Below are positions 1 to 64,000 of a DNA stretch of 64,000 nucleotides, one piece after another. The position numbers and the translations under genes are program-made. Positions within the stretch are counted from its first letter, which is position 1, and every line of letters begins with the position of its first letter. Under the pieces are notes generated by a model. It was not told where the DNA came from and did no database searches. It saw only the letters and a program-made list of their open reading frames with translations. Where the stretch lies: NCBI RefSeq assembly GCF_020181595.1, contig NZ_CP084028.1:4144930-4208929 (forward strand), read 5' to 3'. Source of the stretch: [Mycobacterium] vasticus (GTDB lineage Bacteria > Actinomycetota > Actinomycetes > Mycobacteriales > Mycobacteriaceae).

Positions 1-890
1 CCACGCGGTTGCGGATCGAGCTGGAAGCGGTCAAGCCGTTCGTCGCGTTGCGGCATATCAGGTTCGACGACCTCGGCGACCTGATGGCGGCGATGGATCG
101 GATCATCGACACCGGTGGGCTCGACGGGGATCGGGTGGACTATCTCGACGGTGTGGTGTTCTCCCCCGCCGAGAGTTACCTGTGCGCGGGATTTCAGACC
201 GAGACCCCGGGCGCCGTCAGCGAGTACACCGGTCAGCAGATCTACTACCGCTCGATCCAGCACGCCCGGGGAATCAAGGATGACCGGCTGACCATCAACG
301 ACTATCTGTGGCGCTGGGACACCGACTGGTTCTGGTGCTCGCGGGCCTTCGGGGCGCAGCGCCCGTTGGTGCGGCGCATCTGGCCTCGGCGCTACCGGCG
401 CAGCAGTGTCTACGCCAAGCTGATCGGTTACGACCAGCGGTTCGCCATCGCCGACCGGGTCGAGAAGTGGCACAGGCGCCCGACGCGGGAGCGGGTTGTG
501 CAGGACATCGAGGTACCGCTGGGGCGCTGCCGGGAGTTCTTGGACTGGTTCTTCGCCCACGTGCCGATCGAGCCGGTGTGGCTGTGCCCGCTGCGCCTGC
601 GCGCCGAGGAGGACTGGCCGCTGTACCCGATCCGGCCCAACCACACCTACGTCAACGTCGGGTTCTGGTCCTCGGTCCCGGCCGGGGCCACCGAGGGAAT
701 CACCAACCGTCTGATCGAGGCGAAGGTCAGCGAACTCGACGGACACAAATCTCTGTACTCCGATTCGTACTACACCACAGCGGAATTCGATGCGCTCTAC
801 GGCGGCGACGCCTATCGAGCGGTCAAGCAGACCTACGACCCCGACGCTCGATTGCTGAACCTCTACGACAAGGCGGTGCGACGACTGTGA
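1..890 (+). CDS. FAD-binding oxidoreductase, C-terminal part (DHCR24/DIMINUTO-like, Rv3719-like)
   Basis: The reading frame is already open at the left edge, so the N-terminal FAD-binding half lies outside the window. About 295 C-terminal residues are present. They are rich in Trp and Tyr and contain a region typical of the substrate side of DWARF1/24-dehydrocholesterol-reductase-like flavoproteins. The stop overlaps the GTG of the next gene by three bases (GTGA), so the two are probably translationally coupled. In M. tuberculosis Rv3719 lies directly before a cyclopropane-synthase-like gene (Rv3720) in the same way. A role in modifying lipids with the methyltransferase is inferred from this pairing; the substrate is unknown. 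Confidence 0.75.
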   Translation, partial: TRLRIELEAVKPFVALRHIRFDDLGDLMAAMDRIIDTGGLDGDRVDYLDGVVFSPAESYLCAGFQTETPGAVSEYTGQQIYYRSIQHARGIKDDRLTINDYLWRWDTDWFWCSRAFGAQRPLVRRIWPRRYRRSSVYAKLIGYDQRFAIADRVEKWHRRPTRERVVQDIEVPLGRCREFLDWFFAHVPIEPVWLCPLRLRAEEDWPLYPIRPNHTYVNVGFWSSVPAGATEGITNRLIEAKVSELDGHKSLYSDSYYTTAEFDALYGGDAYRAVKQTYDPDARLLNLYDKAVRRL

Positions 891-2182
891 CCACCTACAA
901 GGAGCAGGCCCACACCGGCCGGCTGAGCCTGGCCCAGGTGCTGGAGACCCTGGCGACCGACGGCCACCTGCCGCTGCGCTTCACCGCCTACGACGGCAGC
1001 AGCACCGGACCCGATGACGCTGCTCTGGGCCTGGAGCTGCTGACCCCGCGCGGCACAACGTATCTGGCCACCGCGCCGGGCGACCTGGGCATGGCCCGCG
1101 CGTACGTGGCCGGGGATCTGGGGCTGCACGGGGTGCATCCCGGCGACCCGTATCGGCTGCTCAAGGCGCTCGCCGACGAGCTGCATTTCCGCCGTCCCCC
1201 GCCGCGGGTGCTGGCCAACATCGTCCGTTCGATCGGAATCGAGCACCTGGTGCCGATCGCGCCACCGCCCCAGGAGTCCCTCCCCCGGTGGAGACGCATC
1301 GCGGAAGGACTGCGGCACAGCAGATCCCGCGACGCCGATGCCATCGAGCACCACTATGACGTGTCCAACGATTTCTACGAATGGGTGCTGGGACCGTCGA
1401 TGACCTACACCTGTGCGGTCTACCCGCATCCGGAGGCGACGCTGGAGCAGGCCCAGGACAACAAGTACCGGCTGGTCTTCGACAAGCTGCGGCTGCGCCC
1501 CGGCGACAGGCTGCTCGATGTGGGTTGCGGCTGGGGCGGCATGGTGCGCTACGCCGCGCGACACGGGGTGCGCGCGATCGGGGCGACGCTCTCCGCCGAG
1601 CAGGCCCGGTGGGCGCAGCGCGCGATCGCCGACGACGGTCTGACCGAGCTGGCCGAGGTGCGGCACTGCGACTACCGCGACGTGCGGGAGTCCGAGTTCG
1701 ACGCGGTCTCCTCGATCGGGATGACCGAGCACATCGGCGTCGCCAACTACCCGAACTACTTCGGCTTCCTCAAGTCGAAGCTGCGCACCGGCGGGCTGCT
1801 GCTCAACCACTGCATCACCCGGGCGGACAACAAGTCCAACGCCACCGCGGGCGACTTCATCGACCGCTATGTGTTCCCGGACGGTGAGCTGGCCGGGTCG
1901 GGCCGCATCATCAGCGAGATTCAGGACGCCGGGCTGGAGGTGCTGCACAACGAGAACCTCCGCAGCCACTACGAGCTGACCCTGCGCGACTGGTGCGCCA
2001 ACCTGGTGGCGCACTGGGATGACGCCGTCGCCGAGGTCGGCCCGGCCACCGCCAGGGTATGGGGCCTGTATATGGCCGGGTCGCGACTGGGGTTCGAACA
2101 CAACGTGATTCAGCTTCATCACGTACTGGCGCGCAACGGCGGCGACACCGGCCTTCCGTTGCGGCCGTGGTGGCGTCCCTGA
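887..2182 (+). CDS. Cyclopropane-fatty-acyl-phospholipid synthase family methyltransferase (Rv3720-like), copy 1
   Basis: This is a 431-residue SAM-dependent methyltransferase of the CFA/mycolic acid cyclopropane synthase family. The SAM-binding glycine loop LLDVGCGWGG lies near residue 206, and family hallmarks HHYDVSN (near 155) and SSIGMTEHIG (near 277) are present. The N-terminal ~130 residues form the extra domain seen in long bacterial CFA synthases. It would methylenate or methylate a double bond of a lipid acyl chain at the membrane. GTG is chosen as start because it overlaps the upstream stop and the frame then covers the whole domain. A closely similar second copy lies 3.2 kb downstream. 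The exact product is not predictable from sequence. Confidence 0.85.
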   Translation: MTTYKEQAHTGRLSLAQVLETLATDGHLPLRFTAYDGSSTGPDDAALGLELLTPRGTTYLATAPGDLGMARAYVAGDLGLHGVHPGDPYRLLKALADELHFRRPPPRVLANIVRSIGIEHLVPIAPPPQESLPRWRRIAEGLRHSRSRDADAIEHHYDVSNDFYEWVLGPSMTYTCAVYPHPEATLEQAQDNKYRLVFDKLRLRPGDRLLDVGCGWGGMVRYAARHGVRAIGATLSAEQARWAQRAIADDGLTELAEVRHCDYRDVRESEFDAVSSIGMTEHIGVANYPNYFGFLKSKLRTGGLLLNHCITRADNKSNATAGDFIDRYVFPDGELAGSGRIISEIQDAGLEVLHNENLRSHYELTLRDWCANLVAHWDDAVAEVGPATARVWGLYMAGSRLGFEHNVIQLHHVLARNGGDTGLPLRPWWRP

Positions 2183-2315
2183 CGGCATGGCGCGACTTGA
2201 CGGAGCCTGAGCGGCCTGTTTGACACGCCCCCCTGCGCTCCTTAAGTTAGGTTCGGCTTAGTTCAGGGGGAGCAAAGTCGCACATCAGTGCAAATGAGGA
2301 CGGGGGGATTTTGTC

Positions 2316-4043
2316 ATGTCTGAAATTCGTCGGGGCGAACGACAACGCGGCGCCCGCACGATGCTCGGGGTAACCGCCGCAGCCGGCGCGTTCATGGCGT
2401 TCGGCGTGACGCCGGCCGCACACGCCGACGGCGAGCTGGACGCGATATTCGATCTGCTCGGCACGGGCGTCTTCAACGGTGGTGAATCGGATCTGGCGAG
2501 CCTCGGCACGGGATTCGCCCCCACCGCCTTCGCACTGCCCGCCGAAGGCGGCGTGTTCGGCGGTCCGATCGACTACGCCCAGCTGTTCGACCAGTTCTTC
2601 TACTCGCCGATGCACGACATGCAGCAGGCTTGGATCACCAGCCCGATGGGCATCATGTTCGACACCGCCCTCAATCAGATGGCCGGCCAGACCCTGATCG
2701 GCAACGGCGCCGACGGCATCGACGGTGGCACCCTGGAGCAGGCGGCGGGCGGCAACGGCGGACTGTGGTTCGGTGACGGCGGCGACGGCGGCACCTCCGC
2801 CGAAGGGGTCGGCGGTGTCGGCGGCAACGCCGGAAGCTTCGGCAACGGCGGCGACGGCGGCGCGGGCGCCAGCGGCCTGCCGCTGCTGGGCGGCGCGGGC
2901 GGCGCGGGCGGCGACGGCGGGTCCGGCGGAACCTTCCTGGGCAACGGCGGGACCGGCGGCGCCGGCGGCAACGGCGCCGCGGGCCTGACGAACATACTGC
3001 TCGGCGCCGGAAACGACGGCGGAGCCGGCGGCAACGGCGGCGACGCGCGTGGTCTGTTCTTCGGCAACGGTGGCGTTGGCGGCGTCGGCGGCGACGGTGG
3101 GGCCGGGCTGTCCGGGGCGCCCGGTGCGCTGGGCCTGATCGGCTCGGCCGGCGGGGCCGGCGGCGACGCCGGCCTGGGTGGAAACGGCGGCGACGCCGCC
3201 CGCTTCGGCGACGGCGGGATCGGCGGGGCCGGTGGCAACGGCGGTGAAGGTGGAATCGGCGGCCCGGGTGTGCTGCCGGCCGACGGGTTCGCCGGCGGTG
3301 CCGGTGGCGCGGCCGGTGACGGTGGTATCGGTGGGGCCGGCGGCTCGCTCTACGGCAACGGCGGAACCGGCGGCGTCGGCGGTAACGGCGGCGTGGGTGG
3401 CGCCGGCGGTTTCGGGTTCCTGGGCTTGCTCAACCAGCCGGGTCTGATCAACGGTGACGGCGGCAACGGCGGCGCCGGCGGCCTCGGCGGTGCGGCCGGT
3501 GTCGGCGGTGCTGGTGGCACCGCGTCGGCCGGTCTGGGCGGCAACGGTGGGGCCGGCGGCCTCGGCGGTGGCGGCGGCAAGGGCGGCGCCGGCGGGCAAG
3601 GCGCCATCGGAGTCCTCGGGATCGGTACCACCGGAGCCGGAGGCGACGGCGGTAACGGCGGCGCGGCCGGGGACGGCGGCGAGGGCGGTAACGGCGGCGC
3701 CGGAGGGGCCGGCTCGTCCGGCGACGGCTCCGGCGGAGCCGGCGGCCGCGGCGGCGCCGGCGGCCAGAGCGGCAGTGGCGGCAACGGCGGGCTCGGTGTG
3801 GTCAGCGTTGACGGCCAAGCCGGTGGCGACGGAGGCGACAGTCCGGTCGGCGGCAACGGCGGCGACGGTGGTGACGGCGGCACAGGCGGCGGCGCGGCCG
3901 GTGCGGGCGGTGCGGCCGGCGACGGCGGCACGGCCGGCAGCGGCGGTCTGGGCGTGCTCGGGCCCGGCGGTCTGCTCGGGACCGGCGACAACGGGACCGC
4001 AGCCGGTAACGGCACGGCCGGGGCCAACGGCACCGCGGGCTGA
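2316..4043 (+). CDS. PGRS repeat protein with signal-peptide-like N-terminus, no PE domain (575 aa)
   Basis: The N-terminus has basic residues (residues 5-13), then a hydrophobic stretch rich in Ala and Gly ending in AHADG near residue 37, which looks like a cleavable signal peptide. A ~90-residue non-repetitive domain follows, with the motif [20 protein letters not shown]. From about residue 128 the chain is almost entirely GGxGG/GNGG repeats. That is the PGRS composition of PE_PGRS proteins, but the PE domain (PE motif, YxxxD/E) is absent. The same N-terminal organisation occurs in the 1038-residue protein at 44156-47272. Function is unknown; a secreted or cell-wall location is inferred. 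A GGGGG tract 11-15 bases upstream can serve as ribosome site. Confidence 0.85.
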
Positions 4044-4052
4044 TACCGAATC

Positions 4053-4095
4053 GAAACGGCCGCCGGCTGACCCTGGGTCAGCCGGCGGTCGTTTC
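4053..4095. terminator. Bidirectional hairpin terminator
   Basis: Two 20-base arms (4053-4072 and 4076-4095) pair with one G-T mismatch around a 3-base loop. The hairpin lies between the converging PGRS and monooxygenase genes, and the right arm contains the monooxygenase stop. There is no T-tract, which is common for mycobacterial terminators. Confidence 0.7.
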
Positions 4096-5322
4096 GTTTG
4101 AATCCGGTCGGCGCGCGAAGGCCGGTGCCCGCTCGGGGCGTACTCCGACACCGACCACGTAGGCGGGGATGGCCGACAGCCAGGGCAGTCGCCTGAGTAG
4201 GGCGCCGAATGCCGCCGGCGGGTCCAGGTTTCCCCCTCGCAGGATCGCATCCAGCCCCAGGTGCAGCACCCGCTGAACGGTCTGGGTGACGACGGTGGGC
4301 ACGACCCGGCGCCGGTGCACGGCGGCCAGATCCTTTCGGGTCACCCGGCCGCGCCGCAACGGGTCGGCCAAGATGGTCGCCGCCGCCACCGCATCCTGCA
4401 CCGCGAGGTTGATGCCGACGCCACCCGCCGGCGACATGGCGTGGGCGGCGTCTCCGATGCACAGCAGGCCGTCGACATGCCAGTCGCGCAGCCGATTCAC
4501 CTTCACATCAAGGTGTTTGACGTCATCCATCGATCGAAGCCCCGACACGTCCGCCTCCGGGATGAGGTCGAGGACGTCGCGGCGGAAGGCGTCGATGCCG
4601 CGCGCCCGCAATGCCGCCGCATCGCTCTTGCTCCCCAGATAGGCGACCTGGAAATAGCCTCGCCTCGGGATCATGATCGCGGCCCGGCCCGGGCCGAGGC
4701 GCGGTAGCAGCGTGGGCTGCGAGTCGCCGCCGTTGGGCAGCCGGAACCACCACACGTCGAAGTTCACGTTGAACTCACGCGCGCTCAGACCGGCCTCCTG
4801 CCGGGCGATCGACCAGCGGCCGTCGCAGGCCACCGTGAGCCCGGCGCGCAGTTCACCGGCGCCGTCGGGCCCCCGGTAGCGCACCCCGACCACCCGGCCG
4901 TTCTCGTGCAGCAGGCCGGTGACCTCGGTGCTCATCCGCAGGTTGAAGGTCGGCTCGTCCCGGGCGGATTCGGCGAGCAGGTTCAGCAGATCCCACTGCG
5001 GCACCATCGCGATGTACGGGTACGGCTGACGCCGCAGGCGCCCGAAGTCGACCACGGTGACGTCGTGGCCGGCCACGTCCAAACTGACCCGGTGGATCTC
5101 GCTGTAAGACAGCGCCGCAAACCGGTCCCACAGCCCGAGGTCGTCGAGCAGCCGCAGCGTGGTGGGATGCACGGTGTCGCCGCGGAAGTCCCGCAGGAAG
5201 TCGGCGTGCTTCTCCAGCAGCGTCACCTGGACGCCGGCGCGGGCCAGCAGCAGGCCGAGCACCATTCCGGCGGGGCCACCGCCGACGATCGCGCAGGTGG
5301 TGGTATCGGTCGTGTCACTCAT
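4078..5322 (-). CDS. FAD-dependent monooxygenase (PHBH-fold)
   Basis: This is a 414-residue class A flavoprotein. The dinucleotide-binding motif GGGPAG sits near residue 14, the middle region holds DG residues typical of the family, and the second FAD motif GDAAHAMSPAGGVG lies near residue 290. Proteins of this fold hydroxylate or epoxidise organic substrates using NAD(P)H and oxygen. It is transcribed away from the second methyltransferase gene (about 86 bases between starts), so the two may share a promoter region. The substrate cannot be read from the sequence; a lipid or quinone-like molecule is a guess from the neighbours. Confidence 0.85.
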   Translation of the reverse strand: MSDTTDTTTCAIVGGGPAGMVLGLLLARAGVQVTLLEKHADFLRDFRGDTVHPTTLRLLDDLGLWDRFAALSYSEIHRVSLDVAGHDVTVVDFGRLRRQPYPYIAMVPQWDLLNLLAESARDEPTFNLRMSTEVTGLLHENGRVVGVRYRGPDGAGELRAGLTVACDGRWSIARQEAGLSAREFNVNFDVWWFRLPNGGDSQPTLLPRLGPGRAAIMIPRRGYFQVAYLGSKSDAAALRARGIDAFRRDVLDLIPEADVSGLRSMDDVKHLDVKVNRLRDWHVDGLLCIGDAAHAMSPAGGVGINLAVQDAVAAATILADPLRRGRVTRKDLAAVHRRRVVPTVVTQTVQRVLHLGLDAILRGGNLDPPAAFGALLRRLPWLSAIPAYVVGVGVRPERAPAFARRPDSNETTAG

Positions 5323-5408
5323 CGGGGTGCCACGTTACGCGTGTTTGACATGGCGTCCGGGAGGTTATCCGCATCGGGTAGAAGCACACCTTGCCCAGGG
5401 GGAACACC

Positions 5409-6728
5409 ATGATGCTCAAATCGCCGACGGAAGCCTCTCAGAAGCCCACGAACGGCAGGCTGGGGTTGGCCGAGATTCTGGTACTGCTCTCCGGCGGGGG
5501 GCAACCGCCGGTCAAGGTCACCGCCTATGACGGCAGCAGTGTCGGCCCTGACGACGCCACGCTGGCCGTGGACCTGCTCACACCGCGCGCCACCACCTAT
5601 CTGGCCACCTCACTGGGTCAGCTGGGGATCGCCCGGTCCTACATCGCCGGCGACCTGGAACTGCGCGGCGTGCACCCGGGAAACCCCTACGAGATGCTCA
5701 AGGCCCTGGCGGACCTGGAATTCAAACAGCCGTCGCCACAGACGCTGATCAACATCCTCCGCTCGATCGGTTTGCGCAATCTGCGGCCGATCGCGCCGCC
5801 GGCCGAGGAGGCACCGGCCAAATGGCGCCGTCGCCTCTCGGCTGGATTGCGCCACTCGAAAGCCCGTGACGCTGACGCCATCCACCACCACTACGACGTG
5901 TCCAACACCTTCTACGAATGGGTGCTGGGCCCGTCGATGACCTACACCTGCGCGATCTACCCGAGCGCGGACGCGACGCTGGAGGAAGCCCAGGAGAACA
6001 AGTACCGGCTGATCTTCGAAAAGCTGCGACTGCAGCCGGGCGATCGGCTGCTCGACGTGGGCTGCGGCTGGGGCGGCATGGTGCGTTACGCCGCCCGCCG
6101 TGGGGTTCACGCGGTCGGTGCCACCCTGGCGGCAGAGCAGGTGGCCTGGGCGCAGCAGGCGATCGCCGACGAGGGCCTGTCCGAATTCGCCGAAGTTCGG
6201 CACTGCGACTACCGCGATGTGCGCGAGACCGGGTTCGACGCCGTCTCGTCGATCGGGATGACCGAGCACATCGGGGTGAAGAACTACCCGGCATACTTCG
6301 GCTTTCTCAAGTCGAAGCTGCGCAGCGGCGGCCTGCTGCTCAACCACTGCATCACGACGGCGGACAACTCGATATACAAGGGCGATGCCTTCAGCGACCG
6401 GTACGTCTTCCCGGACGGGGAGCTCACCGGTGTGGGGAGCATCGTCACGCAGATCCAGCGGACCGGTTTCGAGGTGCTGCACGAGGAGGACTTCCGGCTG
6501 CACTACGCCAAGACGCTGCGCGCCTGGTGTCAGAACCTGGTCGACCACTGGGACGAGGCCGTCGCCGAGGTCGGGCTGGGCCGGGCCAAGGTGTGGGGCA
6601 TGTACATGGCGGCGGCGGTACTCGGCTTCGAGCGCAACCTATGCCAGCTGCACCATGTGCTGGCCGGCAACGTCGACGAGCGGGGTGACGACGGCGACTT
6701 GCCGATGCGGCCGTGGTGGACCCCCTAG
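5409..6728 (+). CDS. Cyclopropane-fatty-acyl-phospholipid synthase family methyltransferase, copy 2
   Basis: This 439-residue paralogue of the protein at 887-2182 matches it along the whole length, including YDGSS, HHYDVSN, LLDVGCGWGGMVRYAAR and SSIGMTEHIG, and ends in the same PMRPWW-type tail. The start is ATG 5409, six bases after AGGGGG (5397-5402); a second ATG follows at 5412. The conserved SAM loop indicates an active methyltransferase on unsaturated acyl chains. The pair looks like a duplication separated by the PGRS and monooxygenase genes. It may differ from copy 1 in substrate or expression, since it has its own promoter region. Confidence 0.85.
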   Translation: MMLKSPTEASQKPTNGRLGLAEILVLLSGGGQPPVKVTAYDGSSVGPDDATLAVDLLTPRATTYLATSLGQLGIARSYIAGDLELRGVHPGNPYEMLKALADLEFKQPSPQTLINILRSIGLRNLRPIAPPAEEAPAKWRRRLSAGLRHSKARDADAIHHHYDVSNTFYEWVLGPSMTYTCAIYPSADATLEEAQENKYRLIFEKLRLQPGDRLLDVGCGWGGMVRYAARRGVHAVGATLAAEQVAWAQQAIADEGLSEFAEVRHCDYRDVRETGFDAVSSIGMTEHIGVKNYPAYFGFLKSKLRSGGLLLNHCITTADNSIYKGDAFSDRYVFPDGELTGVGSIVTQIQRTGFEVLHEEDFRLHYAKTLRAWCQNLVDHWDEAVAEVGLGRAKVWGMYMAAAVLGFERNLCQLHHVLAGNVDERGDDGDLPMRPWWTP

Positions 6729-6741
6729 AAAAACGAGCGCT

Positions 6742-8625
6742 TCAGTCGCCGCCGATGCGGCGGGCGCCGAGTTCGTTCTGCAGGAGTTCCAGTGCGACCT
6801 CTTCGGGGTCGCGGCGCGGCGCGGCATCGGCGGCGTCCACAGCGGCCTCAGCCAGCATGGCTTCCTCGTCGGCCCGCTGAGCCGAGACCGGGTCGACGGC
6901 GGGTGCGGTGGGCGACGCGGCTTCCGGTGCGGGGCCGCCGGGTTCGCAACGCACCCGCCAGTTCACCCCGAGCGCATCCTTGAGCGCCTCGGTGATGACG
7001 TCGGCGTTGCGCTGTTCGGAGAGTCGCTTGGCCAGCGGCGCCGATTCGTGGGTCAGCACCAGGGTGTTGCCGTCCACCGTGCGCACGGTCGCCCCGGCCA
7101 GCATCACCTCGGTGGTACGGCTGCGCTGGCGCACCTTGTCGCGCACCGTGGACCACATCGCCCGCACGGCCGCGGCGTCCGGCTCGCCCGGTGCCGCCGC
7201 GACGGGCGCCGGCGCGGCGGGCGCCGGCGGGGGTGCCGGCGGGGGTGGCGGGGGTTCGGGTTCCGGCTCCGGTGTCGGTGGTTCGGGTTCGGGCTCTTGC
7301 GCCACCACGAGTTCCGGCGCGGGTTTGGGCTCGGGTTCCGGTGCGGGCTCAGGCTCGGGCTTGGGCTCGGGCGCCTGGGAACGACGGGTGAACTGCTTGC
7401 CCCCAGACGCAGCCGGTGCAGTCGCAGCCGGCGCCGTGGCACCACCTGGGATCGACATGTCCAGCCGGCCCTCGATGCGCTCCACCCGTTGCAGCAGCGC
7501 GGCTTCGGTGTCGGCGGCCGACGGCAGCAGCAGCCGGGCGCACACCACCTCCAGCAGCAGCCGCGGGGCCGTCGCGCCACGCATCTCGCCGAGACCGGCA
7601 TGCACCACCTCGGCGTAGCGGGCCAGGGTGGCCGAGCCGATCCGGGCGGCCTGGTCATACATCCGCTCCAGCATGTCCTCCGGAGCGTCGACCACACCTT
7701 TGGCCACCGCGTCCGGAACCGCTTGCAGCACAATGAGATCGCGGAACCGCTCCAGCAGGTCGATGGCGAACCGTCGCGGATCGTGCCCGGCGTCGACCAC
7801 CGCCTCCACCGCGCCGAACACCGACGCCGCGTCCCCGGCCGCCAGTGCGTCGACCGCCTCGTCGATCAGTGCGACGTCGGTGGCCCCCAGCAGGCCCAGC
7901 GCCCGCTGATAGTGCACGTGGTTAATGCCGTCGGCGTCTCGCTCGGAGCCGGCCAGCAACTGGTCGAGCACCGACAGGGTGTCGCGCGGCGAACCGCCCC
8001 CGGCGCGGATCACCAGCGGGTACACCGCGTCGTCGACGGCCACGTGCTCCTGCTCGCAGATCCGCCCGATCAACTCGCGCATGGTCCGCGGTGCCAGCAG
8101 CCGGAACGGATAGTGGTGGGTGCGGGACCGGATGGTGGTCAGCACCTTCTCCGGCTCGGTGGTGGCGAACACGAAGATCAGGTGGTCCGGCGGCTCCTCG
8201 ACGATCTTGAGCAGCGCGTTGAACCCAGCGGGCGTCACCATGTGCGCCTCGTCGATGATGAAGATCCGGTACCGCGACTGCGCCGGTGCGTAGAACGCCC
8301 GGTCCCGAAGATCGCGGGTGTCGTCGACGCCACCGTGGCTGGCGGCGTCGAGTTCGACGACGTCGATGCTGCCCGGCCCGTTGGGCGCCAGCGCCACGCA
8401 CGAATCGCAGGTCCCGCACGGGGTGGGAGTGGGCCCCTGCTCGCAGTTCAGGGAGCGGGCCAGGATGCGAGCCGAGGACGTCTTGCCGCAGCCTCGCGGA
8501 CCGGAGAACAGGTAGGCGTGGTTGATCCGGCCCGCCGACAACGCGGTGCACAGCGGTTCGGTGACGTGCTCCTGCCCCACCACTTCGGCGAAGGTTGCCG
8601 GCCGGTACTTGCGGTAGAGCGCCAC
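6742..8625 (-). CDS. dnaX: DNA polymerase III subunits gamma/tau
   Basis: This is a 627-residue clamp-loader ATPase. The Walker A motif GPRGCGKTS lies near residue 43, four zinc cysteines follow (C-x8-C-x2-C-x2-C, near 64-79), and Walker B DEAH is near 123. After the AAA+ and domain III regions comes a ~90-residue linker dominated by Pro-Glu repeats, then a C-terminal tau-like domain. It loads the beta sliding clamp and links the polymerase to the helicase. The GTG start has no ribosome site but has a TANNNT hexamer (TAACCT) 7 bases upstream, so the mRNA may be leaderless. It is last in a row with the CHAP and aminotransferase genes, as in M. tuberculosis (Rv3721c). Confidence 0.95.
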   Translation of the reverse strand: MALYRKYRPATFAEVVGQEHVTEPLCTALSAGRINHAYLFSGPRGCGKTSSARILARSLNCEQGPTPTPCGTCDSCVALAPNGPGSIDVVELDAASHGGVDDTRDLRDRAFYAPAQSRYRIFIIDEAHMVTPAGFNALLKIVEEPPDHLIFVFATTEPEKVLTTIRSRTHHYPFRLLAPRTMRELIGRICEQEHVAVDDAVYPLVIRAGGGSPRDTLSVLDQLLAGSERDADGINHVHYQRALGLLGATDVALIDEAVDALAAGDAASVFGAVEAVVDAGHDPRRFAIDLLERFRDLIVLQAVPDAVAKGVVDAPEDMLERMYDQAARIGSATLARYAEVVHAGLGEMRGATAPRLLLEVVCARLLLPSAADTEAALLQRVERIEGRLDMSIPGGATAPAATAPAASGGKQFTRRSQAPEPKPEPEPAPEPEPKPAPELVVAQEPEPEPPTPEPEPEPPPPPPAPPPAPAAPAPVAAAPGEPDAAAVRAMWSTVRDKVRQRSRTTEVMLAGATVRTVDGNTLVLTHESAPLAKRLSEQRNADVITEALKDALGVNWRVRCEPGGPAPEAASPTAPAVDPVSAQRADEEAMLAEAAVDAADAAPRRDPEEVALELLQNELGARRIGGD

Positions 8626-8674
8626 GCAAGGGAGGTTACTTGCTCGGGCCGACGACGGTGCACGCCCGGCGGCG

Positions 8675-9244
8675 CTACACCTTCGGCCGCAGATACCCCA
8701 GTGTGTTGTAGGCGGGGTCGAAGTCCCGCCAGTTCACCGTCACGAACAGCCGGCCGCCGGAGTTCTGGTCGGCCGTCTCGTAGCGGAACGCGGTGCCGGT
8801 GCGCTCGACAGCCGTGACGACCGCGGCGTGCCCGTGCTCGCTGACGAACCCGCCCGGGCCGTAGACGACGATGTCGCCGACGTGGGGTTCGTTGGCGCCG
8901 CCGGCGAACGGGATCTGGTCGAAGTACTGTGCCAGGCCGTTGGTGGCGAAATGGTGGTAGAGGTCGAAGGCATTGCCGCTTGGGTCGTGGTTCTGCCAGG
9001 GGTAGCCCAGCCCGGAGATGTAGTGCGCGATCAGCGGGTAGCACTGGCCGTCGCCGTAGACCACCGGGTTGCCCAGCGCGGCGTCGGCGGCCTCCTGGCG
9101 GAATCCGTCGACCTGGTCGGCAATCCTGGCCGCAAGCGGCGTCGGGTCAATCGGTGGGGCCGCGGACGCCGGGAAGTTGCCGCCCGGCCACGTCAGCAGC
9201 ACCGCGACCAGCGCGGCAATCCAACCGGCGACCTTGAGCGTCAT
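8675..9244 (-). CDS. Secreted CHAP-domain amidase/peptidase-like protein
   Basis: This is a 189-residue protein with an N-terminal hydrophobic signal (residues 5-18, cleavage near ASA-AP). A CHAP domain follows: the catalytic Cys is in GDGQCYPL near residue 68, and His is in SEHGHAAVV near residue 138. CHAP enzymes cleave peptidoglycan peptide or amide bonds outside the membrane. The ATG start lies 8 bases after the aminotransferase stop, so the two are probably cotranscribed. The substrate specificity is inferred from the domain only. Confidence 0.8.
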   Translation of the reverse strand: MTLKVAGWIAALVAVLLTWPGGNFPASAAPPIDPTPLAARIADQVDGFRQEAADAALGNPVVYGDGQCYPLIAHYISGLGYPWQNHDPSGNAFDLYHHFATNGLAQYFDQIPFAGGANEPHVGDIVVYGPGGFVSEHGHAAVVTAVERTGTAFRYETADQNSGGRLFVTVNWRDFDPAYNTLGYLRPKV

Positions 9245-9252
9245 GGCGTGGG

Positions 9253-10713
<1,461 letters not shown>

Positions 10714-10727
10714 CTACCATTGCCGAC

Positions 10728-10813
10728 GGAGGATTCGCCTAGTGGCCTATGGCGCTCGCCTGGAACGCGGGTTGGGTTAATAGCCCTCAGGGGTTCAAAT
10801 CCCCTATCCTCCG
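10728..10813 (+). tRNA. tRNA-Ser(GGA)
   Basis: The acceptor stem GGAGGAT pairs with ATCCTCC. The anticodon loop CTGGAAC reads GGA, there is a long variable arm typical of class II tRNA, and the T-loop is TTCAAAT. The encoded 3' end is G and CCA is not encoded. Confidence 0.95.
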
Positions 10814-10895
10814 CACCCGATTCGGGTGCGACCGATCCGCCGTCGCGCGGCGCCGGTCGCACCCGAATCATCAACTGACCAGCAAGGGAGGTGGC

Positions 10896-11591
10896 GTGAG
10901 TCGTACCGTCGCCACGGTTTGGCACGCGTCGCTTTCGACTCTCGCCGCCATTCTGTATTTCTTGTTCGTGCTGCCGCGTTGGTGGGAACTGACCGGTTAT
11001 ACCCCGCACGTGGTGGGCACGGTCTTCCGGATCATCCTCGGGGTGCTGGTCGGCCTGCTCGCGGTGCCGGTGGCGGCCGCGCTCAAGCAGGCCCGCAAGC
11101 CGGAGTACGGCACCCCGCAGCTGGCGCTGACGCTGCTGACGGGCTCGATCGTGGCTCACGTGGTGGCGGGCTCACTGATCGTCCTGACCGCACTCACCGA
11201 GATCTGGCTGTCGCTGGACACCGCCGGCATCTGGCAGTTCGGCAGTTACGGCGCCGCTGCGGCGATCGCGCTGCTGGGCGTGGGCGCGTACTACCTGTCG
11301 TTCGTCGCCGAGATGCCGCCGCCGCCGCCGAAACCGATCAAGCCCAAGGTCGAGAAGCAGCCCAAGAAGCTGCCCTGGAGGGGCAAGCGGAAGGCGAAGG
11401 CGTCTGACGAGGTTGATGAGACCGACGAAGCCGACATCGAAGAGACCGAAGAGAGCCAAGACGCCGAGACCGACGACATCGAAGCCGAAGAGGCCGTAGA
11501 AGGCGACGCCGACGAGACCGTCGAGGCGCAGACCGTCGAGGACGAGAAGCCGCGTCCGTCAGGCAAGCGGCAGGCCAAGTCCGCCGAATAG
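10896..11591 (+). CDS. lucA: LucA-like membrane protein (Rv3723 family)
   Basis: This 231-residue protein has four predicted transmembrane segments in the first ~135 residues (starts near 9, 37, 73 and 108). A PPPPPKPIKPK linker follows, then a highly acidic Glu/Asp-rich tail. The N-terminus VATVWHASLSTLAAILYF is nearly that of M. tuberculosis Rv3723/LucA, which stabilises Mce1 and Mce4 transporters and so coordinates fatty acid and cholesterol uptake. The GTG start follows AAGGGAGG by four bases. The position after tRNA-Ser and SRP RNA matches M. tuberculosis. Confidence 0.9.
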   Translation: MSRTVATVWHASLSTLAAILYFLFVLPRWWELTGYTPHVVGTVFRIILGVLVGLLAVPVAAALKQARKPEYGTPQLALTLLTGSIVAHVVAGSLIVLTALTEIWLSLDTAGIWQFGSYGAAAAIALLGVGAYYLSFVAEMPPPPPKPIKPKVEKQPKKLPWRGKRKAKASDEVDETDEADIEETEESQDAETDDIEAEEAVEGDADETVEAQTVEDEKPRPSGKRQAKSAE

Positions 11592-11602
11592 CGGCTGGCC
11601 GA

Positions 11603-12097
11603 TCAGGGCTTGGGCGCCCAGTCCCACACCGACATGTCGTTGGCCGGGTACTGGGCACAGGCCTCGGTCGACTTGGCGACGACGCCCTTGTTGTTGAAGA
11701 AGATCTTGGCGTGGTTGGGCCACGACACCGTCAGCGGGTCGGCGAAGTTGGTCGCCAGCTCCTCGGAGTAGGCCCGGCGCTGCGCGGCGTCCAGCGAGAA
11801 GAACCAGTGCATCTTGTCGATGGCGGCCTGCTGGACTCCCACCGGCTTGTTGTGCATGTCGATCATGTAGCGCTCGTAGTAGACCGGCGACAGGTCGCGA
11901 CTGGCCGCCAGCATCTGCTCGGCGGTGCAGTTGGTCGCAATCACCCGGCGCGGGATCGGGAAGTCATCGGTGGCGTCGGCGGAGGCGACGGCGGGGAAGA
12001 CGGCGGCGGCCATACCGGCGGCTATTCCTGCTCGGAAGGCAACCGCAGCCCCTCGGCGAATCGTGCGGTGCTTACGCATGAATCCCACTTTAGCCAT
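11603..12097 (-). CDS. Secreted DUF5078-family protein
   Basis: This 164-residue protein has a basic N-terminus, a hydrophobic signal (residues ~17-38, ending ASADA) and a mature region with [27 protein letters not shown] and [15 protein letters not shown]. These are hallmarks of the mycobacterial DUF5078 family of unknown function. Two cysteines probably form a disulfide. Start ATG 12097 is preferred because AAAGGG lies nine bases upstream; ATG 12079 is an alternative. It converges on lucA with an 11-base gap. Confidence 0.75.
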
Positions 12098-12263
12098 TGC
12101 ACCGGACCCTTTCACTCGATGTCCCCGGGTCGGTCTGCTGACATCCAACCCAGCCCACTGAGCAGCAATGCTACATAACTTTAGCCGAGCTACCCAATTG
12201 GTCTGAGCTGCTGCGAGCATGGAATCGCTCACAGTCGGGCGGCGATGTGGCAGACCCGGCGCC

Positions 12264-15179
12264 TCAGCTGCCCCGGTGGGCGAACTCCTGAGTCGCCGGT
12301 TCGGACGCGGCGGCCCGTGCCGCGGCGGCCGCCTCACGATGCCGCTCGGCTTTGCCGCCGACGTGCGGCAGCACGTTGATCGGCCACCAGAACCAGCGGC
12401 CCAACAACGCGGCGATCGAGGGCGTCATGAACGCCCGCACGATCAACGTGTCGAACAGCAGCCCCAGGCCGATGGTGGTGCCGATCTGCCCGATGATGCG
12501 CAGGTCGCTGACGGCCATCGAGGTCATGGTCAGGGCGAACACCAGACCGGCGGCGGTCACCACTTTGCCGGTACCGCCCATCGCCCGGATGATGCCGGTG
12601 TTGAGCCCGGCGTGGATCTCCTCTTTGAGCCGGGCGACCAACATCAGGTTGTAGTCCGACCCCACCGCCAGTAGCACGATCACCGACATCACCACCACCA
12701 GCCAGTGCAGCTGCATCCCGATCAGGTACTGCCACAACAACACCGACAGCCCGAAGGAGGCACCCAGCGACAGCGCGACGGTGCCGACGATCACCGCCGC
12801 GGCCACCAGCGCCCTGGTGATCAGCAGCATGATGACGAAAATCAGGCACAGCGAGGAGATTCCGGCGATCAGCAGGTCGAACTGGGAGCCGTCGTGCATG
12901 TCCTTGAACAGCGCGGCGGTACCGCCGAGGTAGATGGTGGCGTCCTCGAGCGGAGTTCCCTTGAGCGCCTCCTCCGCCGCGACCCGGATCTTGTCGATAT
13001 GGGAGATCCCTTCCGCCGTAGCGGGATTGCCCCGGTGCGAGATCATCATCCGGACCGCCTTGCCGTCCGGTGAGATGAACATGTTCATCGCCCGCTTGAA
13101 GTCCGGGTTCTCGAACACCTCCGGCGGCAGGTAGAACGAGTCGTCGTTCTTGGACTCGTCGAACGCCTTGCCCATCGCCGTGGCGTTGCCGGCCATGTCG
13201 TCCATCTGCGAGAACAGTCCGGACATCGTGCTGTGCATGGTCAGCATCATGGTCCGCATGGTCTCCATGGTGTCGATCATCGGCGGGAAGGTGGTCAGCA
13301 TCTGCGGCATGAGTGCGTCCATGTCGCCCATGTGCGCGATCATCTTGTCCATGCTCTGAGTCATCGGGTCGACGCTGTCGACCATGTCGAACGCCGAGCG
13401 CAGCGAGAAGCAGATCGGGATGTCGTAGCAGTGCGGTTCCCAGTAGAAGTAGCTGCGGATCGGTCGCCAGAAGTCCTCGAAGTCGGCCATGTGGTCGCGG
13501 ATGTCGTAGATCTGGCCCTGCAGGACGTTCATGTCGGCCACCATCTCGTGGGTGGTGCCGGCCAGTTGGCCCATGTAGCCGAGCATTTGGCGCATGGTGG
13601 CGATCGTCTGTTCCATCGCCTCGGCCTGGGTGAGCATGTCGTCCATGCGCTTCTTCTGGAACTGCAGGCTCTGCATCTGGCCGGCGTTCTGCATGCTGAT
13701 CTGGAACGGAATCGACGTGTGCTCCAACGGTGTTCCCTGCGGGCGGGTGATCGCCTGCACCCGGGAGATCCCGACGACCTTGAACACCGCTTTGGCCAGC
13801 TTGTCGATGACCAGGAAGTCCGACGGATTGCGCAGGTCGTGATCGGACTCGATCATCAGCACCTCCGGCATCATCCGCGACTGCGAGAAGTGCCGGTCCG
13901 CCGCGGCGAAGCCCTCGTTGGCCGGAATGTCGGTGGGAATGTACTTGCGGTCGTCGTAGGCGGGCGCATAACCCGGCAGCGCCAGCAGTCCGACGGCCGC
14001 AATGATCAGTGAGGCAACCAGAATCGGGCCCGGCCAGCGGACGATCGCGGTCGCCAGCTGGCGCCAGCCGCGGGTGCTCATCTTGCGCTTGGGCTCGAAC
14101 AGGCCGAACCTACTGCCCACGGTGATGATCGCCGGGCCCAGGGTCAGCGCCGCGGCGACCGAGACGAGCATTCCTGCCGCACAAGGGATGCCCAGGGTGA
14201 TGAAGTAGGGCATCCGGGTGAAGTGCAGGCAGAACAGCGCGCCCGCGATGGTCAGCCCGGAGCCCAGGATGACGTGCGCGACGCCGTTAAAGGCCGTGTA
14301 GTAGGCGGTTTCTCGGTCTTCTCCGTTGGAACGCGCCTCGTGATAGCGGCCGATCAGGAAGATCGCGTAGTCGGTGCCGGCGGCGATCGACAGTGAGACC
14401 AGCAGGTTGACGGCGAACGTCGTCAACCCGACCAGGTGGTGGTAGCCCAGGAACGCCACCACGCCGCGTGCGGCGTTCAGTTCCAGGTAGACCATGGTCA
14501 GCAGCAGAACCACCGTGGTGATCGACCGGTAGACGGCCAGCAGCATGGTGAGGATGACCACAATGGTGACGGCCATCATCTTCAGCATGGACTTGTCGCC
14601 GGCGTGGTTCATGTCCTTGGCCAGCGCGGCGGTGCCGGTGACGTAGACGGTCAGCCCGGGCGGTTTCTGAATCGAGTCCACCGTTTGGCGGACGGATTCG
14701 ATGGATTCGTTGGCCGCGGCCTGGCCGATGTTGCCGACCAGGTTCAGCTGCACGTAAGTCGCTCTGCCGTCGGCACTTTGAGCGCCGACCGCGGTCAGCG
14801 GGTCGCCCCAGAAGTCCTGGACGTGTTGTACGTGAGCTGTGTCGGCCTTGAACTTGGTGACCAGCTCGGCGTAGTACTCGTGCTCGGCGTCACCGAGTTC
14901 GTGATCGGCTTCCAGCACGATCATCGCGGTGCTGTCGGAGTCAGACTCCTTGAACACCTTGCCCATCCGGGTCATGGCCACCATGGCGGGTGCGTCGGTG
15001 GGACTGGCCGAGACGGCGTTCTCCTGGCCGATCTGCTCCAGCGTCGGCAGCAGCGTGGTCAATGCCACGATCAGCGCGAGCCACGCCAGGATGATCGGTA
15101 CCGACAGCCGGCGAATGGTCCGCGCGATGAACGTCCGCTCAGGAGGCCCGCCGGCGACTTTGTGTTTGGACGGACTCAT
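12264..15179 (-). CDS. MmpL family RND transporter
   Basis: This is a 971-residue inner-membrane transporter. There is one TM segment near residue 30, a large periplasmic loop, then TM bundles around 200-385 and 770-930. Each bundle has the MmpL Asp-Tyr pair ([17 protein letters not shown] and [15 protein letters not shown]) used in proton coupling. The second periplasmic loop is long and helical with Met/Gln/Asp-rich heptads (~500-690), like MmpL4/MmpL5. It would export a lipid, siderophore or drug with the MmpS partner. Its ATG overlaps the mmpS stop (ATGA). Control by the divergent TetR protein is inferred from operators between the genes. Confidence 0.92.
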
Positions 15180-15622
15180 GCCGCCTTCAGCAGGCAGAAC
15201 GTGTAAGCGTTCACCTCGTTGGAGATGCGTTCGGACTTGACCTCGCCGTCCACGATGATCCGGCAGCCGATGCTGTTGCTGTCACCTTGGGCCATGATGC
15301 TGCCCACCACGGCCGGCAGGGTGGTGACGATCTCCAGCTGCCAGGGCAGGGTGGCGTTCTCCACGCGCTGCGGTTCGGAGTTGACGTCGAAGTAGCTGAT
15401 GTCGGCGACGGTTCCGGGCGGGCCGAAGATCTCATACGTCATCCGCTTGGGGTTGAACGGCTTGGTCTCGTCGAACTGGCCGTCGGAGTAGGAGGGGCGC
15501 TTCTCGGCTCCGAACAGGCCGTGGATGCGTGTCACCGTGAAGCCGGCGACGCCGACCACTGCCAGTATCACGACGGGTATCCACACCCGGCTCAGCACCT
15601 TGAAAATCGGAGTCCCCTTCAC
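15176..15622 (-). CDS. MmpS family membrane accessory protein
   Basis: This 148-residue protein has one N-terminal TM segment (about residues 12-31) and an extracytoplasmic beta-rich domain with the MmpS pattern [26 protein letters not shown] and a C-terminal Cys pair. MmpS proteins are periplasmic adaptors for MmpL exporters. The start is GTG 15622 with AAAGGTG just upstream; a 16-bp palindrome lies 34 bases before it. Confidence 0.9.
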
Positions 15623-15655
15623 CTCGCACCTTTGGGTACCCTAACCCAAGTTCCA

Positions 15656-15671
15656 CGTGCGTAAACGCACG
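15656..15671. promoter_or_regulatory. Palindromic operator, mmpS side
   Basis: CGTGCGT-AA-ACGCACG has perfect 7-base arms. It lies in the divergent mmpS/tetR region, 34 bases upstream of the mmpS start. It shares the half-site ACGCAC with the second palindrome 26 bases away. Probable TetR binding site. Confidence 0.6.
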
Positions 15672-15696
15672 CTACAGCACTCCCGACCGCGGTCGC

Positions 15697-15720
15697 AACG
15701 CACAATATGTGCGTTATCCT
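15697..15720 (+). promoter_or_regulatory. Palindromic operator and -10 box of the tetR promoter
   Basis: AACGCACA-ATA-TGTGCGTT (15697-15715) is a perfect inverted repeat. It touches the hexamer TATCCT (15715-15720), which ends six bases before GTG 15727. This spacing is that of a leaderless mycobacterial promoter, so a repressor bound here would shut its own gene. Confidence 0.65.
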
Positions 15721-15726
15721 CCACCT

Positions 15727-16392
15727 GTGCGTCCGACCACCTTCCAGCGCGCCCGCAGCGACGAGAAGAAGCGCCAGCGGGCCGAAGCCTTGATGGAAGC
15801 GGCTCGCTCGGTGGCCCTGGAGGCCGGTGTGGCATCGGTCACGTTGACCAAAGTCGCCGGTCGGGCCGGCGTGCACTACTCGGCGGTGCGGCGCTATTTC
15901 AGCTCGCACAAGGAGGTGCTGCTGCGGCTGGCCGCGGAGAGCTGGCAGCGCTGGTCGGACACGGTCTGCGCGGCGCTGAGCGAGCCCGGGCCGATGTCAC
16001 CGGAGCGGGTGGCCGCCACGCTGACCGCCGGACTGGCCGCCGATCCGCTGTTCTGCGACATGCTGGCCAACCTGCACCTGCACTTGGAGCACGAGGTGGA
16101 CGCCGGCCGGGTGATCGAGGTGCGTCGCGACAGCACCGCGGCGGGACTGGCCATCGCCGACGCGGTCGAGCGGGCCCTGCCCGGACTGGGCAAAGAGGGG
16201 GCGCTGGACCTGCTGCTGGCCTCCTATTCGCTGGCCGCGCCACTGTGGCAGATCTCGCATCCCTCGCCCGACCTCACCGACGCCTATGCCATGGAGTCGC
16301 AGGTGCCGCCGGACTGGAATCTGGACTTCACCACAGCCCTGACTCGGCTGCTGACCGCCACCTGCGTCGGGCTGCTGGCGCGATCAGTCTGA
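15727..16392 (+). CDS. TetR family transcriptional regulator
   Basis: This 221-residue protein has an N-terminal TetR helix-turn-helix (residues ~15-60; GVASVTLTKVAGRAGVHYSA then RRYFSSHKEVL) and an all-helical ligand-binding C-terminal part. GTG 15727 is the chosen start because a -10 hexamer sits six bases upstream; ATG 15709 lies inside the operator. It probably represses both itself and the divergent mmpS-mmpL pair until an exporter substrate binds. The ligand is unknown. Its 3' end overlaps the opposing polymerase gene by 9 bases. Confidence 0.88.
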   Translation: MRPTTFQRARSDEKKRQRAEALMEAARSVALEAGVASVTLTKVAGRAGVHYSAVRRYFSSHKEVLLRLAAESWQRWSDTVCAALSEPGPMSPERVAATLTAGLAADPLFCDMLANLHLHLEHEVDAGRVIEVRRDSTAAGLAIADAVERALPGLGKEGALDLLLASYSLAAPLWQISHPSPDLTDAYAMESQVPPDWNLDFTTALTRLLTATCVGLLARSV

Positions 16393-17412
16393 CTTCTCCC
16401 GGCTGGGCTGCACCCGCTTGGGCTCGCCGGGCATCTTCGGATAATTCGGCGGGTAGGGCATGTCCCCCAGGCCGCGGGCCTCATCGGCGGCCACCAGCTC
16501 CAACAGTGGTCGCAGCGACTGCCTGCGGTCGCCGATGGTGCGCCAGGGATCACCGCGACGGGCGATCAGGTCGGGAACGGTGCTGATGGTGAAGTCGTCG
16601 GGGCCCACCGAACCGGCCAGCTCCTCCCAGGTCAGCGGTGTCGAGACGGTCGCGATCGGGGTGGCCCGCACCGAATACGCCGACGCCATGGTGCGGTCGC
16701 GGGCGTTCTGGTTGAAGTCGACGAAGATCCGCCGTCCCCGCTGCTCCTTCCACCACGCCGAGGTGACCGTGTCCGGTGCGCGCCGTTCGATCTCACGGGC
16801 CAGCGCGATCCCGGCCCGGCGCACTTCGATGAAGTCCCAGTCGGTGGCGATCCGCAGGTAGATGTGCAGGCCGCGGCCACCGGAGGTTTTGACGTAGCCG
16901 AGCAGGCCGAGCTCGTCGAGCAGCGGGCGCACCACGTCGCACGCGACCGCGCGGGCCTCGTCGAAGCCGGTGCCGGGCTGCGGGTCCAGGTCGATGCGCA
17001 GCTCGTCGGGGTGGTCGGTGTCGCCGCAGCGCACCGGCCAGGGGTGAAAGGTGACGGTGCTCATCTGCACGGCCCACAGCACGTCGGCGGGCCGGACCAC
17101 CTTGAGGACGTCGGCGCTGCGCCCGGACGGGAACGTCACCCGGCAGCTCTCCAGGTCGTCCGGGTGCCCCTTGGGCAGCCGCTTGGAGTAGACCTCGGTG
17201 CCTTCGATGCCGTCGGGGAAGCGCTGCAGGTGGGTGGGCCGATCCCGCAGCGCCTGCAGCAGCGGCCCGTCGGCCGGATCGGTGACGGCCAGGTAGTAGT
17301 CGGCCAGCGCCCGTTTGGTGCCGGCCGCGCCCAGCCGGGGGAAGTAGACCTTGTCGCCGCTGGTGAATCGGACGGCCGCGCCGTGGACGTCGAGTTCTTC
17401 GGGGCCGGCCAC
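16384..17412 (-). CDS. LigD-type DNA polymerase/primase domain protein (Rv3730c-like)
   Basis: This is a 342-residue stand-alone polymerase of the archaeo-eukaryotic primase family. Metal-binding LRIDLDPQPGTGFDEA lies near residue 135, SGGRGLHIYL near 183, and HPWPVRCG and FVDFNQNARDRT are typical of mycobacterial PolD/LigD-pol enzymes. It extends or fills short gaps with NTPs or dNTPs, often beside a ligase. The GTG start is 3 bases after the ligC stop with GGAGG upstream, so it is the second gene of a ligase-polymerase repair operon. Confidence 0.9.
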   Translation of the reverse strand: MAGPEELDVHGAAVRFTSGDKVYFPRLGAAGTKRALADYYLAVTDPADGPLLQALRDRPTHLQRFPDGIEGTEVYSKRLPKGHPDDLESCRVTFPSGRSADVLKVVRPADVLWAVQMSTVTFHPWPVRCGDTDHPDELRIDLDPQPGTGFDEARAVACDVVRPLLDELGLLGYVKTSGGRGLHIYLRIATDWDFIEVRRAGIALAREIERRAPDTVTSAWWKEQRGRRIFVDFNQNARDRTMASAYSVRATPIATVSTPLTWEELAGSVGPDDFTISTVPDLIARRGDPWRTIGDRRQSLRPLLELVAADEARGLGDMPYPPNYPKMPGEPKRVQPSREKSD

Positions 17413-17415
17413 TCC

Positions 17416-18454
17416 TCATGCCTCCAGCACGTCGGCGAGGTCGTAGTTCAGCGGGATGTCGAGCTGGTCGAAGGTGCAGCTGGTCGGATCACGGTCGGGA
17501 CGCCAGCGCAGCAGCTTCACGGTGTGCCGGAACCGGCTGCCCTCCATCTGGTCATAGGCGACCTCCGCGACGCGCTCGGGCCGGATCGGCACCCACTGTT
17601 TGTCGGCCTTGTCGGGCCCCGTGTTCCACCGGCTCGGCTCACCCTCGCGGACGTCACCGAGGCGCAGCGGTTCCAGCTGGGCCAGCAGGGTTAGCCGGTC
17701 GGCATCGGTGAATGCCGACGACCCGCCGACCATCACCAACTCACCGTCGGGGGTGTACAGGCCCAGCAGTAGCGAGCCGATACCGTTGCCGCTCTTGTGA
17801 ATCCGGTAGCCCATCACCACGCAGTCGGCGTCACGTTGGTGTTTGACCTTGACCATGTCGCGTTTGCCGGGCAGATACGGCCCGTCGGTGCGCTTGGCGA
17901 CGACGCCGTCGAGTCCGGCCCCCTCGAACGTGGTGAGCCAGCGGGTGGCCTGCTCGGGGTCGGCGGTGGCGCGGGTGACGTGGCAACTGCCGCCGCCGAT
18001 GACCAGCTCGGCGAGCGCCTGCCGGCGCACCCGGAACGGCTCGTCGAGCAGCGCGGCCGAACCGGTGGCCAGTGCGTCGAATCCGATGAAGTGCGCCGGG
18101 GTCTGCTCGGCCAGCAGCGCGACCCGGCTCGCCGCGGGATGAATCCGCTGGCTCAGCGACTCCCAGTCCAGTCGGGTCCGCCCGCCGATCTGGCGCGGCA
18201 ACCACCACCTCACCGTCGAGCACGCAGCGCGGGGCGGTCTCGGCGCGCAGTGCGGCCAGCAGCTCCGGGAAGTAGCGGCCCAGCGGTTTTCCGGTGCGCG
18301 ACTGCAGCAGCACGTCGTCGCCGTCGCGGAACACGATGGCGCGAAAGCCGTCCCACTTGGGCTCATAGGACCAATCCCCGCTCGGAACCTTGGCCGCGGC
18401 CTTGGCGAGCATCGGATCCACCGGCGGGGCCACGGGCAGATCCATGGTGTCCAT
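17416..18454 (-). pseudogene. ligC: ATP-dependent DNA ligase LigC, frameshifted
   Basis: The first part (18454 to about 18205) encodes MDLPVAPPVDPMLAK, the nucleotidyl-transfer lysine motif KWDGFR and VLDGEVVV. The rest continues in another frame, beginning PRQIGGRTRLDWESL and running through DGVVAKRTDGPYLPGKR, VKHQRDAD and the OB-fold region to the stop. Removing one base near 18199-18210 (in GGTGGTGGTTGCCG) would restore a full ~350-residue LigC. Mycobacterial LigC works in base excision and alternative end joining. All motifs are intact on both sides, so a sequencing error or a very recent mutation is more likely than long-term decay. ATG 18445 is an alternative start. Confidence 0.8.
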
Positions 18455-18469
18455 GATGGCCGCTGCGGC

Positions 18470-19375
18470 TCAGTGGCGCAGGAACTCCAGCACGTGGCGG
18501 GCCAACTCCTCGCCGGCGTCCTCCTGCAGGAAGTGGCCGGCGTCGTGGATCACCGGGTGGGCGCGGCCGCGGGCGCCCCGCATCTCGCGCTGGAAGATCG
18601 GCGCCATGGCCCCGGTGAACGGATCATTGTCGCTGAACGCCACCAGCATCGGGATCTCCGAGGCGCACAGTGCGGCCCACGCCGCCCGGTTGGCCGCCGC
18701 GGAGACGTCGTCGGGGGTGGTGGGGATCAGCGACGGCATGGTCCGCGGTCCGACGCAGTAGCTGTCGTCGGGGAACGGCGCGTCGTAGCCCGCGCGCACC
18801 GCATCGCTCATCGGCTGGCGGCACGCGGCCTGCACGCCCCAGCCGATTTCGAGCGTCGGCGCAGTCTCGATCGTCTCGCGGAAACGCCACCAGACCTTCG
18901 GCATCGGGACATCACCGGTGGGCAGCCCGGTGTTGGCCACCACCACCCGGGCGAAGCGGTCGGGGTTCTCGGTCAGCATCCGCAGCCCGATCAGGCCACC
19001 CCAGTCCTGGCAGACCAGCGTCACACCCTGCAGGTCGAGGACGTCGAACGCCAGTGCCCGCATCCACTCCACGTGCCGGGCGTAGGTGTGGTCGGCCGCG
19101 CGGGTCGGCTTGTCCGAGCGCCCGAACCCGACCAGGTCCGGGCAGATCACCCGGTAGCCGGCCTCGCCCAGGATCGGCATCATCTTGCGGTACAGAAACG
19201 ACCACGAGGGCTCGCCGTGCAGCATCAGGATGGGCTCACCGTCGTCTGGACCGTCCTGTACCCAGGCCACCCGCAGCGTCCCGCCGTCGTCGTCACTCAG
19301 ATCGCAATACTGCGGCGGGTAACCGAAATCCGGGAGCGCGGTGAACCTGTCCTCGGGGGTGCGCACAGTCTGCAT
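18470..19375 (-). CDS. Haloalkane dehalogenase-like alpha/beta hydrolase
   Basis: This 301-residue protein has HGEPSWSFLYRKM after strand 3, the nucleophile Asp in VCQDWGGLIGLR (near residue 107), the cap-domain motif GYDAPFPDDSY and the catalytic His in DAGHFLQED near the C-terminus. These are the signatures of haloalkane dehalogenases (Rv2296/DhmA type), which hydrolyse carbon-halogen bonds; the natural substrate in mycobacteria is unclear. Start ATG 19375 gives the usual family length; an in-frame ATG at 19420 would add 15 residues. Confidence 0.87.
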   Translation of the reverse strand: MQTVRTPEDRFTALPDFGYPPQYCDLSDDDGGTLRVAWVQDGPDDGEPILMLHGEPSWSFLYRKMMPILGEAGYRVICPDLVGFGRSDKPTRAADHTYARHVEWMRALAFDVLDLQGVTLVCQDWGGLIGLRMLTENPDRFARVVVANTGLPTGDVPMPKVWWRFRETIETAPTLEIGWGVQAACRQPMSDAVRAGYDAPFPDDSYCVGPRTMPSLIPTTPDDVSAAANRAAWAALCASEIPMLVAFSDNDPFTGAMAPIFQREMRGARGRAHPVIHDAGHFLQEDAGEELARHVLEFLRH

Positions 19376-19439
19376 GCCGCGACGATACCCAGCCGGATAG
19401 GCTGGTTTCCGCGTTTGCAACAGTTGAAAGGAACCTCCG

Positions 19440-19580
19440 ATGTGCTACCCCGTGCCCTGTCGGATCTGCGGCAAGACCACCTGGGACGGCTGCGGTGACC
19501 ACATCGCCGAGGTGAAGGCGTCGGTGCCGCCGGAGCAGTGGTGCCCCGGCCACCCGGAGTCGCAGCGCCGGCCGCACTAG
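19440..19580 (+). CDS. Small cysteine-rich protein (46 aa)
   Basis: ATG 19440 follows AAAGGA by seven bases and opens a 46-codon frame. The product has five cysteines, including CRICGKTTWDGCGDH near the N-terminus (C2, C7, C10, C18) and one near residue 35. The CxxC pattern suggests a zinc-binding knuckle. Similar tiny proteins beginning MCYPV occur in other actinobacteria (recalled, not searched). The stop overlaps the end of the opposing acyltransferase gene by four bases. Function unknown. Confidence 0.7.
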   Translation: MCYPVPCRICGKTTWDGCGDHIAEVKASVPPEQWCPGHPESQRRPH

Positions 19581-20941
19581 ACGCCGACGGCGCGTTCCAA
19601 CTCCTCCAGCGAGGTGTCGAGGTGGCCGAGTAGCCGCTGCAGGTGCGGCACCGAACGCCGGCAGCCCACCAGCCCGAAGTCGAGGTTGCCGGCATTGCTG
19701 ACAACGGTCATGTTCAGCGCCTGCCCGTCGAGGGCGATCGACAGCGGATAGTTGCCGTCCAGGCGGGCACCGCGCCAGTACATCGGCTCGGCCGGACCGG
19801 GCACGTTGGAGATGACGATGTTGAATGGCGGGCGGGCCGCGGAGACGAACCCGGGGACGGCCGACAGGGCCAGCGGCGACATGTTGACCGCCGACAGGGC
19901 CAGCGCCTGAGCGCGCGGCAGCTCGGCGAACACCTTCTTGTTGCGGCACATCGACTCGCTGATGGTCGCCAGCCGCTGCGCGGGGTCGGCCAGGTCGGTG
20001 GCCAGGTTGCACAAGATGGTGCCGACCATGTTGCCGCCGGCGTCGGCGTCGGCCTCGGTGCGCAGGCTCACCGGGACCATCGACACCAGCGGTGTGTCCG
20101 GCAGTGCGTTCTGCTCGTCGAGGTAGGCGCGAAGCGCCCCGGAGCACATGGCGAGTACGACGTCGTTGACGGTCACCCCGGCGGCACGCTTGATCGCTAC
20201 GATGCGTTCCACCGGCCAGGACTGCGCCGCGCACCGGCGGGCCCCACCGATCTTGACGTTGAACATGGTGCGCGGCGCCTCGAACGGCAGGGTCAGCTGC
20301 TGCTCCAGCAGCGCCGAGCGTACTAGCTTGATCGTCGACGGACCTAGCGCCGCAAGGCCTTTCACCACTCCGGTCAGCTGACTCAACGGCGACGGAGACT
20401 CGGTGGGCGGCCGTGTGCGCGCCGGCAGCGACCACGGGGCGCGCAGTTCGGCCTCGCGCGGATCAGTCGACAGCGCACGGCCCAGAAGTCGCAGCAGCGA
20501 GACGCCGTCGACCAGGGCGTGATGGATCTTGACGTACACCGCGAACCGGCCGTCGGCCAGGCCCTCCACCAGGTGTGCCTCCCACAGCGGACGGTGCCGG
20601 TCGAGCAGGCTGCCGTGCAGCAGCGAGGTCAGCTCCAACAGGTCGCGCACCCGGCCCGGCACCGGCAGCGCCGAACGCCGCAGGTGGTACTCCATCTCGA
20701 TGTCGGCTTCGTTGTCGAAGGCCCAGCCCACGTTGGCGATCCCGCCGAGCAGGGTCGCGGGACGCTTACGGAAGGCCGGCTGCAGATCCCCGGCAGTCAG
20801 CAACTCGTGGTAGATCTCGCCGACGAACTCACGCCCGGCACCCTCGGGCGGCTCGAACAGCATCAGGCCGCCGACGTGCATGGGATGTTCCCGCGTTTCG
20901 CCCAGCAGGAAGACCGAATCGAGCAGTGAGATGAGCTCCAT
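19577..20941 (-). CDS. tgs2: Wax ester synthase/diacylglycerol acyltransferase (Tgs2-like)
   Basis: This 454-residue WS/DGAT protein has the catalytic motif HHALVDG near residue 139 and the second family motif NVPGPAEPMYWRGARL near 385. It would transfer acyl groups from acyl-CoA to diacylglycerol or fatty alcohols, storing triacylglycerol or wax at the membrane. Its place near ligC matches Rv3734c (tgs2) in M. tuberculosis. It diverges from the amidase gene with 49 bases between starts. Confidence 0.87.
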   Translation of the reverse strand: MELISLLDSVFLLGETREHPMHVGGLMLFEPPEGAGREFVGEIYHELLTAGDLQPAFRKRPATLLGGIANVGWAFDNEADIEMEYHLRRSALPVPGRVRDLLELTSLLHGSLLDRHRPLWEAHLVEGLADGRFAVYVKIHHALVDGVSLLRLLGRALSTDPREAELRAPWSLPARTRPPTESPSPLSQLTGVVKGLAALGPSTIKLVRSALLEQQLTLPFEAPRTMFNVKIGGARRCAAQSWPVERIVAIKRAAGVTVNDVVLAMCSGALRAYLDEQNALPDTPLVSMVPVSLRTEADADAGGNMVGTILCNLATDLADPAQRLATISESMCRNKKVFAELPRAQALALSAVNMSPLALSAVPGFVSAARPPFNIVISNVPGPAEPMYWRGARLDGNYPLSIALDGQALNMTVVSNAGNLDFGLVGCRRSVPHLQRLLGHLDTSLEELERAVGV

Positions 20942-20978
20942 CGGTCTATTAGACCCCGGCGGGCAAGGCCGTGGTTGC

Positions 20979-20984
20979 TAGTCT
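20979..20984 (+). promoter_or_regulatory. -10 box of a leaderless promoter for the amidase gene
   Basis: TAGTCT ends six bases before GTG 20991 and no ribosome site is present, matching the leaderless pattern TANNNT-N6-GTG common in mycobacteria. Confidence 0.5.
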
Positions 20985-20990
20985 TTTGCA

Positions 20991-21722
20991 GTGCGTCGCC
21001 GGAACATTGCCGCCCTTGCCTCGGTTGGGTGCCTCACGGTGGCAGCACTGGGTGCCCCGCCGTCGCCTGCCGAACCTGACGCTTCCGGTAAGACGGTGTT
21101 CCTCGACGCCGGGCACAGCGGTGCCAGCGACTCATCCATCAACCGCCAAGTGCCCAATGGGCGCGGCGGCACCAAGCCGTGCCAGACCAGTGGGACCGCC
21201 TCGAACGACGGCTACCCCGAGCACAGCCTGACCTGGGATGTGACCAACCGGATCCGCGCCGCACTGCAAGACGCGCGTGTGCACACCGAGCTCTCCCGCG
21301 TCGACGACTCCTCGGTGGGTCCGTGCATCGATGCCCGGGCGGCCGCCGCCAACGCCGCGCATCCGGACGCGATCGTGTCCATCCACGCCGACGGCGGGCC
21401 CCCCTCCGGGCGCGGGTTTCACGTCAACTACTCCAGCCCGGCGCTCAACGACGCCCAGTCCGGCCCGGCGGTGCGGCTGGCCGGCGATATCCGAGACTCG
21501 TTGGCGGCCGGAGGTTTTCCCGAATCCAGTTACCTGGGTTCGAACGGGTTGTTCGGACGTGCGGATCTGGCCGGGCTGAACCTCGCTGAATATCCGGCCG
21601 TGCTGGTCGAATTGGGCAATATGCGCAACGCCGAGGACGCGGCGCTGTTGGAGAGCCCTGAGGGCCGGGACCGCTACGCCGCCGCCGTCACCCGTGGGAT
21701 TCTCGCTTTCCTCGGCGGGTAA
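20991..21722 (+). CDS. ami1: N-acetylmuramoyl-L-alanine amidase (Rv3717/Ami1-like)
   Basis: This is a 243-residue Amidase_3 zinc enzyme with an N-terminal signal (residues ~6-27). Zinc ligands are recognisable by comparison with Rv3717: His42 (DAGHSG), Glu77 (YPEH) and His132 (SIHADGG). The catalytic Glu207 is in VELGNM, and Cys64 and Cys112 could form the disulfide seen in that family. It removes stem peptides from peptidoglycan. It is followed after 3 bases by the lipoprotein protease gene and then a DUF4333 gene, so a cell-wall operon is likely. In M. tuberculosis the gene lies just before Rv3719, so its place here is a rearrangement or a second copy. Confidence 0.9.
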   Translation: MRRRNIAALASVGCLTVAALGAPPSPAEPDASGKTVFLDAGHSGASDSSINRQVPNGRGGTKPCQTSGTASNDGYPEHSLTWDVTNRIRAALQDARVHTELSRVDDSSVGPCIDARAAAANAAHPDAIVSIHADGGPPSGRGFHVNYSSPALNDAQSGPAVRLAGDIRDSLAAGGFPESSYLGSNGLFGRADLAGLNLAEYPAVLVELGNMRNAEDAALLESPEGRDRYAAAVTRGILAFLGG

Positions 21723-21725
21723 CCC

Positions 21726-23168
21726 ATGGCGCGAATGGTTTTCGTTGCAGCCTGCGTCATGTTGGCTCTGGCCGGCTGCTCCAACGACATCCCCACCGTG
21801 GTGACCGGCCACGCGGTCTCGATGCTGTACAACCCGGGCCGGGTCGGCGGACTGCCGGTGTCGGAAGGACCCAGCGGCCCGCGTGGTGAGCTCCCGGCCG
21901 TCACCGCCAGGGTGAGCGGCAGCGACGGCGGAGATATCGACCGGCTGTCGCAGCTGGCGATCGACGACATCGAGGCGTTCTGGACCCAGCACTACGCGGA
22001 GTCTTTAAGTGGCAGTTTCGCACCGGTGTCGTCGCTGGTCTCGTATTCCTCCACCGACCCGAACGACTCCTCGGTGTGCGGCGGCGACTTCTACCGACTG
22101 CCGAACGCGATGTACTGCAAGCGGGTGGACACCATGGCCTGGGACCGGGCCAAGTTCATGCCGACAGCGCGAAAGTACTTCGGCGACATGGCGATCAACG
22201 GGACACTGGCGCATGAGTACGGGCACGCCCTGCAGAACATGGCCGGCGTGGTCAACCTGTTCACTCAAACCCTGGTGCGCGAACAGCAGGCCGACTGTTT
22301 CGCGGGGGTGTACCTGCAGTGGGTGGCCGCGGGCAGTTCGTCACGCGCGTCGTTGAGCACCGGCGACGGGCTCAACCATGTGCTGGCCGGGCTGATCGTG
22401 ATCCGCGACCCGGTCTCGACGTCCGACAACCCGGTCTCGGTCTCCGATGCGCACGGCACCGCGCTGGACCGGGTCGGCGCGTTTCAGACCGGCTTCGACG
22501 GTGGCGCGGACATGTGCGCGCGCATCGACTCCGACGAGATCCGCAAACGGCGCGGCAATCTGCCACGCTCCCTTTTCGATTCGGAGACTCCGCAGAGCGA
22601 TCTGCTGATCGACGAACAGGTGCTGGGCACCCTGATGGCGCAGCTGGGTCAGATCTTCGTCCCGGCCGCCCCGCCGTCGCTGTCGGTCACCGGTGACTGC
22701 GGCGGGGGTAAGCCCGATCCGGTGGCGTACTGCCCCGGATCCAACACGATCGTCGTCGACCTACCCGGGCTGCGGGCGATGAGCACGCCGTCGGATCAGT
22801 CGACACTGGCGCTGCCGCAGGGCGACAACACCGGGCTGTCGGCCGTCACCTCGCGCTATGCGCTGGCCGTTGCGCGCGAGCGCGGGGCTGGCCTGGACGG
22901 TGCCACCGCCGCGCTGCGCACCGCATGCCTGACCGGGGTGGCGCAGCGCGCGATGGCCGAGCCGATGACGTTGCCTTCCGGGCCGTCCGGTACAGGCCTG
23001 ACGCTGGCCGGTGGCGATCTGGATGAGGCCATCACCGGGCTGCTTATGAACGGCGTGGCCGCCAGCGACGTCGCCGCGCACACCGTTCCGGCCGGCTTCA
23101 CCCGGATCCTGGCGTTCCGGTCCGGCCTGCACGGCGATATCGACGGCTGCTTCGGGCGGTTTCCGTGA
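21726..23168 (+). CDS. Lipoprotein with neutral zinc metallopeptidase motif
   Basis: This 480-residue protein has a lipobox (LALAGC, Cys near residue 17), so it is probably lipid-anchored outside the membrane. The zincin motif HEYGHALQ lies near residue 162, and the downstream EQQADCFAG gives the third ligand region, as in the YpfJ/neutral zinc metallopeptidase family. The C-terminal ~200 residues are less conserved. It starts 3 bases after the amidase stop, which suggests a cell-wall or lipoprotein processing role. No substrate is known. The next gene overlaps it by 4 bases (GTGA). Confidence 0.8.
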   Translation: MARMVFVAACVMLALAGCSNDIPTVVTGHAVSMLYNPGRVGGLPVSEGPSGPRGELPAVTARVSGSDGGDIDRLSQLAIDDIEAFWTQHYAESLSGSFAPVSSLVSYSSTDPNDSSVCGGDFYRLPNAMYCKRVDTMAWDRAKFMPTARKYFGDMAINGTLAHEYGHALQNMAGVVNLFTQTLVREQQADCFAGVYLQWVAAGSSSRASLSTGDGLNHVLAGLIVIRDPVSTSDNPVSVSDAHGTALDRVGAFQTGFDGGADMCARIDSDEIRKRRGNLPRSLFDSETPQSDLLIDEQVLGTLMAQLGQIFVPAAPPSLSVTGDCGGGKPDPVAYCPGSNTIVVDLPGLRAMSTPSDQSTLALPQGDNTGLSAVTSRYALAVARERGAGLDGATAALRTACLTGVAQRAMAEPMTLPSGPSGTGLTLAGGDLDEAITGLLMNGVAASDVAAHTVPAGFTRILAFRSGLHGDIDGCFGRFP

Positions 23169-23764
23169 ATCGCCGGCCGGAACCGCCCGATCAGCCGGAC
23201 TGGCGTAACACCCCACCGATGCAGCCGAGGCAGGACTGGGGACGCACCCAGCCCGGGCCGCGGCGCCCGATTCCGCCGCCGCGCCCGCCCGCTCGACCAC
23301 CGGCCCAGCCCTGGTACCTGGAGTTCCGGCGGCCACCGGTCCCCCCTGCTCCCCCGAGTCCACCGCCGCCACCACCACCAAGGGTCCCCCCAGCTGTTCC
23401 CCCGAAATCCGCTGCGCCGCAACCCCAATCGAATCGGGGGCTGCTGATCGGCGCAGGCGTCAGCGTCGTACTGGTGTTTGCGGTGCTGGCGACCCTGATG
23501 CTCAGCGGCCTGATCGGCGGGTCCGGGCCGGTCGAACTCGACGTAACCCACGCCCAGGACGGGGTTCGCCAGGTGCTCACCGACCCGATCGACGGCTACG
23601 GACGCGGGAACGTCGGGGACGTCCGCTGCAACAACGGGGTCAACCCGAAGGTGCACCGGGGCCGCAGTTTCACCTGTGTGGTCGCTGTCGACGGCGTCCG
23701 GCGCCAGGTTCTGGTGGAGTTCGCTGACGACGACGGAACCTACGAGGTCGACCGTCCCCGGTGA
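23165..23764 (+). CDS. Proline-rich membrane protein with DUF4333 domain
   Basis: This 199-residue protein has ~95 N-terminal residues dominated by Pro and Arg (cytosolic), one TM segment (about 98-118) and an extracytoplasmic DUF4333 domain with two cysteines (VRCNNG and FTCVV). The family is common in mycobacteria and resembles the periplasmic domain of serine/threonine kinase-like sensors; its function is unknown. GTG start overlaps the protease stop, so it belongs to the amidase-protease operon. Confidence 0.75.
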   Translation: MNRRPEPPDQPDWRNTPPMQPRQDWGRTQPGPRRPIPPPRPPARPPAQPWYLEFRRPPVPPAPPSPPPPPPPRVPPAVPPKSAAPQPQSNRGLLIGAGVSVVLVFAVLATLMLSGLIGGSGPVELDVTHAQDGVRQVLTDPIDGYGRGNVGDVRCNNGVNPKVHRGRSFTCVVAVDGVRRQVLVEFADDDGTYEVDRPR

Positions 23765-23918
23765 CGTTTTAGCTGGTCAAACACAGATAAAAGCGCCCAA
23801 ATACACTGGTGGGCAATGTCTGTGGGCTGGCTAGGAGTTAGCTGGCGAGCTTGCTTGCAGCGAGCCGCGCCGCCGTAGGGTCACACGCGCCAACTAACCG
23901 TGGTCCCTGAGGAGTTCG

Positions 23919-24761
23919 ATGACCTACGTCAAGCCGCCCGAGTTGATCAACGCGATGATCGACGCCGGGCAGTCCAAGATTTTCATGTCCACCCGCGACA
24001 CCCTGATCCGCGCATTCATGGCCGGCGCGACGCTGGCCCTGGGGGCGGTGTTCGCGGTGGCCATGACGGTGCAGACCGGTCAGGCGCTCATCGGGGCACT
24101 GCTGTTCCCGTCCGGGTTCTGCATCCTCTACCTGCTCGGGTACGACCTTTTGACGGGTGTGTTCGTGCTGGCGCCGCTGGCCTGGCTGGACAAGCGCCCG
24201 GGTGTCACCATCGGCGGGGTGCTGCGGAACTGGGGACTGGTGTTCGTCGGCAACTTCGCCGGTGCCTTCACCGTCGCGGTACTGATGGCGATCGTGTTCA
24301 CCTACGGGTTCTCCACCGCGCCCAACGAAGTCGGTCAGATGATCGGGCACATCGGTGAGGCTCGCACGCTGGGCTATGCCGCACACGGCTTCCAGGGCAT
24401 GCTGACGCTGTTCGTGCGCGGCATGCTGTGCAATTGGATGGTGTCCACCGGGGTGGTCGGGGCCATGATGGCCACCGATGTCACCGGCAAGGTGATCGCC
24501 ATGTGGCTGCCGGTGATGCTGTTCTTCGCAATGGGTTTCGAGCACTCGGTGGTCAACATGTTCCTGTTCCCCTCCGGCCTGATGCTCGGCGGGAACTTCA
24601 CGATCATGGACTACCTCGAGTGGAACGAGATTCCCACCGCGCTGGGCAATCTGGTGGGCGGACTGGCGTTTACCGGCCTGGCCATGTACGCGACCCATTC
24701 GCGGACCGCGCCCAAGCGCAACGCTGCGGTGGTGCAGAAGGAAGTGGCGGCCGGAGTCTGA
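23919..24761 (+). CDS. Formate/nitrite transporter family channel
   Basis: This is a 280-residue integral membrane protein of the FNT family (FocA/NirC). The N-terminal helix has PPELINAMIDAGQSK, there are six TM segments, and the motif GFEHSVVNMFLFP near residue 208 contains the central pore histidine conserved in FNT channels. It would pass small monocarboxylates or nitrite as pentamers. Upstream (23765-23918) no gene is seen. A strong hairpin follows the stop. Confidence 0.9.
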   Translation: MTYVKPPELINAMIDAGQSKIFMSTRDTLIRAFMAGATLALGAVFAVAMTVQTGQALIGALLFPSGFCILYLLGYDLLTGVFVLAPLAWLDKRPGVTIGGVLRNWGLVFVGNFAGAFTVAVLMAIVFTYGFSTAPNEVGQMIGHIGEARTLGYAAHGFQGMLTLFVRGMLCNWMVSTGVVGAMMATDVTGKVIAMWLPVMLFFAMGFEHSVVNMFLFPSGLMLGGNFTIMDYLEWNEIPTALGNLVGGLAFTGLAMYATHSRTAPKRNAAVVQKEVAAGV

Positions 24762-24764
24762 CGT

Positions 24765-24822
24765 CGGGTGTGCGGTTTGATACGCCGACTCCGGTGAGTC
24801 GCGTACCAAACCGCACACTCGG
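24765..24822. terminator. Long hairpin between converging transporter and tRNA-Ser
   Basis: Arms of about 26 bases (24765-24791 and 24796-24822) pair with few mismatches around GGTGTGCGGTTTG/CAAACCGCACAC. It lies four bases after the transporter stop and 3' of the opposing tRNA, so it could end transcription from both sides. No T-tract. Confidence 0.65.
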
Positions 24823-24838
24823 CACGGGTTTCGCTTGG

Positions 24839-24926
24839 CGGTGGCGGAGGGATTTGAACCCTCGGACGGGGGTTACCCGTCACACGCTTTCGAGGCGTGC
24901 TCCTTAGGCCGCTCGGACACGCCACC
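24839..24926 (-). tRNA. tRNA-Ser(CGA)
   Basis: Acceptor GGTGGCG pairs with CGCCACC. The anticodon loop CTCGAAA reads CGA, with a long variable arm and TTCAAAT T-loop. The discriminator is G, and the next three bases (24836-24838) encode CCA. Confidence 0.95.
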
Positions 24927-24955
24927 GCGGGACAGCGTACCCAACGACTGGCCCG

Positions 24956-25417
24956 TCAGCCCAATCGCTGCCGGGCGAAGAACTCCTCCAGGGGCGCGGC
25001 GCACTCATCGGCCAGCACTCCGCCGCGAACTTCGGGCCGGTGATTGATCCGCCGATCGCGCACGACGTCCCACAGTGAGCCCACCGCGCCGGTCTTGGGC
25101 TCGAACGCCCCGAACACCAGCCGCGACACCCGGGCGGCCACCAGCGCACCGGCGCACATGGTGCAGGGTTCCAGGGTGACGGCCAAGGTGGCGCCGGTCA
25201 GCCGCCAGCCGTCGCCGAGCACGCGAGCCGCGGCCCGGATCGCCAGCAGCTCGGCGTGCGCGGTCGGGTCCCCGAGGGCTTCGCGGGCGTTGGCGGCCTG
25301 GGCCAGCACGGTGCCGTCGGGGCCCACCACCACCGCACCCACCGGCACGTCGTCGGACCCGGCCGCGGCGGCAGCGGAAAGCGCAGCGCGGATCAGGTCC
25401 TCATCGGTAGGGATCAC
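24956..25417 (-). CDS. tadA: tRNA-specific adenosine deaminase TadA
   Basis: This 153-residue zinc deaminase has the HAE motif (His54, Glu56) and PCTMC (Cys85, Cys88). It converts adenosine 34 to inosine in tRNA-Arg(ACG), and such a tRNA is encoded at 37013-37085 of this window. GTG start overlaps the stop of the preceding gene (GTGA), indicating coupling. The order after tRNA-Ser matches Rv3752c. Confidence 0.93.
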   Translation of the reverse strand: MIPTDEDLIRAALSAAAAAGSDDVPVGAVVVGPDGTVLAQAANAREALGDPTAHAELLAIRAAARVLGDGWRLTGATLAVTLEPCTMCAGALVAARVSRLVFGAFEPKTGAVGSLWDVVRDRRINHRPEVRGGVLADECAAPLEEFFARQRLG

Positions 25418-25935
25418 TTATGGCGTCGCGGCAGTGCCGCACTGAGCTGCTCGTCGAAGCCCATCTCGCCGGCGATCCGGTGCAGTTGCTCGTCGACGGC
25501 AACGTCGGACTCGTCGAGGATCACGCCGAGCACCGCGGCGGGCAGACCGATGTCGGACAGCAGGCCCAGGTCGCCCTCCTCGAAAGGCTCGGAGTCCTCC
25601 AGCTCGTCGGCGTCGATGTCGGAATCCAGCTCCTCGAGCACCTCGTCGGCAATGTCATAGTCCAGTGCGGCCGTCGCGTCCGAGATAAGCAACCGGGTGC
25701 CCGCGGGGCCGGGGCGGACGATCAGGAAGAACTCGTCGTCGACGTTGATCAGCCCGAAAACCGCTCCCGCACTGCGCAGTTCACGCAGTTCGGTCTCGGC
25801 GGCCTGCAGACTGGTGAGCGCCTCGTCACGCATGGGCGTGCAGCGCCACTTGCCGTCTTCGCGCACAACAGCCATCCCAAAACCGGCCGGCGTCTCCGCC
25901 GGCCGGCCCTGTGCGGACGCGCCCTGTGCTCCCAT
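25414..25935 (-). CDS. TadA-associated acidic protein (Rv3753c-like)
   Basis: This is a 173-residue, strongly acidic protein with GFGMAVVREDGKWRC near residue 18, then several Asp/Glu-rich helices (DIDADELEDSEPFEEGD). It matches the actinobacterial family named tRNA adenosine deaminase-associated protein, always next to tadA, with no established activity. Its stop overlaps the tadA start. It is transcribed away from tyrA. ATG 25935 is the best start before the conserved region. Confidence 0.8.
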   Translation of the reverse strand: MGAQGASAQGRPAETPAGFGMAVVREDGKWRCTPMRDEALTSLQAAETELRELRSAGAVFGLINVDDEFFLIVRPGPAGTRLLISDATAALDYDIADEVLEELDSDIDADELEDSEPFEEGDLGLLSDIGLPAAVLGVILDESDVAVDEQLHRIAGEMGFDEQLSAALPRRHK

Positions 25936-25992
25936 CGCCGCCAACGGTAGTCGCCGTTTACGTCGTTGACCAGCGTGTGCCAACCTGGACAG

Positions 25993-26961
25993 GTGGCGGG
26001 ACACGCAGCAAAAACACCGGTTTGTGTACTGGGGCTCGGCCTGATCGGCGGTTCGGTGCTGCGCGCGGCCGCAGCGGCCGGGCGGGTGGCGTTCGGCTAC
26101 AACCGCTCCGCCGACGGGGTCAACGCCGCGATCAACGACGGATTCGACGCCACCGCCGACCTGGACACCGTGCTGCCCCGGGCCGCGGAGACCGGCGCGC
26201 TGATCGTGCTGGCCGTCCCGGTGCCGGCCCTGCCGACGCTGCTCGACCATGTCCACCGGCTGGCCCCGAACTGCCCGCTGACCGACGTGACCAGCGTCAA
26301 GAGCGCCGTGCTCGACGACGTCACCGCCGCCGGGCTGGCCGAGAAGTTCGTGGGCGGGCACCCGATGGCCGGCACGTCGCATTCGGGCTGGCCGGCCGGT
26401 CACGCCGAGCTGTTCGTGGGCGCACCCTGGGTGATCAGCGTCGACGACCACGTGGACCCGACGGTGTTCGCGGCGGTGCTGGACCTGATCCTGGACTGCG
26501 GATCGGTGGCGGTGCCGGCCCGCTCCGAGGAACACGACGCGGCCGCCGCGGCGATCTCGCACCTTCCGCACCTTCTGGCCGAGGCGCTGGCCGTCACCGC
26601 CGCCGACGTGCCGCTGGCGTTCGCGCTGGCCGCTGGATCCTTCCGGGACGGCACCCGGGTGGCCGGGACCGCACCGGATCTGGTCCGGGCGATGTGCGAG
26701 GCCAACGCCCCGCAACTGGTGCCGACGCTGGATCGCGCGATGGAACTGCTGGCCGCGGCACGCGAGTCGCTGACCGCAGACGGATCGGTGGCCGAGCTGG
26801 TCAACACCGGCCATGCCGCCCGGACGCGCTACGACAACTTCCCGCGCAACGAGATCGTCACCGTCGTGATCGGCGAAGAGGACTGGCGCCGCGAGCTGGC
26901 CGCCGCCGGCCGGGCCGGCGGGGTGATCAGATCCGCGCTGCCAGTCCGGGATAGTCGATGA
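25993..26961 (+). CDS. tyrA: Prephenate dehydrogenase
   Basis: This 322-residue protein has the NAD-binding motif GLGLIGGS near residue 15, [13 protein letters not shown] (substrate His) near 120 and an all-helical C-terminal domain. It oxidises prephenate to 4-hydroxyphenylpyruvate for tyrosine synthesis. GTG 25993 gives an N-terminus like Rv3754; an in-frame TTG at 25966 would add nine residues. No clear ribosome site is seen. Its 3' end overlaps the opposing gene by 35 bases. Confidence 0.9.
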
Positions 26962-27523
26962 CGAAGCCGTCGTCGTCGACCCGCAGGGTGGTGCCGGCCG
27001 GGTCGGTGCCCGGGGTGAGCACCGTGATGCCCTCGCCGGGGCCGGCGCTGCAGTAGCTCGCTTCCGCCGCGCTCAGCTCCATCTCCGGGACCATCAGGTA
27101 GATCGTCGGCAGGGTGATCGAGGCGGCCCGCTGGTGCAGGCGGGCGCGGCGGATCGGCAGCGTGTTGAAGAACGGGCTGTAGACCATGTCAATGTCCAGG
27201 GCACCGTCGTAGCCGGTCCGGGTCTGGCCGCGGGCGTCGGTGACCAGCCACATGTTCTCTTCGTCGCGGGCCACCACCAGCTGGCGTTCCCGTTCGGCCG
27301 TCGTGATGGTCAGACCCAGCCGCTTGGTAGCCCCGGATTCGTCGGTCTGCAGGTCGTAGTAGACGCCGAACGCGGGGTGTTCCTCGGTGGCCGCGGCCAC
27401 CAGCCGGCCGTTGGCCCGGATCCGGTTGCCGGACAGCTGCACCCGCACCGATTCCATCCGGGAGGCGTCGGGTGCCCGCCAAGTCAGGATCGCCGGCCAC
27501 GAGCCGGAGGGGGCTGCGCTCAC
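26927..27523 (-). CDS. Putative glycolipid-binding (DUF1089) family protein
   Basis: This 198-residue soluble protein has [15 protein letters not shown] at the start, [18 protein letters not shown] and [17 protein letters not shown], the recognisable pattern of the DUF1089 family. The binding role in the family name is weakly supported. GTG 27523 is the first start that covers the domain. It converges on tyrA, with a 35-base overlap of coding ends. Rv3755c holds the same place in M. tuberculosis. Confidence 0.75.
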
Positions 27524-27599
27524 CGCACCACCGTAAGCGACGGGTCGGTGATCCGCAGAAAGTGCCCGGAACCCACCCGCAAACCGGCAAGATGTCCCC

Positions 27600-27923
27600 A
27601 TGAGCAGCGACCTCTCAGAACCCGTCGACCCGCCGCAGGACAAGGCCGCCGCGCCGCCACCGCCGGCAACGGCCATGCCGCTGACCCGCGCCGGCGCGCT
27701 GTGGAGTGCACTGATCGGCGGGTTCCTGGTCCTGATCGTGCTGCTGGTGTTCGTCACTCAGAACACCGCTCAGGTGGCGTTGACGTTCCTGGCCTGGCAG
27801 TGGAGCCTGCCGTTGGGGGTGGCGATCCTGCTGGCCGCGGTCGGCGGCGGGTTGATCACCGCGCTGGCCGGCACCGCCCGGATCTTCCAGCTGCGGCGTG
27901 CCGCTAAGAAGGCCTTGCGCTAA
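27600..27923 (+). CDS. LapA-domain small membrane protein (107 aa)
   Basis: A proline-rich N-terminal ~25 residues is followed by two TM segments (about 33-53 and 67-90). The motif FVTQNTAQVALTFLAWQWSLPLGV between them is typical of the LapA (DUF1049) domain, and the C-terminus is basic. The role in mycobacteria is unknown. Its stop overlaps the end of the opposing phosphatase gene by four bases. Confidence 0.75.
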   Translation: MSSDLSEPVDPPQDKAAAPPPPATAMPLTRAGALWSALIGGFLVLIVLLVFVTQNTAQVALTFLAWQWSLPLGVAILLAAVGGGLITALAGTARIFQLRRAAKKALR

Positions 27924-28543
27924 TCGTCTCCGGGCATCCGCTGCTGGTTGCGCGGCAACAGGTCCCAGACGTGCTCGGTGCCGTTGGTCGAGGCCACCGC
28001 ACCCTGCCCTGATCGTGAGTACAGCAGCCGGGTGACCGAGACGTAGTCGACCGGAAACGACAGCAGCCGCCGGGTGCCCAGCAGCTGGTGCAGCGCCACG
28101 TTGATCACGCCGCCGTGGCTGAACACCGCGACCGTCTCGTCGGCGTCGGCGGCGGCCACCACGTCGGCCAGCGCGGCAGCCACCCGGGCGCAGAACGCCT
28201 CCTCGTCGACACCGGCGGGCAGCAGGCCTTGGGCCATCCGATCCCAGTCCTGCGGCCGCTCGTTGCGCAACTGCTCGACGGGCAGGTAGCCGGCCAGCTC
28301 ACGGTCGTATTCGGCGAACCGTTCGTCGACCTCGACAGCCAGGGCACGCTCGGCGGCCAGCGGTCCGGCGGTCTGGACGGCACGCCGCTGCGGGCTGCTC
28401 ACCAGCCGGGTGATCGGGAAGCGTTTTAGCGCGGCGGGCAGACGCTGCGCCTGCTCCAGGCCGGTCTCGGACAGTTCGGGGTCGGAGCCCTGGCCGTATT
28501 CGCTGCGCAGCGGCAGCGCATGGCGGATCAACAGCACCTGCAC
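27920..28543 (-). CDS. Histidine phosphatase family protein
   Basis: This 207-residue phosphoglycerate-mutase-like hydrolase has the phospho-histidine motif RHA at residues 7-9, the second Arg/Glu region in SPQRRAVQTA and DRELAGYLP, and the second histidine in FSHGGVINVAL near 155. The start is GTG 28543 because AAGGTGA lies five bases upstream; GTG 28552 is an alternative. It dephosphorylates a small metabolite or protein; the substrate is unknown. Confidence 0.85.
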   Translation of the reverse strand: MQVLLIRHALPLRSEYGQGSDPELSETGLEQAQRLPAALKRFPITRLVSSPQRRAVQTAGPLAAERALAVEVDERFAEYDRELAGYLPVEQLRNERPQDWDRMAQGLLPAGVDEEAFCARVAAALADVVAAADADETVAVFSHGGVINVALHQLLGTRRLLSFPVDYVSVTRLLYSRSGQGAVASTNGTEHVWDLLPRNQQRMPGDD

Positions 28544-28585
28544 GGGGGTCACCTTACTTCTCTGCGGTTTCCCCCTGGCGCGAGC

Positions 28586-28634
28586 GTGCACAAACGTCAG
28601 GGCCCACCTGCGGGTTTGCCGAACATTTGTGCAC
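28586..28634. repeat. Palindrome GTGCACAAA...TTTGTGCAC
   Basis: Nine-base perfect arms (28586-28594 and 28626-28634) surround a 31-base loop between two minus-strand genes. A related GTGTGCG/CACGCACGG arrangement lies at about 30588-30638, on the other side of the sulfatase gene. Possible terminator or dispersed palindromic unit. Confidence 0.45.
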
Positions 28635-28652
28635 GGTCGGGGTTGGGGGCCG

Positions 28653-30548
28653 TCAGGGCGTGACGATGTCGAAGCCCGGGTCGGGACGGTCCAACACCCC
28701 CAGCAGTGCCTGCACGGCGCCCCGGTCACCGTCGACGTCCAAGCCCGCCGAGTCCAGATCGCCGGCGGCCGCGGCGAGCAGGCGCACCGAGTTGGCCAGC
28801 CTGATGGTGGCGTCCGCGGTCGCGGTGTCCGCCGGGGTCTTGCGCTGCACCAGCACCCCGTTGCGCAGTGTCACCCGGTAGTTGACACCCGGGTCGTCGA
28901 ACGAGAAGTCCAGTGCCAGTTGCAGGTCCCAGGCCTGTGGACCGTTGACGCTGATCGCCAGCATGGTGAAGATCTGCTCGGGGGTGAGCTGGGTCAGCAT
29001 GGACAGCGACGTCATCTTGTTGGCGGATCCGAAGTTGCCGTCGCGCAGTTCGGCGGCCCCGGACAGGAAGAAGTTGCGCCAGGTGGCGTTCTCGGCACCG
29101 TAGCCCAACTGTTCGAGAGTGTCGGCGTACAGCTCGCGCGCTTGCGCATGTGTACTGTCGGTGAACATCACGTGATCGAGTAGTGTTGCGGCCCAGCGGA
29201 AATCACCGTCGTCGTACGCACTTTGGGCCAGTTCGACGACGCGGCCCACGCCGCCCATCGCGGTGACATAGCGGGGCGCCAGTTCCTCGGGCGGGTGCGG
29301 CCACAACCGGGCCGGGTTGCCGTCGAACCAGCCCATGTAACGCTGGTAGACGGCCTTCACGTTGTGACTGACCGACCCGTAGTAGCCGCGGGCGTGCCAA
29401 GCCTGCTCCAATGCCGGCGGCAGCCGGAATCCTTCGGCGATCTCCGCTCCGGTATAGCCCTGGTTGAGCAGTCGCAACGTCTGGTCGTGCAGATAGGCGT
29501 ACAGATCCCGTTGCAGCGAAAGGAATTCCACGATCCGCTCCCTGCCCCAGGTGGGCCAGTGGTGCGAGGCGAAGACCACCTCGGCCCGGTCGGCGAAGGT
29601 CTCGATGGCCTCGGTCAGATAACCGGCCCACTCATGCGGGTCACGCACCAGCGCGCCGCGCAGGGTCAGCAGGTTGTGCAGGTTGTGGGTGGCGTTCTCG
29701 GCGATGCACAGCGCGCGGTGGCGCGGAAAGTAGAAGTGCATCTCGGCGGGCGCCTCGGTGCCGGGCGCCATCTGGAATTCGATCTCGACGCCGTCGATGG
29801 TGTGGGTTTCGCCGGTGCTGCGGATCGTGACGGTCGGGGTGATCATCGCGATCTCCCCGGTGGACGTGTTCTGCCCCAGTCCGCAGCCGACCTGGCCGTG
29901 CGGGCCGCGCGGCAGCAAGGTGCCGTACATGTAGCTGGCCCGCCGGGTCATCGCGGTTCCGGCGTAGATGTTCTCGGCGACAGCGTGTTCGACGAAGCCC
30001 TCCGGTGCCAGCACCTGCACGCGGCCCGCGTCGACATCGGCCTGACTGGTGACCCCGAGTACGCCGCCGAAATGGTCGCCGTGGCTGTGGGTGTAGATCA
30101 CCGCGACGACGGCCCGGTCCCCGCCACGGTGTTCGCGGTACAGCGCCAGCGCGGCGGCGGCCACCTCGGTGCAGATCAGCGGGTCGATGACGATGACGCC
30201 CGTGTCGCCCTCGACGAAGGTGATGTTGGAGATGTCGAGCCCGCGCACCTGGTAGATGCCGTCGACCACCTCATAGAGGCCCTGCTTGGCGTTCAGCTGG
30301 CATTGGCGCCACAGGCTGGGATGCACCGAGGCCGGGGCGTCACTGTCCAAGAAGTCACCGCCCAGGAAGGCGTAGCTGTCGTTGTCCCACACCACCCGGC
30401 CGTCGGCCGCGGTGATGACGCACGGGTCCAGGGTGGCGATCAGGCCGCGGTCGGCATCCTCGAAATCCCTTGTGTCCCCGAAGGGCAGCGTCGCGAGGTG
30501 TTGGGCGTGGGCGGCTTGGATCGCCGCGTGGACGGGCCGGGGTTCCAT
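28653..30548 (-). CDS. Alkylsulfatase, metallo-beta-lactamase fold (SdsA1/Rv3762c-like)
   Basis: This 631-residue protein has the zinc motif THSHGDHFGG near residue 165, further ligands in AENATHNLHNLLTLRG near 285 and ASHHWPTWG, a dimerisation domain, and a C-terminal SCP2-like domain (~510-631). Class III alkylsulfatases cleave long-chain alkyl sulfates by inversion. ATG 30548 begins MEPRPVH; no strong ribosome site is visible. It lies next to tcrY as in M. tuberculosis (Rv3762c/Rv3764c), though lpqH is not between them here. Confidence 0.9.
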   Translation of the reverse strand: MEPRPVHAAIQAAHAQHLATLPFGDTRDFEDADRGLIATLDPCVITAADGRVVWDNDSYAFLGGDFLDSDAPASVHPSLWRQCQLNAKQGLYEVVDGIYQVRGLDISNITFVEGDTGVIVIDPLICTEVAAAALALYREHRGGDRAVVAVIYTHSHGDHFGGVLGVTSQADVDAGRVQVLAPEGFVEHAVAENIYAGTAMTRRASYMYGTLLPRGPHGQVGCGLGQNTSTGEIAMITPTVTIRSTGETHTIDGVEIEFQMAPGTEAPAEMHFYFPRHRALCIAENATHNLHNLLTLRGALVRDPHEWAGYLTEAIETFADRAEVVFASHHWPTWGRERIVEFLSLQRDLYAYLHDQTLRLLNQGYTGAEIAEGFRLPPALEQAWHARGYYGSVSHNVKAVYQRYMGWFDGNPARLWPHPPEELAPRYVTAMGGVGRVVELAQSAYDDGDFRWAATLLDHVMFTDSTHAQARELYADTLEQLGYGAENATWRNFFLSGAAELRDGNFGSANKMTSLSMLTQLTPEQIFTMLAISVNGPQAWDLQLALDFSFDDPGVNYRVTLRNGVLVQRKTPADTATADATIRLANSVRLLAAAAGDLDSAGLDVDGDRGAVQALLGVLDRPDPGFDIVTP

Positions 30549-30651
30549 GGCGTCCAGCGTGCCACTGATCTCCCCGCCGCGAGTGTGCGCAGTTGTCCCC
30601 CGCCACCGGCGTGTCGCCGTGCAAACACGCACGGTCGGCGGAAGAAAAGGC

Positions 30652-32154
30652 CTACAGCGGCAGCCGGACGGTGAACTCGGTGCGGCCGGGGACGCTGGTC
30701 ACCGCGATCGTGCCGTCGTGCGCCCGGACCACCGCGGCAGCGATCGCCAGACCCAATCCGGTGCTGCCGCCCTTGCGGGACCGGGAGGTGTCGCCGCGGG
30801 CGAAACGCTGGAAGATCTCCGGCTGGAACTCCTCGGCGATCCCCGGCCCGTCGTCGGTCACGCTGAGCACGGCCACCTCACCGTCGATACCCAATCGGAC
30901 CGTCACCTCGGTGCCCGGGCCGGTGTGGACGCGGGCATTGGTGAGCAGGTTGGTCAGCACCTGATGCAGCCGGGCGGCATCGCCGGGAACCGTCACCGGT
31001 TCGTCGGGCAGGTCAAGCTGCCAGCGGTGGTCGGGACCGCCGACGTGGGCGTCACTGACGGCGTCGACCGCCAGCCGCGACAGATCCACCGGTTGGTGTT
31101 CCAGCGGCCGGCCGGAGTCCAACCGGGCCAGCAGCAGCAGGTCTTCGACCAGACTGGTCATCCGGGCGGCCTCGGACTGCACCCGCCCCAGGGCGTGCGC
31201 CACCGCCTCGGCGTCATCCGGAACCCGTTGCGCCAGCTCGGTATACCCGCGAATCGCGGTCAGCGGCGTACGCAACTCGTGGCTGGCGTCGGCGACGAAC
31301 TGGCGCACCCGGATCTCGCTGGCCTGACGCGTCGCCAGCGCGGCCGCGATGTGGTCGAGCATCCGGTTGACCGCCGCACCGAGCTGGCCGACCTCGGTAC
31401 GGGGATTGGTGTCGGCTTCGGCGACCCGCACCGGCAGCGTCGCGTCGCCGCGGTCCAGCGGCAGGCCCGCCACCTCACCCGCGGTCTGGGCCACCCGGCG
31501 CAGCGGGGTCAGCGCCCGCCGGATCACCACACTGCCGGCGCTCGCCGCGGCGGCCACCGCGACCAGGGTCACCAGGCCGAAGATCAGCAGCACCCGCACC
31601 ATGGTGGCGTCCACCGCCGCCAGCGGCAGCCCGGTGACGATGGTCCCGCCACTGTGGTGGGCCGGTGTCGCGATCACCCGGTAGCGACCGACCCCCTCCA
31701 GGCGCCGGGTGACCGGAACCTGGGCGTCACCGGATTCGATCAATTCTGTTGTGGCCGAGGGACTCAGGACCTCGCGGAAGCCGGGGGTGCTCAGGTGGCC
31801 GGCCTCAACATCCGAGTCACCAGCATCGCCGATCACCACGCCGACCATGCCGGGCGGTTGCCCTGGGGCGTCGAGGAAATCCGGTCCCGGGCCGGGCCGG
31901 GGGCGGTGGCGACGGTGCCCCATCGGCGGCGGGGGCTGGCCGTGCAGCCGCGCCGAGCGGCGCGCGGCGTCGTAGAGCTGGTGGTCGACCTGGCCGACCA
32001 GATACTGGTACAGCGCCAGCTCCGTCACCGCGCCTATGCCCAGGCAGGCCACCGTCAGCAGCGCGATCTGTCCGGCGAGCAGCCGCGCCCGCAGCGACCA
32101 GCTTCGCTCGCCGGTCAGCTTGTCACCCAGCCGGTTTGAGCACATATCCGGCAC
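30652..32154 (-). CDS. tcrY: Sensor histidine kinase TcrY
   Basis: This 500-residue kinase has TM1 near residues 25-50, an extracytoplasmic sensor domain with a proline- and His/Arg-rich patch, TM2 near 185-210, a HAMP domain, the phospho-acceptor motif DASHELRTPLTAIRGY, an N box NLLTNARVH and G boxes DDGPGIAEE and TGLGLAI. It autophosphorylates and passes phosphate to TcrX. The start overlaps the tcrX end by 32 bases; ATG 32145 would shorten this. The inducing signal is unknown. Confidence 0.9.
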   Translation of the reverse strand: MPDMCSNRLGDKLTGERSWSLRARLLAGQIALLTVACLGIGAVTELALYQYLVGQVDHQLYDAARRSARLHGQPPPPMGHRRHRPRPGPGPDFLDAPGQPPGMVGVVIGDAGDSDVEAGHLSTPGFREVLSPSATTELIESGDAQVPVTRRLEGVGRYRVIATPAHHSGGTIVTGLPLAAVDATMVRVLLIFGLVTLVAVAAAASAGSVVIRRALTPLRRVAQTAGEVAGLPLDRGDATLPVRVAEADTNPRTEVGQLGAAVNRMLDHIAAALATRQASEIRVRQFVADASHELRTPLTAIRGYTELAQRVPDDAEAVAHALGRVQSEAARMTSLVEDLLLLARLDSGRPLEHQPVDLSRLAVDAVSDAHVGGPDHRWQLDLPDEPVTVPGDAARLHQVLTNLLTNARVHTGPGTEVTVRLGIDGEVAVLSVTDDGPGIAEEFQPEIFQRFARGDTSRSRKGGSTGLGLAIAAAVVRAHDGTIAVTSVPGRTEFTVRLPL

Positions 32155-32863
32155 CGCGCAGAGTGTGGATCATCGGCGGGCGGCCGTTGTCGATCTTCTT
32201 ACGCAGATACGAGATGTAGAGCTCGACGATGTTGGCCTTTCCGCCGAAGTCGTACTCCCACACCCGATCCAGGATCTGAGCCTTGGACAGCACCCGCTTG
32301 GCATTGTGCATCAGATAGCGCAGCAGCTCGAATTCGGTGGAGGTCAACGTGATCGGGTCGCCGCCGCGGGTCACCTCGTGGGAGTCCTCGTCGAGAACCA
32401 GGTCGCCCACCACGATCTGAGCCCCGCTGTCGGCGGTGCTCACCCCCGACCGGCGCAGCAGGGCGCGCAGCCGCAGCACCACCTCCTCGATACTGAACGG
32501 CTTGGTGACGTAGTCGTCGCCGCCCGCGGTCAGCCCGGCGATGCGATCCTCCAGCGCGTCCTTGGCGGTCAGGAACAGTACCGGCAGCCGCGGGTTGGTC
32601 TCGCGCAGTCGCGGCAGCACGTCCAGGCCGCTCATGTCGGGCAGCATCACGTCGAGCACCACCACGTCGGGGCGTTCGGCTTTGGCCGCCGCGATAGCCG
32701 AGGCGCCGTCGCCGGCGGTCGCGGCACTCCAGCCCTCGTAGCGCAGCGCCATCGCCACCATCTCGGCGAGCACGGCCTCGTCATCGACCACCAGCACGGT
32801 GATCGGCTTGCCGTCGGCGCGTGCCATCACCACACGTTCCACCGATCCCCGGGGCCCAGTCAT
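32123..32863 (-). CDS. tcrX: OmpR-type response regulator TcrX
   Basis: This 246-residue protein has a receiver domain with the acidic pair DDE (27-29), phospho-acceptor Asp71 (VVLDVMLPD) and the switch Lys in DDYVTKPFS. A winged-helix DNA-binding domain follows, with FELLRYLMHN and YISYLRKKIDNG. The N-terminal MTGPRGSVERVV matches the M. tuberculosis TcrX start, which supports ATG 32863. It pairs with TcrY and diverges from a SnoaL-like gene. Confidence 0.93.
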   Translation of the reverse strand: MTGPRGSVERVVMARADGKPITVLVVDDEAVLAEMVAMALRYEGWSAATAGDGASAIAAAKAERPDVVVLDVMLPDMSGLDVLPRLRETNPRLPVLFLTAKDALEDRIAGLTAGGDDYVTKPFSIEEVVLRLRALLRRSGVSTADSGAQIVVGDLVLDEDSHEVTRGGDPITLTSTEFELLRYLMHNAKRVLSKAQILDRVWEYDFGGKANIVELYISYLRKKIDNGRPPMIHTLRGAGYVLKPAG

Positions 32864-32950
32864 CGCATTCCAGTATCTCTGCGCCGATGGGCCGGGCCTG
32901 TATCGACACTGTGCGCCCGCTTTGAACGTCCGCGCCGATATCGTCATCGC

Positions 32951-33295
32951 ATGGCACGCACCCCGCAGGAGATCTTCGACCACCACATCCGCGCCCTGCT
33001 CGCTCGCGACGTCGAGGCGCTGCTCACCGACTACACCGAGGAGTCGGTGCTGATCACCCCCGCCGGGGTGGCGGCGGGCCTGACCGGAATCCGGGCCGCG
33101 TTCGGCCAACTGGCCGACGCGCTGGCCGGCGCGGAGTTCACCATCGGCTCCCAGACCCATCACGACGACGTCCTGCTGCTGGAGTGGACGCTCGACGCGC
33201 CGGCCTTCGCGGTGCGGGGCGTGGACACCTTCCTGTTCGACGCCGATTCGATCCGGGTGCAGACCATCTCCCAGTCGGCCACTCCCAAGGGCTGA
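32951..33295 (+). CDS. SnoaL-like (NTF2-fold) small protein
   Basis: This 114-residue protein has the N-terminal helix pattern IFDHHIRALLARDVEALLTDYTEESVLITPAG typical of NTF2/SnoaL folds; the segment is listed here by its key positions Asp15-Glu37. Such folds bind small ligands or act as isomerases; none can be assigned. The next gene starts three bases after the stop, so they form an operon. Confidence 0.75.
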   Translation: MARTPQEIFDHHIRALLARDVEALLTDYTEESVLITPAGVAAGLTGIRAAFGQLADALAGAEFTIGSQTHHDDVLLLEWTLDAPAFAVRGVDTFLFDADSIRVQTISQSATPKG

Positions 33296-33298
33296 CTC

Positions 33299-34318
33299 AT
33301 GGATCTGGAACCGGTAGCGCAGTGGATGTCGAGCCGAGGTTTGGGCGACGGACCACTGGAAGACGTCACCGAACTTTCCGGCGGCACCCAGAACGTCATG
33401 CTGCGATTCACCCGGTCGGGCCGCGGCTACGTGCTGCGGCGCGGCCCGCGGCACCTGCGGCCGCGCAGTAACGCGGTGATGCTGCGCGAGACCCGGGTGC
33501 TGGCCGCGCTGGCCGGCACCGACGTACCGCACCCGCGGCTGATCGCCACCTGCGACGACCCTGAGGTGCTCGGTGACGCGGTGTTCTACCTGATGGAGCC
33601 GGTGGACGGGTTCAACGCCGGCGAGGGGCTGCCCGCCCTGCACGCCGGCGATCCCGCGGTGCGCCACGAGATGGGCCTGTCGATGGCCGAGTCGCTGGCC
33701 AAACTCGGCGCCGTCGACCATGTCGCCGTGGGGCTGGCCGACTACGGCAAGCCGGACGGGTTCCTGGAACGGCAGGTGCCGCGCTGGCTGGCCGAGCTGG
33801 ACTCCTACCGACAGTTCGAGAACTACCCCGGCCCGGATCTGCCCGGCATCGACGACGTCGCCGCCTGGCTGCAGGCCAACACCCCGTCGTCGTGGCAGCC
33901 GGGCATCCTGCACGGCGACTATCACGCTGCCAACGTGATGTTCTCCCGCAGCGGACCGCAGCTGGCGGCGATCGTGGACTGGGAGATGTCGACCATCGGG
34001 GACCCGCTGCTGGACCTGGGCTGGCTGCTGGCCACCTGGCGCCAAGACGACGGCTCCAGCGTGTTCAGCCACACCCTGACCGGCATGGACGGGTTGGCCT
34101 CGACCGGCGAGCTGGTGGAGTGCTATGCCGCCGGCAGCTCCCGCGACCTGTCGAACATCGGCTGGTACACCGTGCTGGCCAGTTTCAAGCTGGCGATCGT
34201 GATCGAGGGGACCCTGGCCCGGGCGTCCGCCGGGATGGCGCAGCAGGAAGTGGGCGAGCAGCTGCACGACGCCGCGGTCTGGTTGTTTGAGCGCGCGCAG
34301 GGCTTGATATCGGGTTGA
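33299..34318 (+). CDS. Phosphotransferase family protein (APH-like; Rv3761c/FadE36-like)
   Basis: This 339-residue kinase-like protein has an N-lobe with GGTQNVMLRFT, the catalytic loop HGDYHAANVMF near residue 203 and the metal site IVDWEMSTIGDPLLDLGW near 222. The family includes acyl-CoA dehydrogenase-associated (ACAD10-like) phosphotransferases; M. tuberculosis Rv3761c was named fadE36 although it is APH-like. The substrate is unknown, possibly a hydroxyacyl compound. A hairpin at 34341-34360 follows the stop. Confidence 0.85.
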   Translation: MDLEPVAQWMSSRGLGDGPLEDVTELSGGTQNVMLRFTRSGRGYVLRRGPRHLRPRSNAVMLRETRVLAALAGTDVPHPRLIATCDDPEVLGDAVFYLMEPVDGFNAGEGLPALHAGDPAVRHEMGLSMAESLAKLGAVDHVAVGLADYGKPDGFLERQVPRWLAELDSYRQFENYPGPDLPGIDDVAAWLQANTPSSWQPGILHGDYHAANVMFSRSGPQLAAIVDWEMSTIGDPLLDLGWLLATWRQDDGSSVFSHTLTGMDGLASTGELVECYAAGSSRDLSNIGWYTVLASFKLAIVIEGTLARASAGMAQQEVGEQLHDAAVWLFERAQGLISG

Positions 34319-34340
34319 CCGCACAACGGGAAAGATTCGT

Positions 34341-34360
34341 CGAGATTCGGAATAATCTCG
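34341..34360. terminator. Short hairpin after the phosphotransferase gene
   Basis: CGAGATT-CGGAAT-AATCTCG forms a perfect 7-base stem 22 bases after the stop. It may end the upstream operon. Confidence 0.45.
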
Positions 34361-34380
34361 GATCATCAGGGGCTGCGTTG

Positions 34381-34408
34381 ATTTTCGCGCCGCACTTATG
34401 ACGAAAAT
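34381..34408. promoter_or_regulatory. Candidate operator upstream of the HTH-membrane cassette
   Basis: ATTTTCG (34381-34387) and CGAAAAT (34402-34408) are perfect inverted arms with 14 bases between, 38 bases before the GTG of the small HTH-like gene. The AT-rich stretch stands out here. A site for autoregulation is inferred. Confidence 0.45.
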
Positions 34409-34446
34409 GTTGTGCTGTCTACCTAGGCGAGCTAAGGTTGATTGCT

Positions 34447-34755
34447 GTGGACGATCGTCACAAGGATCCAACCGTTGTACTGCCCTACTTGGTCGGTAGG
34501 CCACTCGGTGCCACCGAGGTCTACGAGGCATTCGGCTATCGCAAGTCCGCCTACTACAAGGCGGCGCACGAGGGTCGGCTGATCAGTGCGGACAATCTCA
34601 TTCGAGTCGCCCGGTATTTCGGCTTGAACCCGGTCGACCTGCAGGTTCGTTTCGGGCTGATCGAGCACGACGCCGTCGCGGAATACCTGCAGGATTCGTC
34701 GAGGCCGTTGCGCATCGGCGATCTCAAGGCCGATCTGGACAAACCACCGGTCTGA
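34447..34755 (+). CDS. Small HTH-like (phage-repressor-like) protein
   Basis: This 102-residue protein carries a motif resembling Xre-type or mycobacteriophage immunity-repressor-like DNA-binding proteins: ATEVYEAFGYRKSAYYKA (residues ~25-42) could form a helix-turn-helix, followed by LIRVARYFGLNPVDLQVRFGLI. GTG 34447 is chosen because AAGG lies nine bases upstream; TTG 34438 is an alternative. It stands 28 bases before three tandem membrane-protein genes and behind a palindrome, so it is a candidate local repressor. Function is inferred. Confidence 0.6.
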   Translation: MDDRHKDPTVVLPYLVGRPLGATEVYEAFGYRKSAYYKAAHEGRLISADNLIRVARYFGLNPVDLQVRFGLIEHDAVAEYLQDSSRPLRIGDLKADLDKPPV

Positions 34756-34783
34756 CGGGGCATTCGGGAAGTACCGTCGACGC

Positions 34784-35533
34784 ATGACGTCGGCCTTCAT
34801 AGGCGTCACCGTGGTGGTGGCGCTATACAGCCTGTGGGTGCGCCGCGACACGTGGTGGTCCCGCTGGGAGATCGGTGTCAGCACGGCAATCGCGCTGGAG
34901 TGCGCCGCATTGGTGCTGATGTCGCCGTGGGCGGCCGAGACCATCGGCTCGCCACTGCATCGGGCCGCCCACATCTGGAACCTGCAGCAGTTGGTCGGCC
35001 ACCAGTTCCTGGTGATCGCCATCTCGGTCAACGCCCACCACGTGCTGTTGCGCCTGGCTGACCACGAGCGGATTCGGCCGCTGTTTCGCCGGCACGTGGT
35101 GTGGCCGGTGCGAATCGGGCTGCTGGCATTGGCGGTGGTGTTCGTCGTCGCCGACGCGGGTTACCGGCCGGACGGATTCTCGACCAGCGGCGGAGTCTGG
35201 GCCAACGTCTACTGGGTGCTGTGGTGCGGCCTGCTGATCTACCTGTCCGGCTGCGCTACGCGACTGCTGCTGGCGCTGCGCGACGATCCACGCGCCAAGG
35301 AGACCGTCGAGCTCTACACCGCCTCGTCGGCATTCGCGCTGGCCGCCTTGATGGCGCAGTTGAGCATCACCTGGTCCAAAAACGACGCCAGCACGCTGGT
35401 CTGGTTTTGCGCGTGCGTGTCGGTGACCATCTTCGCCTACGGCTCGGCACGTTCGTGGCAGGCCAAAGCGGCCTGGTTCCACAGCGGCAGGCTTCCGGTC
35501 AGCGAGAACAATCCCCCGCAATCGTTGGCGTGA
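34784..35533 (+). CDS. Multi-pass membrane protein, tandem paralogue 1
   Basis: This 249-residue protein has about seven hydrophobic segments. It begins with a TM helix followed by SLWVRRDTWWSRWE, then LLMSPWAAET-type and WNLQQLVGHQFLVIAI motifs, a conserved N-x-x-H before VLLRLAD, and ends in FAYGSARSWQAKAAWF. The next two genes share these motifs in the same order. No known family is recognised. The start follows GGAAGTACC weakly. The conserved histidine inside a membrane segment might bind a cofactor; this is a guess. Confidence 0.7.
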   Translation: MTSAFIGVTVVVALYSLWVRRDTWWSRWEIGVSTAIALECAALVLMSPWAAETIGSPLHRAAHIWNLQQLVGHQFLVIAISVNAHHVLLRLADHERIRPLFRRHVVWPVRIGLLALAVVFVVADAGYRPDGFSTSGGVWANVYWVLWCGLLIYLSGCATRLLLALRDDPRAKETVELYTASSAFALAALMAQLSITWSKNDASTLVWFCACVSVTIFAYGSARSWQAKAAWFHSGRLPVSENNPPQSLA

Positions 35534-35542
35534 GTGCGCCCG

Positions 35543-36265
35543 ATGACGTCGGGGTTCATCATCGCCACATTGGCGATCATCGTCTATAGCCTGTGGGTTC
35601 GCCGCGACACGTGGTGGACCCGCTGGGAGGTCACCGCCAGCTTCGCCGTCGCGATGGAAGGCTGCGCGCTGCTGTTGATGTCGCCGTGGGCCGCGCCCAC
35701 CGTCGGAGTGATGCTGCACCAAGCGCTCGGGGTGTGGAACGTGCAGCAGATGCTCGGCCACCTGTGCTTGATCGCGGCGGTGTCGGGCAACATCTACCAC
35801 ATGTTGGTGCGCCTGGCTGACCCCGAACAGGTGAGGGTCTTGATGCGGCGTCAGCTCATGGTGCCGATCTGGCTGGGCGTCGCGGTCATGGTGCCCACCT
35901 TCGTGCTCGCCGACCAGGACTACGTCCCCGACTTCTTCTCCGCCCCGTCCGCCAATTCCTGGATGATCGTCTACGCGGTGACGGGCAGTGCGGTGGTGCT
36001 CTACCTCAGTGCCTACGTCAGCCGGCTGATGCTGACCCTGCGCCAGGACCCGCGGGCCAAGACCACCATCGACCTCTACCTGGTGTCGATGGGGTTCGCG
36101 GCGGCCGCCACGGCGACGGTGATCGCCTCGGCCTGGGTCGACGGCGACGACACCGGTCCGGTGATCTGGGTCTGCGTCTGCCTGTCGATCGGGGTCTTCG
36201 CCTACGGCTCGGCACGCTCCTGGCGGGCGAAGAGCGCGTGGTTCTCGCCGGCGACGGCCCGATAG
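35543..36265 (+). CDS. Multi-pass membrane protein, tandem paralogue 2
   Basis: This 240-residue paralogue of its neighbours has IVYSLWVRRDTWWTRWE, LLLMSPWAAPT, VWNVQQMLGHLCLI, NIYHMLVRLADPEQ and FAYGSARSWRAKSAWF. ATG 35543 lies nine bases after the stop of paralogue 1; an in-frame GTG at 35534 is possible. Its length and segment order agree with the others, and none of the three shows frameshifts. Function unknown. Confidence 0.7.
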   Translation: MTSGFIIATLAIIVYSLWVRRDTWWTRWEVTASFAVAMEGCALLLMSPWAAPTVGVMLHQALGVWNVQQMLGHLCLIAAVSGNIYHMLVRLADPEQVRVLMRRQLMVPIWLGVAVMVPTFVLADQDYVPDFFSAPSANSWMIVYAVTGSAVVLYLSAYVSRLMLTLRQDPRAKTTIDLYLVSMGFAAAATATVIASAWVDGDDTGPVIWVCVCLSIGVFAYGSARSWRAKSAWFSPATAR

Positions 36266-36271
36266 TCGGGC

Positions 36272-36997
36272 ATGTCGGCTGTATTCATCACGGCCGCACT
36301 GGCCGTGGTCTGTTACTGCCTGTGGGTTCGCCGCGACACCTGGTGGTCGCGCTGGGAGTCCGCCGCCACGTTCGCGATCGCGATGGAGGGCTGCGCGCTG
36401 CTGCTGCTCTCGCCGTGGGCCGGCCATGAGCTCAGCCCGCTGCTGCACAGCTTCCTGGGTGTGTGGAATGTCCAGCAGCTGGTCGGCGGCCTGTGCATGA
36501 TCATCGCGATCGTCGCGAACATCAACCACATGCTGGTCCGGCTGGTGCAGCCCGACCTGGTGCGGCCGCTGATGCGCAAGCACCTGCTGGTGCCGTTGAG
36601 CCTGGGTGTTGCGGTGATGCTGGTGGCGTTCGTCGAGGCCGACTACGGCCACCAGCCGGACATGTTCGCGAGCATGACGGGCGACCGCTGGGTGAGCGCG
36701 TACGAGCTGGCGATCGCCGCCATATCGGTGTATCTGGGCAGCTACATAGGCCGACTGATGCTGCTGCTGCGGCATGATCCGCGGGCCCGCACGACCGTGG
36801 CGCTGTACCTGGCGTCGTTCGTGTTCGCGCTGGCGGCATGCGTGCTGGTGGCCATCTCGATCTGGATCCGCAGTTATCTGGGCCCGGCGATCTGGGGCTG
36901 CATCTGCCTATCGGTGGGCATCTTCGCCTACGGGCTGGCGCGGTCCTGGCAGGCCAAGCAGGCTTGGTTCATGCCGCAGGCCGCCAAGCGCCGGTGA
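36272..36997 (+). CDS. Multi-pass membrane protein, tandem paralogue 3
   Basis: This 241-residue third paralogue has CYCLWVRRDTWWSRWE, LLLLSPWAGHE, VWNVQQLVGGLCMI, NINHMLVRLVQPDL and FAYGLARSWQAKQAWF. It starts 6 bases after paralogue 2, so all three are probably cotranscribed with the HTH-like gene. It ends just before tRNA-Arg on the other strand. Three diverged but intact copies suggest kept, possibly distinct, roles (for example a hetero-oligomer). Confidence 0.7.
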   Translation: MSAVFITAALAVVCYCLWVRRDTWWSRWESAATFAIAMEGCALLLLSPWAGHELSPLLHSFLGVWNVQQLVGGLCMIIAIVANINHMLVRLVQPDLVRPLMRKHLLVPLSLGVAVMLVAFVEADYGHQPDMFASMTGDRWVSAYELAIAAISVYLGSYIGRLMLLLRHDPRARTTVALYLASFVFALAACVLVAISIWIRSYLGPAIWGCICLSVGIFAYGLARSWQAKQAWFMPQAAKRR

Positions 36998-37012
36998 CGC
37001 GAGGAAATTTTG

Positions 37013-37085
37013 TGCGCCCGAAGGGATTCGAACCCCCAACCTTCTGATCCGTAGTCAGATGCTCTATCCGTTGAGCTACGGGCGC
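37013..37085 (-). tRNA. tRNA-Arg(ACG)
   Basis: Acceptor GCGCCCG pairs with CGGGCGC. The loop CTACGGA reads ACG (modified to ICG by TadA), and the T-loop is TTCGAAT. CCA is not encoded. An AAAATTT stretch follows on the minus strand. Confidence 0.95.
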
Positions 37086-37129
37086 GTGTCTTCAGTTGTA
37101 CTGCATCGGCCGAGCAAGCTCAGCCGTGG

Positions 37130-37218
37130 CGGAGGCGAGAGGATTTGAACCTCCGGTCCCCCGTAAAGGGGACAACTCATTAGCAGTGAGTCCCATTCGG
37201 CCGCTCTGGCACGCCTCC
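37130..37218 (-). tRNA. tRNA-Ser(GCT)
   Basis: Acceptor GGAGGCG pairs with CGCCTCC. The loop CTGCTAA reads GCT, the long variable arm is GC-rich, and the T-loop is TTCAAAT. Discriminator G is followed by encoded CCA (37127-37129). Confidence 0.95.
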
Positions 37219-37291
37219 TCGAACTCGTTGAGGGTACCGGATCAATGCGCCAGCTCCGAAACCGCGGGTTCGATAGGCGTCCAGGCCCACA

Positions 37292-37297
37292 TATGCT
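37292..37297 (+). promoter_or_regulatory. -10 box of hisC2 promoter
   Basis: TATGCT ends seven bases before GTG 37305, with no ribosome site between, so a leaderless transcript is likely. Confidence 0.45.
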
Positions 37298-37304
37298 GTG
37301 GTCC

Positions 37305-38351
37305 GTGACCCCCCGCCTGCGCCCGGAGATCGCCGCACTGCCGGCCTACGTCGAGGGCAAGACGGTGCCGGGCTCGATCAAACTGGCCAGCAACGAGACC
37401 GTCGGAGCCCCGCTGCCCAGCGTGCTCAAGGCCGTCGAACAAGCCCTCACGGGTATCAACCGCTACCCGGACAACGGTTACGCCGCACTGCGGGCCCGAC
37501 TGGCCGAGCACGTCGGATTCGAGCCCCGGCACGTGGCCGCGGGCGCCGGGTCGGTGAGCCTTTGTCAGCAGCTCATCCAGATCAGCGCCGGGGCCGGCGA
37601 CGAGGTGGTGTTCGGCTGGCGCAGCTTCGAGATCTACCCGCTGCAGGTCCGCACCGCCGGCGCCGTCCCGGTACAGGTCCCGCTGCGGGCGCACACCTAT
37701 GACCTGGACGCCATGCTGGCCGCCATCACCGAACGCACCCGGCTGATCTTCGTGTGCAACCCGAACAATCCCACCTCCACCGTCGTGCACCCCGACGCGC
37801 TGGAGCGGTTCGTGGCCGCGGTGCCGTCGCACATCCTGGTCGCCATCGACGAGGCCTACGTGGAGTACATCCGCGACGGCATGGCGCCCGACAGCCTGGG
37901 GCTGGCGCGAAAATACCCGAATGTGGTTGTGCTGCGGACGTTTTCCAAGGCATACGGGCTGGCCGGGCTACGGCTGGGCTACGCCGTGGGCGACCCGGAG
38001 ATCATCACCGCACTGGGCAAGGTCTACGTGCCGTTCACGGTGTCCACCGCGGCGCAGGTCGCTGGGATCGCCTCGATGGACGCCGCCGACGAGCTGATGG
38101 CCCGCACCGACGCGGTGGTCGCCGAACGCGCCCGGGTCGCCGAGGCACTGGAAAAGGCCGGCTTCGAGCTGCCGGTGTCGCAGGCCAACTTCGTCTGGCT
38201 GCCGCTGGCTCAGCGCACCGCCGACTTTGTGGCTGCCGCGGCGCAGGCCCGGATCGTCGTCCGCCCGTACGGCGCCGACGGGGTCCGGGTGACCATCGGC
38301 GCGCCGGAGGAGAACGACGCGCTGTTACGGTTCGCTCAAGCCTGGATCTGA
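37305..38351 (+). CDS. hisC2: Histidinol-phosphate/aromatic aminotransferase HisC2
   Basis: This is a 348-residue PLP aminotransferase. It has IKLASNET near residue 21, NRYPDNGYAALR, CNPNNPTST near 150, DEAYVEY and the PLP lysine in RTFSKAYGLAGLRLG near 214. It matches M. tuberculosis Rv3772 (HisC2), which prefers aromatic amino acids or histidinol phosphate. GTG 37305 gives an N-terminus like that protein. It is followed after 11 bases by an SRPBCC gene with AGGAGGA ribosome site. Confidence 0.9.
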   Translation: MTPRLRPEIAALPAYVEGKTVPGSIKLASNETVGAPLPSVLKAVEQALTGINRYPDNGYAALRARLAEHVGFEPRHVAAGAGSVSLCQQLIQISAGAGDEVVFGWRSFEIYPLQVRTAGAVPVQVPLRAHTYDLDAMLAAITERTRLIFVCNPNNPTSTVVHPDALERFVAAVPSHILVAIDEAYVEYIRDGMAPDSLGLARKYPNVVVLRTFSKAYGLAGLRLGYAVGDPEIITALGKVYVPFTVSTAAQVAGIASMDAADELMARTDAVVAERARVAEALEKAGFELPVSQANFVWLPLAQRTADFVAAAAQARIVVRPYGADGVRVTIGAPEENDALLRFAQAWI

Positions 38352-38362
38352 GGAGGAACGCC

Positions 38363-38776
38363 ATGCACGCCACCGCCACCACCACCGTCGCGGCACCCGC
38401 TTCCCGGGTTTGGGAGGTGCTCTCCGACTACGAGGGCATGTCGAGCTGGGCACCCGGCCTCAAGATCACCGTCATCCAGCCCGGATCGCCGCAGCCCAAC
38501 GGGGTCGGCGCGCACCGGCGCATCCAGGCGGTGCCGGGGATGGCGCCGCTGGTCGAGGAGATCATCGCCTTCGAACCGGACCAGCGGCTGAGCTACCGGG
38601 GCGTCTCGGGCATCCCGTTCCGCAACTACATCGGCGACGTAGCCCTGCGGCCGTCGGGGACCGGCACCGAGATCAGCTACACCATCAGCGCTGACAACCG
38701 GCTGCCCGGCGTCGCCGCGGTGCTGGCGCACGGGCTGCTGTTCGGCCTCAAGCGCGCCGTCAACAAGGCCGGCTGA
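38363..38776 (+). CDS. SRPBCC (polyketide cyclase/START-like) family protein
   Basis: This 137-residue single-domain protein has the START-like pattern AAPASRVWEVLSDYEGMSSWAPG at the N-terminus and a long C-terminal helix. It forms a hydrophobic cavity for lipids or other ligands; the ligand is unknown. The ribosome site AGGAGGA is six bases upstream. The next gene begins 5 bases downstream. Confidence 0.82.
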   Translation: MHATATTTVAAPASRVWEVLSDYEGMSSWAPGLKITVIQPGSPQPNGVGAHRRIQAVPGMAPLVEEIIAFEPDQRLSYRGVSGIPFRNYIGDVALRPSGTGTEISYTISADNRLPGVAAVLAHGLLFGLKRAVNKAG

Positions 38777-38781
38777 GCCCG

Positions 38782-39249
38782 ATGAACGACGACCTGGCCC
38801 GCACGACGTTCACTGCCTTCAAGGAGCGCACCGGCACCATCGCCGACGCCGAACTCGACGAGTTCTGGGCGACGCTGCCGCCGGCCACCGTCGACGGCAT
38901 GCTCGGCGACTGGCGCGGCGGGGAGTTCGTCACCGGCCACAAGATGAACGGACTGCTGTCCAAGGCCCGCTGGTTCGGTAAGAGCTTCCGCTCGGTGACC
39001 GACGTTCAGCCGCTGGTCTGTCTGGACGACGACGGCAACAAGTTCTCCAACGTCAAGCTCGGCAAGGGCGAGGCCAGCCTGTGGGCCGAGGAGTTCCGCG
39101 GCGAGGTGGTGGCCACCATGGTTTATGACGGCCAGCCCACCCACGACCACTTCAAGCGCGTCGACGACGACGCCGTCATGGGCATCATGAACGGAAAAGG
39201 GGTACTGGATCAGGGTCGGTACTTCTACTTCTATCTGGAGCGGATCTGA
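38782..39249 (+). CDS. DUF4334/GXWXG domain protein
   Basis: This 155-residue protein has the GXWXG-type motif in LGDWRGGEF near residue 41 and the DUF4334 pattern (GKGEASLWAEEFRGEVVATMVYDGQPTHDHF). It probably binds a hydrophobic ligand with a lipocalin-like fold; no enzyme activity is known. Its last 65 bases overlap the end of the opposing terC gene. Confidence 0.78.
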   Translation: MNDDLARTTFTAFKERTGTIADAELDEFWATLPPATVDGMLGDWRGGEFVTGHKMNGLLSKARWFGKSFRSVTDVQPLVCLDDDGNKFSNVKLGKGEASLWAEEFRGEVVATMVYDGQPTHDHFKRVDDDAVMGIMNGKGVLDQGRYFYFYLERI

Positions 39250-40183
39250 CCGAAGGGCTGCTGCGCAGCGAGGCGACGACGGTGACCGCCAGTACGCCGA
39301 TGATCACCAGCAGTGAGGCCCCGGTGCCGATCTCGATGACGTGAATACCGTCTTCGTGCAGGGCGTGCAGGATCAGCTTCACCCCGATGAACCCCAGGAT
39401 CAGCGACAGGCCGTGGGAGAGATAGACCAGCCGGTCCAGCAGGCCGTCGATCAGGAAGTACAGCTGCCGCAGACCCAGCAGTGAGAACGCGGTGGCGGTG
39501 AACACGATGTAGGTGTCGCGGGTCAGGCCGAAGATCGCCGGGACCGAGTCGAGCGCGAACAGCACATCGGTGCCGGCGATGGCGGCGATCACCAGCAGCA
39601 TCGGCGTCATCACCTTTCGGCCCTGCACCGTGGTGAACAGCTTGTCGCCGTCGTAGTCATCGCTGGTGTGAATGACCTTGCGCACCAGCCGGATCACCGC
39701 ATTGTCGGCCTTGTCCGTCTGCTCGCCGCCCTCCGAGCGCAGCATGTTGGCGGCCGTCAGCAGCAGGATCAGCCCGAAGAAGTAGAAGACCCAGGCGAAG
39801 GTGTTGATCAGCGCGGCGCCGGCGAAGATGAAGCCGGTGCGGGCGATCAGCGCAAAGGCGATACCGAACAGCAGCACCTTCTGCTGATCGGCCGGTGGCA
39901 CCCGGAAACTCGCCATGATGACCAGGAACACGAACAGGTTGTCCACCGACAGTGCCTTCTCGGTGACATAGCCGGCGAAATACTCCGACCCGGGGCCCGA
40001 GCCGCCGAGCACGAACATGCCGACCCCGAACAGCACGGCCACCCCGATGTAGCCCGCCGACCAGACCGCGGCTTCGCGCAGGGTCGGCACATGCGCCTTG
40101 CGGACGTGGCAGAAGTAGTCGAACGCGACCAACCCGATCAGGCCGACGATCGTCAGCCCCCATACCCAACCGGCTACGTTCAT
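39185..40183 (-). CDS. TerC family integral membrane protein
   Basis: This 332-residue protein has about nine TM segments. It carries acidic membrane motifs LSVDNLFVFLVIM near residue 85 and GTDVLFALDSVPAIFGL near 208, the TerC/Alx hallmarks now linked to manganese export and metal loading of secreted proteins. An Arg/Ser/Asp-rich C-terminal tail follows. ATG 40183 gives the normal family length. Confidence 0.88.
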   Translation of the reverse strand: MNVAGWVWGLTIVGLIGLVAFDYFCHVRKAHVPTLREAAVWSAGYIGVAVLFGVGMFVLGGSGPGSEYFAGYVTEKALSVDNLFVFLVIMASFRVPPADQQKVLLFGIAFALIARTGFIFAGAALINTFAWVFYFFGLILLLTAANMLRSEGGEQTDKADNAVIRLVRKVIHTSDDYDGDKLFTTVQGRKVMTPMLLVIAAIAGTDVLFALDSVPAIFGLTRDTYIVFTATAFSLLGLRQLYFLIDGLLDRLVYLSHGLSLILGFIGVKLILHALHEDGIHVIEIGTGASLLVIIGVLAVTVVASLRSSPSVRSAPDRSRSTDPDPVPLFRS

Positions 40184-40238
40184 GTCCCACCAGGCTAGGC
40201 GGCGGGGACGACGCCCGGCTGAAGTGCAGGTTGCGCGG

Positions 40239-40814
40239 CTATGACCGTCCGGTGAATGCGATCAGCCGGTCCAGGGCGGGCGCGGAGTCGGCGACCTCGA
40301 CGGGCGGGTCGAACCCGGCTGTCGCCCGGCCCGCCGGGGTGAGGATCTGCTGTGTCCGGTCCAGCACGTACTGGGCCAGCGGTTCCGGTGCCTCCAGGGT
40401 GCGGCCCGTCGCGGTCGCGTAATCCCAGGCGTGCACCAGGAACTCCAGCGCCAGAATGCCCACGGCCGCCTTGGCCGGCAGTTCGTTGGGGCCGAACGCG
40501 ATGGTGCCGTCCAGGCCGCGGGCCTGCCAGGCGTCCAGGGCGGGCCGGGCAGCGGCCCTGACCTGGCCGGCGGGTGTGTCCGCGGTGTCACGTTCGGGAA
40601 GCTCGGCACCCGCCGCGCCACCGAGGACGGTGATGGAGTTCATCAGGTGGTCGGTCAGCTGCGCGACGTCGAACTGCGAGCACGGTGTCGGATTGGACAG
40701 GTCGTCGCCGGTGACGCCGCGTAACACCTGTTCCAACACCGCCAGGCCGGCTTCGGCGGCGGCGAGTTCGTCGGTTGGCGGGTTTTCGGAGCCGGGTCGC
40801 AGGTCGGGGGCCAT
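40239..40814 (-). CDS. TIGR03086 family metal-binding protein (DinB/maleylpyruvate isomerase-like)
   Basis: This 191-residue helical bundle has TPCSQFDVAQLTDHLMNS near residue 43 and EFLVHAWDYA near 126, the His/Asp metal pattern of mycothiol-dependent DinB-like enzymes. The exact reaction is unknown. It is divergent from echA21, with 23 bases between starts. Confidence 0.82.
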   Translation of the reverse strand: MAPDLRPGSENPPTDELAAAEAGLAVLEQVLRGVTGDDLSNPTPCSQFDVAQLTDHLMNSITVLGGAAGAELPERDTADTPAGQVRAAARPALDAWQARGLDGTIAFGPNELPAKAAVGILALEFLVHAWDYATATGRTLEAPEPLAQYVLDRTQQILTPAGRATAGFDPPVEVADSAPALDRLIAFTGRS

Positions 40815-40837
40815 GACCCCAGGCTACGGTTTCACCT

Positions 40838-41662
40838 ATGACCGCGACCTATGAATCCGTCACCATCGAGATCAAAGACCACGTCGCCCAGGTCACCCTG
40901 ATCGGGCCCGGCAAGGGCAACGCGATGGGCCCGGCGTTCTGGTCGGAGCTGCCGGAGGTGTTCGCCGCGCTGGACGCCGACCGCGACGTGCGCGCGATCG
41001 TGCTGACCGGCTCCGGCCGCAATTTCAGCTACGGGCTGGACGTGGCCGCGATGGGCGGCACCATGGCCCCGGTGCTGGCCGAAGGCGCGCAGGCCCGACC
41101 GCGTTCGGAGTTCCACGCCGAGATCCTGCGGATGCAGAAGGCCACCAACGCCGTCGCCGACTGCCGCACCCCCACCATCGCGGCGATTCACGGCTGGTGC
41201 ATCGGCGGCGGGGTGGACCTGATCGCGGCGGTCGACATCCGCTACGCCTCTGCCGATGCCAAGTTCAGCGTGCGTGAGGTCAAGCTGGCCATCGTCGCCG
41301 ACATGGGCAGCCTGGCCCGGTTGCCGATGATCCTGTCCGACGGGCACCTGCGTGAGCTGGCGCTGACCGGCCGCGACATCGACGCCGCCCGCGCCGAGAA
41401 GATCAGCCTGGTCAACGACGTCTTCGACGACGCCGAGGCCTGCCTGGCCGCCGCGCACGCCACCGCCGCCGAGATCGCGGCCAACCCGCCGCTGACCGTC
41501 GAGGGCGTCAAGGACGTGCTGGATCAGCAGCGCATCGATGCGGTGTCGGCCAGCCTGCGCTACGTCGCCACCTGGAACGCGGCGTTCCTGGCGTCGAAGG
41601 ACCTCGGCGAGGGCATTGCGGCGATGTTCGCCAAGCGCAAGCCCGAGTTCACCGGCGAATGA
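40838..41662 (+). CDS. echA21: Enoyl-CoA hydratase/isomerase EchA21
   Basis: This 274-residue crotonase-fold protein has oxyanion-hole motifs GSGRNFSYGLDVAAMGG near residue 63 and HGWCIGGGVDLIAA near 114, and the C-terminal KRKPEFTGE. It is very like M. tuberculosis EchA21 (Rv3774). It probably isomerises dienoyl-CoA or hydrates enoyl-CoA in beta-oxidation. Its stop overlaps the SMR gene start (ATGA), beginning a four-gene coupled operon. Confidence 0.9.
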   Translation: MTATYESVTIEIKDHVAQVTLIGPGKGNAMGPAFWSELPEVFAALDADRDVRAIVLTGSGRNFSYGLDVAAMGGTMAPVLAEGAQARPRSEFHAEILRMQKATNAVADCRTPTIAAIHGWCIGGGVDLIAAVDIRYASADAKFSVREVKLAIVADMGSLARLPMILSDGHLRELALTGRDIDAARAEKISLVNDVFDDAEACLAAAHATAAEIAANPPLTVEGVKDVLDQQRIDAVSASLRYVATWNAAFLASKDLGEGIAAMFAKRKPEFTGE

Positions 41663-41991
41663 CCCTGCTGACCTGGGCTTTGCTGGCCGGGGCGATCGGC
41701 TCGGAGGTGGCGGCGACGCTGTCGCTGCGCGCCTCCGACGGGTTCGCCCGGTTGGGGTGGCTGGCTCCGATCGTGATCGGCTACGCGGTGTCGTTCGCCC
41801 TGCTGGCGTTGGTGCTCAAGCGCGGCATGCCGGTCGGGGTGGCCTACGGCGTCTGGTCGGGGGTCGGGGTGGCCCTGACCGCGGTGCTGGCCCGGTTCCT
41901 GTTCGACGATCCGTTCACGCCGATGATGGCCGGCGGGGTGGTGCTGATCGGGGCCGGAGTGTACCTGATGGAGATCGGGGCGCACGCGTGA
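41659..41991 (+). CDS. Small multidrug resistance (SMR) family transporter
   Basis: This 110-residue protein has four TM segments. The membrane-embedded glutamate of SMR proteins is Glu16 (AIGSEVAATLSLR), and YGVWSGVGVALTA near residue 62 matches EmrE-like proteins. It exports small cations by proton exchange. It overlaps both neighbours by four bases. Confidence 0.87.
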   Translation: MTLLTWALLAGAIGSEVAATLSLRASDGFARLGWLAPIVIGYAVSFALLALVLKRGMPVGVAYGVWSGVGVALTAVLARFLFDDPFTPMMAGGVVLIGAGVYLMEIGAHA

Positions 41992-42854
41992 GCGAGCCGT
42001 CTTTCCCGCAACCTACCCTGGCCGACCTGGTCGCCACCCTGGACGTCGAGCAGACCGACGAGCACCACTTCGTAGCCACCCAGCTGGACAATCCGCACCA
42101 CCACATCGTCGGCGGGCACATCGCGGGCCAGGCGCTGATGGCGGCCAGCCGCACCGCCCCGGACCGGGTGCCGCACAGCATGCACGCCTACTACCTGCGG
42201 GCCGGGGACGCCAGCCGCACGGTCGATCTGCAGGTGGAGGTGGCCCGCGACGGGGGCACACTGTCGACGCGGCAGGTCACCGCCCGCCAGGACGGCCATA
42301 TCCTGCTGGAGATGCTGTCGTCGTTCACCACGGCCGTCGAGGCACCCGAGCACCAGCTGCCGATGCCCGATGTGCCCGACCCGGATTCGGTGCAGCCGGT
42401 CCAAGCTCAGCTCGCTGCCTACGCCGACGAGCTGGGCGGCTACTGGGTTCAGCCGCACCCGTTCGACCAGCGCTACATCGACCCGCCGCCGCGGGCGGCC
42501 CTGGAGCTCGGCGAGCCGTCACCGCGAATCCGCTTGTGGTGGAAGCCCTGTGAGGCGGTTCCGGTTGACGCCGCGCTGCACAGCGCCCTGCTGACCTACC
42601 TGACCGGTACCAAGATGGTCGAGACGGCGGTGGCCATGCGGGGGGCCACGCAGGCCAGCGCGTTCAACGCGCTGATCGACCATGCGCTGTGGTTTCAGCG
42701 GCCGGTGGATCTGTCGGATTGGGTGCTGTCCGACCAGGTCTCACCCAGCGGCGTCGCCGGGCGCGGCCTGGGGAGCGCCACGATGTACAACCGGGCGGGG
42801 CAGCTGGTGTGCGTCGCCACCCAGGAACTTTATTTCGGGCGGGGACGAGGATGA
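41988..42854 (+). CDS. Acyl-CoA thioesterase II (TesB-like)
   Basis: This 288-residue double hotdog protein has HHIVGGHIAGQALMAASRT near residue 37, SMHAYYLRAGD, and in the second half the Asp-containing ALIDHALWFQ near 226. It hydrolyses acyl-CoA to free acid. GTG start overlaps the SMR stop; the stop overlaps lipE (ATGA). Coupling to echA21 suggests a fatty acid or sterol catabolic unit. Confidence 0.88.
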   Translation: MSEPSFPQPTLADLVATLDVEQTDEHHFVATQLDNPHHHIVGGHIAGQALMAASRTAPDRVPHSMHAYYLRAGDASRTVDLQVEVARDGGTLSTRQVTARQDGHILLEMLSSFTTAVEAPEHQLPMPDVPDPDSVQPVQAQLAAYADELGGYWVQPHPFDQRYIDPPPRAALELGEPSPRIRLWWKPCEAVPVDAALHSALLTYLTGTKMVETAVAMRGATQASAFNALIDHALWFQRPVDLSDWVLSDQVSPSGVAGRGLGSATMYNRAGQLVCVATQELYFGRGRG

Positions 42855-44104
42855 TTCCGGAGATCTTGACTCCCGACGGCCGGATTCGGCTTCCGGAAGA
42901 TCTGGACGCGGTGACAACGGTCGGCCCGGAAGAAGCCGCGGAGTTCGATCCCGCTGCGGTGGAACGGATCTGGCAGGCGGTGCGGCACTGGTATTCGGCC
43001 GGCATGCACCCGGCGATCCAGTTGTGCCTGCGCCATAACGGCCGGGTGGTCCTCAACCGCGCGATCGGGCACGCCTGGGGCAACGCCCCCTCCGACACCG
43101 CCGACGCCGAGAAGATCCCCGTCACCACCGAGACTCCGTTCTGCGCGTATTCGGCGGCCAAAGCGATCAGCTCGACCGTGGTGCACCGGCTCGCCGAGCA
43201 GGGTCATTTCTCGCTGGACGATCGGGTGACCGATTACCTTCCCGATTACGGCCGTAACGGCAAGGCGCGCACCACGATCCGTCAGGTGATCACGCACAGC
43301 GCCGGGGTGCCGTTCGCCACCGGGCCGCGCCCGGACGTGCAGCGTGTCGACGACAGCGCCTACACCCGTGAGCAGTTGGCCAACCTGCGGGCCATCTACC
43401 CGCCGGGGTGGGCGCACATGTATCACGCGCTGACCTGGGGGCCACTGGTCCGCGAGATCGTCTCGGCGGCCACCGGCCGCAACATCCGCGACATCCTGGC
43501 CACCGAGATCCTGCAGCCGCTGGGCTTCCGGTGGACGAATTTCGGTGTGGCGCAAGATGATGTGCCACTGGTGGCGCCCAGCCACGCCACCGGGCGCCCG
43601 CTGCCCGGGCCGATAGCCGCGGTGTTCCGCAAGGCTATCGGCGGGACCATGCACCAGATCATCCCGTTCACCAACACACCGCTGTATCTGACCAGCGTCA
43701 TCCCGTCGTCCAACACCGTCTCGACGGCGTTCGAGCTGTCCCGTTTCGCCGAGATCTGGCGACGCGGAGGCGAACTCGACGGCGTGCGGGTGGTCTCACC
43801 GGAGACCATGGCCGCCGCGACGGCCCAGTGCCGCAGGCTGCGCCCGGATGTGGCGACCGGGCTGGTTCCGCTGCGCTGGGGAACCGGATTCATGCTGGGC
43901 TCCAACCGATTCGGCCCGTTCGGCCGGGGCGCGCCTGACGCGTTCGGGCACATGGGCCTGGTCAACGTCGCGATCTGGGCGGACCCGGCGCGCGGACTGT
44001 CCGCCGGGCTGATCTCCAGCGGCAAGCCGGGCAGTGACCCGGAGGCCAAGCGCTACACCGCGTTGATGGACCGGATCGCGGCCGAGATCCCCACTACCCG
44101 TTGA
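42851..44104 (+). CDS. lipE: Serine hydrolase/esterase of the beta-lactamase fold (LipE-like)
   Basis: This 417-residue protein has the catalytic Ser101-x-x-Lys104 in YSAAK, a Tyr region in YHALTWGP near 192, and a C-terminal HMG-like motif GHMGLVNVAIW near 365. It matches M. tuberculosis LipE (Rv3775), a class C beta-lactamase-like esterase. ATG 42851 overlaps the thioesterase stop. The stop codon lies inside a large hairpin. Confidence 0.88.
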   Translation: MIPEILTPDGRIRLPEDLDAVTTVGPEEAAEFDPAAVERIWQAVRHWYSAGMHPAIQLCLRHNGRVVLNRAIGHAWGNAPSDTADAEKIPVTTETPFCAYSAAKAISSTVVHRLAEQGHFSLDDRVTDYLPDYGRNGKARTTIRQVITHSAGVPFATGPRPDVQRVDDSAYTREQLANLRAIYPPGWAHMYHALTWGPLVREIVSAATGRNIRDILATEILQPLGFRWTNFGVAQDDVPLVAPSHATGRPLPGPIAAVFRKAIGGTMHQIIPFTNTPLYLTSVIPSSNTVSTAFELSRFAEIWRRGGELDGVRVVSPETMAAATAQCRRLRPDVATGLVPLRWGTGFMLGSNRFGPFGRGAPDAFGHMGLVNVAIWADPARGLSAGLISSGKPGSDPEAKRYTALMDRIAAEIPTTR

Positions 44105-44147
44105 TGCGATGAAGGGGCGGGGCCTCCGCTCCTTCATCGCATCAACG
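44099..44147. terminator. Strong bidirectional hairpin
   Basis: Perfect 17-base arms (44099-44115 and 44131-44147) continue inward to a ~22-bp stem with loop GGCCT. It starts at the lipE stop and ends nine bases before the PGRS stop on the other strand, so it can end both. Confidence 0.75.
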
Positions 44148-44155
44148 AGGTGAGG

Positions 44156-47100
44156 TCAGCCGGGCGTGCCGGGGTTGCCGCTGGCGCCGGTGTTGCCGTC
44201 AGCGCCCGGGTCACCGTCCGGAGCACCACCGGTGCCTCCGGTGCCACCACTGCCGCCTAGGCCCGCATCACCGGCCGCGCCACCAGTGCCGGCGCCGGTC
44301 GGCGTTCCGCCGTTGCCGCCGTCACCGCCCTTGCCGCCGTTCGGGCCGGCGCCGCCGGCACCCGCGGCACCTTGGGTGCCGCTGGTGCTGGTTCCGGCGA
44401 TACCACCGGTGCCACCACTGCCGCTGGCGCCACCGGAGCCACCGTCGCCGCCGGCCAGCCCGTTGCCCGCCGAGTCGACGCCGCCGTTGCCGCCCGCTCC
44501 GCCGGCCCCGCCCACGCCACCGGCGCCGCCGGTGCCGCCGGCCCCGCTGGTACCTCCCCTGGATGTGCCACCGGTGCCACCGGTGCCGCCGTGACCACCG
44601 GTCCCGCCGTTGGTGCCATCGCCGCCGGCCCCGCCGGCCGGGCTGGCTCCAGCCGTTCCGGCTGTGCCGGCCCCGCCCTTGCCGCCCGCGCCGCCGGTGC
44701 CGCCGGCGCCATCGGTTCCGGCATTGCCGGCGGTCCCGTTGGTGCCACTGGTGCTCACACCGCCGGCGCCCGCCGTGCCGTTCGCGAGACCGCCGGCCCC
44801 GCCGGCACCGCCCTTACCGCCGTCAAGGCCGTTGCCGGCCGAGTCGACACCGCCGACGCCGCCGGCGCCACCGACACCGCCGGTACCGCCATTTCCGGCG
44901 TTGCCACCGTTACCGCCGTTGCCGGAGACGGCCGTGCCGCCGGCACCACCGCTGCCACCGTTTCCGCCGACCCCGCCGTCCCAGCCGTCGCCGCCGGCGG
45001 CGGACGGGTGCGGGATTCCCTTGTGCCCAGGCGCACCGTTGCCGCCGACACCGGCATTGCCACCGCTACCGCCGTTGCCGGTACCGGTCGCCGCACCGCC
45101 GACTCCGCCGTTACCCGCGTCGCCGCCGTTCAGGCCGACACCGCCGTTGCCGCCGGTGCCGGCGTTACCACCGTTGACCGCACCGGCACCGCTGCCGCCG
45201 TTGCCGCCGTTGCCGCCGTGACCGCCCGGTCCGGGCTCACCGCTGCCGTTGTTGGAGATCGCACTGAGGCCGCCTACACCGCCGGTGCCGCCGGTGCCCG
45301 CGTGGCTGACGCCGAACGGGTTCCCGGCGACCGAAACACCGCCGCTGTTACCACCGTTGCCGCCGTTGCCGCCGTCACCACCGGACAACAGGCCGGGTGT
45401 GCCGGAGCCACCGTTACCGCCGTTGCCGCCGGACGCGGTTCCGTTGCCGCCGTTGCCGCCGTTGCCGGCGTCCCCGGCGTGGCCACCACCACCGGTGAGC
45501 GCAGCCGGGGCCGTGCCAGCGTTCCCGCCGTTGCCGCCGTTCCCGCCGGTGCTGGCAACGTTGGCGCCGGTGGCGCCGTCGGCGCCGTCACCGGCGGCAC
45601 CGCCGTTACCACTGGTACCGGACGTGCCGCCGCCTCCGCCGCCGCCGTTGCCGCCGTTGCCGCCCCTGCTGAAGATGGTGCCGGTGCCGGACTTCCATCC
45701 GCTGCTCTGCGCACCGTCGGCGCCATTGCCGCCGTCACCGCCGACGCCGTGGTTGCCCGCGGTCACGGCGCCGCCGCCACCACCACCGCCACCGTTGCCG
45801 CCGACGTAGGTACCGGTGCCGGCCGCACCACCGTCACCGCCGGCACCGCCGACGCTGCTGGCGGTCGATCCGCCGCCACCGCCGACGCCGCCGTTGCCTC
45901 CGGTGGTTTGGACGGTGTTGTCGTCGGTGGCGGCGTTACCACCGGCACCGCCGCGGCCGCCCGCGCCGCCCGCGCCGTCGACGGCGTTGCCGCCGATACC
46001 GCCGTTGCCGCCGTTGCCGCCCTTGACCGCACCCGAGCCGCCGTCGCCGCCGTCGGTGCCGGCCCCACCGACGTTGTCGCCCGCCGAGGCGCCACCGCGT
46101 CCACCGGCCCCGCCGTTGCCGCCGGTCAAACCGTCACCGCCGTTGCCGGCAGCACCACCGGCACCGCCCGTGTCGCCGGTCCCACCGCTGCCGCCGCGGC
46201 CACCGACACCGCCGTTGCCGAGGTATTTGCCGGATTCCAGGTCCTTATAGGCGTTGCCGCCGTCGGAAGCGGCACCGCCGGTGGCGCCGTTGCCACCCTG
46301 GCCGGCCTGCCCGTAGGAGCCGTCGAACTTCGCTCCGCCCGCACCGCCGTTACCAGCGGTACCGCCGTTACCACCGGCCGCGCCGTTCAGGTGCGCTGCG
46401 ACGCCGTCACTGACGCCGTTGGCTGCGGCACCGGCGTTCCCGGCGGTACCACCGCTGCCGCCGGCGCCGCCATTACCGAAGAGGTAGCCGCTTCTACCGC
46501 CGGAACCACCGGAACCACCGTTGCCGCCGTCTCCGCCTTTGCCGGTGTCACCGTCGGCGAAGGTGCCACTTGCTCCGTTGGTGCCTTTACCGCCGACCCC
46601 GCCGTTGCCGCCGTTGCCGAAGAACCAGCCGACGGCGTCGCCACCGAGACCGCCGGAACCACCGGATGCGCCGTCGCCGACTCCGTCACCGCCGGCGCCG
46701 CCACTGCCACCGATGCCCATGTACGAGCCTCCGGAACCACCGTCACCGCCGGCGCTGCCCTCGAAGCCGTCGCCGCCGGCACCACCGTTGCCGAACCATC
46801 CGGCGGTACCGCCGTCACCACCGTCGAGGTCCGCATCATTGCTGTCCCAGCCGGCGCCGCCGTCGCCGAACCACAGTCCGGCGTCGCCGCCGTCGGGGTT
46901 GTCGGCCGTGCCGGCCACACCATCACCGATCAGGTACATGCCGGAACTCTCGTTGATCCAGCCGTTGACCAGCTCACCGAAATCGCTGTTGATCCAGGCC
47001 TCCACCCCGAAGTGCACCGGCTGGTAGAACCACTGGTCGATGATGGTGCTCATGTCGAACAGGCCGGCTTCCGCGGCCGACGGCGCGGGGTCGAACCAGT

Positions 47101-47272
47101 CCCACCCGATATCCAGTCCATCTGCCTGCGCCGACGGCGGGGCCGCCAGGGGCGCCATCCCGAACGCCAGGAACGCACCGGCCGCTCCACCGGCTCCGAT
47201 CATCCGCTGCCGGCGCGACCGGCCGGACTCCTGCTGACCGCGGCGCCGGCTGCTGCTGTGACGACGACTCAT
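44156..47272 (-). CDS. Large PGRS repeat protein without PE domain (1038 aa)
   Basis: This 1038-residue protein starts with an Arg-rich N-terminus ([20 protein letters not shown]), a signal-peptide-like hydrophobic stretch ending in AQADG near residue 52, and a ~75-residue domain with [20 protein letters not shown]. From about residue 125 to the end it is GGxGG repeats. The segment YLIGDG...GLWFGDGG is shared with the 575-residue PGRS protein. The twin-arginine-like basic patch could also mean Tat export. It lies 59 bases after the GjpA gene, with AAAGGTG as ribosome site, so both may be cotranscribed. Confidence 0.85.
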
Positions 47273-47331
47273 TGAGGAACACCTTTCAAGAAGTTAAAAG
47301 CCATGGGGTGGTAGAGGTTTGAGTGGACGAG

Positions 47332-48477
47332 TCAGCCGAACACGCCGCTCAGCAAGTCCTGGAGACCCGCCAGTGCGTCGGTTGCCTGCGCTCCCGCGCC
47401 GCCGTCATCGAGGGCGTCCGGGATGAGGGGCAACTCGGCTCCGAGGGCGGGCGGCGTCACGACCACGGCACCCTTGCCGTCCCATCCCGAGCCGAGCAGA
47501 GCGCCGACGATCTGACCCCACGCCTCCCAGGCCGCGATCGGGCCGATCCCTTGGCCGTCCATCGCGATCTTGTTGAGCAGTGGGACACCGACCATTTCCA
47601 AGCCGATTCCGTTGAAGATCGAACCGCCTACCGCGGGAACAGATCCCGCCACTTCGCCGCCGGTACCCAGCACCTCGTACGGGCCGATCGACACCGATCC
47701 GGGAGTGAGCAGGCCACCGAAGGCGAACTCCAAGTGGTCCAGGCTCATGCCCACCGGGAGGAATCCCGCGTCGTTGACCATCGGCAGCACGAAATCGAGG
47801 TTGAGGGTGGCGCCGTTGAGGAAACCGCCCCACATGTTGGCGAGGATCTCGTTGAAGCCGTCACCCTCGTTGATGCTGTTCATCATCGCCACCCAGGGGC
47901 TGATGCCCGGCCCCAACGAGCCCATGATGATGGCGCTCAACGGAGATGCGAGGAAGTTGACGATCGGCGTCACCTGGTCGGCGTCGATGTCGGCCGGCAG
48001 GAAGCTCGGCAGCTGGTTGAACAGGAACGCGTGTCCGCTCAGCCCCACCCCGTCGAGGGTGTGGTTGGTTATGTGTCCGATCACGGTGTCCGGGACACCT
48101 TGCAGCGCGTAGCCGGTCTGCACCGCCTGCAGGTGTTCCTGGATCTGGGTGTTGATCGCAGCCAAGGTGCTGCTGCTCGGGTCGTCGAGGAACTGCTGCG
48201 CGTAGCCCGTCACGTTCGCGTACAGCTGCTGCCAGGCCACCCCGGGCGCCAGGAAGTAGTTGTTGAGCAGCGTCGTGGCGTTGGCGGACGCGGTGTTGAT
48301 CACGTCTTGCCACGGGTCAGCCAGGCCGGACAGGGCCCCGCCTGCGGTGAGCGCGACGTCGATCACTGTGGGTGCCATCGGCTTTGGCGAAGGGACAGAC
48401 ACCGGCGTGGCGGCGATCAGGCCGGTCCCGGCGATGACGACGCCGGCCGTTGCGTAGGGGCGAAGAATGGCGTGCAA
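47332..48477 (-). CDS. Outer-membrane porin GjpA family protein
   Basis: This 381-residue protein begins MHAILRPYATAGVV, a signal-peptide-like start typical of the actinobacterial GjpA family named after a Gordonia porin. The rest is rich in small and hydrophobic residues, with NNYFLAPG, PFLPADIDADQV-like and LLSGVFG end motifs. TTG 48477 is chosen because GAAGGAG lies five bases upstream; ATG 48495 is upstream of that site and less likely. Pore activity is inferred from family naming only. Confidence 0.75.
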   Translation of the reverse strand: MHAILRPYATAGVVIAGTGLIAATPVSVPSPKPMAPTVIDVALTAGGALSGLADPWQDVINTASANATTLLNNYFLAPGVAWQQLYANVTGYAQQFLDDPSSSTLAAINTQIQEHLQAVQTGYALQGVPDTVIGHITNHTLDGVGLSGHAFLFNQLPSFLPADIDADQVTPIVNFLASPLSAIIMGSLGPGISPWVAMMNSINEGDGFNEILANMWGGFLNGATLNLDFVLPMVNDAGFLPVGMSLDHLEFAFGGLLTPGSVSIGPYEVLGTGGEVAGSVPAVGGSIFNGIGLEMVGVPLLNKIAMDGQGIGPIAAWEAWGQIVGALLGSGWDGKGAVVVTPPALGAELPLIPDALDDGGAGAQATDALAGLQDLLSGVFG

Positions 48478-48495
48478 GGGGACTCCTTCAGTCAT

Positions 48496-48980
48496 GTGAG
48501 GCAGTGCGTCGAAACGTAGCTGAGGTTGAGCTGAAAAACGCCACCACTGAACGCTGAATACGTAAACGGTGAGTCCGCACGGTGGATCCGGCAATTTCAC
48601 GGACCTGCGAAACGCCAGGTAGGAGGCATCGGGTTCATTTCCAGCAACTTGTTGAAGGCTTCGGTTTGGTTCAACTGGAAATTACTTGTGGGTAGTAACT
48701 GAAACATGTTCAGCGCAGCCGGTTACGCGTTGGACGGACGCGTAATCACAGCTTGACCTGCGTTGACGTTGATCAAGACCGTGCCCGCCGATCCTGATGA
48801 ATAAACAGGTCTAAAGTCCTCCGCACCAAACATTCACGGTTACGCAGGCTAACTTTCGATACAACCCGTATTCGAGCACGTCAATGCGGGCGAGCCGCAC
48901 TTTTCAGCGGCACCGAGCCGGGCTTTCGGGGCCGGGTTCGCGCTCTGGCGTCATCCGGAGCTGTGTTTCCTGAGAATCTG
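48496..48980. other. Gene-free stretch with several palindromes
   Basis: No credible gene is seen across about 480 bases, and base composition is less GC-rich than around it. It holds inverted repeats GTTGAA...TTCAAC (48651-48675), CTGAA-ACATG-TTCAG (48699-48713) and TTACGCG...CGCGTAA (48723-48745). It lies between the GjpA start and the end of the marR pair, so it probably holds the GjpA promoter and regulator sites. Confidence 0.5.
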
Positions 48981-49463
48981 TCAAGTCTGCGGCGAGGCAG
49001 CCCGGCGGCAGACATCACCCAGCGCGATCGCCTGCTGGCGCGACATCGGGTCCAAGTAGTGCGCGCGGATTGCTTGCGCGTAGGTCGCCACAGCGCGCTG
49101 GAGCTGCTCAAGGCCGTGACCGGTGATGCTGGCGAGCACGGCTCGCCGGTCCGTCGGGTGCGGACTCCGGGCGACCAGGCCTTGCCTTTCCAGTCGATCA
49201 ATCAGTTGCGTCACCCGGCTCCGGGTCAACGCGAATGCCGTGGCCAGGTCACTCATACGTGCTGAGGTGTCGACCGAACGCCCCAACATCTCGAGCATCA
49301 GAACCTCGAACAACGAGAGTCCGTGTGCGCTGATCAGGCAGTCGTTCAACGCGGCGAACAGGCGCAGCGACGAATCCACGAACTCGTGCACACCGGCACT
49401 TTCGGCGGCATCGAGCGTCGGCAGACTCCATACCGGTCGCATCGCCGCCATCCGCCGCTCCAT
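48981..49463 (-). CDS. MarR family transcriptional regulator (second of a pair)
   Basis: This 160-residue protein has a winged helix: LSLFEVLMLEML, SARMSDLATAFALTRSRVTQ (recognition helix, ~74-92), LIDRLERQGLVARS and the wing PTDRRAVLASIT near 110. ATG 49463 starts it 56 bases after the restored stop of the preceding MarR gene. In the sequence as given, its frame also reads through from that gene because of the frameshift there. Targets are unknown; the palindromes at 48496-48980 are candidates. Confidence 0.8.
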   Translation of the reverse strand: MERRMAAMRPVWSLPTLDAAESAGVHEFVDSSLRLFAALNDCLISAHGLSLFEVLMLEMLGRSVDTSARMSDLATAFALTRSRVTQLIDRLERQGLVARSPHPTDRRAVLASITGHGLEQLQRAVATYAQAIRAHYLDPMSRQQAIALGDVCRRAASPQT

Positions 49464-49519
49464 GCTCGGCGATGGTAATGACGTACTCGCCGAACGGTGT
49501 CTGAATGCGCGTTCGCTTT

Positions 49520-50027
49520 TCAGGCCTCCGGCGACTTGGCCGCGAAGCCGAGCAACGCCCCGTTGATCCGGCGACAGTTCTCCTCCAGGGTCGAGAGCTG
49601 GCGACGTGACAGCGAGCCGATGAGGTGGGTCTTGACCCCCTTGCGCGTAGTTCAGGCTGGCCAGCCCGGCCACCCGCCGTCCTTCGTCGGTGATTCGCGC
49701 GACCACTCCGCGCCGATCAGCCGAATTCGGTTCTCTGCGTACCAGATCCCGCTCTTCGAGCCGGCGGATCCGCTTGGTCATGTGATGGGGACTGGCCGCC
49801 AGCGCGTCGGCCAGATCACCCATCCGCACCGCGCCGTCATCAGACCGGTCCAGGATGTCGAGCACCCGTAAGTCGATCACCGAAAGCTGGTGTGCATCGG
49901 TCAGCCAACGGTCCATCGCGGTGTGGAACCGTAGCGCGGCATGCAGATAGTTCTGCCACGACCGCTGTTCGGCGATATCGAGTCCGGGCAGATCACTTGC
50001 GGTTCGGCGGCGAGACAGGCGCGGCAT
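49520..50027 (-). pseudogene. MarR family regulator with +1 frameshift (first of a pair)
   Basis: The first ~126 residues are a normal MarR domain (RMGDLADALAASPHHMTK recognition region; wing NSADRRGVVARIT). After NYAQG the frame slips at a run of five C (49636-49640, G on the coding strand). With four bases the chain continues VKTHLIGSLSRRQLSTLEE and ends KSPEA at 49520, giving 168 residues. As given, the frame runs into the second MarR gene and makes a false 360-residue fusion. A run-length sequencing error or a recent slip are both possible. ATG 50027 is the preferred start. Confidence 0.75.
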
Positions 50028-50106
50028 GCAGGGATGGTAAACATGCCGAGCCAAGCGTGACACGGTAACCGGCCGGTTAGTAAGCGTTCCCCCACTCGCT
50101 GAGTGC

Positions 50107-50766
50107 TTACAGCGGCGACGGCGGCTGAGCCGGACGCGGCCCGATGCCGCAGGCCGACGCGAACTGCTGCGGGGTCAGCCCGTCGGCGGAGTTCATGTCG
50201 CACCGCCCGAACGGCGGACAGCCCTCCGGTAGCCCGCCGCCATAACCGTTCCCGTCGGTGTACTGGTGGGCCACCTTGCCCGGATACGGCGGGTTGGACC
50301 CGTAGGCGGCAATGATCAGCCGGATGTCGTCGGGTTTGGTGGGCCACAGCCGGTTGAGATCGTAGACGTTGCCGTAACCGATTATCCGGGAACGGTTTCC
50401 GCACCACTCGGCCAGATTCCAGTACAACCGATTGATCGGATCGGATTGGTTGCCGCCCGGATTGCCGCCGGACTCGACGTCGAGCATCAATGACACCCGC
50501 GGGTGCAGGCCGCCGTTCTCGGCGAACATCGCCTGCACCGTGGCGGCATTGGACTGCCAGGTCGCCGGCCGCACGTAGGTGTAGACGATCCCGAACGTCA
50601 GCCGGCCGTCATCGAGCGCGCTGCGCATCCAGGCGTAGTTGCGGGCGAAGTTGTGGTCGCGGTAGGTGCCGTCGCTTACCCGGATCGACAGCACCCGGTA
50701 GGGGTAGGAATCATCGACCGGCACTTGAAATTCGGAGACATCTGCGAACAGCGTGTTGGGTATCAC
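50107..50766 (-). CDS. Glycoside hydrolase family 25-like protein
   Basis: This 219-residue protein has FADVSEFQ near the start and LMLDVESGG near residue 95, a D-x-E pair as in GH25 muramidases and related TIM-barrel lysins. IIGYGNVYDLNR and IIAAYGSNPP follow. The C-terminal ~40 residues are Pro/Gly-rich. There is no signal peptide, which is unusual for a wall hydrolase and fits a phage-derived or tail-associated origin. GTG start overlaps the hydrolase stop (GTGA), so the two are coupled. Confidence 0.65.
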   Translation of the reverse strand: MIPNTLFADVSEFQVPVDDSYPYRVLSIRVSDGTYRDHNFARNYAWMRSALDDGRLTFGIVYTYVRPATWQSNAATVQAMFAENGGLHPRVSLMLDVESGGNPGGNQSDPINRLYWNLAEWCGNRSRIIGYGNVYDLNRLWPTKPDDIRLIIAAYGSNPPYPGKVAHQYTDGNGYGGGLPEGCPPFGRCDMNSADGLTPQQFASACGIGPRPAQPPSPL

Positions 50767-51605
50767 GCGGTGTGCTTCTCGAAGTGCTCGGTGAGCAGCT
50801 TGGTCAGCCGCTGCGGCGCCTCGTCCGGAATCCAGTGACTGATTCCTTCCAGCGTCTGCAACTCCCACGGACCGGTGACGAGTCGCTGGGACAGCTCGTG
50901 GCCCTTACGGCCGACGGCGGTGTCGCCGTCGCTCCACACCTGCAGGGTGGGAACCGGAACCTTGCGCCGCAGAATGGCCGGCGGCGTCAACGGCATGCCC
51001 CGATACCAGTTCAGCGCGGTTCGGGCGCTGCCGAGCCGCTGCAGATCGGCGAAATCCCTGGCGGCATTCGCCTTGCTCTGGCCGGTTCCGCGCAGGTTGG
51101 CGATGAAGCGGGATTCGTTGCCCAACAACATCTCCGGCAACCACGGCAGCTGGAAGAACAGCATGTACCAGGATTTGAGGGCCTGGCCGCTGCGGGCCAT
51201 CGACTGGATGAAGGCCAGCGGATGCGGAACCGATACCGCACTCAGAGTCTTGACCAGGTCAGGGCGCTCGGCCGCGACGCCCCACGCGACGGCGGCTCCC
51301 CAGTCGTGGCCGACAACGTGTACCGGGCCGACGCCGGCGGCGTCGATCAGGGCGACGGCGTCGGCGACCAGCTCGGTCAGCCGGTAGTCGCGGCGCCGCG
51401 TCGGCAGCGCGCCGGGTGTGTAGCCGCGCTGATCCGGCGTCAGCGTCCGGAACCCCTGATCGTTCAGCAGTTCGGCCACGTCCACCCAGGAGGACGACGT
51501 CTGCGGAAAGCCGTGCAGCAGCACGACCGGGACGCCGTCCTGCGGGCCGGAGTCGCGGACGGCGAAAACGAGACCCTGTCGTTCGAATGTGGTCAGTCTG
51601 GACAT
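50763..51605 (-). CDS. Alpha/beta hydrolase (epoxide hydrolase-like)
   Basis: This 280-residue protein has HGFPQTSSSW near residue 31, the nucleophile Asp in VGHDWGAAVAWG near residue 100, and the catalytic His in EGISHWIPDEAP near 256. HGFP and HDWG fit epoxide hydrolases or haloacid dehalogenase-like enzymes. It diverges from the LysR gene with 44 bases between starts, so LysR control is likely. Confidence 0.85.
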   Translation of the reverse strand: MSRLTTFERQGLVFAVRDSGPQDGVPVVLLHGFPQTSSSWVDVAELLNDQGFRTLTPDQRGYTPGALPTRRRDYRLTELVADAVALIDAAGVGPVHVVGHDWGAAVAWGVAAERPDLVKTLSAVSVPHPLAFIQSMARSGQALKSWYMLFFQLPWLPEMLLGNESRFIANLRGTGQSKANAARDFADLQRLGSARTALNWYRGMPLTPPAILRRKVPVPTLQVWSDGDTAVGRKGHELSQRLVTGPWELQTLEGISHWIPDEAPQRLTKLLTEHFEKHTA

Positions 51606-51627
51606 GTAGCCATCTTCTCAGTCCTGC

Positions 51628-51649
51628 CGATCATTTCTATAGTTGATCG
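51628..51649. promoter_or_regulatory. Palindrome between LysR and hydrolase genes
   Basis: CGATCA-N10-TGATCG is perfect in its 6-base arms, ends right at the LysR ATG, and lies in the only gap between the divergent genes. Probable LysR or promoter-overlapping operator. Confidence 0.5.
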
Positions 51650-52567
51650 ATGGAGTTGCGGCACATCAAGTATCTGCTGGCAGTCGCCGACCATCAGAAT
51701 TTCACTCGGGCGGCCGAGGCGCTGCACGTCTCCCAACCCACGCTCTCCCAACAGATCAAACAACTCGAACACACCATCGGGGTGGAGCTGTTCGACCGGA
51801 CCGGTCGCACCGTCCGGCTCACCGATGCCGGAGCGGCCTACGTCCACCATGTCCGACTGGCACTGCGGGACCTGCAGGCCGCCGAGCGTGCCGTGCACGA
51901 TGTGCAGGATCTGTCTCGCGGCAGCCTGCGCGTGGCGACGACGCCCACGTTCACCGCGTACCTGATCGGCCCCCTGATACAGCGGTTCCGAGCCGACTAT
52001 CCAGGTATCGGACTGACGATCCTGGAGACCAATCAGGATCACATCGAGGCCGATCTGCTGGCCGATCGACTCGATCTGGGCATCGGTTTCGCCGGCCACC
52101 ACGCGGCCGGTATCGAGGCCCGCACACTGTTCACCGAGACGCTGGGACTGGTGGTCGGGTCCGGGCATCCGCTGGCGACTGCTTCGCACCCGGTGGCCCT
52201 CGCGGAGCTGGCCGATGTGCCGATGGGCCTGCTCAGCTCGGACTTCGCCACTCGGTTGCACGTGAACTCCTATTTCGCGGAATACAAAGCGCCGCACTAT
52301 ATTGCCATCGAGTCGAACTCGATGAGCGCGCTGTTGGAGTTGGTGCGGCGCAACGTCGTGACGACCGTGTTGCCGGACGCGATCACCAGCGAGCAGGCCG
52401 ACCTGCACCCCGTGGTCTTGGAGCCGTCGCTGCCGATCCGCACCGTACAACTGCTGCAGCGTGGCGGCATCTACCAAACTGCCGCGGCACGCGCATTCAA
52501 CAGCACCTTGGACACGGTGGTGGCCGAACGGCGGTGCCCCTCGGGCAAGTATTGGTCATACCAATAG
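51650..52567 (+). CDS. LysR family transcriptional regulator
   Basis: This 305-residue protein has the LysR helix-turn-helix FTRAAEALHVSQPTLSQQIK (residues 18-37), a linker helix and a periplasmic-binding-like effector domain from about residue 90. It is closest in style to CynR/CbbR-like regulators. It probably controls the divergent hydrolase and itself. The effector is unknown. Confidence 0.9.
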   Translation: MELRHIKYLLAVADHQNFTRAAEALHVSQPTLSQQIKQLEHTIGVELFDRTGRTVRLTDAGAAYVHHVRLALRDLQAAERAVHDVQDLSRGSLRVATTPTFTAYLIGPLIQRFRADYPGIGLTILETNQDHIEADLLADRLDLGIGFAGHHAAGIEARTLFTETLGLVVGSGHPLATASHPVALAELADVPMGLLSSDFATRLHVNSYFAEYKAPHYIAIESNSMSALLELVRRNVVTTVLPDAITSEQADLHPVVLEPSLPIRTVQLLQRGGIYQTAAARAFNSTLDTVVAERRCPSGKYWSYQ

Positions 52568-52648
52568 CTCCCGGTGGATCTACGTATTGGACATCGTTTG
52601 CGCCGGCTCCCATGCTGAATGTCGTCTGAGTGAACACTTTTCAAACAG

Positions 52649-52912
52649 ATGGGGGCGGCGGTGCAATATCTGAGGTTCAACCTGATCAACAAGCATGGGG
52701 TCTCTGACCAACGTGGCGAGGTGTTGATCGCCCCGTCCGAGATCGAGTCGGCGCGCTCCTTCATACACACCGACCACATCCTGTCCCATCACGAAATCGG
52801 CGCGATCATCACGACCAAGACCGGTGACAAGCACTACGTCTCACAACACACCAACGAGATCGCCGAGATGCTCCGCATGGCCGACGATCGCGAGAGAGGC
52901 TGGATTTCCTAA
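52649..52912 (+). CDS. Hypothetical protein (87 aa)
   Basis: The product includes VQYLRFNLINKHGV, a SEIESARSFIHTDHIL helix and TTKTGDKHYVSQHTNEIAEML. GTG 52661 is an alternative start, since the conserved-looking part begins there. It sits 2 bases before the next gene, so the pair is probably one operon. No family is recognised; it has no signal or membrane segment. Confidence 0.5.
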   Translation: MGAAVQYLRFNLINKHGVSDQRGEVLIAPSEIESARSFIHTDHILSHHEIGAIITTKTGDKHYVSQHTNEIAEMLRMADDRERGWIS

Positions 52913-52914
52913 CA

Positions 52915-53349
52915 ATGACGACTGCCCTGAGTTACGAGCTCGAGATCGTCGACGCACCCGGTTTGGCCCAACTGGAGGAGCGACTGAAGCTCGGACACCG
53001 CCGCCGCATCGCGGTCATCAATGCACCGCTGCATTCAGCGTTGCGCCAACTGCCGGTCAGTCGCGCGAATCCCTACGACTCCGACGTAGTCATCGCGTTC
53101 GCGATGCGACGAGTAGATCTGGCGTGGTTGAAGCCTGCCTATCGAGCCGCCTATGCGCGTCGGACGAGTTGGCTCGTCTACCCCGAGCCGACCCGCCCCG
53201 GAACGGACCTGCGCTGGGACTGGTTCCTGGCGGCGCTGCGCCAGTACGGCGTCCACGTCATCGAGCAGATTTCCATCGACAGAAACTGGTCGGCAGTCCA
53301 GTTGATGTCGAAGCAGATCGGCGATCAGGACGCGACCCTGGTGGGGTAA
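52915..53349 (+). CDS. Hypothetical protein, DUF3052-like
   Basis: This 144-residue protein has a central FAMRRVDLAWLKPAYRAAYARRTSWLVYPEP and ends RQYGVHVIEQISIDRNWSAVQLMSK (segment positions about 60-95 and 113-138). The alternation of hydrophobic strands and the closing S-x-D/S-x-x-W-S-a-x-x-L resembles actinobacterial DUF3052 proteins; this comparison is from memory. ATG 52915 follows TTCCTAACA without a strong ribosome site. Function unknown. A tRNA-Ser on the other strand begins nine bases after the stop. Confidence 0.55.
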   Translation: MTTALSYELEIVDAPGLAQLEERLKLGHRRRIAVINAPLHSALRQLPVSRANPYDSDVVIAFAMRRVDLAWLKPAYRAAYARRTSWLVYPEPTRPGTDLRWDWFLAALRQYGVHVIEQISIDRNWSAVQLMSKQIGDQDATLVG

Positions 53350-53357
53350 AAAAATTG

Positions 53358-53444
53358 CGGTGGCGGAGGGATTTGAACCCCCGGACGGTTTTAGCCGTCT
53401 CTCGCTTTCAAGGCGAGTGCATTAGGCCGCTCTGCCACGCCACC
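53358..53444 (-). tRNA. tRNA-Ser(TGA)
   Basis: Acceptor GGTGGCG pairs with CGCCACC; loop CTTGAAA reads TGA; long variable arm; T-loop TTCAAAT. CCA is not encoded. A run of seven T follows on the coding strand (53350-53356 region), which can terminate transcription. Confidence 0.95.
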
Positions 53445-53574
53445 GCGGGAGATGTTACCGGGTCAGCCGGGTTGCCCGCTGCCACCTACCTGCGCGACAA
53501 CGCGCATCGTCTCGATGACTGCATGCGCGCATTGCAGGTGCACGACACGAGCAAGGCAGTGCTGTGGGATCGGT

Positions 53575-53946
53575 TCACACGCAACCGACGGGATAGTCGT
53601 GCAGTCGTACGTCTGCGGTGAGCAGGTCCAAACGCTCAGCGATGGCCTGCGCCACCAGCATTCGGTCGAACGGGTCGCGGTGGTGCCATGGCAACTCTCG
53701 TAATATCTCGGCATGCGCTGCGGTGAACGGCAATTCACGAAACCCCGCCGCGCGCACCGCCTCATCGAGCCCGCCGGGCGCCCGCAGCTTGCCGAGTGAT
53801 GCCTTGATCGCCACTTCGGCGACGGTGATCGCCGAGACGAAGAGTTCGTTGTCGGGTTCGGCGATTGCGGTCCGATGCGCAGCCGCGAGATTCTTGTCGT
53901 CGGTCAACCACCAGAGCAGGACATGAGTATCGAGGAGTCCCCTCAT
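53575..53946 (-). CDS. vapC: VapC-type PIN-domain toxin
   Basis: This is a 123-residue PIN-domain RNase. The acidic residues expected in the active site are Asp6 (LLDTHVLLWWL), Glu44 (AEVA), Asp94 (DPFDR) and Asp112. VapC toxins cut tRNA or rRNA at specific sites. Its ATG overlaps the antitoxin stop (ATGA), the standard vapBC arrangement. The neighbouring tRNA-Ser gene may mark an insertion site. Confidence 0.9.
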   Translation of the reverse strand: MRGLLDTHVLLWWLTDDKNLAAAHRTAIAEPDNELFVSAITVAEVAIKASLGKLRAPGGLDEAVRAAGFRELPFTAAHAEILRELPWHHRDPFDRMLVAQAIAERLDLLTADVRLHDYPVGCV

Positions 53947-54182
53947 GCCCCGTACCAGTCGCGGTCGTCGGCGTCGCCGAATTGGTCGAAGTCCGCGGCG
54001 ATGGTCACCCTGCCCTTCCACAGGCCGGGCCGGCGCGGGACCCGATCCGGCTGGTAGGGAACCAGGCGCGCGATAGGCCTGCCGTTCCTGCTGATCACGA
54101 TCTCGGCACCGCCCTCCACTTGGGAGAGCAAACTCGAAAGACGCGTCTTCGCGTCATAGACATTAACGCTCTCGGAGCTCAT
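53943..54182 (-). CDS. vapB: VapB/Phd-YefM type antitoxin
   Basis: This 79-residue protein has a Phd/YefM DNA-binding N-terminus (VNVYDAKTRLSSLLSQVEGG, then EIVISRNGRPIARLVPY) and a C-terminal toxin-binding tail with GRVTIAADFDQFGD. It neutralises the adjacent VapC and represses its own promoter. ATG 54182 has no ribosome site but lies six bases after a -10 hexamer, so the transcript is probably leaderless. Confidence 0.9.
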   Translation of the reverse strand: MSSESVNVYDAKTRLSSLLSQVEGGAEIVISRNGRPIARLVPYQPDRVPRRPGLWKGRVTIAADFDQFGDADDRDWYGA

Positions 54183-54188
54183 GGGATC

Positions 54189-54217
54189 AGGGTACCGAGC
54201 TTGGTCAGACCTGACCA
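54189..54217 (-). promoter_or_regulatory. vapBC promoter and palindromic operator
   Basis: On the minus strand TACCCT (54189-54194) ends six bases before the vapB ATG. A perfect palindrome TGGTCAG-N2-CTGACCA (54202-54217) lies just upstream, where antitoxin binding would block RNA polymerase. Confidence 0.6.
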
Positions 54218-54253
54218 GACCTATGGGATCGGGCCGGTAGTAGCGTGTTCGGC

Positions 54254-55222
54254 ATGCATGCCATCGTCGCTGAGTCCCCTGAACATCTGGCTTGGCGGGA
54301 CGTTCCCGACACCCGGCCGGATCCGGGCGAAGTTCTGATCCAGGTCGCCGCGGCCGGGGTGAACCGGGCCGATCTGCTGCAGGCGGCCGGAATGTATCCA
54401 CCGCCGCCGGGAGCCAGCGCGATCATCGGGCTGGAGGTGTCCGGTGTGATCGCCGCGGTCGGTGACGGGGTCACGCAGTGGAGCGTCGGACAAGAGGTGT
54501 GCGCACTGTTGACCGGCGGCGGCTACGCCGAATACGTGGCGGTGCCCGCCGCGCAGGTGCTGCCGATCCCCGTCGGCGTGGACCTGGTGGACGCCGCGGC
54601 GCTGCCGGAGGTGGCGTGCACGGTGTGGTCGAACCTGGTGCAGACCGCCGGCCTGTCCGAGGGCCAACTACTTCTGGTGCACGGCGGCGCGAGCGGAGTG
54701 GGCAGCCACGCCATTCAGGTGGCCCGCCAACTCGGCGCGTGGGTGGCCGTCACCGCGGGCTCCGACACGAAGTTGCAGCTCTGCCGTGAACTGGGCGCGG
54801 AGATCACCGTCAACTACCACGACGAGGATTTCGTCGAGCGCGTCCGCGAGGCCGGCGGCGCCGACGTGATCCTGGACATCATGGGCGCCGCCTACCTCGA
54901 CCGCAATATCGACGCTCTGGCCAACGACGGCCGGCTGGTGGTGATCGGGATGCAGGGCGGGGTCAAGGGTGAGCTGAACATCGGCAAGCTGCTCGCCAAG
55001 CGCGCCGGGGTGATCGGCACGACGTTGCGCGGCCGGCCGGTGGACGGCCCACACGGCAAGGGCGCCGTGGTCGCGGCCGTGGCCGAGAAGGTCTGGCCGA
55101 TGCTCGCCGACGGCCGGATCAAACCGGTGATCGGAGCCAGCCTGCCGATCGCCCAGGCCGCTGAGGCGCACCGGTTGTTGGCCTCCGGTGAGGTGGCCGG
55201 GAAGGTACTGCTGACCGTTTAG
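54254..55222 (+). CDS. NADPH:quinone oxidoreductase (Rv3777-like)
   Basis: This 322-residue medium-chain dehydrogenase-like quinone reductase has the substrate loop GVNRADLLQAAGMYPPPPG near residue 35 and the NADPH motif HGGASGVGSHAIQVA near 141. It has no zinc-binding cysteines. It matches Rv3777. ATG 54254 is preferred over GTG 54245. No gene is seen between its stop and 55470; the inverted repeat arm lies there. Confidence 0.9.
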   Translation: MHAIVAESPEHLAWRDVPDTRPDPGEVLIQVAAAGVNRADLLQAAGMYPPPPGASAIIGLEVSGVIAAVGDGVTQWSVGQEVCALLTGGGYAEYVAVPAAQVLPIPVGVDLVDAAALPEVACTVWSNLVQTAGLSEGQLLLVHGGASGVGSHAIQVARQLGAWVAVTAGSDTKLQLCRELGAEITVNYHDEDFVERVREAGGADVILDIMGAAYLDRNIDALANDGRLVVIGMQGGVKGELNIGKLLAKRAGVIGTTLRGRPVDGPHGKGAVVAAVAEKVWPMLADGRIKPVIGASLPIAQAAEAHRLLASGEVAGKVLLTV

Positions 55223-55271
55223 TTGTGCGCGCCGCACCAGCGGGCGTCTCACCTCCACGGATCCGGACCTA

Positions 55272-55300
55272 TGTGATCGTTGCCCGCCTATGAGCGACAA
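55272..55300. repeat. Left inverted-repeat arm of a 1.76-kb unit
   Basis: This 29-base arm is repeated in opposite orientation at 57006-57034 with one mismatch. Its core is GCCCGCCTATGAGCGACAA. The two arms enclose the AlbA_2 gene. Confidence 0.85.
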
Positions 55301-55469
55301 CGGGCGGCTTTCGAACCAACTACTCCGAGGTGCCCCCGGGTTCGCGGTCCGATTCGTACTGAAAAAGTGCTAGAAAAATTCGGTCGGCTCGGAATCAACG
55401 CCAAAGAGCCACTACCTGCGAAAACATCGGCACTCGAAAATTACTCGAAAATCTAAATCCACCCAGAAG

Positions 55470-56906
55470 CTAACCCAGCTTCGCGAGCATCCAGGCCGCA
55501 CGCGGGTCCTTCTTTGACTTCCCATTCCACTCCACCAACCCCTCAGCGCGTAGCGCCTGCAACCGGTTGGTGGCCGACGGCCTGCTGATTCCGAGTGCAT
55601 CCGCGACCTCACCAGTCCCCATGGGCATAGCGGCGCCGCGAAGCAAGTCGAGCACCGCCTGGCTTCCCCTCGGCAGACGATTGGCCACTTCCGCGCTGAG
55701 TCGGGCAACTGCCTCCAGTCGCAGCTTCACACTGCCGGTCCCCTGACGATAAACAGGATCAGTCAAGCCAACCCTTCGCATCTCTTCGAAGATCCGCTTG
55801 ATCCCTTCACCCAACTCCTGTCCAATGCGAAGGTCCGCACACACACGCGCGATTCTCGGATTCCGGGCGAACCGACTGATCTCCAACGGTTTCGACGGAT
55901 CAATAAGTCCTGGGAACCGGCCTGGACTCTCGATCTCGATACGGTCTGGGAAGATCTCGACGCGTATGTGGTCACCAGCAAGGCTGTACGACCGGTGAAT
56001 CGCCGCATTCACTAGACCCTCCCGCCACGCGTCCTTCGGCACGATGTCCGTACCGGTAAAAAGTCCGGCTTCATCTAAGGATCGCCGCTTCGGCGCCCAG
56101 CGCTCGATGAGCTCGGCGGCATCTTGTATTGCGTACGGGATCGGCCCCTCGATCTTGACGTCGCCGTCGTCGTACAGATTCAGCTGCGCCCCAGTACCCC
56201 GCTCCGTTGCCATGTACCTCAGAACCCGGATGTACGCCTCGGGGAATTGCTGCTGCGGGTGCTTCCCGAACAGTAGGTAACCGGCATTAGTCAGCGCACC
56301 GTCCCGCGTGAGCAGACTCCGAGCATGCAAGATCCCCTTGGCCGACTCGGCCCCGGTCTTCTCGCGGTAGTTCTCAAGCAACTTCTTGTTGAGATCCGAG
56401 ATGCTGTGTCCCCCCGCAACAGCCATCCCGTCGTACTGCGCTTGCCCCTTGTCGAACTCCAATTCCTGCCGCTGCGAGAAGTTGAGCTTTCGTGACTCAT
56501 CACCGACCCGTAGGAAGGTGTCGCCGTTCTTCATCTCATGGACGCGTTCCCCCGGGTCTACACGAAATACTAGGAGTACATCGCTCCCACCTTCCGCGTT
56601 GACGCATTCGGTCTCCGTGCAACCGAAACGCACGGGTGGCACGGTGTGATCTATCGACGCCTGCCGCAGCTCGTTGATGCGCTTCAAGCCCTGCCGATTC
56701 ATACCTTCAACCGTCTGGCCGTGAACACCGACGACGATCGTCCCGCCTTCTGCGTTGGCAAACGCAATGAGCGCCTGTCCGAGCGCTTGCCCCTGCACCC
56801 GAGCGCTCTTCTTCTCAAACCATTGGTCCTCGACTGCCTCCACGATGCGCGGACCACGCTCGGGCACCGGGGAGGTCAAGACCGTATCGATCCGGTTCGC
56901 CGTCAC
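55470..56906 (-). CDS. AlbA_2 (Schlafen-type) ATP-binding/DNA-binding protein
   Basis: This 478-residue protein has an N-terminal AlbA_2/Schlafen-like domain (EKKSARVQGQALGQALIAFA at 31-50, NAEGGTIVVGVHG at 51-63), a linker, a GHKL-like C-terminal ATPase region (AWREGLVNAAIHRSYS and IEIESPGRFPG near 290-330) and a winged-helix end (~415-478). Such proteins are found beside defence, regulatory or mobile elements; the activity is not settled. The gene is visibly less GC-rich than its neighbours, has its own leaderless promoter and sits inside a 29-bp inverted repeat, all hinting at transfer. Confidence 0.8.
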   Translation of the reverse strand: MTANRIDTVLTSPVPERGPRIVEAVEDQWFEKKSARVQGQALGQALIAFANAEGGTIVVGVHGQTVEGMNRQGLKRINELRQASIDHTVPPVRFGCTETECVNAEGGSDVLLVFRVDPGERVHEMKNGDTFLRVGDESRKLNFSQRQELEFDKGQAQYDGMAVAGGHSISDLNKKLLENYREKTGAESAKGILHARSLLTRDGALTNAGYLLFGKHPQQQFPEAYIRVLRYMATERGTGAQLNLYDDGDVKIEGPIPYAIQDAAELIERWAPKRRSLDEAGLFTGTDIVPKDAWREGLVNAAIHRSYSLAGDHIRVEIFPDRIEIESPGRFPGLIDPSKPLEISRFARNPRIARVCADLRIGQELGEGIKRIFEEMRRVGLTDPVYRQGTGSVKLRLEAVARLSAEVANRLPRGSQAVLDLLRGAAMPMGTGEVADALGISRPSATNRLQALRAEGLVEWNGKSKKDPRAAWMLAKLG

Positions 56907-56912
56907 AGATCT

Positions 56913-56918
56913 ACTGTA
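56913..56918 (-). promoter_or_regulatory. -10 box of a leaderless promoter for the AlbA_2 gene
   Basis: TACAGT on the minus strand ends six bases before GTG 56906; no ribosome site is present. Confidence 0.5.
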
Positions 56919-57005
56919 AACAATTTTTAGTAGAGGCGTCCGAGGTAATGCTATGCCGAGCAGTCACGCTGCCGCCCGAAGCTGGCCAGCCTGACATAAC
57001 GGAGC

Positions 57006-57034
57006 TTGTCGCTCATAGGCGGGCAACCATCACA
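57006..57034. repeat. Right inverted-repeat arm of the 1.76-kb unit
   Basis: Reverse complement of 55272-55300 with one mismatch (28 of 29), the innermost 22 bases being identical. No target duplication is seen outside the arms. Confidence 0.85.
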
Positions 57035-57101
57035 CCCCAACCGCTCAGTTACGGTTGGGACAGAAGGGATTTCGGGCCGGCATAAGCCACACCAGCCCGC
57101 C

Positions 57102-58298
57102 TCAGCCCAGCGACGCCAGCGCGCGAACCAATTGGTCGACCTCGGACATGGTCGAGTAGTGACTCAGCCCGATGGTGACCGCTCCCCCGATGTCGTCCAC
57201 CCCGATCGCCTCAAGCACCCGCGACCCGGCGTTGGCGATCGCCAGCACGCCATTGTCGGCCAGGCGCTGCACCACCCGCTCGGCCGGCACGTTACGCACC
57301 GCGAAGCTGACCACCGGGATGCGTGCCTCGGGCTGGCCGATCATCATCACCAGGGGCAAAGACCGCAGTGAGTGCAGCAGGTAGTCGAACAGCCGGTTCA
57401 GGTACTCGGTGACCGAGCGCATCGAGATGGCCAGCCGCTCCGGCCGGCTGCCGCGGGCCGACTCATCCAGCGACGCCAGGTATTCGACACTGGCAACGAC
57501 CCCGGCCAGCAGGCCGAACTGGTGCAGCCCCACCTCCAGGCGGGCCGGGCCGGTGGCCAGCGGATCGAGCGACACCGACGCGAAGGTGTCGATCAACGCC
57601 GGGTCGCGGAACACCAGCGCACCCACCGGCGGGCCGCCCCAACTGGCGGCGTTGACGGCCACCACGTCGGCACCGATGTCGTTGATGTCCATCAGCTGAT
57701 ACGGCGCGGCCGCGGAATGGTCGACCACCGCGACTCCGCCCACGTCGTGGATCAACTTGGTGACCGGCCGCAGGTCGGTGATGGTGCCCAGCACCCCCGA
57801 CGCCGACGTCAGGGCCACCAGCCGGGTCGACTGGTTGATCAGGTTCGCCCACTGCCAGCTCGGCAGCTCCCCGGTCTCGATGTCCACCTCGGCCCAGCGC
57901 AGCTTGGCGCCGTAACGGTTGGCCGAACGCACCCAGGGCGCGATGTTCGCCTCGTCGTCGAGCCGGGTGACCACGGTCTCGTAGCCCAGGCTGACCCGCG
58001 ACGACGCGGCATCGGCCAGCGCGCTCAGCAGCACCGCACGATCCGGGCCCAGCACCACCGCGTCGGGATCGGCCCCGAACAGGTCGGCCACCGCCTGGCG
58101 GGCCGCCACCAGCACCGCCGCACTGCGCCGCGCCGCCGGGTGCGGACCAGCCGCCGTCGCCAGTGATCCGCGGAAGGCGGTGGACACCGTGGTCGCCACC
58201 GAATCCGGGATCAACATGCCGGTCGGAGCGTCGAAATGCACCCAGCCGTCACCCAACGTCGGGTGCAGTCCTCGCACCCGGGCGACGTCGTACGCCAT
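57102..58298 (-). CDS. Class V aminotransferase/cysteine desulfurase-like protein lacking the PLP lysine (Rv3778c-like)
   Basis: This 398-residue protein has the desulfurase fold: [12 protein letters not shown] at the start, [12 protein letters not shown] near residue 198 (the cofactor Asp/His region) and [16 protein letters not shown] at the end. In place of the usual Schiff-base Lys (ADxxxxSxHK) it reads [17 protein letters not shown], with no lysine. The same loop is recalled in M. tuberculosis Rv3778c, so the loss is old. It may bind PLP weakly or have another task. ATG 58298 gives the family length. Confidence 0.8.
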
Positions 58299-58387
58299 GG
58301 CAGCCACCTTCAAATACACAGGTACCTGAGAACGGATAGCTCCCCCGCCACGCTGAGCCGCCTCACCTAGGCAGACATACTAGTGCA

Positions 58388-60340
58388 GTGCTTGTGGGCC
58401 CCGGATTGATTGCCACCTTGGCGCTCCTTGTCGTTCCCGGAGCCCTGGTGGCAGCCGGTGCGCGACTGTCCTGGCCGCTGGCGGTGACGGTCGGGCCGGC
58501 CCTGACCTACGGCCTGGTGGGCTTGGCGATCGTGCCGTTCGGCGCGTGGGGAATCCCCTGGAACGCGGGCACCGCCGGCGCGACGCTGCTGCTGGGCGGC
58601 GCCTCGGTGGCCGGGCTTGCGCGCGGGTTGCGGTCGCTGCTGGATCGCCGCCCCGGTATTCACGTGGCCACGCCGGGATCGTCGGGCGGGCCGACGCTGC
58701 TGGTGGCCGCCGGGGCGCTGATCGGCATGGTCCTGATCGGCTGGGCGGCGGTGCGCGGGCTGGGCCATTGGCAGTCGATCCCGAGCACCTGGGACGCGGT
58801 CTGGCACGCCAACACCGTGCGCTTCATTCTCGACACGGGCCAGGCCTCCCCCACCCACATGGGCGAGCTGCGCAACGTCGAGACCCACGCCCCGCTGTAC
58901 TACCCGTCAGCGTTTCACGCGCTGACGGTGGTGCTGTGCCAGCTGACCGGTGCCGCACCCACCTCGGCCGCCACGCTGGCCGGGGTGGCCGCCTCGATAT
59001 GGCTGTTCCCGATCAGCGCCGCGCTGTTGACGTGGGGCCTGCTGCAACGGGTTTCCAGCACGGCGGTGACGGCCTTGTCGGCGGCTGCGGCGGCGGCGTT
59101 GTCGGCGTCGTTCACCGCGCTGCCCTATGTCGAGTTCGGCACCGCGGCGCTGCCCAATCTGGTGGGCTACGGGGTGGTGGTGCCGACGTTCACGCTGCTG
59201 ACCAGCGTGCGCACCATGCGCGACCGGATTCCGTTGGCGGTGCTGGCACTGCTCGGGACGTTTTCGATGCATCTGACCGCCGGTGTGGTGACCGTGCTCT
59301 TGGCGGCGGCCTGGTGGCTGTGCCCCAAGGACGGCGCGCTGTGGAACCCGTTGCGCGGCAAACGACGTGACACCTTGGCGTTGGCTGCGGTGCTGGTGCT
59401 GGCCGGGTTGCTGCTGCTGCCGCAGCTGTTGAGTGTGCGACGGCAGGCCGAGATCATCGCCGGGCATTCGTTTCTGACTCATGAGGGCCGCAAGTCCGGC
59501 CTGCGCGACGCGCTGCTGCTGCACACCCGCCACCTCAATGATTTTCCGATTCAGTACACACTGGTGGGCCTGTGCGCGGTGGGCGCGGCGGTACTGCTCT
59601 ATAAGAAGGTGTACTGGCCGCTGGCGCTGTGGGCGGTGCTTGTGGTGGGAGTGGTGCAGTCCTCGGCGCCGCTCGGCGGGCCGGTGGGCCGGACGCTCGG
59701 AATGTTCACCGACCTGTTCTACAGCGACCCGCGCCGGATCATGGCGGCGATGACACTGCTGCTGATCCCGATGGCCGGGGTCGGCCTGACGTTCCTGGCC
59801 GGGCTGGCGGCCAGGCCGTTGGGTGCTCGGCTGCGTCCGGTGCTGACCGGGGTGCTGCTGGTGGCGGTGACGGTCGGGCTGGCCTGGCACTACCTGCCGC
59901 GGCACGCGTTCCTGCTGGGCGACAAGTACGACTCGGTGATGGTCGACGGCCGCGACCTGGAGGCCTTCGCGCATCTGGCGGCACTGCCCGGGGCGCGCGA
60001 CAGCGTGATCGGCAACGCCAACGTCGACGGCAGCTCCTGGATGTACGCCGTCGCCGGCCTGCACCCGCTGTGGACGCACTACGACTATCCGCAGCAGGAG
60101 GGCCCCGGCCCGCAGCGGTTCATCTTCTGGGCGTATGCCGACGACGCCGACACCGATCCGCGGGTGGCGCACGCCGTGCATGACCTCAACATCCGCTATG
60201 TGCTGATCAGCAGCCCGATAGTGCGCGGGTTCACCCTGCCCGACGGACTAGTCTCACTGGATAAATCGCGGTCATGGGCCAAGATCTACGACAACGGCGG
60301 GGCCACTATCTACCAATGGCAGGGAGGCGCGGGGCATTGA
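58388..60340 (+). CDS. Large GT-C-like membrane protein (Rv3779-like)
   Basis: This 650-residue protein has about eleven TM segments, with an extracytoplasmic loop containing STWDAVWHANTVRFILDTG near residue 138 and a C-terminal soluble part (DSVIGNANVDGSSWMYAVAG near 540). The match is to Rv3779, a membrane glycosyltransferase-like protein linked to polyprenyl-phosphomannose and LM/LAM synthesis. Its stop overlaps the TTG of bpa, leading the bpa-galactan gene row. A CATACT hexamer lies six bases before GTG 58388. Confidence 0.85.
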   Translation: MLVGPGLIATLALLVVPGALVAAGARLSWPLAVTVGPALTYGLVGLAIVPFGAWGIPWNAGTAGATLLLGGASVAGLARGLRSLLDRRPGIHVATPGSSGGPTLLVAAGALIGMVLIGWAAVRGLGHWQSIPSTWDAVWHANTVRFILDTGQASPTHMGELRNVETHAPLYYPSAFHALTVVLCQLTGAAPTSAATLAGVAASIWLFPISAALLTWGLLQRVSSTAVTALSAAAAAALSASFTALPYVEFGTAALPNLVGYGVVVPTFTLLTSVRTMRDRIPLAVLALLGTFSMHLTAGVVTVLLAAAWWLCPKDGALWNPLRGKRRDTLALAAVLVLAGLLLLPQLLSVRRQAEIIAGHSFLTHEGRKSGLRDALLLHTRHLNDFPIQYTLVGLCAVGAAVLLYKKVYWPLALWAVLVVGVVQSSAPLGGPVGRTLGMFTDLFYSDPRRIMAAMTLLLIPMAGVGLTFLAGLAARPLGARLRPVLTGVLLVAVTVGLAWHYLPRHAFLLGDKYDSVMVDGRDLEAFAHLAALPGARDSVIGNANVDGSSWMYAVAGLHPLWTHYDYPQQEGPGPQRFIFWAYADDADTDPRVAHAVHDLNIRYVLISSPIVRGFTLPDGLVSLDKSRSWAKIYDNGGATIYQWQGGAGH

Positions 60341-60846
60341 GTGACAGCAGCGCAGACGACCAGGATGACCTGGACGGTCTGGACGGGGTGGAGGTCATCT
60401 CCGGCTCCGACTCCGATGGCGGCGAGCAGTCGGTGACCGACTTGATCGAGCAGCCCGCCAAGGTGATGCGGATCGGCACCATGATCAAGCAGCTGCTGGA
60501 GGAGGTGCGCTCGGCGCCGCTGGACGACGCCAGCCGGGTCCGGCTGCGTGAGGTGCACGCCGCCAGCATCCGTGAGCTCGAAGACGGCCTGGCCCCGGAA
60601 CTGCGTGAGGAGCTGGAGCGCCTGACTCTGCCGCTGCGCGAGGACGCCACCCCGTCCGACGCCGAGTTGCGGATCGCCCAGGCTCAGCTGGTCGGCTGGC
60701 TGGAGGGGCTGTTCCACGGCATCCAGACCGCCCTGTTCGCTCAGCAGATGGCGGCCCGCGCGCAGCTGGAGCAGATGCGTCACGGCGCACTGCCGCCCGG
60801 TGCCGGCCAGGGTGGGCTTCCCCACGACTCCGGTCAGTACCTGTAG
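60337..60846 (+). CDS. bpa: Bacterial proteasome activator Bpa
   Basis: This 169-residue protein has an acidic N-terminal ~40 residues, a four-helix core (PAKVMRIGTMIKQLLEEVR near 52, AQLVGWLEGLFHGIQTALF near 120) and the C-terminal GQYL that opens the 20S proteasome. TTG 60337 is chosen because AGGGAGG lies nine bases upstream and overlaps the preceding stop; ATG 60316 has no ribosome site. It delivers unfolded proteins to the proteasome without ATP. Confidence 0.92.
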   Translation: MSDSSADDQDDLDGLDGVEVISGSDSDGGEQSVTDLIEQPAKVMRIGTMIKQLLEEVRSAPLDDASRVRLREVHAASIRELEDGLAPELREELERLTLPLREDATPSDAELRIAQAQLVGWLEGLFHGIQTALFAQQMAARAQLEQMRHGALPPGAGQGGLPHDSGQYL

Positions 60847-60852
60847 CTGATC

Positions 60853-61656
60853 GTGGCCGGCACCGATCCGCACATCGAGACCCGCGACGCCTGGGTCGAG
60901 TTCCCCATCTTCGACGCCAAGTCCCGGTCGCTGAAGAAGGCGTTCCTGGGCAAGGCCGGCGGGGCGATCGGCCGCAACAACTCCAACGTGGTCGTGGTCG
61001 AGGCACTGCGCGACATCACCATGTCACTCGAGCTCGGCGACCGGGTGGGCTTGGTCGGCCACAACGGCGCCGGCAAATCCACACTGCTGCGCCTACTTTC
61101 GGGCATCTACGAGCCGACGCGCGGGTCGGCGACGGTGGTGGGCCGGGTGGCGCCGGTGTTCGACCTCGGGGTGGGTATGGACCCGGAGATCTCCGGATTC
61201 GAGAACATCATCATCCGCGGGCTGTTCCTCGGGCAGACCCGCAAGCAGATGGCCGCCAAGGTCGACGAGATCGCCGAATTCACCGAACTGGGCGACTACC
61301 TGGCGATGCCGCTGCGCACCTACTCCACCGGCATGCGGGTGCGCCTGGCGATGGGTGTGGTCACCAGCATCGACCCGGAGATCCTGCTGCTCGACGAGGG
61401 CATCGGCGCGGTGGACGCCGAGTTCTTGAAGAAGGCCCAGACCCGGTTGCAGAAACTGGTGGAGCGCTCCGGAATCCTGGTGTTCGCAAGCCATTCCAAC
61501 GAATTCCTGGCGCGGCTGTGCAAGACCGCGATGTGGATCGACCACGGCACCATCAAGATGACCGGTGGGATCGAAGAGGTCGTCGGCGCCTACGAGGGCC
61601 CCGACGCCGCCAGGCATGTGCGCGAGGTGCTGGCCGAGACGCGGGATCAAGCGTGA
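60853..61656 (+). CDS. rfbE: ABC transporter ATPase for cell-wall galactan export (Rv3781-like)
   Basis: This 267-residue protein has Walker A GHNGAGKST near 74, a signature region YSTGMRVRLAMG near 157, Walker B ILLLDEGIGAVD near 177 and the switch His. It is the ATP-binding partner of the permease at 62555. In mycobacteria this ABC system flips lipid-linked galactan or arabinogalactan precursor. The GlfT1 gene between them starts in its stop (GTGA). Confidence 0.92.
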   Translation: MAGTDPHIETRDAWVEFPIFDAKSRSLKKAFLGKAGGAIGRNNSNVVVVEALRDITMSLELGDRVGLVGHNGAGKSTLLRLLSGIYEPTRGSATVVGRVAPVFDLGVGMDPEISGFENIIIRGLFLGQTRKQMAAKVDEIAEFTELGDYLAMPLRTYSTGMRVRLAMGVVTSIDPEILLLDEGIGAVDAEFLKKAQTRLQKLVERSGILVFASHSNEFLARLCKTAMWIDHGTIKMTGGIEEVVGAYEGPDAARHVREVLAETRDQA

Positions 61657-62558
61657 ACGAGACCGTCTACGCCGTCGTCGTCACCCACCGCCGGGTCGAA
61701 CAGTTGGCCGAGTCGCTGAAGGCGGTGGTGACCCAGTCCCGGGTGCCGGATCACCTGATCGTCGTCGACAACGATGACGATGCCGCGGTTGCCGAGTTGG
61801 TGGCGTCCCAACCGGTGCCGACGACCTATCTGAGTTCACGCCGGAACCTCGGTGGCGCAGGCGGTTTCGCGTTGGGCATGCTGCACGCCCTGGCCGCCGG
61901 CGCGGACTGGTTGTGGCTGGCCGACGACGACGGACGGCCCGCCGATTCCGCGGTGCTGGACCGGCTGCTGTACTGCGCGACCCATTACGGGCTGGCCGAG
62001 GTGTCACCGATGGTGTGCAACATCGACGAGCCGGAGCGGTTGGCGTTCCCGCTGCGGCGTGGCCTGGTGTGGCGGCGGCGGGTCGAGGAATTGGTCCGTG
62101 ACGGAGACGATCTGCTGCCCGGCATCGCGTCGTTGTTCAACGGGGCGCTGTTCGCCGCATCCACCTGCGAGGCGGTCGGCGTGCCGGATCTGCGGTTGTT
62201 CATCCGCGGCGACGAGGTGGAGATGCACCGGCGGCTGGTGCGTTCCGGCCTGCCGTTCGGCACCTGCTTGACCGCGGCGTACCTGCACCCCAGTGGCACT
62301 GAGGAATTCAAGCCGATCCTGGGCGGGCGGATGCACACCCAATACCCCGACAACGCGGCGAAGCGGTATTACACCTACCGCAACCGCGGCTACCTGATGG
62401 CCCAGCCCGGCATGCGCAAGCTGCTGGCGCAGGAGTGGCTGCGGTTCGGCTGGTTCTTCCTGGTGTCGCGGCGCGATCCGGCGGGGCTGGCCGAGTGGAT
62501 TCGGCTGCGCCGGCTGGGGCGTCGGGAACAGTTCGGCAAACCCGAGGGGCAGCAATGA
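61653..62558 (+). CDS. glfT1: Galactofuranosyltransferase GlfT1
   Basis: This 301-residue GT-A type transferase has VVVTHRRVEQLAESL at the start, the DxD-like LADDDGR near residue 88 and RNLGGAGGFALGM near 65. It adds the first galactofuranose residues to the decaprenyl-linked linker of arabinogalactan. Overlaps with both ABC genes (GTGA and ATGA) show tight coupling. Confidence 0.92.
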   Translation: MNETVYAVVVTHRRVEQLAESLKAVVTQSRVPDHLIVVDNDDDAAVAELVASQPVPTTYLSSRRNLGGAGGFALGMLHALAAGADWLWLADDDGRPADSAVLDRLLYCATHYGLAEVSPMVCNIDEPERLAFPLRRGLVWRRRVEELVRDGDDLLPGIASLFNGALFAASTCEAVGVPDLRLFIRGDEVEMHRRLVRSGLPFGTCLTAAYLHPSGTEEFKPILGGRMHTQYPDNAAKRYYTYRNRGYLMAQPGMRKLLAQEWLRFGWFFLVSRRDPAGLAEWIRLRRLGRREQFGKPEGQQ

Positions 62559-63385
62559 GTTTCACCGATGTGGCCGCGCAGTCCAAGACGTTCGCGCGGG
62601 CCCGGGCCGACCTGGCCGACGGCTTCGGCCGCCGCGAGCTGTGGCTGCACCTGGGGTGGCAGGACATCAAGCAGCGCTACCGGCGCAGTGTGCTGGGCCC
62701 GTTCTGGATCACCATCGGCACCGCCACCACCGCTGTGGCGATGGGTGGGCTGTACTCCAAGCTGTTCCACCTCGATCTGGCGGTGCACCTGCCGTACGTG
62801 ACGCTCGGGCTGATCGTCTGGAACCTGTTGAACGCGGCCATCTTGGAGGGCGCCGACGTGTTCGTCGCCAACGAGGGGCTGATCAAGCAGTTGCCGACGC
62901 CGCTTTCGGTGCATGTCTACCGGCTGGTGTGGCGGCAGATGATCCTGTTCGCCCACAACATCGTCATCTATCTGCCGATCGCACTGATCTTCCCGAAACC
63001 CTGGTCGTGGGCGGACCTTTCGGTGATCCCGGCGCTGGCGCTGATCGCTTTGAACTGTGTGTGGGTGTCGCTGTGCTTCGGGATCCTGGCTACCCGTTAC
63101 CGCGACATCGCGCCGCTGCTGTTCTCGGTGGTGCAGTTGCTGTTTCTGATGACGCCGATCATCTGGAACTACGAGACGTTGAAGGCCCAGGGCGCCACTC
63201 GATGGATGAACGTCGTCGAGCTCAATCCGCTGATGCACTACCTGGAGATCGTGCGGGCACCGCTGCTGGGTGCGCACCAGCCGCTGCGGCACTGGGCGGT
63301 GGTGCTGGTGCTGACCGTCCTCGGCTGGTCGGTGGCCGCTTTGGTGCTGCGCCAGTTCCGGGCGCGGGTCGCGTACTGGGTGTAG
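62555..63385 (+). CDS. rfbD: ABC transporter permease for cell-wall galactan export (Rv3783-like)
   Basis: This 276-residue protein has about six TM segments and the ABC-2 permease motif WQDIKQRYRRSVLGPFWI near residue 31. It forms the export channel with the ATPase at 60853. ATG 62555 overlaps the glfT1 stop. A striking AT-rich palindrome starts ten bases after its stop. Confidence 0.9.
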   Translation: MSFTDVAAQSKTFARARADLADGFGRRELWLHLGWQDIKQRYRRSVLGPFWITIGTATTAVAMGGLYSKLFHLDLAVHLPYVTLGLIVWNLLNAAILEGADVFVANEGLIKQLPTPLSVHVYRLVWRQMILFAHNIVIYLPIALIFPKPWSWADLSVIPALALIALNCVWVSLCFGILATRYRDIAPLLFSVVQLLFLMTPIIWNYETLKAQGATRWMNVVELNPLMHYLEIVRAPLLGAHQPLRHWAVVLVLTVLGWSVAALVLRQFRARVAYWV

Positions 63386-63394
63386 CCAAGAGTG

Positions 63395-63432
63395 GCCATA
63401 TTACCATTTATTATATTTATTGATAATATGGC
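63395..63432 (+). promoter_or_regulatory. AT-rich palindrome and promoter of the Fic gene
   Basis: GCCATATTA (63395-63403) and TAATATGGC (63424-63432) are perfect inverted arms around a strongly AT-rich loop, in otherwise GC-rich DNA. TAATAT (63424-63429) ends six bases before GTG 63436, giving a leaderless promoter. It could also end the upstream operon. Confidence 0.6.
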
Positions 63433-63435
63433 TCG

Positions 63436-64000
63436 GTGTCGTTACCTTCGACGGCGGTCGACTACGAGACACTGACCTGGGCTCCGGCCGAGCAATATGG
63501 TCAGTCCCGCACTGCTCGCCGAAAGCAGGTCGGCGCGTACCGGGCGGCCGTCACGGCGGACATCGCCGAGCTGGAACTGGTGCTGCCGTCCAGCGTTCAC
63601 GCCGAGGCCGCCGATGCCTCGCAGGAGATCGCCCGGTTCGACGCGGAGCTGGGCACCGATATCGCACCGTTCGCATCGGTGCTGTTGCGCTCGGAGTCCG
63701 CGGCTAGTTCCCGCATCGAGAATCTGACCGCGAGTGCCCGCGCCATCGCCGAAGCCGAGCTGGGGGATCCGTCGAAGCGCAACGCGACCCTCATCGTCGC
63801 CAACACCGTGGCGATGAAAGCTGCTGTCCGACTGGCTGATCACATCGATGCCAATGCCATCCTGCAGATGCACGCCGCGTTGATGCACGGGCAGGATCGT
63901 CACCTTCCCGGAGCATGGCGCACCGAACAGGTCTGGATCGGCGGGAGTGATCACGGCCCGATTGGAGCGTTGTTCGTGCCACCGCGCCATGAGCGGGTCG
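63436..64000 (+). CDS. Fic family protein, N-terminal part (runs off the window)
   Basis: 188 residues are visible. Ser91-x3-Glu95-Asn96 (SSRIEN) matches the (S/T)xxxE(G/N) motif that autoinhibits many Fic enzymes. MHAALMHGQDRHLPGAWR near 150 and the later RTEQVWIGG belong to the Fic flap region. The catalytic HPFxxGNGR motif would lie beyond the window. Fic enzymes add AMP or other groups to proteins and can act as toxins. The following gene in the M. tuberculosis order (Rv3784) is not Fic-like, so this is an inserted gene. Confidence 0.8.
   Translation, partial: MSLPSTAVDYETLTWAPAEQYGQSRTARRKQVGAYRAAVTADIAELELVLPSSVHAEAADASQEIARFDAELGTDIAPFASVLLRSESAASSRIENLTASARAIAEAELGDPSKRNATLIVANTVAMKAAVRLADHIDANAILQMHAALMHGQDRHLPGAWRTEQVWIGGSDHGPIGALFVPPRHERV

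Follow-up and report, generated by a model that had tools for sequence, protein, structure and literature searches.

An AlbA_2 gene that probably entered an older inverted-repeat doublet, and the dispersed mycobacterial hairpin family to which its arms belong

The two inverted arms that enclose a solitary AlbA_2 gene in the stretch of DNA analysed here (64,000 nucleotides, hereafter the window) belong to a repeat family dispersed within the genus of the host. With a probability of roughly 0.7, an older doublet resembling a REPIN stood at this site, and the AlbA_2 gene, with a predicted promoter of its own, was later inserted into its loop. The unit is ordinary as a gene island and notable as a view of a genus-wide hairpin family; equally, it corrects our earlier reading, as arms that bound a gene may not be the gene's own.

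The arms (55272-55300 and 57006-57034) constitute a 29-nt inverted repeat with 28/29 pairing (97% complementary) and 1705 nt between them, the whole span amounting to 1763 bp, and the last 20 bases are identical in both arms. The host genome, a 4.55-Mb chromosome, has been searched with the 29-mer allowing one free position and at most three mismatches, which gave three copies, namely both window arms and a singlet at C1:4237679, approximately 36 kb from the window unit and beside an emb gene. A control with the reversed pattern gave 0 matches, so the window arms are not a chance repeat. The preliminary description of this DNA had recognised arms agreeing in 28 of 29 bases around the unit, which the computed pairing and this control bear out, and had reported neither a transposase between the arms nor a target duplication beside them; by eye, none has been seen among the open reading frames (ORFs) there or at the arm borders. 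The features to which the text refers are as follows.

55237..55271, minus strand: left outer stretch, a degenerate version of the outer motif GGTNACGGNTGGGAC (by eye)
55272..55300, minus strand: left arm, TTGTCGCTCATAGGCGGGCAACGATCACA as read on the minus strand, with the family core TGCCCGCCTATGAGCGACAA
55314..55332, no strand: left loop end; 16/19 bases (hand count) agree, in the same register, with the element without the gene that genome G407 has at this site
55470..56906, minus strand: AlbA_2 gene, the single intact ORF between the arms, 478 aa, with SLFN_AlbA_2, RecG C-terminal-like HATPase_c_4 and IclR-type HTH domains
56968..57004, no strand: right loop end, common to the gene-less element at the same site in genome G069
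56991..57001, plus strand: inner motif of the right arm, CTGACATAACG, resembling the XerD half of dif; its left-arm counterpart is degenerate
57006..57034, plus strand: right arm, with the same core TGCCCGCCTATGAGCGACAA, inverted relative to the left arm
57035..57062, plus strand: right outer stretch, similar by eye to GGTNACGGNTGGGAC, an outer motif that recurs

Evidence for an older doublet comes from the same chromosomal site in relatives, for which 25 desulfurase loci have been compared. In four genomes (G407, G069, G016 and G422, the last read across two contig ends) a pair of arms lies beside the desulfurase stop codon and encloses a loop of 50-196 bp without the AlbA_2 gene, the arms being partly degenerate (in G069 and G016 they depart from the pattern at up to five positions). 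The loop ends of the window unit have counterparts in these gene-less elements: on the left, 8/500 shuffles score as high as the comparison with G407, while the comparisons with G016 and G069 are not significant; on the right, the similarity to G069 lies above all 500 shuffles and that to G016 is not significant. The AlbA_2 gene occurs at the desulfurase site in one genome only, so that the states before and after are not seen within one lineage. The nearest sampled relative, G410, in which the desulfurase-like neighbour protein is 100% identical (rounded), has the same neighbours as the window unit, but is without arms and offers no clean empty site, and as most other members of the clade have a different neighbouring gene, they provide no test of this site. 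In the intergenic region next to the desulfurase gene of G022, G286 and G078 (L048, L056 and L057), another tandem repeat with GCGGGATCGCAAGCGCGGCGGAGCCGG-like units is found.

Equally, the similarity of the AlbA_2 gene to its homologues is confined to the gene. On the nucleotide level, it covers 55466-56927 of the window for G034, stopping approximately 20 bp upstream of the AlbA_2 start, and 55469-56855 for G064, with nothing beyond. Gene-less pairs of arms at the same site, shared loop ends and gene-limited homology together place the AlbA_2 gene inside an older element. The comparison with sites that lack the gene had been proposed in the preliminary description, and its outcome, a retained pair of arms, comes close to the one which that description had itself set against a cargo-only mobile unit. 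Of its three suggestions, the one that places an insertion between copies of a dispersed repeat agrees best with the findings, with the amendment that the two copies were already an inverted pair at this site.

The gene itself is intact and, with 61% GC, poorer in GC than the window (68%) and both neighbouring genes (70%), as had been described beforehand; the leaderless promoter assigned to it is plausible by eye as a consensus match (TACAGT six bases 5' of the GTG). The SLFN_AlbA_2 domain (PF04326) scores 57.4 bits against a curated cut-off of 25.3, HATPase_c_4 also lies above its Pfam cut-off, and a search of NCBIfam gave no match for the protein. An identity as pAgo, based on a PADLOC match, has not been accepted, as the match spans only part of the model. 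Protein matches occur in 18/148 genomes, host included, and close proteins are restricted in this sample to a 56% identical paralogue in the host, G034 (81%), G064 (79%) and G140 (59%). Further homologues include one with 90% identity in M. malmoense, others of 41-65% in Streptomyces, Paractinoplanes, Nocardioides and three MAGs (seven loci), and phage-borne ones at 77% in Mycobacterium phage Squirty and at 65% in Gordonia phages. None of the 11 homologue loci scanned for arms has them on both sides, two showing one weak match with five mismatches each, and a long flanking inverted repeat is absent from 4/4 homologue loci scanned for it. A probable role for the AlbA_2 protein is that of a DNA-binding regulator or of a defence-type accessory factor, with no relation to the arms.

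Several observations on these neighbourhoods are worth recording. The homologue in G034 (L026) has in its vicinity an Abi_2 ORF (above cut-off) and a further ORF that resembles an IS21-type transposase by eye, for which Pfam gave no confirmation, and the host paralogue (L043, C1:711515) adjoins an ORF with the replication-associated domain REP_ORF2-G2P. In the window itself, the region 53358-54401 contains a tRNA gene (53358-53444, minus strand) beside a PIN-domain ORF (53575-54021), next to which lies a Phd/YefM antitoxin ORF (53943-54401), both ORFs above Pfam cut-offs. A scan of the window with Rfam identified tRNAs and SRP RNA and nothing else.

A search for the arm in the whole genome and in relatives, equally proposed at the outset, has yielded, besides the three copies in the host, a dispersed family. 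The arm pattern (at most three mismatches) is present in 7/148 genomes, host included, all in the same genus, against 0 for the reversed control. A model of 49 positions, built from 30 arms, finds 3-39 matches per genome at E <=0.5 in 25/25 chosen genomes, matches near E 0.5 including chance ones. Inverted doublets exceed other close arrangements among the 150 best model matches, with neighbours at most 2.1 kb apart being oriented '-+' in 41 cases and '--' (tandem) in 3, and '+-' or '++' in 0. Of 40 stretches chosen from the model matches and fetched, 36 contain a pair of arms; 23 pairs span 90-205 bp, and 11 of the remaining 13 are situated between embC and embA. The doublets fold, as DNA, into long hairpins (5/5 beat all 200 shuffles, z -3.9 to -9.4), a behaviour inherent in inverted repeats. 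Furthermore, the two arms of one element agree better with each other than permuted arms do (18.43 vs 17.87 of 20, exceeding every one of 2000 permutations; with one element per locus, n=15 and mean p 0.013), which is what hairpin constraint or conversion would give. The core pattern found no match in viral contigs, nor did the right arm with its flanks in plasmids and phages, and no recombinase or transposase ORF has been noticed in the ORF lists of the window and of three further loci (L022, L023 and L191). IS21-like and Tn3-like terminal repeats were considered as a source of the arms and dropped, no transposase having been noticed in these same four stretches.

The embC-embA elements, 400-700 bp in length, enclose a gene of approximately 100 codons for a winged-helix protein. 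Homologues are found in 235/396 genomes of the genus, mostly one per genome among the matches listed, and none is present in the host genome. The arm core (at most three mismatches) flanks the gene on both sides at 22 of the 30 best loci and on one side at 8; in the 15 least similar of those loci (L176-L190) it is found on both sides in 9. Counted by locus halves, the core occurs on both sides in 21/30 loci as compared to 0/300 shuffles. Four of 33 aligned proteins (P0040, P0055, P0060 and P0087) end in LSL, an ending consistent, by eye, with translation of the arm as TTG TCG CTC TGA. With cores on its flanks and protein ends that fit the arm, the winged-helix gene and the arm seem to be one unit. 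The 33 sequences share 25 invariant columns; the fold model has a pLDDT of 88 and weak fold matches in the PDB (E 0.02 and above), many of them winged-helix. No Pfam family scores above cut-off for the two proteins tested, and no catalytic domain has been seen in the protein of approximately 100 aa. A palindrome-like TGTCNNACCNNNNTGNCA is located just 5' of the gene in many of L162-L188 and is perhaps its own operator (by eye).

Other sequences have been acquired in or beside the arms, which supports the reading of the AlbA_2 gene as a passenger. One such case is a 464-aa ORF in G431 (L137:666-2060), an IS110-type transposase by eye, which lies within an embC-embA element adjoining the left arm and is read as a later insertion, since the neighbours of G431 are without it. 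Another is the host singlet with its toxin-antitoxin genes. As an observation on that locus (C1:4236300-4237650, L191:4801-6151), the winged-helix element that G410 carries between embC and embA is replaced in the host by a ribbon-helix-helix and PIN pair, both above Pfam cut-offs, with one arm remaining there; a second candidate pair consists of a MazE-like ORF just under cut-off and a partner without a Pfam family.

On the other hand, the arms might be those of an inverton, in which a recombinase flips the AlbA_2 segment between them, a reading that we consider unlikely, although inversion does seem to occur in the family. In a script comparison of the embC-embA gap, the loop is reversed relative to its flanks in 2/12 genomes, G380 (L106) and G368 (L107, a genome in a single contig), scores being 204-482 for the reversed and 66-108 for the forward orientation; the two inversions could be one shared event. 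The inverted segment of both carries the winged-helix gene and an extra arm copy inside. Two drafts point in the same direction. Contigs C167 and C114 of G422 have a 44-base block in common, from base 34 to base 77 of each, the pattern expected of an assembly graph with k=77 in which both flanks connect to the inner part, and in C98/C167 and C12/C61 of G422 as well as C96/C66 of G391 one flank is joined to opposite loop orientations (by hand). These contig ends suggest that both drafts hold mixed loop orientations. However, the overlap of C12/C61 exceeds 77 bases and the first base of C167 fits neither arm, two features for which a plain branch in the graph does not account, and all of the contig-end evidence could be mimicked by template switching at hairpins in library preparation. 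The close agreement of the window arms, 28/29 with 20 identical bases, would suit an inverton. Against this stand the window unit, for which a second orientation has not been seen, and the other groups of orthologous small elements compared, none of which was flagged as inverted; moreover, with a predicted promoter of its own for the AlbA_2 gene, flipping would switch nothing obvious. The invertible segment proposed in the preliminary description has support for the family, at embC-embA and at contig ends, and has not been seen for the unit on which it was proposed.

Still less probable is the other suggestion made there, that a mobile unit with the arms as its terminal repeats brought the AlbA_2 gene as cargo, with the transposase or recombinase acting in trans. 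Inverted outward arms around one gene without a transposase would be expected of such a unit, and at one place in the family, locus A, a short empty allele is accompanied by what may be a 6-bp duplication (GAGCCG). Of 20 genomes compared at this locus, 14 have no arm (by eye, a weak flagged match in G190 was not counted), G161 has a singlet, and four (G436, G086, G422 and G022) have a pair, G069 being unreadable; 8 of the arm-free alleles are short (156-161 bp between anchors) and 6 have other sequence. By hand reading, from which a global alignment departed by setting its gaps otherwise, GAGCCG stands on both sides of the filled site in G436 and G086, with one change in G422 and not evidently in G022, and once in 5/8 short sites, being changed in G190 and G016 and not found in G210. 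However, the insertion in G436 extends beyond the arms, by approximately 36 bp at one end and 27 bp at the other. At locus C, eight rows were extracted, with a pair in four, an empty site in three and one unreadable, and the duplication is not clear. Furthermore, the four relatives with armed elements lacking the gene, the scanned AlbA_2 homologues without arms and the other things that arms enclose elsewhere argue against a cargo unit.

Comparably improbable is the third alternative, that the arms are inverted dif-like XerCD sites, a chromosomal analogue of the Acinetobacter dif modules. A dif-like site of the host, at 2196811 and differing from the dif pattern by a single mismatch, is matched at no fewer than 14/22 positions by 51/92 arms, many of them orthologous and not independent, vs 0.16% of mononucleotide shuffles. 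The best placement is identical in 68/92 arms, the inner side of many arms has the right spacing, and the dif pattern (at most three mismatches) matched arms in G422 and G368. However, the right window arm matches the host site at 16/22 positions and the left at 10/22, a full 28-bp XerC-6-XerD site not being present at both ends, and the TTATGTCA half is absent from several small elements and from the outgroup elements. In one case, the contig pair of G391 as read by hand, the final base of the XerC-like half has travelled together with the loop, which places the crossover outside the dif-like centre and not between the half-sites. XerCD, once favoured as the recombinase, has been demoted by these contig ends, and the likeness of the arms to dif is kept as a lead.

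That two independent singlets flank the AlbA_2 gene by chance is hardly credible: singlets are common at locus B, where 20 genomes divide into 6 with a pair, 8 with a singlet and 6 without an arm (one weak flagged match, in G073, discounted by eye; 4/6 arm-free alleles retain the outer motif), but relatives have a pair of arms at the same site as the window unit and the orientation bias is strict.

In the preferred reading, with the AlbA_2 gene as a late arrival in an older doublet, a doublet of approximately 30-base arms with a short loop would already have lain between two convergent genes, and the AlbA_2/RecG-C-like gene would then have entered this loop, we infer by insertion rather than by exchange of the loop. 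The family may have spread as doublets, helped probably by the winged-helix protein together with a host or other recombinase, and loop inversions as well as decay to singlets might result from recombination at the 20-base core or from the formation of hairpins. Doublets could have been derived from singlets rather than the reverse. Extending this to the family as a whole, we propose tentatively, at below even odds, a genus-wide mobile and invertible hairpin family, REPIN-like without a RAYT, in which the winged-helix protein recruits a host recombinase to the 20-base core and loops gain passengers.

If this is right, and if the arms are distinct from the stem-loop families that PMC2267715 describes for M. 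tuberculosis, a dispersed repeat family would have been overlooked in a genus of medical importance. Equally, a candidate dedicated protein and natural segment inversion in the embC-embA gap would be at hand. In the accessible text of PMC3733652, 'mycobacter' occurs 0 times, in that of PMC10117815, on rep-PCR of M. intracellulare, neither of two core 8-mers is found, and among the open-licence papers listed, none describes the arm family in its title or in the beginning of its abstract.

Among known systems, AlbA_2/Schlafen-type ATP-binding proteins with a RecG-like C-terminus have the same domains as the window protein, which shows nothing unusual itself, one distant relative (3lmm) having been solved. 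Like MITEs, the arm elements are short and mostly non-coding, with inverted arms and an empty allele at one locus, whereas a known parent transposon is lacking among the viral contigs, plasmids and phages searched and a candidate duplication is seen at one locus only. The dif/pdif modules of Acinetobacter likewise place a segment between inversely oriented dif-like sequences, as far as the accessible part of that literature describes them; the arm family differs in being chromosomal and dispersed, with a conserved core and, in G391, a crossover outside the dif-like centre. With invertons, the embC-embA elements share a segment found in both orientations between inverted arms, the difference being that no recombinase ORF was noticed in the window, L022, L023 and L191 and that no promoter switch has been shown. 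The closest likeness is to REPINs, which are inverted doublets of REP sequences, the low-copy RAYT gene being flanked by such repeats (accessible part of PMC3116915). As there, a short intergenic repeat occurs as singlets and as hairpin-folding inverted doublets and flanks a low-copy gene. In contrast, the arm-flanked gene encodes the winged-helix protein of approximately 100 aa and not an HUH tyrosine transposase, judged from the flanked gene alone, loops of the arm family invert, and model matches number 3-39 per genome. The best reading is that of a REPIN-like arm family with a partner protein, identified by the flanked gene, that is not a RAYT, and with the AlbA_2 gene as a passenger; with such a system built around a different protein, what spreads these doublets would become testable.
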